Shown here: positions 1-27,479 of the stretch, piece after piece | Numbering within the stretch: position 1 is the first letter of the stretch | Layout of the letters: each line of letters begins with the position of its first letter | From: a virus | Length of the DNA stretch: 27,479 bases | Virus record (IMG/VR): IMGVR_UViG_3300020190_000292 | Span: 1-27,479 of that record | Strand: one strand, 5' to 3' | Notes under the pieces: generated by a model | What the model was told of the DNA's origin: nothing | The model's database searches: none | What the model saw: only the letters and a program-made list of their open reading frames with translations | Position numbers and translations under genes: made by a program

Positions 1-1158
1 CCTTATATAGATTCTTATGGTAATTCACTTGTAGAAGAAGCATTAGAAGCTTTAGAGAAACAATTTGAACAGTGGAAAAAAGAATTAAGTCCTGAAGACT
101 ACCAGTTAAGAATATCCCAGCATCCAAGAAATATTAAAGAAGCTTTTGATCATAGATCTGTATCTGTTTTCCCTACACATTTAGTAGCTGCACAAGAAAG
201 AAGAATTTTAGATAAAGAATATGCATATGAATTCTTGGATATCATGACAGATGAAAATGGAAAACCCATAGTTAAAGAAACTAATAAAAGACCTATTATG
301 GAGTTTCCTATTTCTAAAAAAACAGAGGATAAAACAGGTGTACTTGTTGTATGGGAAAGACCTATTAAAGATCCTGTTTTTGGACAGTATTATGCATCTA
401 TTGACCCGGTGTCTGAAGGCAAGACAACTACCTCAGAATCACTGTGTTCAATATATGTAATGAAAGCTCCTGTTGAAGTAACTAAAGTTTCAGGCACAGA
501 AACAGAAACTTATATAGAACAAGATAAAATTGTGGCGGCATGGTGTGGTAGATTTGATGATATTAATAAAACCCATCAGAAGTTAGAACTTATTATAGAA
601 TGGTATAATGCATGGACAGTGATAGAAAATAACATATCTCTTTTTATACAGTATATGATATCTAGAAAAAAACAAAAATATCTAGTGCCAAAGAGTCAAA
701 TACTTTTTCTAAAAGATCTAGGAGCTAATGCTAATGTGTTCCAGGAATACGGCTGGAAAAATACAGGTACTCTTTTTAAAGCTCACCTTCTTAGTTATGC
801 TATAGAATATACTAAAGAGGAATTAGATGTTGAAACAAAAACAGATGGTACTATTGTTAGAACTAAGTATGGTATTGAACGTATACCAGACCCCATGTTA
901 CTTAAAGAAATGAGAGAATATGCTGAAGGAGTAAACGTGGATAGGCTAGTTTCATTTTGTGCTTTAGTTGCATTTATGAAAATACAACAATCTAATAGAG
1001 GATATTCTAAAAGAACAATAATGGATGATGCAGCTAAAAACTTGCAAAAGTCAGAAAATTTTTTTAAATTAAATAATAGTCCGTTCCGGCATATGGGTAA
1101 ATCTTATTATAAAGGAATGCAAGGAGTTAAAAGATCTCCTTTTAAAAATTTTAAATAA
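1..1158 (+). CDS. terL: Terminase large subunit, C-terminal part (5' truncated by window edge)
   Basis: The reading frame is open from base 1, so only the last 385 residues are present; the N-terminal ATPase with its Walker motifs lies upstream. What remains looks like the RNase H-fold nuclease that cuts concatemeric DNA during packaging. A first catalytic Asp sits in YASIDPV (Asp codon 403-405). A second acidic residue sits in TVIENN (Glu codon 625-627). A likely third is in NVDRLVSF (Asp codon 940-942), before a helix in the usual place for the last metal ligand. The upstream NIKEAF and VFPTHLV segment resembles the linker seen in crAss-like terminases. The portal gene follows after 5 bases, the normal packaging pair. 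An ATG-like start at 244 or a TTG at 235 would remove coding sequence that clearly continues upstream, so I reject both as real starts. Confidence 0.88.
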   Translation, partial: PYIDSYGNSLVEEALEALEKQFEQWKKELSPEDYQLRISQHPRNIKEAFDHRSVSVFPTHLVAAQERRILDKEYAYEFLDIMTDENGKPIVKETNKRPIMEFPISKKTEDKTGVLVVWERPIKDPVFGQYYASIDPVSEGKTTTSESLCSIYVMKAPVEVTKVSGTETETYIEQDKIVAAWCGRFDDINKTHQKLELIIEWYNAWTVIENNISLFIQYMISRKKQKYLVPKSQILFLKDLGANANVFQEYGWKNTGTLFKAHLLSYAIEYTKEELDVETKTDGTIVRTKYGIERIPDPMLLKEMREYAEGVNVDRLVSFCALVAFMKIQQSNRGYSKRTIMDDAAKNLQKSENFFKLNNSPFRHMGKSYYKGMQGVKRSPFKNFK

Positions 1159-1163
1159 AAGTT

Positions 1164-3911
1164 ATGCAAGTATATAATGCGTTACAACTAAAAAAAGGAG
1201 CTAAGGTAGAACAGAACCGCATGGGTAGTATTACACAACCTTTGCAGTTTGTCCCAAAAACTGATAAAAATGAAGAGTGGGCAGCTTGGAATTTAGACTG
1301 GTTAGAATGGAATGGTCTAAAACAAATAAGAAGAAATGCAAGAAGATTGCTCAAAAACTATAAACTTGCAAAAGGTATTATAGATAAAACAGACTATATT
1401 GTTGAAGAAGATAATGAGTATAGAGACATTGTAGAGATTCTTACCAAAGAAGATGCTTCTGCACTTGAGTTAAAATTTTATCCTATAGTTCCAAATGTAA
1501 TTAATGTTCTAGTAGCTGAATTTGCTAAAAGATCAACTAAACTTACATACCGTGCTGTTGATGAATTCTCATATAATGAGATGCTTGAGCAAAAACAAAA
1601 GATGGTTGAAGAAACTCTAATGGCAGATGCTCAAGTAAAGCTTACTGCAGCTTTATTAGAACAAGGTTTAGATTTAGCATCACCAGAGGCTCAAGAACAA
1701 CTTAATCCAGAAAAACTAAAAACTCTTCCTGAAATAGAACAATTCTTTAAGAAAGATTATAGATCTATGATTGAAGAATGGGCTACACATCAACATAAAG
1801 TAGATGTTGAAAGATTTAGAATGGATGAGTTAGAAGAAAGAGGTTTTCGTGATATGTTAATTACAGATAGAGAATTCTGGCATTTTCATATGATGGAAGA
1901 TGACTATCTAGTAGAACTCTGGAACCCAGTAGTAACATTCTATCATAAGTCTCCTGATAATAGATATATATCTGAAGGTAATTGGGTAGGTAAGATAGAT
2001 ATGCTTACAGTAGCTGATGTTATAGATAAGTATGGTTACATAATGACAGAAGAGCAGTTAGAAGCTCTAGAAGCTGTATATCCTATTAGATCCGGTGGTT
2101 ATATTGTAGGTGGTTATCAAAATGATGGTAGTTACTATGATGGTACCAAATCTCATGAATGGAACACTAATATGCCTTCACTTGCATACAGACAATACAC
2201 TACTGCAGTAGCAGGATCTGTAATGGATGGCGGAGATATTATAAATCAAATACTATCAGAAGGTGAAGATTACTTTGATCAAGGTACTGCATATTTATTA
2301 AGAGTAACTACAGGTTACTGGAAATCACAGAAAAAAGTAGGTCATTTAACTAAGGTTGCTGATAATGGAGAAGTAACAACAGAAATAGTAACAGAAGATT
2401 ACAAGATAACTGATAAAGCTATTTATGATACTAGACTTTTTAAAAATAAAACAAAAGATAATATCATATTTGGTGAACATATAGATTGGATCTGGATTAA
2501 TGAAGTTTGGGGTGGTATAAAAATTGGACCAAATATTCCATCATTTTGGGGTATGAATAACCCAGGAGGATTCTCACCTATTTATATTGGTGTAGATAGA
2601 AACCATATAGGCCCTCTTAAATTTCAATTTAAAGGAGACAGTACTTTATATGGTTGTAAGCTTCCAGTAGAAGGTTCTGTTTTTTCTGATAGAAATACTA
2701 AGTCAACAGCACTTATTGACTTGATGAAGCCATACCAGATTGGATATAACATTGTCAATAATCAGATAGCTGATATACTAGTTGATGAACTGGGTACTAT
2801 CATTATGCTTGATCAAAATACTTTACCAAGACACTCATTAGGAGAAGACTGGGGTAAAAATAATTTGGCTAAAGCATATGTTGCAATGAAGAATTTCCAG
2901 ATGTTACCATTGGATACTTCTATTACAAACACAGAGAATGCATTAAACTTCCAACATTTCCAAAAACTAGATCTATCTCAGACAGAAAGATTAATGTCTA
3001 GGATACAGTTAGCTAATCACTTTAAACAGCAGGCCTATGAAGTAATTGGTGTTAATCCACAAAGAATGGGACAACAATTATCTCAGATGACTGCTACTGG
3101 AGTAGAACAAGCGGCTGCTGCTTCTTATGCCCAAACAGAAATGTTCTTTATACAGCACTGTGATTATTTAATGCCAAGAGTACATCAAATGAGAACTGAC
3201 CTAGCTCAGTACTATCATTCTACTAAACCATCTACTAGATTAACCTATATTACTAGTAATGATGAGAAAGTAAACTTTCAAATAAATGGAACTGATTTAT
3301 TGTTAAGAGATCTAAATATATTTGCTTCTACTACAGCAAACCATAGATCTGTACTAGAACAGTTAAAACAATTAGCAATGACTAATAATACTGCTGGAGC
3401 AAGTATCTATGACTTAGGTAGAATAATACAATCAGATAGTATTGGTCAACTTAATAATGTTCTCAGAGATTCAGAATCTAAAGTACAAGCTCAAAAACAA
3501 TCTGAACTACAACAACAGCAGCAAATGCAAGAACAACAATTACAAGCACAAGCTGAAGAAGGAAAACTTAAAAGAGATCATGAAGCTATGGAAGCTGAGA
3601 AGAATAGACAGAAAGATATTCTTATTGCAGAAATTAAAGCTGCTGGATACGGCTCTATGGCAGATGTTAATAAAAATGAAATGTCTGATTTCCAAGATGC
3701 TATGAAAGATATCAGACAAAGTGAACAGTATGAACAACAAACAAGTTTACAAAGAGAAAAACAAGTAAATGAAAATACTAGACAGAATCAAAAAATGAGT
3801 ATTGAAAGAGAAAAAATACAAGCACAAAAAGAAATAGCAGATAAGCAGTTACAGATAGCAAGAGAGAACAAAAATAAGTTTGATTTTAAATCTAGTAAAG
3901 ATAAAAAATAA
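1164..3911 (+). CDS. Portal protein with long Gln-rich coiled-coil tail
   Basis: A 915-residue protein directly after the terminase, the standard place for the portal that forms the dodecameric DNA channel at one capsid vertex. Length and position fit the large portals of crAss-like phages. The N-terminus carries a basic amphipathic stretch (RRNARRLLKNYKLAKG, about residues 57-72). The middle is a mixed alpha/beta body rich in aromatic residues. From about residue 769 to the end the chain becomes Gln, Glu and Lys rich with poly-Gln runs, predicted by eye as a long helix or coiled coil that could form the portal barrel reaching into the capsid. The chosen ATG lies 5 bases after the terminase stop in an A-rich leader. 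Assignment rests on position, size and overall resemblance rather than one diagnostic motif. Confidence 0.85.
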   Translation: MQVYNALQLKKGAKVEQNRMGSITQPLQFVPKTDKNEEWAAWNLDWLEWNGLKQIRRNARRLLKNYKLAKGIIDKTDYIVEEDNEYRDIVEILTKEDASALELKFYPIVPNVINVLVAEFAKRSTKLTYRAVDEFSYNEMLEQKQKMVEETLMADAQVKLTAALLEQGLDLASPEAQEQLNPEKLKTLPEIEQFFKKDYRSMIEEWATHQHKVDVERFRMDELEERGFRDMLITDREFWHFHMMEDDYLVELWNPVVTFYHKSPDNRYISEGNWVGKIDMLTVADVIDKYGYIMTEEQLEALEAVYPIRSGGYIVGGYQNDGSYYDGTKSHEWNTNMPSLAYRQYTTAVAGSVMDGGDIINQILSEGEDYFDQGTAYLLRVTTGYWKSQKKVGHLTKVADNGEVTTEIVTEDYKITDKAIYDTRLFKNKTKDNIIFGEHIDWIWINEVWGGIKIGPNIPSFWGMNNPGGFSPIYIGVDRNHIGPLKFQFKGDSTLYGCKLPVEGSVFSDRNTKSTALIDLMKPYQIGYNIVNNQIADILVDELGTIIMLDQNTLPRHSLGEDWGKNNLAKAYVAMKNFQMLPLDTSITNTENALNFQHFQKLDLSQTERLMSRIQLANHFKQQAYEVIGVNPQRMGQQLSQMTATGVEQAAAASYAQTEMFFIQHCDYLMPRVHQMRTDLAQYYHSTKPSTRLTYITSNDEKVNFQINGTDLLLRDLNIFASTTANHRSVLEQLKQLAMTNNTAGASIYDLGRIIQSDSIGQLNNVLRDSESKVQAQKQSELQQQQQMQEQQLQAQAEEGKLKRDHEAMEAEKNRQKDILIAEIKAAGYGSMADVNKNEMSDFQDAMKDIRQSEQYEQQTSLQREKQVNENTRQNQKMSIEREKIQAQKEIADKQLQIARENKNKFDFKSSKDKK

Positions 3912-3966
3912 ACTTAGCTATATAATGCAAAAAAGTTGCTGTAGTATTTTAAATTTTTCAAGTTTA

Positions 3967-3978
3967 TTTTGTATATTA
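3967..3978 (+). promoter_or_regulatory. Candidate promoter element TTTTGTATATTA upstream of the scaffold and capsid genes
   Basis: TTTTGTATATTA lies 26 bases before the ATG at 4005, in the 93-base gap after the portal, one of the few real gaps here. The same 12-mer occurs at 16675-16686, and a close variant at 18433-18444, each also just upstream of a gene after a gap. The TATATT core resembles the Bacteroidota -7 element TAnnTTTG, but I see no convincing -33 TTTG at the right spacing, so it could be a phage-specific or virion-polymerase promoter. No other feature is visible in 3912-3966. Confidence 0.45.
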
Positions 3979-3995
3979 AAGTATAACCATTAAAA

Positions 3996-4005
3996 AACCA
4001 ACAAA
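3996..4005 (+). promoter_or_regulatory. Leader motif AACCAACAAA abutting the start codon
   Basis: AACCAACAAA runs into the ATG at 4005 and shares its last A. The same 10-mer precedes the starts at 6992 (twice) and 14113. No Shine-Dalgarno sequence is present. An A-rich, C-punctuated leader fits translation initiation in Bacteroidota. A second copy at 4013-4022 lies inside the first codons of the gene. Confidence 0.5.
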
Positions 4006-5258
4006 TGGAAGAAACCAACAAAAAGCCTGATGAACAGGTACAACAGTCTACAACGGTAGACCAAGTAGATGTAAATATTGATGAATTATTTGGGATACCC
4101 GGAGCAGAAAATGTAATGTTACCTTCTGATTCTGAAAAACCAGAAAAGAAAAATTTATTTACAAAAGAAGAAACAGATTTTACGTTCCTTGACAAAACTG
4201 CTCCTGAAGATAAAACTGAAGAAGCAGAAAAGAAAAAAGAGGTTGAAGAAACTATTGCTGAATTAAATGATCTTATCTCTCAAGAAGAAGATGCAGGTAA
4301 TAAAGGTAGACCTAAAGTAGATAAATCAGGTCTTGCTGAGTTAGCTCTAAAAATGATTGAAGAAGGAACTCTTATTCCTTTTGATGATGAGAAACCTTTA
4401 GAAGAATATACTACTAAAGATTTTAGAGAATTATTTGAAGCTAATTTCCAAGAGAGAGAAGCTGAAGTAAGAAAAAATACTCCAAGAGAATTTTTTAATT
4501 CTTTACCTGAAGAACTTCAAGTAGCTGCTAAATATGTAGCTGATGGAGGACAAGATCTTAAAGGTTTATTTAGAACACTTGCTCAAGTAGAAGAAATGAG
4601 ACAGCTTGATCCATCTGATGAATATGATCAAGCAGAAATTGCAAGACAGTATTTATATGCTACTAATTTTGGAACAGCTGAAGAAATAGAAGCTGAAATT
4701 CAAGATTGGTCTGACATAGGTAAATTAGAACAAAAAGCTAATCAGTTTAAGCCTAAGTTAGATAGAATGCAAGAAGAAATTATTGCAAGACAATTAGCTG
4801 AACAAGAAGAAAGAAAAGAACAGCAACAACAACAAGCAAAAGCATATACAGATAATGTATATAATACTCTTGCAGTTGGTGAGCTTGGTGGAATTAAGAT
4901 TGATAAAAAAACCCAGAGTCTTTTATACTCAGGATTAGTTCAACCAAATTACCCTTCAATCTCCGGAAAACCTACAAATTTATTAGGCCATCTCCTAGAG
5001 AAGTATCAATTTGTGCAACCAAGACATGATCTTATTGCAGAAGCACTTTGGTTACTTGCTGATCCAGATGGTTATAAAAATAAAGTAAAGGATCAAGGAA
5101 CTAAAAAAGCTGTAGAAGATACAGTAAGAAAATTAAAAACAGAAGAATCTAGAAAGACTGGTTCTTCAAGCTATGAAGAGCCTGAAGAAACAAGAAGAGC
5201 TAGTAGACCTTCACAACAAAGAACCATCTCAAGAGCTAACATGTTCAAGAGATTTTAA
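4005..5258 (+). CDS. Acidic coiled-coil protein between portal and capsid genes, probable head scaffold
   Basis: A 417-residue, Glu, Asp and Lys-rich protein lying between the portal and major capsid genes, the classic scaffold position. Residues 1-100 are low-complexity and acidic, probably disordered. The middle contains predicted helices. A Gln/Glu-rich coiled coil occurs around residues 250-280 (ARQLAEQEERKEQQQQQAKA). The C-terminus turns basic and Ser/Arg-rich and ends in RANMFKRF. An acidic helical body with a short basic C-terminus is typical of scaffolds that bind the capsid protein through the tail. No protease motif (Ser-His pair) was recognised, so a fused maturation protease is not supported. 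It shares a transcription unit with the capsid gene 28 bases downstream. Function is inferred from context and composition. Confidence 0.6.
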   Translation: MEETNKKPDEQVQQSTTVDQVDVNIDELFGIPGAENVMLPSDSEKPEKKNLFTKEETDFTFLDKTAPEDKTEEAEKKKEVEETIAELNDLISQEEDAGNKGRPKVDKSGLAELALKMIEEGTLIPFDDEKPLEEYTTKDFRELFEANFQEREAEVRKNTPREFFNSLPEELQVAAKYVADGGQDLKGLFRTLAQVEEMRQLDPSDEYDQAEIARQYLYATNFGTAEEIEAEIQDWSDIGKLEQKANQFKPKLDRMQEEIIARQLAEQEERKEQQQQQAKAYTDNVYNTLAVGELGGIKIDKKTQSLLYSGLVQPNYPSISGKPTNLLGHLLEKYQFVQPRHDLIAEALWLLADPDGYKNKVKDQGTKKAVEDTVRKLKTEESRKTGSSSYEEPEETRRASRPSQQRTISRANMFKRF

Positions 5259-5286
5259 TTAGTAACAATTTAAATAACAAATAAAA

Positions 5287-6903
5287 ATGGCAACTCCAGT
5301 TTTAAACAATGGTATCTTTCTACGGGATACAGCCTATGCGGCAAGTTCACACGTAGACTCTTACCACTTGGTTAACATGTTGAAGGATGCAGAACCAATG
5401 GATCTAGGTCCAGTGGACCTTTGGGCTATGGCTCAGAAGGTTGAAATGCCTCTTTACCAAATGTCTAGCTTTGGTGGTAAAAATGTAATTATGGTAGATA
5501 ATGCTCGTGGAGAGTACAGATGGCAGACTCCTGTATCTGTAGATCTTCCTTACATTATTGAAGATATTGAACCAGACAATGAGTTCAAAGGTGTAGATGG
5601 TGGTACTTTCCGTATCAAAATCAGCAAAAGAGAATTTGGTCATGGTGATATCATTACTTATGATAAGTATAATGGTGTTGAGATGTACATTACAAATGAA
5701 GATATCTTACCAATTGGTGATGGATTCATCTATACTGTACAACTTGTAAATAATGACAATTATAAATATCTTGAGAATAAGTATTTATCAAATGGTACTA
5801 AAGTATTCCGTAAAGGTTCTGCTAGAGGTGAGTATGGTGAAAGATTTTCTGACATCATCACTAATGCAGGTTTCCGTGAATTCTACAACTTTGTAGGTGG
5901 TGCTGAAGCTCACGTACATTATTCTATCTCATCACGTGCAGACTTGATGATTAAAGGTGGAATGAATGCAGATGGTACAGTTCCTGTAACTGAGATCTGG
6001 AGAACTTTTGATAAAACTATGGATCCTTCAATCACATCATTAGATGATATGATTAAGAAACTTGGTAAAGATAAAGTTAAAAGAGCATTTGATAATGGTG
6101 ATCTTTCTAGAACATTCTTAACTACAATGGAAGCTGCTCACTTGAGCAAAGTTGCTTCTGACATTGAGACTTACTTAATGTGGGGACATGGTGGTAGAGT
6201 GCGTCAAGATGGTCCAGATGATGTTAGATTATCTGTGGGTCTTTGGAAACAGTTAGATAACTCTTTCAAAAGAGTATATAACAAAAATAACTTTACACTT
6301 GATTTGTTCCGTGGAGAAATCTATAACTTCTTCAATGGTAAAGTTGAGTTCCAAGGTCCAGATCCAAAAAGATCTCTAGTAGTTCAAACTGGTATGGGTG
6401 GTATGCGTATGGTAAATGAAGCTATCAAAAGAGAAGCTATCTCTTCTGGTCTTCTTATCCAAGCTGCTGACATTGGTGCAATTACTGGTAAAGGTATGGA
6501 CTTGAACTTTGGGTTTGCTTATACTTCATATGTAATTCCATTCTTGGCAAATGTTAAGTTTGTTCTTAACCCAGCATTTGACAATGTTCATACAAATGAT
6601 ATTGAGAACCCAATCATTGATGGTTTCCCATTATCTTCTTACTCATTCATTATCTTTGATATCACTGATAATACTAATGATAATATTTACATGTTAAAAT
6701 TATCTTGGGATAATCAGTTGAAGTGGTGGTATCAAAATGGTACTATGGACTACATGGGAAGAACTCAAGGGTTCCAATCTTCTGGTCAGTTCAATGGATA
6801 CCGTGTAATGATGTCTCAGACAATGCCAGCTATCTGGGTTAAGGATCCAACTAAAGTCCTTAAGATTGTTATGAGAAACCCAATCACTGGTGGTTCATTC
6901 TAA
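5287..6903 (+). CDS. Major capsid protein (HK97-fold, crAss-like type)
   Basis: A 538-residue protein after the scaffold candidate and before a strong terminator. Length and position match the major capsid proteins of crAss-like phages, and the Gly/Asn/Asp-rich mixed alpha/beta sequence fits an HK97-fold shell protein. It opens MATPVLNNGIFLRDTAYAAS and contains a probable extended loop or arm region around residues 80-130 and a long helical stretch around residues 260-300. Codon choice differs from its neighbours: by hand count about 18 of 31 Phe codons are TTC, and AAC, ATC and CGT are frequent, whereas nearby genes strongly prefer TTT, AAT and AGA. That fits selection for very high expression. 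No signal peptide or transmembrane segment is visible. The start is the ATG after an AAATAAAA leader; no earlier start is in frame nearby. Confidence 0.85.
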   Translation: MATPVLNNGIFLRDTAYAASSHVDSYHLVNMLKDAEPMDLGPVDLWAMAQKVEMPLYQMSSFGGKNVIMVDNARGEYRWQTPVSVDLPYIIEDIEPDNEFKGVDGGTFRIKISKREFGHGDIITYDKYNGVEMYITNEDILPIGDGFIYTVQLVNNDNYKYLENKYLSNGTKVFRKGSARGEYGERFSDIITNAGFREFYNFVGGAEAHVHYSISSRADLMIKGGMNADGTVPVTEIWRTFDKTMDPSITSLDDMIKKLGKDKVKRAFDNGDLSRTFLTTMEAAHLSKVASDIETYLMWGHGGRVRQDGPDDVRLSVGLWKQLDNSFKRVYNKNNFTLDLFRGEIYNFFNGKVEFQGPDPKRSLVVQTGMGGMRMVNEAIKREAISSGLLIQAADIGAITGKGMDLNFGFAYTSYVIPFLANVKFVLNPAFDNVHTNDIENPIIDGFPLSSYSFIIFDITDNTNDNIYMLKLSWDNQLKWWYQNGTMDYMGRTQGFQSSGQFNGYRVMMSQTMPAIWVKDPTKVLKIVMRNPITGGSF

Positions 6904-6920
6904 TCCATCATATATAAAAT

Positions 6921-6954
6921 GGGGGTGGGTGCTAAGCAACTGCCCCCTTTTTTT
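6921..6954 (+). terminator. Strong intrinsic terminator after the capsid gene
   Basis: Inverted arms at 6921-6932 and 6936-6947 (GGGGGTGGGTGC / GCAACTGCCCCC) form a 12-bp stem with one mismatch, two G-T wobbles and a TAA loop, followed by seven T residues. It begins 18 bases after the capsid stop. The GC-rich stem stands out sharply from the AT-rich surroundings. Confidence 0.9.
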
Positions 6955-6965
6955 CTTAATTTAAT

Positions 6966-6989
6966 AACCAACAAATAAAAACCAACAAA
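6966..6989 (+). promoter_or_regulatory. Tandem AACCAACAAA leader motif
   Basis: Two copies of AACCAACAAA, at 6966-6975 and 6980-6989, start 14 bases apart just before the ATG at 6992. They follow the capsid terminator by 11 bases, with no promoter-like element between. This is probably a translation leader on a read-through transcript. Confidence 0.45.
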
Positions 6990-6991
6990 AC

Positions 6992-8008
6992 ATGGAAAAT
7001 TTCACAATGGTAGAAACTAATAAAGCTACCAACAAAAAAACTAAAATTGCAGTGCGTCCGTTCTTTGACAATACTATGTCAAACATGGGTTTAGAAAACT
7101 ATGGTCTATCTCTTTATGATGGTGTAAAACATCATGAACAATTAGCTTGTTTAGAAAACAATGGTATAGTAAGATATCTTACAGGACTTAATGAATTTGC
7201 TCCTGAAATTAAACTTTTACCTACAGAAGAAAAAGAAGCTAGAATAAAACAAATAAGAGAAGCTGTTGCTGAATTAGAAAAAGAACTAGCTGCTAATGTA
7301 CTAGAAATAGAGGATCCTCAATTTTGGAATAAAGTAAAAGTATTAAAGCCTGATAATGCAGAGTTCTGGAATAAGATTACTATTGCATGTGGTAATGAAC
7401 CTTTATATTTAGATACTAAAGATCCTTATGATAGAGTTAAGTTATTTGCTATAGAGGCCGGAGGATTTTCTATTGTAGCTAAAAGCTATGATGATGCTAG
7501 ATCTAAAGCAGTACCTCCTAAGTTTTATTTAGATAAAGAAGAAGAAACTGTAGTAGCAAGAACTGAATATAAGAAAATGCGTAACAAAGCACTTTCTGAA
7601 CTTCAGAAATTATTTGACAAAAACAGTACTAAGTTGTTCTACATTGCTAAAGTTGTAGATATTAACAGTACACAATATAGAAAATCTACACCATTAGACT
7701 CTATTTATGAAAATATGGATAGACATATTAATGGTGAAGGTGGGGAATCTAACAAAGAAAGAGCTGCAAAATCATTCATTGAAGCATCTAATTTTGACAT
7801 GGAAACATTAAAACTTAAATCAATTGTTAGAGATTCCGTTTTTTTTAAGTATATTATAAATAAGGCAGATGGATATATTTACCATGCTAAGACAAATAGC
7901 TTACTTGGTAGAAATGTATCTGATGTTGTTGAGTATTTAAAAAATCCTTTAAATGAAGATATTTTAAAAGATCTTAATGCAGCCTGTGAAAAGTATTGGA
8001 ACTCTTAA
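6992..8008 (+). CDS. Post-capsid conserved phage protein, function unknown
   Basis: A 338-residue protein immediately downstream of the capsid terminator. I do not recognise a domain. It has an N-terminal Thr/Lys-rich segment (residues 1-25), a charged helical stretch around residues 75-105 (EEKEARIKQIREAVAELEKE), two repeats of an FWNK pattern (DPQFWNKVKVL, NAEFWNKITIA, about residues 108-135), and a helical C-terminus. No Cys cluster, signal peptide or membrane segment is visible. Position between the capsid and small-gene modules suggests a head-associated, head-completion or auxiliary protein. Expression probably depends on read-through of the preceding terminator. Crassvirales usually carry an uncharacterised gene after the capsid gene, which this may match. 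Confidence 0.6.
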   Translation: MENFTMVETNKATNKKTKIAVRPFFDNTMSNMGLENYGLSLYDGVKHHEQLACLENNGIVRYLTGLNEFAPEIKLLPTEEKEARIKQIREAVAELEKELAANVLEIEDPQFWNKVKVLKPDNAEFWNKITIACGNEPLYLDTKDPYDRVKLFAIEAGGFSIVAKSYDDARSKAVPPKFYLDKEEETVVARTEYKKMRNKALSELQKLFDKNSTKLFYIAKVVDINSTQYRKSTPLDSIYENMDRHINGEGGESNKERAAKSFIEASNFDMETLKLKSIVRDSVFFKYIINKADGYIYHAKTNSLLGRNVSDVVEYLKNPLNEDILKDLNAACEKYWNS

Positions 8009-8019
8009 AAATAAATAAA

Positions 8020-8178
8020 ATGGATAAACCTAATAAAAAATCTAAAAAAGGAACAGCCGTTGTTAATTATGGTACTGAAGCTGGTAAACTGGCTGCATCA
8101 GTGGCCAAAGGAAAAATGAAAAAAGGTGGTGCTTCTAAAGTGAAGATGAAAAAAGGAGGTATGAAAAAATCTTGTTAA
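8020..8178 (+). CDS. Small Lys-rich protein with two MKKGG motifs
   Basis: A 52-residue protein, about 31 percent lysine, ending in KMKKGGASKVKMKKGGMKK then SC. The start is ATG 8020 after AAATAAA; an in-frame TTG at 7996 would overlap the previous gene and is not needed. The MKKGG motif recurs at nucleotide level (8116-8130, 8146-8160, 9767-9780, 9881-9894). The protein is strongly basic and probably unstructured in part, so DNA or RNA binding, or packaging with the genome, is possible. It is the first of nine tightly spaced small genes. No known enzyme family is recognised. Confidence 0.7.
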   Translation: MDKPNKKSKKGTAVVNYGTEAGKLAASVAKGKMKKGGASKVKMKKGGMKKSC

Positions 8179-8179
8179 G

Positions 8180-8518
8180 ATGCCAAAGGATTCTTGTTAT
8201 CATAGTGTAAAAGCGCGGTATGCCGTGTTCCCTTCAGCAAGGGCTTCTCAAGCTATTGCTAAATGTCGTAAAGGTAAAGGGCAAGTAAGGAAGACCAAAG
8301 AAGGTTCTGATCTTAAAAGATGGCAAGCAGAAAAATGGCAAGATACTAAAACAGGAAAAGCTTGTGGTGCCGGTGGTAAAAATGAATACTGCCGGCCTAC
8401 AAAAAGAGTATCAAAGGATACTCCTAAAACAAAGTATGAACTAACTCCTTCTAAACTAGCTGCTAAAAAAGCTGAGAAGTCTAGAGTAGGTATGGGAAGA
8501 AGGGTTAAAAAAGTATAG
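8180..8518 (+). CDS. Small basic Cys-containing phage protein (DUF5872-like)
   Basis: A 112-residue basic protein one base after the previous stop. It opens MPKDSCYHSVKARYAVFPSA and has Cys at 6, 29, 62 and 71, with a CYHxVKxRY, FPSAxAS, KCRK, then KACGAGG and YCRPTKRVS pattern. This resembles a small family found in marine phages and large viruses (I associate it with Pfam DUF5872, from memory). The four Cys and one His could bind a metal, but spacing is wide. The C-terminus is Lys/Arg-rich. The stop is TAG, followed 2 bases later by the next ATG. Molecular role unknown; its basic charge and cluster suggest nucleic-acid or virion association. Confidence 0.7.
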   Translation: MPKDSCYHSVKARYAVFPSARASQAIAKCRKGKGQVRKTKEGSDLKRWQAEKWQDTKTGKACGAGGKNEYCRPTKRVSKDTPKTKYELTPSKLAAKKAEKSRVGMGRRVKKV

Positions 8519-8520
8519 TA

Positions 8521-8757
8521 ATGGCAATTAAAAAAACAACAAAATCAACACCAGCTAAGAAATCTTCTTCAGTTGGTATTTCTATTTTAGGTGGAAACAA
8601 AGCAGACATGAGAAAATGGGAAATTGAATCTGCTATGTCTACATTACAAAGAGCTGCTGAGATTCAGAAGAATGCTAAGTTAATGGCAGATGTAAAAAAA
8701 CTAGCAGCAGAAAAAGCAAAAGAGTTTAATAATCTTGCCTCTGGCAAAAAAATATAA
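8521..8757 (+). CDS. Small helical basic protein, function unknown
   Basis: A 78-residue protein. Residues 1-20 are Lys/Thr/Ser-rich and probably disordered. Residues 25-75 form a strongly predicted amphipathic helix or helical hairpin (MRKWEIESAMSTLQRAAEIQ to the C-terminus), and the chain ends GKKI. I recall similar short WE-x-E-x-A-x-x-TL-x-x-A proteins from uncultured phages but no known function. It may pair as a coiled coil. It starts 2 bases after the previous TAG stop. Confidence 0.65.
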   Translation: MAIKKTTKSTPAKKSSSVGISILGGNKADMRKWEIESAMSTLQRAAEIQKNAKLMADVKKLAAEKAKEFNNLASGKKI

Positions 8758-8772
8758 GTAAATAAATATAGT

Positions 8773-8904
8773 ATGGCAACAAAAAAAGAAATTCCAGCTT
8801 ACATAGAAACAGCACCTGGAAAATTTGTATTGAATCCTGCTTATGTAAAAGCAGAAGAAAAAAAAGAAACAGCAAAAACTACTACTACTAAAACTAAGAA
8901 ATAG
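8773..8904 (+). CDS. Very small Lys/Thr-rich protein
   Basis: A 43-residue reading frame, ATG 8773 to TAG 8902-8904, between two clear genes and in register with the cluster. It opens MATKKEIPAYIETAPGKFVL and ends in a Lys, Glu and Thr-rich tail (TTTTKTKK). The start has an AATAAATATAGT leader of the kind seen elsewhere, and the stop overlaps the next GTG start by one base (TAGTG), which suggests translational coupling. The middle motif APGKFVLNPAYV looks structured rather than random. No family recognised. Confidence 0.6.
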   Translation: MATKKEIPAYIETAPGKFVLNPAYVKAEEKKETAKTTTTKTKK

Positions 8905-9179
8905 TGGCAAAGTCTCCAGCATGGCAAAGATCTGAAGGAAAGAATAAGACAGGTGGTCTTAATGCTAAAGGTGTTGCTTCCTATAGAAGAGAAAATCCAG
9001 GTAGTAAACTTAAGACAGCTGTAACTACTAAACCTTCTAAACTAGACCCAGATAGTAAATCTGCTAAAAGAAGAAAAAGTTTTTGTGCTAGGTCTGCAGG
9101 ACAAATGAAAATGTTTCCAAAAGCTGCAAAAGATCCAAATAGTAGATTAAGATTAGCAAGAAAAAAATGGAATTGTTAA
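8904..9179 (+). CDS. Small basic protein with EGKN..GGLNAKG motif (DUF6321-like), GTG start
   Basis: A 91-residue basic protein beginning at GTG 8904, overlapping the preceding TAG by one base. It carries SPAWQRSEGKNKTGGLNAKG followed by VASYRRENPGS and, at residues 56-62, KRRKSFCAR, then a C-terminal RLARKKWNC. This block is one I associate with the phage family Pfam DUF6321 (recalled, not searched). Cys at 61 and 91. The highly ordered motif argues for a conserved role, perhaps virion or DNA binding given the charge, but no activity is known to me. An out-of-frame ATG at 8921 does not compete. Confidence 0.7.
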   Translation: MAKSPAWQRSEGKNKTGGLNAKGVASYRRENPGSKLKTAVTTKPSKLDPDSKSAKRRKSFCARSAGQMKMFPKAAKDPNSRLRLARKKWNC

Positions 9180-9191
9180 TTTATATATAAA

Positions 9192-9584
9192 ATGAAAAAG
9201 ACTATAAAAAAAGTTGTAGCTAAAGCACCTGTTAAAAAGACAGTAGTTAAAAAGCCTATGATGAAAAAAGACGGTTTAATGAAAAAACCTTTGCGTAAAG
9301 CTCAATATGGTGATCAAGTAAAAGAGGGACCTCTTAGTGAAGAAGATACTAAAAGAGTAGATAAACTATATAATTTTTTTGTTGATACAGGAAATAGAAT
9401 TGGTAAAGGTTCAACACCTACAATTGAAGGCTATAGTTCTGTTCCACAAAGAATGAAAGAAGAGTCTGAAAAACAAATTAGATCTAGTAATACTTTTAAT
9501 ACAAGTAAGACTAACTTCAAAAAAGGTGGCACTATAAAATCTAAACCAACTAAAAAAACTGTTTTAAAATCTAAAAAGAAATAA
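9192..9584 (+). CDS. Lys-rich cluster protein with LRKAQYG and KKGG motifs
   Basis: A 130-residue protein. Residues 1-33 are a very basic leader (Lys, Val, Met, Pro). LRKAQYG follows at residues 34-40 (9291-9311). The central part is acidic and mixed (residues 40-95), and the tail carries FKKGGTIK and ends in KSKKK. The LRKAQYG block closely matches LKKAQDG at residues 28-34 of the 10080 gene, at about the same distance from the N-terminus, so these two share a leader architecture. Possible reading: a removable or targeting leader. No enzymatic motif is visible. Confidence 0.65.
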   Translation: MKKTIKKVVAKAPVKKTVVKKPMMKKDGLMKKPLRKAQYGDQVKEGPLSEEDTKRVDKLYNFFVDTGNRIGKGSTPTIEGYSSVPQRMKEESEKQIRSSNTFNTSKTNFKKGGTIKSKPTKKTVLKSKKK

Positions 9585-9586
9585 TT

Positions 9587-9910
9587 ATGAAAACAATGAA
9601 AACATGTAAAATGGGTTGTGGAAAAATGAAATCTGGCGGACCTATTAAGAAAGTAAAAAAGATGGCAATGGGTGGAATGAAATTAGCTGATAAAAATGCT
9701 AAAACATTTATTGCTGGTATGCCTAACTCTGGACCTACAGGACCAAATTACCAAGGTATTGATACTATGAAAAAAGGGGGTATTATGAAAAAGAAATCCG
9801 GAGGAACTCTTAAACCAGTTCCTGCAGATAAAGTGGGTTTATCTAAACTTCCTACTGCTGTAAGAAATCAAATGGGTTACATGAAAAAAGGTGGAGTTAA
9901 GAAAAAATAG
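9587..9910 (+). CDS. Lys/Gly-rich protein with repeated KKGG motifs
   Basis: A 107-residue protein starting 2 bases after the previous stop. Basic Gly-rich units recur: MKTCKMGCGKMKSGGPIKKV at the start, then MGGMKLADK, MKKGGIMKKKSGG and a C-terminal YMKKGGVKKK. A CKMGCGK pair at residues 7-11 could bind metal, but only two Cys are present. Between the basic blocks lie Pro/Gly-rich stretches (MPNSGPTGPNYQG). Probably flexible and nucleic-acid binding or virion-packaged; function unknown. Stop TAG. Confidence 0.65.
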   Translation: MKTMKTCKMGCGKMKSGGPIKKVKKMAMGGMKLADKNAKTFIAGMPNSGPTGPNYQGIDTMKKGGIMKKKSGGTLKPVPADKVGLSKLPTAVRNQMGYMKKGGVKKK

Positions 9911-9912
9911 TC

Positions 9913-10077
9913 ATGGCAACTAAAAAGAAGTCAGATAAAAACTGGATACAAAAGGCTACAGCCTCTATTAAACGTAGAGGTACTGCTGGAAAATGTACTC
10001 CTATAACTAAACCTGGTTGTACTGGTAAAGCTAAAACTTTAGCACTTACATTTAAAAAAATGGCTAAAAATAAATAA
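9913..10077 (+). CDS. Small WIQKA-type basic protein
   Basis: A 54-residue protein, 14 of them Lys, from ATG 9913 to TAA 10075-10077, 2 bases after the previous stop and 2 before the next gene. It has KNWIQKATASIKRRGTAGKC, then TPITKPGCTGKAKTLALTFK and KMAKNK. The pattern of a WIQKA opening, Cys at 28 and 36 and a basic terminal helix recurs in short proteins from phages of many hosts, as I remember it, but the role is undefined. It may have been missed because it is short. Confidence 0.65.
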   Translation: MATKKKSDKNWIQKATASIKRRGTAGKCTPITKPGCTGKAKTLALTFKKMAKNK

Positions 10078-10079
10078 TC

Positions 10080-10457
10080 ATGAAAAAAACTAATAAAGTT
10101 CACCCTATTACAGCATTTAGAAAAGCTAATGAAGCTAGACAAGCTGTAGTTAAAAAGTCATTGAAAAAAGCTCAAGATGGAATTGAGACAAATGATATGA
10201 TGATTAACAAACCAGGTTCTACAGGTGGTTATAAAAATACAGGTAATCCACTTTCATCAATTGCAGGAAGTCTGCGCCCTGATATAGATCTTTTACGGGA
10301 AAAGTCTAAAGAAGCAGTAAGAGCCAACTTAAGTAATGCATATAATGATGCAATAAAAAAATATGTAAATCCAGAAACTGAGGCAATGAATAAGCTGTAT
10401 CCAAATTATCAAATACCTTCTCAGAAAAAAGGTGGAGCTATAAAAAGAAAAAAATAA
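10080..10457 (+). CDS. Lys-rich cluster protein with LKKAQDG and KKGG motifs
   Basis: A 125-residue protein, last of the small cluster. A basic leader (residues 1-27) is followed by LKKAQDG (10161-10181, residues 28-34), a Gly/Thr/Asn-rich region, a helical charged stretch (about residues 65-115), and a C-terminal QKKGGAIKRKK. Leader plus KAQ block match the 9192 protein, and the C-terminal KKGG matches several cluster members and the last gene of the window. Function unknown; virion or DNA association is suggested by composition and context. Confidence 0.65.
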   Translation: MKKTNKVHPITAFRKANEARQAVVKKSLKKAQDGIETNDMMINKPGSTGGYKNTGNPLSSIAGSLRPDIDLLREKSKEAVRANLSNAYNDAIKKYVNPETEAMNKLYPNYQIPSQKKGGAIKRKK

Positions 10458-10460
10458 AAC

Positions 10461-11159
10461 ATGCTCAATAGTACTATTACCATAAAGATGAAACAAAGGC
10501 TTAACAAGCTTGACAGTCAAGACTATGATAACATAGAATGCTGGCAAGTAGTTGAGTCTTTTAATAAAGCTCAGGTGGAATGGGCTAGAAGGCAGTTGCA
10601 TGGGATTAATCCTGTGAGAGAAGGAGATGAACAATCTACCAGAAGAAAAGATGATCTTCAGGCTCTACTTGTTACAAATGCGCTTTCTTTACAAGATAAA
10701 GATTATTATTATAGGACTACTATTCCCGGAGATTATTTACAATGGAAAAGAGTAGATGTCTTTGCTCAAAAAGGTTGTTGTGATAAAAGACGTATGACTG
10801 TTTATTTGGCAGAAGAAGGAAATCTTAATCAGCTTCTTAGAGATAAAGCAAAGCAACCAAACTTTGAATGGGCAGAAACTTTTGCCACACTAAAAGGAAA
10901 TGGTGTAAATATTTATACAAATAATGATTTTGATATTTCACAAGCAGACTTAGTTTACTATAGACAACCTATTAAAATACAAATACAAGGTTGTATAGAT
11001 CCTTATACTGGAATTGCATCTACAACAGAAGTACAATGTGAATTTAAAGATGATATTATAGAATTAATAATAGATGAAGCAGTTAGTATACTTGCTGGAG
11101 ATATTGAGTCTGGAAACCAATTCTCAAGAGGTACAGAAACTGCTGAACGTAACAACTAA
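10461..11159 (+). CDS. Structural neck/adaptor-type protein
   Basis: A 232-residue protein starting 3 bases after the previous stop. It contains RLNKLDSQDYDNIECWQVVE, then AQVEWARRQLHG, KRVDVFAQKGCC, VYYRQP and a C-terminal IIDEAVSILAGDIES. I recognise this as a conserved structural protein of uncultured Bacteroidota phages and crAss-like relatives, probably a head-to-tail adaptor or ring-type protein: small, alpha/beta, ending in a helix. The C-terminal AGDIES and GTETAERNN tail is typical of that group as I recall it. An internal Met at residue 10 is a possible alternative start. Exact place in the neck cannot be read from sequence. Confidence 0.65.
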   Translation: MLNSTITIKMKQRLNKLDSQDYDNIECWQVVESFNKAQVEWARRQLHGINPVREGDEQSTRRKDDLQALLVTNALSLQDKDYYYRTTIPGDYLQWKRVDVFAQKGCCDKRRMTVYLAEEGNLNQLLRDKAKQPNFEWAETFATLKGNGVNIYTNNDFDISQADLVYYRQPIKIQIQGCIDPYTGIASTTEVQCEFKDDIIELIIDEAVSILAGDIESGNQFSRGTETAERNN

Positions 11160-11161
11160 TT

Positions 11162-11680
11162 ATGGAAACAAAAACTAGATTATTAAAAAGAAATCCAGAG
11201 CCTACTAGAACAATTAGTAGACCAGAAGTTACTGTAACTCAACCTAAAGAAGAACCTGCTAAACCACAACCAACTCCTGATACAGGTGTAGGTGGTAGTT
11301 CATTAGATACTATGGTTGCAGCATGTGCTACAGAAATGATGAATGCTGCAATTAGTTTTCATAAATTACATTTAAAAATAAAAGGTGAAGGATCTTATGC
11401 TGCACATATTGCATTAGGTGGATTTTATGAAGGACTACACGGACATGCAGATACATTAGTTGAAGGATACCAGGGTGTATCTGAAAAATTACTTTCATAT
11501 AAAGATTCTCCAATTAGAACTTTAGATACAGTATCTGATGGTGTAGGATATTTAAGAGATTTATACAATAGCATTACCAAACTACAAGGAATGTTACCTT
11601 ATTCTGAAATAGTAAATAATCTAGACTTAGTAAAAGACTCAATTAATTCTACTAAGTACAAATTACTTTTCTTAAAATAA
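11162..11680 (+). CDS. Dps-like ferritin-fold protein (DUF5856-like)
   Basis: A 172-residue protein. Residues 1-45 are Pro/Thr/Glu-rich and probably disordered. Residues 50-172 look like a four-helix bundle of the Dps/ferritin type. The signature is FHKLHLKIKG at 66-75 (compare HWNVKG in Dps) and HADTLVEG at 95-102 (compare the Dps DxxAER helix). In E. coli Dps the ferroxidase ligands are H51, H63, D67, D78 and E82. At matching spacing this protein has H70, H82, Gly86 in place of the first Asp, D97 and E101, so four of five are kept. H67, H93 and H95 add further metal-ligand options. Similar viral proteins are grouped, as I recall, in Pfam DUF5856. Dps normally forms 12-mers that oxidise and store iron and can shield DNA. 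Its place inside the structural module suggests either a virion part or a late DNA/iron protein. Confidence 0.7.
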   Translation: METKTRLLKRNPEPTRTISRPEVTVTQPKEEPAKPQPTPDTGVGGSSLDTMVAACATEMMNAAISFHKLHLKIKGEGSYAAHIALGGFYEGLHGHADTLVEGYQGVSEKLLSYKDSPIRTLDTVSDGVGYLRDLYNSITKLQGMLPYSEIVNNLDLVKDSINSTKYKLLFLK

Positions 11681-11718
11681 TTTGCTTATTTAAAAAAGAT
11701 TTATTATATTATATTATG
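11681..11718 (+). promoter_or_regulatory. Candidate promoter before the 570-residue virion protein
   Basis: TTTG at 11681-11684 is followed 20 bases later by TATATTATATTATG (11705-11718), in a 62-base gap. This spacing fits a Bacteroidota-type -33/-7 pair (TTTG, TAnnTTTG), though the -7 match is imperfect. It sits 24 bases before the next ATG. Confidence 0.4.
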
Positions 11719-11742
11719 TTTATTAATTAAAAATTAGAAAAA

Positions 11743-13455
11743 ATGGCTTATTTTAATCATGCGTTTAGAAAAACGTTTTTAGCAACTGGTGTCTCTCAAT
11801 CTACATCAGTTACTTTATTAGACGGTTCAGTAGTTAATGCTCAAACCCAAGGAGGTGTATTAGAGACTAGTGGATTACCAACTTATGTACTTAATTCTTT
11901 ATCTGCAAGTGCAGAAGCAGATAATAGTACATATGAATCTGGTTATGTTGGAATCTTTAATTCAGGTTCACAACTATCAGCTAGTGATCAGGATCTAAAT
12001 AATTGTTGTAATGTATTTATTGCAGGTTCTGCAATATACAATAATGACAAAATTGGTCCTTTTGCAGGAGGTTATACTGAAACTAACAAGTCTAAAGTTA
12101 TTAATCCTAAATATGTATCAAGATTTTATTCTGTTGATGCATGTGAACCACAAAATGAAATAGTACACGTAGGTTCTACATATTATACATATGGTGCTGG
12201 TGCTACTGTTCCTGTAGGAGGAATAGCTAATGTTAGTTTTGCAGGTGGTCCAGCTACAGGTCTTGCAGCTAATCTTGTAAATGCGTTAATTCAACTTGAT
12301 GGTGGAACAGGAACTGGTGCAACTATTGTAGTTACTACAAATGGTTCAGGTCTAGTAACATCTTATAGTGTACTTTTAAATGGTACTGGTATTGGTAAAG
12401 GATATACTGTAGGTGATGTACTTACTATTCCTGGAGATACATCAGGTACTTTTGAAATTACAGTTACTGCTATTCAACCAACAGGATTTGATCCTATTAC
12501 AGGAGCTGGTGGTACTGCATGTTGTAAAGAATTTTTATGTGGTGAAACATATTCATTACGTTTAGATATTAAAGGTTCTCCTGCATTACGTTACTTAAAT
12601 CACAATGCTTACTTAACTGTAGATGCATATACAGGATGTTGTCCAGAAGGTTCAATTGCACCAGTTGCAGTTAACTCAACAGAAGTATTTATCAAATGGG
12701 CAGATGCTATTATTAATTCACCTATAGTAAATCCTTTTGTAAGAATTGTTGTACAAGATGAGGCTGGTGTTCTTTGGTATGCTCCAGGAACTTCTGCAGC
12801 AGATTTAGCACAATTAGGTGGTGATACTTGGGATAACTATCCTGCAGGAGTTGCTCACGTAGATGGTGCATGTGCAGGTTTAATTATTGCAGGTGCTTAT
12901 GTGGATACTAAATTTGGTGATTGTACATTCCAATTAACTGACTTCTATGAAAAAGAACCAGTTAAACTTTACTTATCTGAAGTAGACTACAATGGTGATC
13001 CATGTACATTTGATGGTATCTGTGTAGTTCATGAGTGTTTAGCAACTCAAGCTAATGGTTTAGGTGAGACTATGTTAAGAGATTTAATTCTTTCTGAGTC
13101 TTACAGACAAAACTTCTTGGCAACAGATCTACGTATCCGTGAGATTACTCAAGGAAACCAATTGGTAACTGCAATTAATAGATCAGCATTATATGATGCA
13201 TTGTATCTACAACATAATGTTCCAAGATTTAATAATCCATCAGGAGTGTTTGATAATGATCAGTACTTGCTACAACTTATTTTCCCGACTGGTTCTACTG
13301 GTTATAATTATGCAATAGATTTAATTAATGGATGGTTAAGTAATTGTGGTGTATGTCAATTAGAAGGATATGGTTGTGAAACATCTTGTGAAGTTCCTAT
13401 TACTTTTCCTCCATTACCACTTAAATCAAAACGTAAAGGAGACGTTAGATTCTAA
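11743..13455 (+). CDS. Large virion structural protein with Gly-rich beta insertion
   Basis: A 570-residue protein with its own candidate promoter upstream and a strong terminator downstream, a layout fitting an abundant virion component. It opens MAYFNHAFRKTFLATGVSQS, a start I recall from structural proteins of related uncultured phages. Residues about 146-262 form a Gly/Thr/Val-rich region with IGKGYTVGDVLTIPGD, a beta module seen as inserts in many marine phage virion proteins. Cys pairs (CC at about 86 and 257, CC in YTGCCPEG) and the C-terminal CGVCQLEGYGCETSC suggest disulphides or metal. The C-terminal part (residues 435-500) reads like a helical interaction region (LRDLILSESYRQNFLATDLR). 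It may be an auxiliary capsid, tail-tube or surface protein; I cannot decide which. Codon choice drifts towards TTC/AAC near the end. Confidence 0.65.
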   Translation: MAYFNHAFRKTFLATGVSQSTSVTLLDGSVVNAQTQGGVLETSGLPTYVLNSLSASAEADNSTYESGYVGIFNSGSQLSASDQDLNNCCNVFIAGSAIYNNDKIGPFAGGYTETNKSKVINPKYVSRFYSVDACEPQNEIVHVGSTYYTYGAGATVPVGGIANVSFAGGPATGLAANLVNALIQLDGGTGTGATIVVTTNGSGLVTSYSVLLNGTGIGKGYTVGDVLTIPGDTSGTFEITVTAIQPTGFDPITGAGGTACCKEFLCGETYSLRLDIKGSPALRYLNHNAYLTVDAYTGCCPEGSIAPVAVNSTEVFIKWADAIINSPIVNPFVRIVVQDEAGVLWYAPGTSAADLAQLGGDTWDNYPAGVAHVDGACAGLIIAGAYVDTKFGDCTFQLTDFYEKEPVKLYLSEVDYNGDPCTFDGICVVHECLATQANGLGETMLRDLILSESYRQNFLATDLRIREITQGNQLVTAINRSALYDALYLQHNVPRFNNPSGVFDNDQYLLQLIFPTGSTGYNYAIDLINGWLSNCGVCQLEGYGCETSCEVPITFPPLPLKSKRKGDVRF

Positions 13456-13481
13456 ATTAGAATTACAGTAATTATCAATAT

Positions 13482-13517
13482 AAGGGGAGCAGAGTTTCAA
13501 ACTCCTCCCCTTTTTTT
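13482..13517 (+). terminator. Intrinsic terminator after the 570-residue virion gene
   Basis: AAGGGGAG (13482-13489), a two-base CA bulge, GAGTT (13492-13496), loop TCA, then AACTC (13500-13504) and CTCCCCTT (13505-13512). The arms pair perfectly apart from the bulge and run into seven T residues (13511-13517). The next gene begins 13 bases later. Confidence 0.88.
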
Positions 13518-13530
13518 ATAATAAAATATT

Positions 13531-14091
13531 ATGGCAAATCATGTATTAAGTTTAGAGGTTCCTTTGGTAATGAATCCTTGTATTTTAAAGTTATTTGATA
13601 CAAGTGTTTATAATATTTTATTACCTGTAACTTGTCCAACTTTAAATGTAACAGTACCTGGATTTAATTATTCTAATGAAATTACAGGAAGTATTATAGA
13701 TGATTTTATAAATACAAGTCAGTTAACACTAACTGCTTGTGATTTACAATTGCAATCTACAAATTGTGGAAGTGAATATGTAAACTTACCAGATGGAATA
13801 TACATTATTAAGTATAGTGTATCACCTAATGAAATAGTTTATGTAGAATATAACCATATGAGAATTACAGAAGCTTTAAATAAATATTACAATATTCTTT
13901 GTGATGTTGATGTAAATGCCTGTGATCCTCCATTTAAAACTAAACAAAGATTAGAAGAATTAAGATTAATTAAAATGTATTTAGATGCTGCAGTAGCAAA
14001 AGTAGAGTACTGTCATGAGCCTCAAAAAGGTATGAGTCTTTATAACTATGCACTGAAGTTACTAAATAAATTAAGTTGTACTAATTGTTAA
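13531..14091 (+). CDS. Conserved phage virion protein, function unknown
   Basis: A 186-residue protein starting 13 bases after the terminator, so its message must come from read-through or from a promoter inside the terminator region. It opens MANHVLSLEVPLVMNPCILK. The N-terminal half looks like a beta sandwich, containing LPDGIYIIKYSVSPN and VYVEYNHMRITEAL (about residues 88-113). The C-terminal half is helical (residues 125-175) and ends in LSCTNC. I recall close relatives in crAss-like and marine Bacteroidota phages, annotated only as hypothetical or tail-associated. Ten Cys are present, several paired (CD, CPTL, CTNC). A surface adaptor or a carrier for the Cys-rich proteins downstream is a reasonable guess. 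Confidence 0.6.
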   Translation: MANHVLSLEVPLVMNPCILKLFDTSVYNILLPVTCPTLNVTVPGFNYSNEITGSIIDDFINTSQLTLTACDLQLQSTNCGSEYVNLPDGIYIIKYSVSPNEIVYVEYNHMRITEALNKYYNILCDVDVNACDPPFKTKQRLEELRLIKMYLDAAVAKVEYCHEPQKGMSLYNYALKLLNKLSCTNC

Positions 14092-14100
14092 TTATTTAAA

Positions 14101-14110
14101 AACCAACAAA
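14101..14110 (+). promoter_or_regulatory. Leader motif AACCAACAAA before the zinc-ribbon gene
   Basis: AACCAACAAA ends 2 bases before ATG 14113, preceded by ATTTAAA. It is identical to the copies before 4005 and 6992. Confidence 0.5.
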
Positions 14111-14112
14111 TT

Positions 14113-14310
14113 ATGGCTAAATGTGCAAATTGCGGAGCTACTCTTGGATGTGGTTGTCAAAAGAGAACCTTATCTAATGGAAGTATAGGATGTGTTAATT
14201 GTGCTGGTAAGGCACCATCTACTACATCAACTAAAAATACTGTGAAATCTAGAACAGCACCAACAGGTGCAAATGGATATCATGACTTAAAAAAATTTAT
14301 AAATAGATAA
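14113..14310 (+). CDS. Small zinc-ribbon-like protein
   Basis: A 65-residue protein with six Cys in the first 30 residues: C4, C7, C13, C15, C27 and C30, spaced CxxC-x5-CxC-x11-CxxC. The two CxxC knuckles fit a one-zinc ribbon, with the CxC pair possibly adding a second site. The segment GCGCQKRTLSNGSIGCVNC matches, from memory, short zinc-finger proteins in related phages. The second half is Thr/Ser/Lys-rich and ends YHDLKKFINR. It stands one base before the 785-residue gene, so it is probably translated with it. DNA binding or a small virion joint are both possible. Confidence 0.65.
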   Translation: MAKCANCGATLGCGCQKRTLSNGSIGCVNCAGKAPSTTSTKNTVKSRTAPTGANGYHDLKKFINR

Positions 14311-14311
14311 A

Positions 14312-16669
14312 ATGGCTGGTATTCCTTACTTTACTATTGTACCTTGCTGCCCTGATTTAGGAGAAGCAATTACTCCATATTTTAACATACCTGATGCAGT
14401 TGCAAACTATGAAGGTATTTGGGTATATAATGGTCCTACTGCTGTAGTTAATGGAATACTATTTACTTCAGGTTTTTGTTATGATATAGAATATCAAGGA
14501 ACTACATTAGCTTTTTATCCACAAACACCTACTCCTGCTACATATACTGATGCAGAAAAACAATGTACTTTTCCAGGATGTGCTGAATGTAATTCTTTAG
14601 CACCAAATGCATTTGAAGTATATAATTGTTGTGACTCAGCGAATGTAATTACTTTAAATTTAGATGCAGAATTTACAACAGACGGTGTTTATTCATATGA
14701 TGGATTAACTCCCTTTACTATAGGAGATTTTATATTTGAACCAGGTAGCTGTTATAGTATTAGTTTTGTAGGTAATTCAGTAACAACAGCTGGTCCTGAT
14801 TTTAAAGATTTTACATATGAAGGACCGGATTGTGTAAACTCACCTAATTGTCCATCTTGTTCTGTAACTGAACAATACTTGGCATTTACTTCTTGTTGTG
14901 ATGAAAATACAATTTTATACTTTAGACCTAATAGTCTTAGTAGTTATACAAATGGAGTATATGAATACTTAGGTGCACCAGTAAATGGTTTAGAAAATAC
15001 TTGTTATAGTCTTACATTATATGATGTAGGTATTGCTCCAATAAATGATATTGCTGAGTATGCTGCATTACCAGAAGCTCCTGCATTTATAGAAAATGTT
15101 ACATTTGATACTAAATCAAATACTAATACTAACTGTGCTGATTATATATTAGAGTGTCCATCTTGTAAAAAGAAGTGTTATACACTTTATAATTGTGATG
15201 GAACATATTTTAATACTACAGCAAATATGTCAGCTTATGTTGGAACATTTGTTTCAGTATCAAATCCTAGCGGACCTATTGCAGGAACTTGGTTTGTAAT
15301 TCCAAATAATGGAAATTGTAATAATGCTGTAGAAGATATAACTGTAAGTCCAACTCCACCAGCACCATGTGATTGTAGATGTTTTGAAATAACAGGACAA
15401 ATATCTTCTTTGTTGTACATAAATTGTGATGGAGAAGTTATTAAAGATGCAACACAAACAAAGTTTTGTTCACTTGTTTATCCTTTTGTAACAGGTACTC
15501 CGGGTCAATATCAAGTAATTGAAGGATTAGATTGTGTAGATGGAGAATGCCCAACTATATGTTATAAATTAACTAACTGTGAAACAGGTGAAATAATTAA
15601 TACATTAACAGACTTATCTTCTTATTATAATCTTAATCAAGTAGTTACTTTACTTAATAATGATGGATGCTGGCAAATTGATATCAATGATCCTGAAGAA
15701 TGTGAGTGTCCAATAAATGTAACAGTACTCACATATTTTAGTGACTGCCCTACATGTTTAGGAATAACAGCTTATAAACTAACAGGTTGTGATCAAACAT
15801 TACCTATTATTTATACTACATCTGATTTATCTTTATATGTTGGTAAAACAATAGAATTTAACTGCGGATGTTATACAGTAGAGTTAATAAACTATCAACC
15901 TCCTACAGATATACCTGTTGTTCCAGATTATTCATTTGATAATTGTAGCATATGTACTAGTATTATCTATAAACTTATAGATTGTCTTAATCCTAATAAT
16001 GTTATTTATACTACTACAGATTTATCAGGATATAGTGGTGCAATCATAAAAATAGAAAATTGTGATTCTTGTTTTACTATTACAGAAACAAGAGAGCCCG
16101 GAAATATAGAAAATATAGCTGTTGTAGAACAATATAGAACTTGTGATGCTTGTACTGAAAATTATGTGTGTGTATGTAGCAGAATAAAAAACTATGATAC
16201 AGTAGAGCATGTATACGACTATATAGACTGTAATAGTGTAGAAAGACAGATTACTTTACAACCTGGAGAGTCTTCAGGTAAATTATGTTTATTTGTTTGG
16301 CTTACAACATACACTACAGATAATATAGAATACTTTGGAGAATGTTCTGAAACTGTTAAGTTTCAGTGGGACTGTCCAAAAAATTATCCAATTAGAAAAG
16401 TAAAACCAGGTTATAAAACTCCAGTATGTAGTACTGATAAATATGAGAAAATAACTTGTAAAGCATCTGAGATATTATATAAACAAGTAATGACTCTTAG
16501 ATATGGAATAAGTAATTGTTGTCCAGAAGAAGATGACAAATGGTTAATTAAAAAAGAACTGATAGATTTACAAGCTTTAGTAGATCCTAATTATGTATGT
16601 AAACCATCATCATGTGGTTGTCCAGTACCTGATTGCGGATGTACTGCAAGTAAGACTTGTAATTCTTAA
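14312..16669 (+). CDS. Cys-rich modular repeat virion protein
   Basis: A 785-residue protein built from consecutive beta-rich modules, most ending in a CxxC or CxC pair. By eye: modules at residues 1-93, 94-183 and 184-285 (each with a CC or CCD near the start), 286-355, 356-415, 416-482, 483-548 and 549-614, then a C-terminal region (615-785) with many Cys. Modules 6-8 share YKLTxC..I.TxxDLSxYxG..I followed by a Cys pair and CxxC. Such modules occur, as I recall, in tail or surface proteins of uncultured Bacteroidota phages. The C-terminus (GCPVPDCGCTASKTC) is densely Cys-rich. No signal peptide or transmembrane segment is seen, so delivery to the virion surface is by assembly. Probable role: tail decoration, spike or fibre base. 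The Cys may form disulphides outside the cell or bind metal. Confidence 0.65.
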   Translation: MAGIPYFTIVPCCPDLGEAITPYFNIPDAVANYEGIWVYNGPTAVVNGILFTSGFCYDIEYQGTTLAFYPQTPTPATYTDAEKQCTFPGCAECNSLAPNAFEVYNCCDSANVITLNLDAEFTTDGVYSYDGLTPFTIGDFIFEPGSCYSISFVGNSVTTAGPDFKDFTYEGPDCVNSPNCPSCSVTEQYLAFTSCCDENTILYFRPNSLSSYTNGVYEYLGAPVNGLENTCYSLTLYDVGIAPINDIAEYAALPEAPAFIENVTFDTKSNTNTNCADYILECPSCKKKCYTLYNCDGTYFNTTANMSAYVGTFVSVSNPSGPIAGTWFVIPNNGNCNNAVEDITVSPTPPAPCDCRCFEITGQISSLLYINCDGEVIKDATQTKFCSLVYPFVTGTPGQYQVIEGLDCVDGECPTICYKLTNCETGEIINTLTDLSSYYNLNQVVTLLNNDGCWQIDINDPEECECPINVTVLTYFSDCPTCLGITAYKLTGCDQTLPIIYTTSDLSLYVGKTIEFNCGCYTVELINYQPPTDIPVVPDYSFDNCSICTSIIYKLIDCLNPNNVIYTTTDLSGYSGAIIKIENCDSCFTITETREPGNIENIAVVEQYRTCDACTENYVCVCSRIKNYDTVEHVYDYIDCNSVERQITLQPGESSGKLCLFVWLTTYTTDNIEYFGECSETVKFQWDCPKNYPIRKVKPGYKTPVCSTDKYEKITCKASEILYKQVMTLRYGISNCCPEEDDKWLIKKELIDLQALVDPNYVCKPSSCGCPVPDCGCTASKTCNS
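15557..16153 (+). repeat. Three tandem ~66-residue YKLT-DLS-CxxC modules in the Cys-rich protein
   Basis: Residues 416-482, 483-548 and 549-614 align end to end (67, 66 and 66 residues). Each begins with YKL followed by a Cys, then a hydrophobic strand, TT or LT, DLS, a Tyr two residues later, a hydrophobic core, a Cys pair, and a closing C-x-x-C. The repeat is clear in protein but weak in DNA, so it is old. Confidence 0.7.
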
Positions 16670-16674
16670 TTATA

Positions 16675-16686
16675 TTTTGTATATTA
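16675..16686 (+). promoter_or_regulatory. Candidate promoter element TTTTGTATATTA before the fibre gene
   Basis: An exact copy of the element at 3967-3978, 15 bases before ATG 16702, in the 32-base gap after the Cys-rich gene. It may give the fibre genes their own transcript. Confidence 0.42.
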
Positions 16687-16701
16687 TATAATAAGAATAA
16701 T

Positions 16702-18108
16702 ATGAAACCACTAAATTTAGATAATAAACCTTGTAGTCCAATTTCAAGTAATTGTGTAATTTGGCAGGGTCCTGATATTCCTTGTATTAAATTATGTACA
16801 GGAGATACTGTATCTGATGTAGTATATAAAATTGCTACTGAACTTTGTACAGTATTAGATACTTTAAAAGTAGATAATTATGACCTTACTTGTTTTAATA
16901 TAAATGCATGTGGTCCTCAAGATTTTCAAGCACTTATTCAATTTCTAATTGATCAAATTTGTTCTATAGAAAATTTACCATCAAGAACAGATGGAGCACC
17001 TTCAGGTTGTCCTGATTGTGTAGTTTCAGTAGCTCCTTGTTTTGTTGTAGGTACTCAAACTACTATGCAATTATTAGATTATGTACAAGCAATAGCAAAT
17101 AAAATATGTAGTCTTATAACAGAAATTGCAAACATAAATAATAGAATAGATAATGTAGAGATATCTATTATAGATATTCAAAATCAGATAGACAACTTAC
17201 CTACATATACATTACCCTCTATATTAGTTGATTGTAATTTAAGTGCAACAATAACTGCAGGTGGAACATATCAGATTGATGCTGTTCTTACTGCTTTAAT
17301 AAATGATGATACAAATGGTTATTGTGCATTAATAAATGCAACTGGATTACCAGCAGATATAATTAGTGCAGTTACATCCCAATGCATTGCAGATGGAGAT
17401 GCTACATTAAGTAACCCAGCTGTAACTTACGGCTCTCTTGCAGGATGGGTATCTTCATTAAGTGTAGATACCGCTGCCGGAGCTATTAATAATTTATGGT
17501 TAGTTGTATGTGATCTTTATAATGGCTTTACTAGTTATGTTGCACCAACTTCAGTAGTAACTGCTGGTGATTGGATAACTGTAACAGCATCTACTGTAGG
17601 TACAGTAACTACATATGAAGTAGCTGAAACTGAAAAACCAGGTCTTAGTGTTTTTCTAAGTCCTCCAGCTAATATACTAAAAACCGCACCTGGATTAAAT
17701 ACGGGTAGATTATGTGATGGAAGTGTACAAATAATGACTTCTACAGAATACAATGACTTTGGTGCAGCATATGACAGTACAACCGGTGTATTTACAGTAC
17801 CTACAGATGGTGTATATCAAATATCATTTTTTGCTCATCTTACAAAAGATGCAGGTACCGGTTGGTATGATGCGGGTGTCCCAGGAATGATTACAGCAGG
17901 AATCATGAGTCCAACTGGTTGTCAGTTTTATTGTGTAAATAATAACTCTCCAGTAGTTACACAAAAACATTCATCAATAAATGGATCTTTTACTAGAAAA
18001 CTTACAACAGGAACACAAATATGTTTAAAGGTAATTAATCTTACAAATTATGATTACTTATCTGAAACAGGAGATGTAGTAAGATTTTCAGTACAAAGAA
18101 TAAAATAA
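16702..18108 (+). CDS. Trimeric fibre protein with C1q-like C-terminal domain
   Basis: A 468-residue protein with fibre architecture. Residues 18-49 carry a Cys-bounded motif CVIWQGPDIPC..LC.GDTVSD..LC, which also occurs in shorter form in the 81-residue neighbour, so it may dock both to the same virion site. Residues 130-168 look like a trimeric coiled coil (ITEIANINNRIDNVEISIID onwards). The middle (170-330) is a beta/Gly/Ala-rich shaft. Residues 335-468 resemble a C1q/TNF-like jelly roll: TGVFTVPTDGVYQISFFAHL near its start and DVVRFSVQRIK at the end, with paired beta strands between. Such heads in phages bind cell-surface ligands, so this is a candidate receptor-binding protein. It lies next to a promoter-like element and a gene for a probable partner. 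The C1q call is by pattern, not by search. Confidence 0.7.
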   Translation: MKPLNLDNKPCSPISSNCVIWQGPDIPCIKLCTGDTVSDVVYKIATELCTVLDTLKVDNYDLTCFNINACGPQDFQALIQFLIDQICSIENLPSRTDGAPSGCPDCVVSVAPCFVVGTQTTMQLLDYVQAIANKICSLITEIANINNRIDNVEISIIDIQNQIDNLPTYTLPSILVDCNLSATITAGGTYQIDAVLTALINDDTNGYCALINATGLPADIISAVTSQCIADGDATLSNPAVTYGSLAGWVSSLSVDTAAGAINNLWLVVCDLYNGFTSYVAPTSVVTAGDWITVTASTVGTVTTYEVAETEKPGLSVFLSPPANILKTAPGLNTGRLCDGSVQIMTSTEYNDFGAAYDSTTGVFTVPTDGVYQISFFAHLTKDAGTGWYDAGVPGMITAGIMSPTGCQFYCVNNNSPVVTQKHSSINGSFTRKLTTGTQICLKVINLTNYDYLSETGDVVRFSVQRIK

Positions 18109-18114
18109 TAAAAA

Positions 18115-18360
18115 ATGGCAACTACAAATACATGTAAAAAGAATTGCGGATGTCAAGATAGTTTCTTGACAAGTCCTGCACCATGTCCTACTCCACAAGG
18201 ATGTCCAGAACCAGAACCATGTTCTGAAGTTTTTGACTCACAATGTATAATATATACAGGAGAACCTATAATATGTAATGGAGATACAGTAGTACCTACT
18301 AATACTAATATGGCAGAAGCTTTACAATTGATTGTAGCTTACTTTTGTCCAGCACCTTAA
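18115..18360 (+). CDS. Small Cys/Pro-rich protein paired with the fibre
   Basis: An 81-residue protein, 6 bases after the fibre gene and closing this transcription unit. Residues 1-36 are Cys/Pro-rich (KKNCGCQD, PAPCPTPQGCPEPEPC), probably extended. Residues 44-78 carry CIIYTGEPIICNGDTV, then a helix and a last Cys, parallel to residues 18-49 of the fibre. It may be a cap, adaptor or second occupant of the same docking site. Short relatives occur in related phages, as I recall, always hypothetical. Confidence 0.6.
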   Translation: MATTNTCKKNCGCQDSFLTSPAPCPTPQGCPEPEPCSEVFDSQCIIYTGEPIICNGDTVVPTNTNMAEALQLIVAYFCPAP

Positions 18361-18400
18361 GATGTTGCAGGTTTGTTGGTGTTTCTGTAACAAACAAGGC

Positions 18401-18432
18401 AAAGCCCTCACACTAGTGGGGGTTTTGTTTTA
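18401..18432 (+). terminator. Intrinsic terminator after the fibre pair
   Basis: AAAGCCCTCAC (18401-18411), loop ACTA, GTGGGGGTTTT (18416-18426): 11 pairs, two of them G-T, with a T-rich run TTTTGTTTTATTT. A second, weaker dyad (GTTTGTT 18371-18377 / AACAAAC 18389-18395) lies just upstream; its role is unclear. Confidence 0.82.
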
Positions 18433-18444
18433 TTTGTATATTTG
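18433..18444 (+). promoter_or_regulatory. Candidate promoter for the ring-muzzle unit
   Basis: TTTGTATATTTG is a variant of the TTTTGTATATTA element and contains TATATTTG, a full match to the Bacteroidota -7 consensus TAnnTTTG. It starts right after the terminator and lies 29 bases before ATG 18474. No -33 TTTG at standard spacing is seen. Confidence 0.5.
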
Positions 18445-18473
18445 TTAATCTCATTTATTTTTAGTATATTATT

Positions 18474-19055
18474 ATGAAGGAATTTAAGCAACCTGACATT
18501 AGTGCTCCAAGATTTAGACCTAGAGTACACAACATTTTAGAAAAAGAGTTCTTTGACAGTTTTAAAAAAAAATTTTCTAGATATAAGAATCTAGAAAATA
18601 GTGTTTTAAAAAATATTATAAAGACATACAATAAAACATTATTCAATACAGTAATTGAAACAAGAGATGGTATACAACTACCTGAATCATTAGGCTGGTT
18701 GTTTATTGGAACTTGTCAAACAAGTAAAAAGAAAAATGTGGATTTTGGTAAGTCTTTAAAATATGGAGTAACTGTAACTAATAACAATTTAGGAACAGAC
18801 GGTAAACTAGCTAAAATATTTTATAGCAATAGTGCTAATAAGCATAAAATTAAAAATAGAGAATTTTGGGGGTTTACTGCTTGTAGAGAATTCAAAAGAT
18901 CAGTTGCTAAATCATATCCGGAAAACTGGAATATGTATTTGGTAGTTGAACCAAAATTACAAATTAAAACACAATATAGTAAAACTGTTTATAAAAACAT
19001 GTTAAAGACAAAGACTCTACATGCTTTAAAAAACTATAATGAATTTGATATATGA
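18474..19055 (+). CDS. Conserved protein upstream of the ring genes, possibly IHF/HU-like
   Basis: A 193-residue basic protein opening the last transcription unit. Its N-terminal half is helical (residues 15-62). Then comes RDGIQLPESLGWLFIG (residues 64-79), weakly like the GxVxLPGFGxF turn of IHF/HU proteins, followed by beta strands and a C-terminal REFWGFTACREFKRSVAKS. Crassvirales carry IHF-like genes near the ring proteins, which supports but does not prove the idea. I recognise the sequence as recurring in this phage group without a firm function. The stop overlaps the next ATG by 4 bases (ATGA), so the two are probably translationally coupled. Alternative: a neck or assembly cofactor. 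Confidence 0.55.
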   Translation: MKEFKQPDISAPRFRPRVHNILEKEFFDSFKKKFSRYKNLENSVLKNIIKTYNKTLFNTVIETRDGIQLPESLGWLFIGTCQTSKKKNVDFGKSLKYGVTVTNNNLGTDGKLAKIFYSNSANKHKIKNREFWGFTACREFKRSVAKSYPENWNMYLVVEPKLQIKTQYSKTVYKNMLKTKTLHALKNYNEFDI

Positions 19056-19729
19056 CAACAATAGGTGAAGCAATATCAAGAGTTAGAAATACTCTAAAGG
19101 CAGTTAAAGAAGATCCTTTCTTGACTGATAGAACTATATATTTTTCATTACTTAAGTATGGTCAAACTCTTCTTAAAAGAGAAGATAACCAATTTAGACT
19201 AATGAAAATAAGTTCTATATTTAATGTTTTACCTTATGTAGAATTAATTAGTGTAGATAAAGTAGAAGCTCAATGTATTGGTGTATATTCAGGTTGTTAC
19301 TTTAAAAGATCTAAAGAAAAATTACCCACTATACTTGATGGTATATTTGGTCCTATTATACGTACTGTATCTTCTATAGATGGCTCTATAGAATTATACA
19401 GAACTGATCCGGGTACATGGGTATCTATGACTAAGAGTACTACTTTTAAATATAATAAGAAACAATACTTTTGGTATCTTAATGGTTATTTATATTTACC
19501 AAATGTAGACTGGGACGCAGTTAGAGTTGAAGCAATATTTCAAGGAGATACATTAGGTTATCAATGTGGAGAAGATAATAAAGATTCTTGTGTAATTAGA
19601 CAAGACCAACCTTTACCTTTTCCAGAATATTTATTTTCTGAAGTAGAGCAATTTGTAATTAAAGAACTTACTATGGCTATACAAGTACCTACAGATGGTG
19701 CTGATGATAGTCAAAATTCACTTAGATAA
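19052..19729 (+). CDS. Ring protein 1-type tail connector (P22 gp4-like tail accessory factor)
   Basis: A 225-residue protein whose first 70 residues (TIGEAISRVRNTLKAVKEDP, then LTDRTIYFSLLKYGQTLLKR) form the helical start typical of crAss-like ring protein 1 and P22 gp4-type tail accessory factors, which sit under the portal and extend the DNA channel. The rest is beta-rich, with FGPIIRTVSSIDGS and a C-terminal helix EVEQFVIKELTMAIQ. The order ring 1, ring 2, muzzle is that of crAss-like phages. ATG 19052 overlaps the previous stop; the gene ends in TAATG with the next. Confidence 0.75.
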   Translation: MTTIGEAISRVRNTLKAVKEDPFLTDRTIYFSLLKYGQTLLKREDNQFRLMKISSIFNVLPYVELISVDKVEAQCIGVYSGCYFKRSKEKLPTILDGIFGPIIRTVSSIDGSIELYRTDPGTWVSMTKSTTFKYNKKQYFWYLNGYLYLPNVDWDAVRVEAIFQGDTLGYQCGEDNKDSCVIRQDQPLPFPEYLFSEVEQFVIKELTMAIQVPTDGADDSQNSLR

Positions 19730-20772
19730 TGGATTATAATTATACACTCCGGTACCGTACATTTGACCAGTTATTGGAAGATGTATCTGTTGATTTAAAT
19801 ACATTTGCTTTAGAGAACATGATAGAGCCACAGACTCTTATCAAGTTAGCTAAAAAATTAAACTATGATTTAGGTTTAAGAATAAATCAACAGAAAGAAA
19901 TTATATTAGAAGTCTGTCATGGTAAAGTTAAATTACCTGATGATTTTTATACATTTAACTTTGCATTTGTTTGTGGTGAATTTGAACAAAGAGTAGGTTA
20001 TGATGGATGGGCTTCTGGTACTAATGTACAAGAAGTACCTTATCAAGAAGTACCTAGTACAACAGATACATGCGCAGCACCCACAATAAACTGTAGAACC
20101 TGTAATTCTAATCCATGTAATCATACAGCAGCTTGCGGACTTAATTATCCTATAGCAGATCCAATACCTACTCAGTATGATCCTAACAATCCATACGGAG
20201 ATACTTGTATTGCTCCAAGAGTTTTTATGAATTGCAAAGGTGAACAATATGAATTAGTACAAATTATAAATACAAGTAATGTAAGAATATATAAAAATCT
20301 TATTCCACTTAGAATGAAGGCTAGTCAAGAAATAGAATGTGACTGTCCTAATCTTTATTATAATACTGTAAACCAAGGTTGGATTAAAGGAGGTTTTTTA
20401 TTTACAACATTTCAAACTGGAAAAGTATATTTAAACTATCAGGGTCAGATGGAAGATGATCAAGGTAACTTATTGGTACCAGATCATGATCTTATAAATG
20501 AATATTATGAGTATGCATTTAAACAAAGAATTCTTGAGAATCTATATATGAATGGGGAAGATGTAATGCAAAGACTTCAACTTGTTGAACAAAGATTAAG
20601 ACCTGCAAGAAATCAAGCTCTCACCGTAGTTAATACTCCAAACTTTAAAGAAATGGAACAACTATGGTGGACAAATAGAAAAGCAATGTACTCTAAGTAT
20701 TATGATATGTTTAAATCATATTCTCCTAATAGTGCTTATTATAGAAACCTAGGATTTAATAGAGTAAAATAA
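19729..20772 (+). CDS. Ring-type tail connector with Cys-rich insert
   Basis: A 347-residue protein overlapping the previous stop by one base. The N-terminal TLRYRTFDQLLEDVSVDLNT, PQTLIKLAKKLNYDLGLRIN and VKLPDDFY (residues 7-74) and the C-terminal LINEYYEYAFKQRILENLYM and ARNQALTVVNTPNF are, as I recall, conserved in the second ring/neck protein of this phage group. Between them, residues 115-169 form an insert with seven Cys (115, 122, 125, 130, 136, 160, 169), preceded by a short QEVPYQEVP repeat. The insert is likely exposed, perhaps a metal or disulphide knob. One base separates it from the muzzle gene. Confidence 0.7.
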   Translation: MDYNYTLRYRTFDQLLEDVSVDLNTFALENMIEPQTLIKLAKKLNYDLGLRINQQKEIILEVCHGKVKLPDDFYTFNFAFVCGEFEQRVGYDGWASGTNVQEVPYQEVPSTTDTCAAPTINCRTCNSNPCNHTAACGLNYPIADPIPTQYDPNNPYGDTCIAPRVFMNCKGEQYELVQIINTSNVRIYKNLIPLRMKASQEIECDCPNLYYNTVNQGWIKGGFLFTTFQTGKVYLNYQGQMEDDQGNLLVPDHDLINEYYEYAFKQRILENLYMNGEDVMQRLQLVEQRLRPARNQALTVVNTPNFKEMEQLWWTNRKAMYSKYYDMFKSYSPNSAYYRNLGFNRVK

Positions 20773-20773
20773 T

Positions 20774-23700
20774 ATGGCAAAGAACATACAAAATAGTGCG
20801 CAGAATTTAACTAATACATTTACAAAAGGTCTTAATAAAGATTCTGATCCTTCATTTGTATCTGAAGGTATGTGGTTACATGCCCGGAATGCTGTAAACA
20901 ATACAGCAGAAGGAGACTTAGGTACATTATCAAATGAGAGTTCAAACTATCTTTGTGCAACAGCCGGATCAACAATGCCACCTACTGTAGTAAATAAATA
21001 CATTATAGGAGGAATACATTTATTCAGTGATACTTGGGTTATATATACAGCAGGTCATGATGTAAATGGTGTTACAGTAATGTCAGAGATTGGTCTTCTT
21101 GAAGAAAGTAAATGTACATATAGACCTATTGTACAAGATGCTTGTTTAGGTTTTGATAAAAGATTTTTAATATCCGGTTCTTCAAGAGAAAAAGAAGATT
21201 GTACTTGGCAAGTATATTGGGCAGATGGTTTAAATCCTGATAGATTTTTAAATGTTGGGGATCCTAAATTATGGCCAGATCCTGCAAACTATTTTTGGTC
21301 TGTGTCACAAAGTAACTATACTAATAGTGTAAACTTTTATACTAATTATAACAATACATCTGATACAATACTTTGGCCCGGAGTAACTTGGATACAAAAG
21401 TGTACACCAATAGATACTAATAATCCTTGTGAGTTTTGTGTAGATCAAAATAAATTAGATTGTGATAAAATAAGATTAGCAAGATTAATGAGTACACCTT
21501 GTCTTAAATTAAGTTTAGGTGTAACAGGAGGAACTTTAAGAAACGGTACTTACTTTGCAACAATAGCTTATAGTATAAAGGGTCAGAAAATAACAGATTA
21601 TTTTTCACAAAGTAATTATCAGTTTGTTTACACATTTGAAGATTTACAGGGTTCTTTAGATTTAGAAGTAAGTGCAGACTCAGAAAATTTTGATGAGTTT
21701 GAATTAGTAATAGTACAGTGTATTAATAATGGTACAGTAGCAAAAAGAATTGGTACATATTCTACTAATACAAGCAGAATTACTTTAGATCAAATTAAAG
21801 AAGATACTCTTACAGTTCCGTTAGAAGACATTCCTTTACAAACACCAGTATTTGAAAAGTCAGATCAGATTACTGAAGTAAACAATTACTTACTAAGAGT
21901 AGGACCTACATCTAAGTTTGATTTTAATTATCAACCCTTAGCAAACTTAATTAGATCCCGTTGGGCTTCAGTTGAATATCCTGCTAACTATTATGTAAAT
22001 GGTGGTAATAAAACTAGTTATTTAAGAGATGAAGTATATGCATTCTTTATACGTTGGGTATATGATACAGGTGATAAGTCTGCTTCTTATCATATCCCCG
22101 GGAGACCTCCTAAAAATTATACAATACCAGGAACTGCTAATACCTATCCTGAAGAGTCAACAAGTTATAATGGAAAAAACATCCTTTATTATGATTCAAC
22201 AGATCCTTTAAAAACAGAACAAGTATTTGAAGTATATAATACTGCTAGTACTTTATTACCTGTAAACATTCCGGGTACTGAAACAATAGGTGGTAAAATA
22301 GTTTTACCAGATGGAGGTATAGTAAATAGAGTGGGTGAAATGGGTTATTGGGAATCAACAGAAAACTATCCTGATAATCAAGCAGAAATTTGGAACCCAA
22401 GTGAACATTGTTGGACTGGACAAGCAGGTGCATCAAAAGAATATGACTTATGTGGTAAAAAAATTAGACACCATAAGTTTCCTGATAATACTACAGATCC
22501 ACATTTTACACCTAATGTAAATGCTACAGGCTCACAAGTAGATGTTCCTTCTATAAGAATATTAGGAGTATATTTTGAAAATATAATTTTTCCAAAAGAT
22601 AATGATGGTAATGATATACCAGGTATTGTAGGATATGAAATACTAAGAAGTTCTAGAGAAGGTAACAGAAGTGTTATTGCTAAAGGTATGATAAATAACT
22701 TTAGAACTTATGAAGACATCGGAGATTATAATACTACACAATCTTCTCTAAGAACAAGAGGTTTATATTTAAATCATCCATTTAACTGTATATATCCTCC
22801 ATATAATACTAATAACCCAGGTGATCATAATTATTTATATAATGATCCTTTTATTAGAATTCCTGATCCTAATGATCCAGACCCTCTAGATTCAGGAGGT
22901 AGTGTATTAAATCAAAGTATACCAGAAGATATTATTTCATTTCACTCTCCAGATACTACATTTAGAAATCCATTCTTATCAGCTACTGAATTTAAAACAT
23001 ATGGTTATATATCAGGAGTTTCAGATCAAAAATTTGTTGAACCTTCTAAACATCCTCAGTTTAAATTAATAAGTGATCAAGCATGGGCTACAGCCTTATT
23101 TGTAGGTTTTGGAGAAGCTATAGTATCTTTACTAGGTAAAAGAGTTTACAATCAACCTGGCGGAAGTTTTACTGCACAATATCAATTACCTGAAGTGGGA
23201 GGTAATACATTACCAATTGGTATACAAACTAACTTAGATGATGCTTTTTTATTTTATACACAATTACAGTTATATAATGCTCAAGAAGGTATTTATGATC
23301 TTTCAGGTGGTTTTTTATTAGATGCTTTTACAGGAACTAATGTAGAACAACAACTATTACAAAATTTTAATGAAAATGCTTTAGCTTTTGGTGGAAATTA
23401 TACAGCTCCTTGGTTATCTGTTGAGACTACGGCAAACTCATATTTACCAGCATACTTAGAAACAGGTTTTAGTGTATTAGGTGCTATAAATAAGTTTGCA
23501 TATTATTTTTCTGAAGGTGCTAATGTTACACTTGATGCTATATATGCTTTCTTACCATATAGACAATATGCACTTCAACAACAAGCTTATGGATTTTATG
23601 ATAGTTGGAGTATTACACAAACATTATCAGATAGTAATTTAAAAAGATTTAAAATTGGAGAGGCTTTTTATTTAAGAGATTCTTTACAAACCATGCCTTC

Positions 23701-26269
23701 TTATGCAAACAACAGTGTGCCTGGCACTTGGTATAGATATAAAATAAATAATCTTAAAAGATCTGACACAGTAGTTTTAAGAACTCTTACAGGTCCTAGA
23801 TATAATGTTAGTTATCCAAATGGTTTAAACAAAGGACCTGCATTTTTACAAAATGATGAATCATTAGTTACTGTTGGTCAGTTAGGTTATGAAACTACTC
23901 CTGATAGAGATTTTGGAAAAAATATTGCTAGCTATTATGGAGCTATAAAAGTTAGATTACAAAATCAGTATGGACAATTAGATTCCATAAAACAAATTGT
24001 AATCACACCTTGTGAACAAAAAATAAATTATACAGACCCTACAGATATTAATTACTTTGTACAAACAGGACCCTATCAATGTACTCCGGGAGTAAATAGT
24101 AATTATACTGTTAAGTCTTTAACTAAAACCCCTATATTTTTTGGTGGAGATACTTATATTAATAGGTATGCTGAAAAAAACACAATGTTCTTTTTTAATG
24201 ATTGGTTATATGATTTTCCAAATGGATTTGAGTATAATTATCTTTTAAGAAGAATGTTTATAAATCCTAGATTCTGGGTAAACTCTCAGAGATATGATAT
24301 TTCAGAAATGAGTCCAGCAAACTTCCTTTCACCTAGTTATCCTGGTGGAGGATTTAGACCAAGAAACTTTTATCAACTAGATCACAATAGTTATAACTAT
24401 CAAACAGATGCTGAAGGTAACTATCCTCCTGCTGTTGGTTTTGGTGTAAAGAATTCTTATTTCTATTTAGCTAATTCTTCTGTTAGAGATTTTTATGTAG
24501 AGAGTGATGTTCTTGTAGATTTTAGAGAAGCTGGTTCACAACAATTTGAAAAAGTATATAATCCATATAACTATACAGATTTACCTGTATTGTTTGATAT
24601 GAATCCTGTAAATATTACTCAAGGAGATTATTATGAATATGACTATTCTTTAAGTGTAAGTAAATTATATAATCAGTATTTTTCATCTGGTAATTTACAA
24701 TCTAGATATTATGATCCTTTTGTTTCTAAACTTTGTTATACATATTTTCCTGATAGAATTTATTATTCTTTACAACAAGTAGAAGAAGCATTTAAAGATA
24801 GTTGGTTTGTATATTTACCAAATAACTATAAGGAATTTAAATCACAAATATCTGGTGTAAAGTCAATAAATAAAAATGGTATATTAATTACTTTTAAAAA
24901 TGATAGCCCATTAATGTATCAAGGTGTAGATGTTCTTCAGACAGATCTTAATACAAAAATTACTATAGGTGATGGTGGTTTATTTTCACAACCACAACAA
25001 ACAGTATCAAATGCAGATAAACCATATGAATATGGATCATCTCAAAATAGATTGTCTGTAATAAATACTCCTGCTGGTTTGTACTATGTTTCTCAAAACC
25101 AAGCAAAGATATATCAGTATGGTGGTAACATGTTAAAAGAAATATCTCAGATAGGTTTAAAATGGTGGTTTACATTATTCTTACCATATAAGTTACTTGA
25201 AGATTTTCCTAATTACCCGTGGCAGGATAATCCTGTTGCTGGTATAGGAATACAATCTATCTATGATAATCAAAACTCTATTTTATATTTTGCTAAAAAA
25301 GATTATAAATTAAAACCTATAGAACAGAGACCTGTGGGTCCTGTAGAATATGTACCTTATGTTTCAACAGGAAAATATAAAGGTAGAGGTGATTACTTTA
25401 CAGTAGGTGGAAAAGGTAAATATTTAATTGGTGATCCTGCTTTATTTGAAAGTGCATCTTGGACAATAAGTTTTGACCCTAAAAATAATTTCTGGATAAG
25501 TTTTCATGACTGGCATCCAGATTTAACATTCCCTACAAAAACTACATTTTTAACTTCAAAAGGTAATACTTTATGGGCACATAATAATGTGTGTAATAGT
25601 TTCTGTAATTACTATGGAAGCCCTTACCCTTTTGAAATAGAACTACCAATTATTACAGGACAGAGTGTAACTACAATTAAATCTATAGAATATATATTAG
25701 AATGTTATAAGAGAAAAGCTGGTAGCTGTGTTGATCAGTTTCATGTACTAGATTATAATTTTGATAAAGCAGTAATATATAATTCAGAACAAGTATCCGG
25801 GTATTTAAATTTAAACATCTTCCCTAAAAATAATGTAACACTTAGTTTAGATTATCCTAAGTTTAACCCAATTATACCAACTATTATAGATGATACTATA
25901 GTAGGTTTACCAGGGTTTGATATATTATTCTCTAAAGAAGAAAACAAATACAGATTTAATCAGTTCTGGGATATAACAAAAGATAGAGGAGAGTTTCCTA
26001 TTGGTTCAGGTTACCCACCGCAAGGTCCATTAGTACCTGGTACTACACAACTTTTAGGAAATTATCCTAGTGAAAATATTTGGGTAACTAGAGCAGATGG
26101 TTATAGAAAAGAATTAAATTTAGCTAACTTAGATTTAACTAAACCAGAATTACAAAGAAAGAAGTTTAGACATTATTTAAATATACTCCATTTAAAAAGA
26201 GAAATTTCTAATGATGTGAATATGATAATTAAACTTACAAATAGTAAAAACCAAATATCACTTAGGTAA
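20774..26269 (+). CDS. Muzzle/stem-type large tail protein (crAss-like)
   Basis: A 1,831-residue protein, the largest here. The N-terminus LTNTFTKGLNKDSDPSFVSE followed by GMWLHARNAVNN (residues 12-43) is the start I recall for the crAss-like muzzle or tail-tubular protein, in which many Gly/Tyr/Asn-rich beta segments fold into the tail tube end and gatekeeper. The whole chain is rich in Tyr, Asn, Pro and Gly with few Lys/Arg helices. No signal peptide or transmembrane segment. A Cys pair-rich zone lies around residues 205-245 (CTPIDTNNPCEFCVDQNK). A hydrophobic Ala/Tyr/Leu-rich stretch (around residues 860-960) may be buried. The length is greater than I recall for the family, so domains have probably been inserted. 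Its stop overlaps the next ATG by one base. Confidence 0.75.
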   Translation: MAKNIQNSAQNLTNTFTKGLNKDSDPSFVSEGMWLHARNAVNNTAEGDLGTLSNESSNYLCATAGSTMPPTVVNKYIIGGIHLFSDTWVIYTAGHDVNGVTVMSEIGLLEESKCTYRPIVQDACLGFDKRFLISGSSREKEDCTWQVYWADGLNPDRFLNVGDPKLWPDPANYFWSVSQSNYTNSVNFYTNYNNTSDTILWPGVTWIQKCTPIDTNNPCEFCVDQNKLDCDKIRLARLMSTPCLKLSLGVTGGTLRNGTYFATIAYSIKGQKITDYFSQSNYQFVYTFEDLQGSLDLEVSADSENFDEFELVIVQCINNGTVAKRIGTYSTNTSRITLDQIKEDTLTVPLEDIPLQTPVFEKSDQITEVNNYLLRVGPTSKFDFNYQPLANLIRSRWASVEYPANYYVNGGNKTSYLRDEVYAFFIRWVYDTGDKSASYHIPGRPPKNYTIPGTANTYPEESTSYNGKNILYYDSTDPLKTEQVFEVYNTASTLLPVNIPGTETIGGKIVLPDGGIVNRVGEMGYWESTENYPDNQAEIWNPSEHCWTGQAGASKEYDLCGKKIRHHKFPDNTTDPHFTPNVNATGSQVDVPSIRILGVYFENIIFPKDNDGNDIPGIVGYEILRSSREGNRSVIAKGMINNFRTYEDIGDYNTTQSSLRTRGLYLNHPFNCIYPPYNTNNPGDHNYLYNDPFIRIPDPNDPDPLDSGGSVLNQSIPEDIISFHSPDTTFRNPFLSATEFKTYGYISGVSDQKFVEPSKHPQFKLISDQAWATALFVGFGEAIVSLLGKRVYNQPGGSFTAQYQLPEVGGNTLPIGIQTNLDDAFLFYTQLQLYNAQEGIYDLSGGFLLDAFTGTNVEQQLLQNFNENALAFGGNYTAPWLSVETTANSYLPAYLETGFSVLGAINKFAYYFSEGANVTLDAIYAFLPYRQYALQQQAYGFYDSWSITQTLSDSNLKRFKIGEAFYLRDSLQTMPSYANNSVPGTWYRYKINNLKRSDTVVLRTLTGPRYNVSYPNGLNKGPAFLQNDESLVTVGQLGYETTPDRDFGKNIASYYGAIKVRLQNQYGQLDSIKQIVITPCEQKINYTDPTDINYFVQTGPYQCTPGVNSNYTVKSLTKTPIFFGGDTYINRYAEKNTMFFFNDWLYDFPNGFEYNYLLRRMFINPRFWVNSQRYDISEMSPANFLSPSYPGGGFRPRNFYQLDHNSYNYQTDAEGNYPPAVGFGVKNSYFYLANSSVRDFYVESDVLVDFREAGSQQFEKVYNPYNYTDLPVLFDMNPVNITQGDYYEYDYSLSVSKLYNQYFSSGNLQSRYYDPFVSKLCYTYFPDRIYYSLQQVEEAFKDSWFVYLPNNYKEFKSQISGVKSINKNGILITFKNDSPLMYQGVDVLQTDLNTKITIGDGGLFSQPQQTVSNADKPYEYGSSQNRLSVINTPAGLYYVSQNQAKIYQYGGNMLKEISQIGLKWWFTLFLPYKLLEDFPNYPWQDNPVAGIGIQSIYDNQNSILYFAKKDYKLKPIEQRPVGPVEYVPYVSTGKYKGRGDYFTVGGKGKYLIGDPALFESASWTISFDPKNNFWISFHDWHPDLTFPTKTTFLTSKGNTLWAHNNVCNSFCNYYGSPYPFEIELPIITGQSVTTIKSIEYILECYKRKAGSCVDQFHVLDYNFDKAVIYNSEQVSGYLNLNIFPKNNVTLSLDYPKFNPIIPTIIDDTIVGLPGFDILFSKEENKYRFNQFWDITKDRGEFPIGSGYPPQGPLVPGTTQLLGNYPSENIWVTRADGYRKELNLANLDLTKPELQRKKFRHYLNILHLKREISNDVNMIIKLTNSKNQISLR

Positions 26270-27479
26270 TGAGTTATAATAAAAAAGCCTTATCTAAAGC
26301 AAAATTAGATTTAGATAAATACAAGAAACCTAATCCGTATAAAAAAGATATTATTTATACTGAACAAGGTCAATGGAAATTCCCGGGTCAAAAAACTAGA
26401 ATACCTTCTAGTGATATTACTATGCAAGGAGTACCTTATCCTGTATTTGCACAACCTAATATTGGTAAACCACAAATGATGTATCCTGGACAAGAATATA
26501 ATTTTCCAGGAGCAGACTATGTAGATGAAACTCCTATGGTAAAAAAAGGAGGTTTAGTACGAATGCCTAAACCAACTAAAAAGGGTCTAGCCTCTAAAAA
26601 ATATTCAAGAAGTCTTTCTGCTACAAATAAACTGTTTACAGAAAACCCTCTATTTAAAAAACCAAAATCTAAAAAAAGAAAAGTATTTGATCCTAATGCT
26701 AAGTATTTTGAATCAGGTGGTGAATCAGATAATAATCCTCCTAAATCTATAGTAGCAAAACCATCATGGTATCAAGAGCCTGTTGTTAATCCTGCTGCTT
26801 ATGTAAGTGGTTTTAGAGGAGGCAATCCTAATATGTATAAGTATGGATTCTTAACTACAGATCAAGGAAACATTGTTGGAGGAGGAGGTTTAGGGTTTCC
26901 TAAGTCAGGAATAGAGTTAAGTGGATTAGGTGTTGTTCCAACATCACCTCTTGAAAGAGAATATTTTAAAGGAGCATATAATGCTAAAATATCTAAAGAT
27001 ATAAATAGAAATTTAAACTTAGGTTTAGGAGTTGATACTAGTATTACAGGATATCCAGGAGAAACTGGTTTTGTTAGAGACCCAATAAAATTTCAACCTA
27101 ATGTAAATTTAAAATATAACTTTCAACCAGGTGGTTCTGTAGATATAGATCTAACAGAAGATGATATTGCTAAATATGTTAATGGTGGATATATAGTAGA
27201 AGAACTACCTGAAATGCAACCTGGTGGACCATGGAAACCAGGGACTGTAGTAAGACCTACATTAAGTGCATCTGACTTGGCTACCGTTAAAAAAGAAGTA
27301 GCTAAAGCAAAACCAGTTGCTGTTTCAAAACCAGTAGCAAAAAAACAATCAACATCTAGTTTTGCAGATAGGGCTGCTCAAGTAAATAAAGAAAATAAAT
27401 TAAAAGGTATTGAAAACATATCAGTAGATGAAGCAACTTGGAATGCTAATAGAGACCGTCAAAATAAAGAACACTTATC
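26269..27479 (+). CDS. Large virion/cargo-type protein, N-terminal part (runs off the window)
   Basis: An open frame of 403 codons from ATG 26269 to the end, overlapping the muzzle stop by one base. It starts MSYNKKALSKAKLDLDKYKK, then has QGQWKFPGQKTRIPSSDITM and GVPYPVF, an opening I recall from long virion proteins placed after the muzzle gene. A KKGG block follows (26542-26553), a Lys-rich region, a Gly-rich middle, then DIAKYVNGGYIVEELPEMQP and GG at about residues 300-320. Pro/Lys/Ala low-complexity sequence follows to the edge. The position after the muzzle is that of cargo or ejected proteins in crAss-like phages. The shared KKGG and LPxMQPGG signals link it to the small cluster at 8020-10457. 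Function is inferred. Confidence 0.65.
   Translation, partial: MSYNKKALSKAKLDLDKYKKPNPYKKDIIYTEQGQWKFPGQKTRIPSSDITMQGVPYPVFAQPNIGKPQMMYPGQEYNFPGADYVDETPMVKKGGLVRMPKPTKKGLASKKYSRSLSATNKLFTENPLFKKPKSKKRKVFDPNAKYFESGGESDNNPPKSIVAKPSWYQEPVVNPAAYVSGFRGGNPNMYKYGFLTTDQGNIVGGGGLGFPKSGIELSGLGVVPTSPLEREYFKGAYNAKISKDINRNLNLGLGVDTSITGYPGETGFVRDPIKFQPNVNLKYNFQPGGSVDIDLTEDDIAKYVNGGYIVEELPEMQPGGPWKPGTVVRPTLSASDLATVKKEVAKAKPVAVSKPVAKKQSTSSFADRAAQVNKENKLKGIENISVDEATWNANRDRQNKEHL

Follow-up and report, generated by a model that had tools for sequence, protein, structure and literature searches.

What are nine small basic proteins doing between the capsid genes and the neck gene of a tailed phage, and what does the short peptide repeated in some of them signify? 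We addressed this question in IMG/VR virus record IMGVR_UViG_3300020190_000292, of which positions 1 to 27,479 were analyzed as a single stretch of DNA (the window; 27,479 nucleotides). Profiles PF23898, PF25702, PF24228 and PF25731 all scored above their cut-offs in the capsid, ring and muzzle proteins (Crassvirales), and by these matches the source phage is a relative of gut crAss phages; among 50,697 phage records, the capsid match with the highest score has 28.3% identity. From this kinship with crassviruses, the host would be expected among aquatic Bacteroidota. The ring protein also has a profile match to phi4:1 gp062, which has been verified by mass spectrometry (MS). The nine open reading frames (ORFs) at 8020-10457, hereafter the cassette, are separated by gaps of -1 to 15 bases, and their products contain 16-31% Lys and carry net charges of +5 to +24, which bears out an earlier note that described them as packed, Lys-rich genes (Table 1).

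Table 1. Features of the window that border, make up or bear on the cassette.
Feature	Coordinates	Strand	Basis
Acidic protein; scaffold candidate from position and charge only	4005-5258		
Major capsid protein, Crass_capsid PF23898	5287..6903	+	Pfam
"aux", 338 aa, left cassette border; label from position only	6992..8008	+	
Basic protein, 52 aa; KMKKGG twice (8113, 8143; KKGG at 8119, 8149), C-terminal KKGGMKKSC	8020..8178	+	Sequence
DUF5872 protein (PF19197), 112 aa, without motif	8180..8518	+	Pfam; dN/dS 0.13
Basic protein, 78 aa, without motif; family in 23/46 cassettes	8521..8757	+	Clustering; dN/dS 0.30
Basic protein, 43 aa, without motif	8773..8904	+	Sequence, clustering
DUF6321 protein (PF19846), 91 aa, GTG start, without motif	8904..9179	+	Pfam; dN/dS 0.31
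Basic protein, 130 aa; KAQYG (9297), KKGGTIK (9519)	9192..9584	+	Sequence
Basic protein, 107 aa; KMKSGG (9623), KKGG (9770, 9884), C-terminal KLPTAVRNQMGYMKKGGVKKK	9587..9910	+	Sequence
WIQKA-type basic protein, 54 aa; in relatives fused behind GG element	9913..10077	+	dN/dS 0.21
Protein of 125 aa; leader ending SLKKAQ-DG (10167), own body, C-terminal KKGGAIKRKK (10425)	10080..10457	+	Sequence
"ring", 232 aa, right cassette border	10461..11159	+	PHROG: head and packaging, virion structural protein
Muzzle protein, crAss_MUZ PF25731	20774..26269	+	Pfam
Gene A start, first gene after muzzle, cut by window end; KKGG at 26542	26269..27477	+	

KKGG was found in every gene for which the earlier note had claimed it, namely those starting at 8020, 9192, 9587 and 10080 and the last gene of the window. 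It occurs six times in the nine cassette genes against 0.36 after shuffling, a count reached in 0 of 5000 shuffles, and is absent from the 14 other window genes tested (cut-off terminase excluded). The repeated DNA copies were likewise recovered: ATGAAAAAAGGNGG is present exactly four times, always in the forward orientation, with none in the reversed control. KAQ is restricted among the nine to the 9192 and 10080 genes. Since five of the nine lack both motifs, to speak of nine proteins sharing them was an overstatement, and because these five are without KKGG, that motif alone is insufficient to bring in the whole set. KKGG and KAQ can be read as one motif, approximately K-[MYFA]-[KQ]-x-G-G. 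A Shine-Dalgarno-like DNA origin of KKGG was rejected: in cassette genes its first Gly codon is GGT in 116 of 134 cases and GGA in 10, and because GGT predominates, AGGAGG is not what is conserved.

Relatives were taken as the best 80 matches from each of two capsid scans. In nine long relatives, with genes from overlapping pieces merged and each counted once, [MYFA][KQ]xGG (the GG form) occurs 49 times in the cassettes (1.9 expected) and 76 times in genes A-C, between muzzle and gene D (6.8 expected). The counts are 7 from gene D to the RNAP genes (5.8 expected), 3 from ring to muzzle (3.0), 5 in the packaging and head genes (3.7) and 2 in other genes (5.1). The order of the residues matters, with only 5 and 1 reversed motifs in the cassettes and genes A-C, respectively, and reversed motifs and shuffles together exclude chance arising from Lys/Gly-rich composition. 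Contrary to what would undermine the earlier note, the motif is not equally frequent in other Lys-rich proteins, although the contrast is not absolute: these cassettes hold 22 KKGG and 37 K-form motifs per 7,756 residues, compared with 1 and 4 per 4,457 residues in 48 other Lys-rich proteins of the same nine genomes.

Held-out, more divergent relatives agree. Their 84 new cassette proteins contain 13 K-form matches (1.1 expected) and 12 C-terminal tags (2.1 expected), and genes A-C of nine further genomes carry the GG form 28 times against 2.5 expected and 36 times against 3.3, keeping it even where there is no cassette. In these nine genomes, the muzzle has 0 (1.2 expected) and genes D and E have 0 (2.0 expected); for G020 and G021, where gene D could not be located, the counts extend to the end of the sequence examined. 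The K form in genes A-C of divergent genomes numbers 10 per 9,310 aa in the four with a cassette and 3 per 15,044 aa in the five without, a weak link that we do not claim. A wider expression that adds [AMYF]QxG without the second Gly separated poorly (crAss001 gp45-47, 7 against 3.4; held-out genes A-C, 47 against 15.0 and 44 against 17.4). The GG form was preferred for counting because the wider form puts crAss001 about as far above chance as the held-out genes.

As far as sequence can indicate, the arrangement resembles a scheme for labelling proteins that are to be packed into the head. On balance we lean towards the view that the cassette encodes hypervariable accessory internal head proteins, that K-[MYFA]-[KQ]-x-G-G is their shared docking peptide, and that they would be ejected with the DNA. 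The best-surviving alternative, which we nevertheless consider unlikely, is that the basic proteins condense DNA in the virion, their Lys/Gly segments acting as DNA-binding tails and the motif being a by-product of composition. Charge is consistent with such a role, as 341 of 346 cassette proteins (46 loci among the matches listed) are net positive, with 19% Lys, and the PHROG label of a neighbouring gene hints at a Dps-like protein. Yet the motif is ordered and far above composition-preserving shuffles, it occurs on A-C proteins containing only 6-11% Lys, and a moderate model of the DUF6321 protein (pLDDT 71) had no PDB fold match. The viral matches of this model are mostly DUF6321 proteins.

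The motif is placed between interchangeable mini-domains, at the end of a leader, and near the C-terminus as KKGGSVKxKKK. In 12 distinct proteins, chosen in part with a loose leader pattern, a common leader precedes bodies that differ (median identity 55% for the leader, 25% for the bodies and 22% for shuffled bodies). Mini-domains in longer proteins sit directly behind GG in 15 of 15 cases for DUF6321, which in relatives is often fused behind KMKxGG, and in 16 of 18 for WIQ. Ends resembling the C-terminal tag were found in 57 of 317 distinct proteins (7.4 after shuffling), a loose tag is present in 31 of 99 cassette clusters, and KKGGSVKxKKK also occurs in two contigs whose terminase, portal or capsid proteins belong to other families. 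That the tag sits on independent bodies was rejected, as 35 of 51 tagged proteins formed one loose similarity group once their last 14 residues were removed. The exact DNA pattern of the tag is narrower than the protein tag, because it matched none of 10 divergent long records. The C-terminal tag is on none of the 52 genes in the cargo region at 20-40 kb, which leaves the internal and leader forms as the ones common to the cassette and genes A-C. By eye, the KLPTAVRNQMGYMKKGGVKKK end of the 9587 protein is like a protein of 37-41 aa encoded on other contigs. Neither the 9587 protein nor a 39-aa tagged protein had a tblastn match in annotated phages.

Such joints would also suit a virion protease that cuts after GG, or after KAQ in KAQxG, freeing leaders and mini-domains. 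The element lies at module joints, at the end of the constant leader and near C-termini, and the adenovirus protease, which processes pVII and other precursors, cuts (M/I/L)XGG-X or (M/I/L)XGX-G, the hyphen marking the cut (PMC4246237). Adenovirus core proteins thus resemble the cassette in being basic, packaged, processed and provided with Gly-Gly elements. The register differs, with M/Y/F preferred at -3 rather than -2, which places the hydrophobic residue one position farther from GG; a cut at the C-terminal tag would take off only about 7-10 residues; and in relative G010 (64 of 66 ORFs of at least 130 aa; 26 Pfam families) neither a Gly-Gly nor a prohead protease is among the 25 families listed. 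Those families include two that are metallopeptidase-like, PhageMetallopep and DUF2201_N. We regard cleavage as doubtful. It also appears improbable that the element is a mere flexible linker spread by domain shuffling and lacking a partner: its position between modules, its Gly content and the plausibility of recombinational spread fit, but there are preferred residues at -4, -3, -2, +1 and +2 around GG, the C-terminal form has a conserved end, and in the genomes counted the remaining large genes are at background level.

The gene content of the cassette turns over rapidly, with 99 clusters, 67 of them singletons, in 46 cassettes among the matches listed; 35 of 81 loci in the first set and 24 of 76 in the second were left out because a flank was missing or out of order. 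The cassette is not obligate, as the site is empty in Lbo-like loci and a basic cassette is absent at both sites in 31 of 52 divergent relatives among the matches listed; between aux and ring, 4 of these 52 loci have motif proteins and 8 have C-terminal tags.

Two cassette proteins belong to known families that the earlier note overlooked: DUF5872 (52 bits; curated Pfam cut-off 27.5), with four invariant Cys in 22 aligned sequences, and DUF6321 (63 bits; cut-off 28.5), which also occurs in head-gene neighbourhoods of unrelated phages. The DUF5872 model (pLDDT 57) was too poor for use. Proteins with these domains occur in cyanophage virions: S-CREM2 ORF137 and ORF160, detected by MS, span DUF6321 and DUF5872 matches, and S-SCSM1 gp029, an annotated virion protein also detected by MS, spans a DUF5872 match, with the peptides coming from larger proteins at 4-13% coverage and possibly lying outside the shared domain. 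Here the domains form separate small genes, unlike in the large cyanophage proteins. A different reading, in which the cassette products serve host takeover or act at the time of lysis and, once made by the infected cell, never enter the virion, would fit small hypervariable genes, typical of host-directed functions, at a site that can be empty. It is very unlikely given the place of the cassette inside the head gene block, a motif shared with the genes behind the muzzle, and the MS detection of homologous-domain proteins in two cyanophages.

In crAss001, the cargo proteins gp45-gp47, gp49 and gp50 are likewise encoded directly behind the muzzle gene (PMC10172136), and gene E is a homologue of gp47, a virion cargo protein according to the same text. 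Unlike the window phage, crAss001 has no basic cassette between capsid and ring genes, and its gp45-47 contain one GG-form motif (0.6 expected), so the motif is absent as an enriched signal; the MS-verified phi14:2 gp064-067 have none. Together with phi4:1 (six proteins counted) and the genes from D to RNAP, these phages exclude the motif as a general crassvirus cargo signal. Among six gene A proteins of relatives, ART-PolyVal is above cut-off in two, SET is found in two (one below cut-off) and a lysozyme-like domain in one, just below cut-off; the cut-off gene A of the window had no Pfam match, and profiles of genes A-D had none in reference ORFs. Some gene A proteins thus share ART-PolyVal or other effector-like domains with phage polyvalent proteins, which are thought likely to be packaged; the available text on these mentions neither a shared short peptide for packaging nor a cassette of small proteins (PMC5512222).

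From the observed gene set, its position, charge, motif statistics, modular design and turnover, and the virion presence elsewhere of homologous-domain proteins, we infer that the cassette proteins are likely packaged in this phage; sorting by the motif, docking, ejection and a function in the host would follow as further suppositions. The earlier note's idea of co-packaging with the genome gains from a specific signal common to small head-module proteins and likely cargo genes, from the held-out sets and from the two cyanophage domains, but KKGG does not extend to the entire cassette and gene E has the motif only at background level. The small basic proteins would be gathered into the assembling head late in infection, together with the large proteins encoded directly behind the muzzle gene. 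They may dock through K-[MYFA]-[KQ]-x-G-G or KAQxG at the leader end, between mini-domains or as C-terminal KKGGSVKxKKK, perhaps on the acidic scaffold candidate or the inner capsid wall, and would later exit with the DNA, acting early in the host cell or having helped to hold the DNA.

Internal head proteins IPI-III and Alt of T4, which carry capsid targeting sequences (PMC9026906), offer a close parallel in design: like the cassette, they include small basic proteins that vary between relatives, and the packaged set includes the large ADP-ribosyltransferase Alt. A common N-terminal peptide on differing mature regions is present here too, as a design feature only. The leader is longer (32-41 aa, against 10-19 aa in T4), there are additional C-terminal and internal copies, the genes stand in one cassette, the phage order differs, and no prohead protease was found here (25 of 26 Pfam families listed, G010). 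It is possible, though rather unlikely, that C-terminal KKGG-x-[IV]-K-x-KK and the internal and leader forms constitute one cargo-loading code for basic head-module and large ejected proteins in unrelated aquatic tailed phages, under which any tagged protein would be loaded.

In the available portions of the literature, we found no explanation of how crass-type phages pick their head proteins, though much protein is carried there. If the docking-peptide reading is true, one short peptide marks a fast-changing basic set together with the genes that follow the muzzle, and packaged proteins would be predictable from sequence alone. It would also suggest that aquatic phages are a reservoir of injected mini-proteins with possible anti-defence roles.

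The window, a fragmentary virus record of 27,479 bases, carries the head and tail module of a crassvirus-type phage, whose capsid, two ring proteins and muzzle pass the cut-offs of crassvirus Pfam families. Between the genes named 'aux' and 'ring' lie nine nearly abutting genes (the cassette) encoding proteins of 43-130 aa with 16-31% Lys, which bears out the earlier note's description of tightly packed, mostly Lys-rich small genes. Its placing of KKGG in four of these proteins and in the last large gene also stands: six copies were found in four of the nine, where shuffling gives 0.36 (six or more in none of 5000 shuffles), and the gene that directly follows the muzzle gene holds one further copy. 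That all nine share KKGG and KAQ applies in part, since KAQ occurs in two of the KKGG carriers and five proteins carry neither. DUF5872 and DUF6321 are the Pfam families of two of the nine. Separately, the gene behind the neck gene may, by its PHROG label, encode a Dps-like product within the virion module, and would be worth a look.

Coordinates of features in the window, in relatives and in cyanophage S-CREM2
Feature	Sequence	Position	Remark
'aux'	window	6992-8008	338 aa, behind capsid gene; named by position only; left border of cassette
Cassette	window	8020-10457
'ring'	window	10461-11159	232-aa head/neck gene; name taken from a profile match to a phi4:1 virion protein; right border of cassette
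Gene behind neck gene	window	11162-11680	PHROG 858 (label: starvation-inducible transcriptional regulator) and Pfam DUF5856
Muzzle gene	window	20774-26269
Gene A	window	from 26269	cut off by window end
Gene A with N-terminal SET domain, relative G008	L114	1250-5590
Gene A with N-terminal SET domain, relative G005	L125	339-3065	below cut-off
L169 features	L169	11285-12775, 7903-10362, 6879-7262, 5656-5994
ORF137	S-CREM2	108049-109521
DUF6321 match inside ORF137	S-CREM2	109273-109518
ORF160	S-CREM2	128342-129235
DUF5872 match inside ORF160	S-CREM2	129104-129190

In a first set of 81 loci (the window plus the best 80 relatives listed, capsids 90-100% identical), both flanks were in order at 46, and the cassette was present in all 46, with 1.4-4.9 kb and 5-11 genes. 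Their 346 cassette genes form 99 clusters, 67 of them singletons, and 341 of the 346 proteins have a net positive charge. Codon evolution fits real genes, with a median dN/dS of 0.13 for DUF5872, 0.21 and 0.30 for the families of the window genes starting at 9913 and 8521, and 0.31 for DUF6321; the tagged families evolve faster (0.77 for 9587 and 0.71 for 10080). A second, more divergent set (76 new loci among the best 80 listed; query capsid 76% identical to the window's) had capsid, aux and ring in order at 52 loci. Basic genes occupied one or both of the capsid-aux and aux-ring intervals in 21 of these, and neither in 31; counting the aux-ring interval only, motif-bearing proteins occurred in 4 of 52 and C-tags (KKGGSVKxKKK-like C-terminal endings) in 8 of 52. 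At all eight loci for which the Leptolyngbya phage Lbo-JY46 capsid served as query (seven distinct, as two do not differ over the part read), the capsid gene is followed by two genes that abut with nothing between them; aux and ring are named there by order and size, and in Lbo-JY46 itself genes match both profiles. Since the cassette is missing from the Lbo-like loci and from 31 of the 52 divergent loci, it is accessory.

Around GG in the cassettes, the preferred residues are K at -4, M/Y/F at -3, K/Q at -2, S/T at +1 and V/T/I at +2, and KAQxG contexts align with this pattern (example SLPKAQTGNTVG); from this alignment, we read KKGG and KAQ as what would be two spellings of one element. Across nine long relatives (overlapping pieces merged; 1004 genes), [MYFA][KQ]xGG, the GG form, occurred 49 times in cassettes against 1.9 expected (reversed motif 5) and 76 times in the genes that separate the muzzle from gene D (A to C), against 6.8 (reversed 1). 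Counts elsewhere were 7 vs 5.8 expected from gene D to the RNA polymerase region, 3 vs 3.0 from ring to muzzle, 5 vs 3.7 in packaging and head genes and 2 vs 5.1 in the remaining genes. Because these genomes served in part to derive the cassette form, and genes A to C had been viewed before the relaxed form was chosen, held-out data matter. In 84 new cassette proteins of the second set, the K form (approximately K-[MYFA]-[KQ]-x-G-G) occurred 13 times vs 1.1 (maximum of 200 shuffles 5; reversed 0) and C-tags 12 times vs 2.1 (highest shuffle 8). Genes A to C held 28 GG forms vs 2.5 expected in four further genomes with a cassette and 36 vs 3.3 in five without, and the motif there therefore does not depend on the cassette; in these nine genomes the muzzle had 0 vs 1.2 and genes D and E 0 vs 2.0. 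Small single genes with motif or C-tag also lie outside the cassette, about 9.1-9.7 kb upstream of the capsid gene in genomes G003 (offset -9431), G005 and G010, and lone small genes away from it carry either on the IMG/VR stretches L155, L159, L167, L172 and L197. Stretches with this clade's terminase or portal genes repeatedly carry a tagged protein of 101 aa that starts MKDSKNQ.

The element occurs in leaders, at domain joints and at C-termini. Leaders of 32-41 aa ending in KAQ start 12 distinct cassette proteins, with a median identity of 55% among leaders, 25% among bodies and 22% among shuffled bodies, the leader likeness being partly due to selection with a loose leader pattern; bodies were <30% identical in 50 of 66 pairs. 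A broader listing has AQxG within the first 80 residues of 35 distinct proteins, and several A to C proteins start with a KVRIxKLPQAKTG-like sequence. Seven mini-domain patterns were located inside longer proteins and GG sought in the 11 residues around the domain start, with random stretches of the same proteins as expectation. GG was found at 15/15 DUF6321 joints (2.6 expected), 16/18 WIQ (2.7), 10/10 KPVP (3.6; no stand-alone copy in these sets), 7/9 FAALAPP (1.8), 1/2 AQQAAIA and 6/6 DIMVNH, where it may belong to the domain itself; RGLWDNI had no internal copy. As readings of the motif, a plain linker and a cleavage site both remain. A KKGG-like element lies within 15 residues of the C-terminus in 57 of 317 distinct proteins vs 7.4 expected. 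In the nine genomes a loose C-tag marks 11/61 cassette genes vs 1/956 others, and 0/52 genes in the 20-40 kb region behind the muzzle; in this clade the C-tag is therefore not common to cassette and genes A to C, and the internal and leader forms are. The C-termini of several gene A, A' and B proteins carry another ending (for example LTPKQIKEYIKAGYIIEDI or LAEGGEIEYL), of which internal copies such as DGGYVVEELPEMQPGG also exist; this may be a second terminal tag.

crAss001 gp47 has a homologue in gene E (2.6e-24), and the muzzle has a match in phi4:1 gp042, which MS detected. Genes A to D thus sit where crAss001 has its cargo genes gp45-gp46. As profile searches of A to D against reference ORFs including crAss001 gave no match, we infer 'cargo' from position and content. 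Among six gene A relatives, two carry ART-PolyVal, two SET (one below cut-off) and one a lysozyme domain just under cut-off. In the G010 proteome, one protein matches Collagen repeats (2.6e-43).

An exact IMG/VR scan for the C-tag plus stop codon gave at least 119 stretches; among those listed, 47 hold a homologue of a window gene and 72 none. How many other phages have the tag is uncertain, since many of the stretches are short and the tagged protein in 13 of the 72 matches one in the 47 (among matches listed). Tagged ORFs exceed 500 aa in 7/120 cases among matches listed. Gene maps were viewed for six tagged stretches. On L169, a tagged gene and a DUF6321 relative (68% identity to the window's copy) share the stretch with terminase phrog_38 and portal phrog_1216, and on L190 a tagged gene and a DUF6321 relative share it with major head protein phrog_371; the window's own terminase, portal and head proteins belong to other PHROGs (6681, 6547, 11589). 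The L169 tagged gene has RGGGIALRGMG repeats. L178 and L233 look alike, compared on gene order alone, DUF6321, DUF5872 and the tagged gene are neighbours on L175, and nothing comparable was found on the L243 map. Phage DSL-LC04 also has DUF6321, between its cement and adaptor genes, and in pelagiphage HTVC023P it lies three genes after the capsid gene.

Both domains fall within cyanophage proteins detected in virions. The reported S-CREM2 virion proteome includes ORF137 (4 unique peptides, 4.1% coverage), with a DUF6321 match, and ORF160 (7 peptides, 13.1%), with a DUF5872 match (PMC10665884). S-SCSM1 virion proteins were identified by mass spectrometry (PMC9602691); a DUF5872 match lies within gp029, which is annotated 'virion protein', and the predicted DUF6321 model has a structural match in a 517-aa S-SCSM1 virion protein of the same length as gp029. 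Peptides from either phage may fall outside the domains in question. For S-CREM2, the authors caution in the context of regulatory proteins that carry-over could account for some of the proteins detected (PMC10665884).

The cassette proteins are probably packaged. Non-virion roles and DNA condensation remain as rival readings of the cassette, and several findings fit packaging or docking poorly: the five cassette proteins with neither KKGG nor KAQ, the missing C-tag in genes A to C, the background motif level in gene E although its crAss001 homologue is packaged, and the single GG-form match in crAss001 gp45-47 (0.6 expected). No report of the motif or cassette was found in the open PubMed Central literature searched, which took in parts of crassvirus papers (PMC10172136, PMC10136315), and none of the ten papers listed by one of these searches contains KKGG. 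The closest working parallel is T4, whose internal proteins are described as small and basic, differing in their bodies, having a common targeting peptide, varying between relatives and being packaged with the ADP-ribosyltransferase Alt (PMC9026906). By this analogy, the most likely reading, which we favour modestly, is that the cassette would encode a T4-like set of internal head proteins with the motif as docking peptide, a role for the motif that, taken singly, we put forward tentatively.

Follow-up and report, generated by a model that had tools for sequence, protein, structure and literature searches.

What does a ferritin-fold protein do among the virion genes of a phage? The question is raised by a 172-aa protein encoded by a freshwater phage related to the crAss phages of the gut, in a virus record of 27,479 bases (the window: the whole stretch of DNA that was analysed). 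A sequence-only reading had described the protein as Dps-like, placed its gene in the structural module, and named a virion part, an iron store for late infection and a DNA protector as candidate roles. The gene and the neighbours that define its setting are as follows.

11162-11680, + strand: Dps-like (DUF5856 / PHROG 858) gene, 172 aa, ATG start (Pfam, PHROG, AlphaFold)
10461-11159, + strand: crass-type tail-barrel ring protein, 232 aa, the upstream neighbour (predicted fold)
11743-13455, + strand: 570-aa downstream neighbour, the other border of the slot (next homologous gene in 119 of 119 visible loci, retrieved using the Dps-like gene itself)
5287-6903, + strand: major capsid protein (Pfam Crass_capsid, E=3.4e-29)
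1164-3911, + strand: portal protein (PHROG 6547, E=3e-93)
19052-20772, + strand: tail ring proteins 2 and 1 (Pfam CrAss_Ring_2, E=5e-22; CrAss_Ring_1, E=1e-9)

The open reading frame is genuine and begins 2 bp past the upstream virion gene. Its location in the structural module is upheld, immediately 3' of a tail-ring gene. The AlphaFold model of the 232-aa neighbour matched the phicrAss001 tail-barrel chains 7qoj_D/E/F with Foldseek (E=3e-12, TM 0.76). Comparison with the phicrAss001 rings using hhalign gave weak homology; the ring identity came from the fold. On the basis of Crass_capsid, Ring_1, Ring_2 and this third ring protein, recognized by fold, the window is assigned to the Crassvirales.

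The 172-aa protein is a member of Pfam family DUF5856 (PF19174; 47.5 bits, curated cut-off 34.6) and matches PHROG 858 with E=2.9e-16. DUF5856 is likewise matched by all 75 aligned family members. The classical ferritin family PF00210 gave no match to the 172-aa protein and weak matches to 10 of the 75 members (best E=2.4e-4). When searched against the PDB, a profile of the 75 members matched Dps proteins (E=3e-6), and the single sequence had no significant match (E 0.4). A search for DUF5856 in the literature library used here returned nothing. A tblastn search matched the 172-aa protein to Escherichia phage Lw1 (E=4e-3), a phage grown on E. coli BL21. Close relatives were found at only three loci in bacterial genomes, one of them a phage contig in a Sphingomonadaceae metagenome-assembled genome (MAG). 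The contig binned in such a MAG (L130, RFPL01000035.1) has the gene order of the source phage and is probably a misbinned phage contig.

Residues at the predicted metal site were counted in 216 family members, drawn from IMG/VR, phage records and three bacterial-genome contigs.

11369-11371, + strand: His70, position of Dps H51 (216 of 216)
11405-11407, + strand: His82, position of Dps H63 (216 of 216)
11417-11419, + strand: Gly86, position of Dps D67 (G 132, N 73, S 4, D 3, A 1, Q 1, R 1, E 1; n=216)
11450-11452, + strand: Asp97, position of Dps D78 (216 of 216)
11462-11464, + strand: Glu101, position of Dps E82 (216 of 216)
11360-11362, + strand: His67, first His of the HxxH motif (215 of 216)

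The sequence-only reading had aligned H70, H82, D97 and E101 with four Dps ligands at exact spacing, and held that orthologues without these residues would speak against it. The spacing is exact, and all four residues are invariant throughout the family. The other open reading frames at the same loci, 857,750 residues in all, contain no instance of the pattern H-x11-H-x14-D-x3-E, and its chance expectation is approximately 7e-5 per protein of 172-aa size; given this rarity and the invariance, the pattern is not due to chance. As judged from this alignment, the four predicted ligand positions are under strong constraint. The motif HLKIKG was also correctly placed at the Dps HWN(V/L)KG position, since phmmer aligns it without gaps to HWNLKG of Agrobacterium tumefaciens Dps and HWNVNG of Brevibacillus brevis Dps.

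The glycine reported at the D67 site is likewise real, and the protein thus lacks a residue that is a ferroxidase criterion of Dps. Position 86 is Gly or Asn in 205 of the 216 members and acidic in four, so loss of the Asp is a mark of the family rather than an oddity of one protein. It had been suggested that additional histidines could signal a different metal chemistry. This does not hold for His93 and His95, which occur in 57 and 84 of 125 members of the clade and are nearly absent outside it; this lack of conservation rules them out as added ligands and places them outside the metal site. His67 is indeed conserved. It is not extra, however, as it has a counterpart in several known Dps proteins with an HxxHW motif (1n1q; NapA).

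Structure prediction separated the protein into two parts.

11162-11299, + strand: basic, proline-rich disordered tail, residues 1-46, with an LKR...ISRP motif (pLDDT 60-70)
11300-11677, + strand: four-helix core, helices 47-72, 78-107, 124-144 and 148-170 (AlphaFold)

The AlphaFold model, built with 75 relatives, has a mean pLDDT of 87.8, with core blocks at 91-98. The ferritin fold claimed from the sequence is borne out by this prediction, which yields a four-helix bundle nearest to Dps. The top match in VIA-align was Dps2 of Mycobacterium smegmatis (Z 16.2, 126 residues, 2.2 Å), followed by further Dps and ferritin-like proteins. Foldseek searches of the PDB gave modest E-values, and the best among the matches listed were again Dps and ferritin-like proteins. 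Both the fold and the metal site are well supported. A region matching the ferritin-like fold also occurs in three phage proteins of 333-763 aa that are named “prohead protease” in the BFVD (A0A6J7WIS1, A0A6J7WPK9, A0A6J7XDU5); these may be head proteases that are naturally fused to a ferritin-like domain.

Canonical Dps proteins have a short helix in the loop between helices B and C. DSSP assigned no helix to this loop of the model, between residues 107 and 124, and the C-D loop is very short; contacts within the oligomer may therefore differ from those of Dps. The four-helix bundle, the HxxH...H spacing, the D78 and E82 equivalents and the profile match are shared with Dps, whereas the Gly/Asn at the D67 position, the two loops and a low identity set the protein apart. 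While it would work like Dps, it is not filed as Dps because it lacks both an Asp at the D67 position and a B-C helix; DUF5856 is a branch beside Dps within the ferritin superfamily. With the D67 equivalent missing, the second iron site appears less well preserved than the first, and Gly or Asn in its place could weaken binding of the second iron.

Invariant H, H, D and E and a C-terminal YKL are common to DUF5856 and PHROG 858 as a whole. The source clade differs in its 46-residue basic tail and its fixed slot behind the tail-ring gene. In a sample retrieved using the Dps-like gene itself, the order ring gene, Dps-like gene, 570-aa gene was found in all 119 loci where both sides are visible. 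A sample retrieved with the capsid protein gave 51 slots, of which 42 hold the Dps-like gene, one holds a ferritin and eight hold neither; the gene is therefore common yet dispensable. In addition, the more distant group of Leptolyngbya phage Lbo-JY46 has no Dps-like gene. An essential structural part is excluded by these empty slots and by the absence from the Lbo-JY46 group.

The one ferritin in the capsid-retrieved sample, at locus L236, is of the classical type (PF00210, E=1e-19). A search with its sequence identified 25 contigs that carry a ferritin immediately behind the ring gene (L236, L310-L328, L333-L336, L338, L339). These slot ferritins share the genomic position, a similar N-terminal tail and the superfamily with the Dps-like proteins, but are FtnA-type proteins of PF00210 with an intra-bundle ferroxidase centre. 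Residues E17, E50, H53, E94, E126, Q127 and E130, which in FtnA numbering make up the ferroxidase centre, are invariant among them, indicating that the centre is complete. At one locus (L318:6001-7057), a ferritin gene and a Dps-like gene stand in tandem, both with a KI[VP]RP-type tail. In a tree of capsid and ring proteins, the branches with good support require the ferritin label to change at least five times.

Because the two proteins replace each other, the slot is likely to select something common to Dps-like proteins and true ferritins, of which ferroxidation with iron storage would be the obvious common denominator. The iron role considered in the sequence-only reading is favoured by this occupation of the same slot by ferroxidase-complete ferritins; that the 172-aa protein itself carries out iron chemistry is what we infer. 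In the literature library searched, we found no account of Dps-like proteins and ferritins replacing each other behind a common tail in a slot of the virion module.

The tail is retained across this exchange. That of the window protein reads METKTRLLKRNPEPTRTISRP. The ferritin tail at L323, MEAKPRMLKKPEG, resembles the Dps tail at L017, MEAKPRMLKRTTEP, and the two loci are neighbours in the tree; likewise, the ferritin tail at L236, MKTIPRPTVFSVKGP, resembles the Dps tail at L318, MQKIPRPSVLSAKAP. In a pool of 1,895 N-termini, 5.2% of them Dps-like, the best match was a Dps-like tail for 12 of the 16 distinct ferritin tails, compared with 1-3 of 40 in the control families. The contrast is plain in these comparisons, although the associated p-value of 6e-13 is too small since the sequences are not independent. 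The common tails could stem in part from recombination between short homologous stretches where the genes begin. Purifying selection acts on the tail, with a dN/dS of approximately 0.20 (0.13 in the core). As the tail is kept while the core changes, it is best read as an address, and we propose that it is a targeting peptide. It is no general feature of the family, given that members of the L131-type subfamily are tailless.

A basic tail would also suit a nucleoid-type DNA binder, in which the tail sits on phage DNA, the core is a scaffold and iron is irrelevant. The net charge of the tail averages approximately +3.3, a related PHROG family is labelled as a DNA binding protein, and the virion modules of crassviruses contain HU/IHF-like genes. 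This explanation is nevertheless highly improbable: it leaves the four invariant metal ligands (216 of 216) and the exchange for a ferroxidase-complete ferritin unaccounted for, and the core itself is acidic (net charge -3.3 in the Dps-like proteins, about -10 in the ferritins).

Repeated exchange of the Dps-like protein for a true ferritin behind the same short N-terminal tail suggests that iron proteins are loaded into the particles of these phages. One line of evidence comes from the Salmonella phage Sajous1, whose gp217 was detected with 10 mass-spectrometry spectra in CsCl-purified virions and named a ferritin by its authors using Phyre2; they caution that contamination may explain low counts (PMC10892097). 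In our analysis, gp217 is assigned to the same family (DUF5856, E=1.3e-28; PHROG 858, 7e-44) with the ligand pattern H, H, Gly, D, E. It differs from the 172-aa protein in its length of 117 aa, the lack of a basic tail, and its phage family and neighbours. No virion proteomics was found for the group of the source phage. The proposal of a virion part thus stands at the level of the family, through Sajous1 gp217, and fails for an essential structural part, as 8 of 51 slots hold neither gene. The genes flanking gp217 (gp215 and gp216, L343:14080-14898) have T4-like capsid-targeting starts, MKPFIEYFKE (read in phage EP75) and MKGFPDFLKE, and their products were detected in virions (PMC10892097); these motifs and detections suggest a small operon of packaged proteins.

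Other relatives are also associated with virion genes. In unrelated phages, they adjoin genes for head-tail adaptor, portal, sheath, terminase, scaffold, capsid and endolysin or lysis proteins, and the virion module of the gut crassvirus cr108_1 encodes a more remote relative that has all five ligands. Among DUF5856 members of giant phages, which are mutually related, 13 of 13 begin with MKKFSxF...[ILVF]xE, compared with 38 of 1,991 background genes. The capsid-targeting propeptide of T4 has the general form MKxFxxF...[ILVF]xE. Such a start is present in the giant-phage relatives only, which share it with the T4 internal proteins (PMC9026906, PMC5694885), and is absent from the 172-aa protein. 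In phage KP27 (L083:5929-6351), translation may begin later than annotated, at an internal Met that gives the capsid-targeting-like N-terminus MQSFKQITESE.

The position immediately 3' of the tail-ring gene would also fit a Ferrojan-horse arrangement, as put forward for Sajous1 gp217 (PMC10892097), in which an iron-loaded protein on the tail promotes attachment via iron-uptake receptors of the host. We rate this as the least probable of the explanations considered here. No dependence on TonB or FeoB was found for Sajous1 in the one host used (PMC10892097), and the targeting-peptide-like starts, together with the T4 parallel, favour loading of the head over display on the tail.

A more serious alternative, still unlikely in our view, is a soluble protein of the infected cell that stores iron or detoxifies peroxide late in infection and stays outside the particle, its location among virion genes reflecting late transcription only. 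Such a role has been proposed for phage DPS and Mn-catalases, in gut phages, by Benler et al. (PMC8008677). In phicrAss001-type phages, an annotated DpsA is encoded outside the virion block (cr106_1). The dispensability of the gene in 8 of 51 relatives and the lack of an N-terminal tail in several relatives also speak for a soluble protein. Conversely, the common tails on unrelated cores point to the particle, as do the giant-phage starts and the family member in purified virions.

We consider it probable, on balance, that the 172-aa protein is a DUF5856 ferroxidase made late with the virion proteins, addressed by its tail, and associated with the virion. Expressed alongside the virion proteins, it would be directed by the tail, a separate addressing module, to the assembling particle and be carried as cargo within the head or tail or bound to the particle. 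Iron would bind at the predicted site H70/H82/D97/E101. Fe(II) would be oxidised, probably with H2O2 as in Dps, or with O2, and the Fe(III) held in an oligomer. Whether it acts in the particle or in the host cell at a late stage of infection, the protein would keep Fenton chemistry away from the DNA and proteins of the phage. The phage may gain a supply of iron, or a shield against Fenton damage for its packaged DNA or for the late infection; both the loading into virions and the benefit are inferred from the genomic and family evidence above.

A broader form of this proposal is advanced more tentatively: in freshwater crass-like phages, a conserved N-terminal peptide might bring any ferroxidase of the ferritin superfamily, be it Dps-like or FtnA, into the HK97-fold virion, making the locus a dedicated slot for iron cargo. 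In encapsulin-loaded ferritins, a short terminal peptide directs a ferritin-superfamily cargo to an HK97-fold shell. If the proposal is true, the slot would be the phage counterpart of such encapsulins, and the particle would bring its own iron sink or supply. The likeness to EncFtn (PMC10536872) is one of working, through the tail-addressed cargo proposed here; the phage capsid differs in having DNA inside, the phage tail is N-terminal, and its binding to the shell is putative.

Phage Dps proteins are already known (PMC8008677, PMC6669764) and a virion ferritin has been suggested (PMC10892097). For DUF5856, which is of unknown function in Pfam and labelled a “transcriptional regulator” in phage databases, a ferroxidase role can now be put to the test. 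The exchange of one ferritin family for another, behind a single tail and within a single virion slot, amounts to a natural experiment, which makes the old question of iron in phage particles directly testable. Should the tail load cargo, crass-type capsids would have a packaging peptide of natural origin.

Further basic proteins are encoded elsewhere in the structural region. Six small, strongly basic genes (charge +10 to +24) lie at 8180-10457 of the window, and their order and number differ among relatives. Several contain KKGG motifs (FKKGGTIK, MKKGGVKKK, QKKGGAIKRKK), two match DUF5872 and DUF6321, and it is possible that they encode packaged DNA-condensing or scaffold proteins. In addition, a basic 193-aa protein is encoded at 18474-19055, directly ahead of ring protein 2. 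Among the virion genes of phicrAss001, its top profile match is to gp42, which is HU/IHF-like; on the basis of this weak match, an IHF-like gene of the virion module may be conserved.
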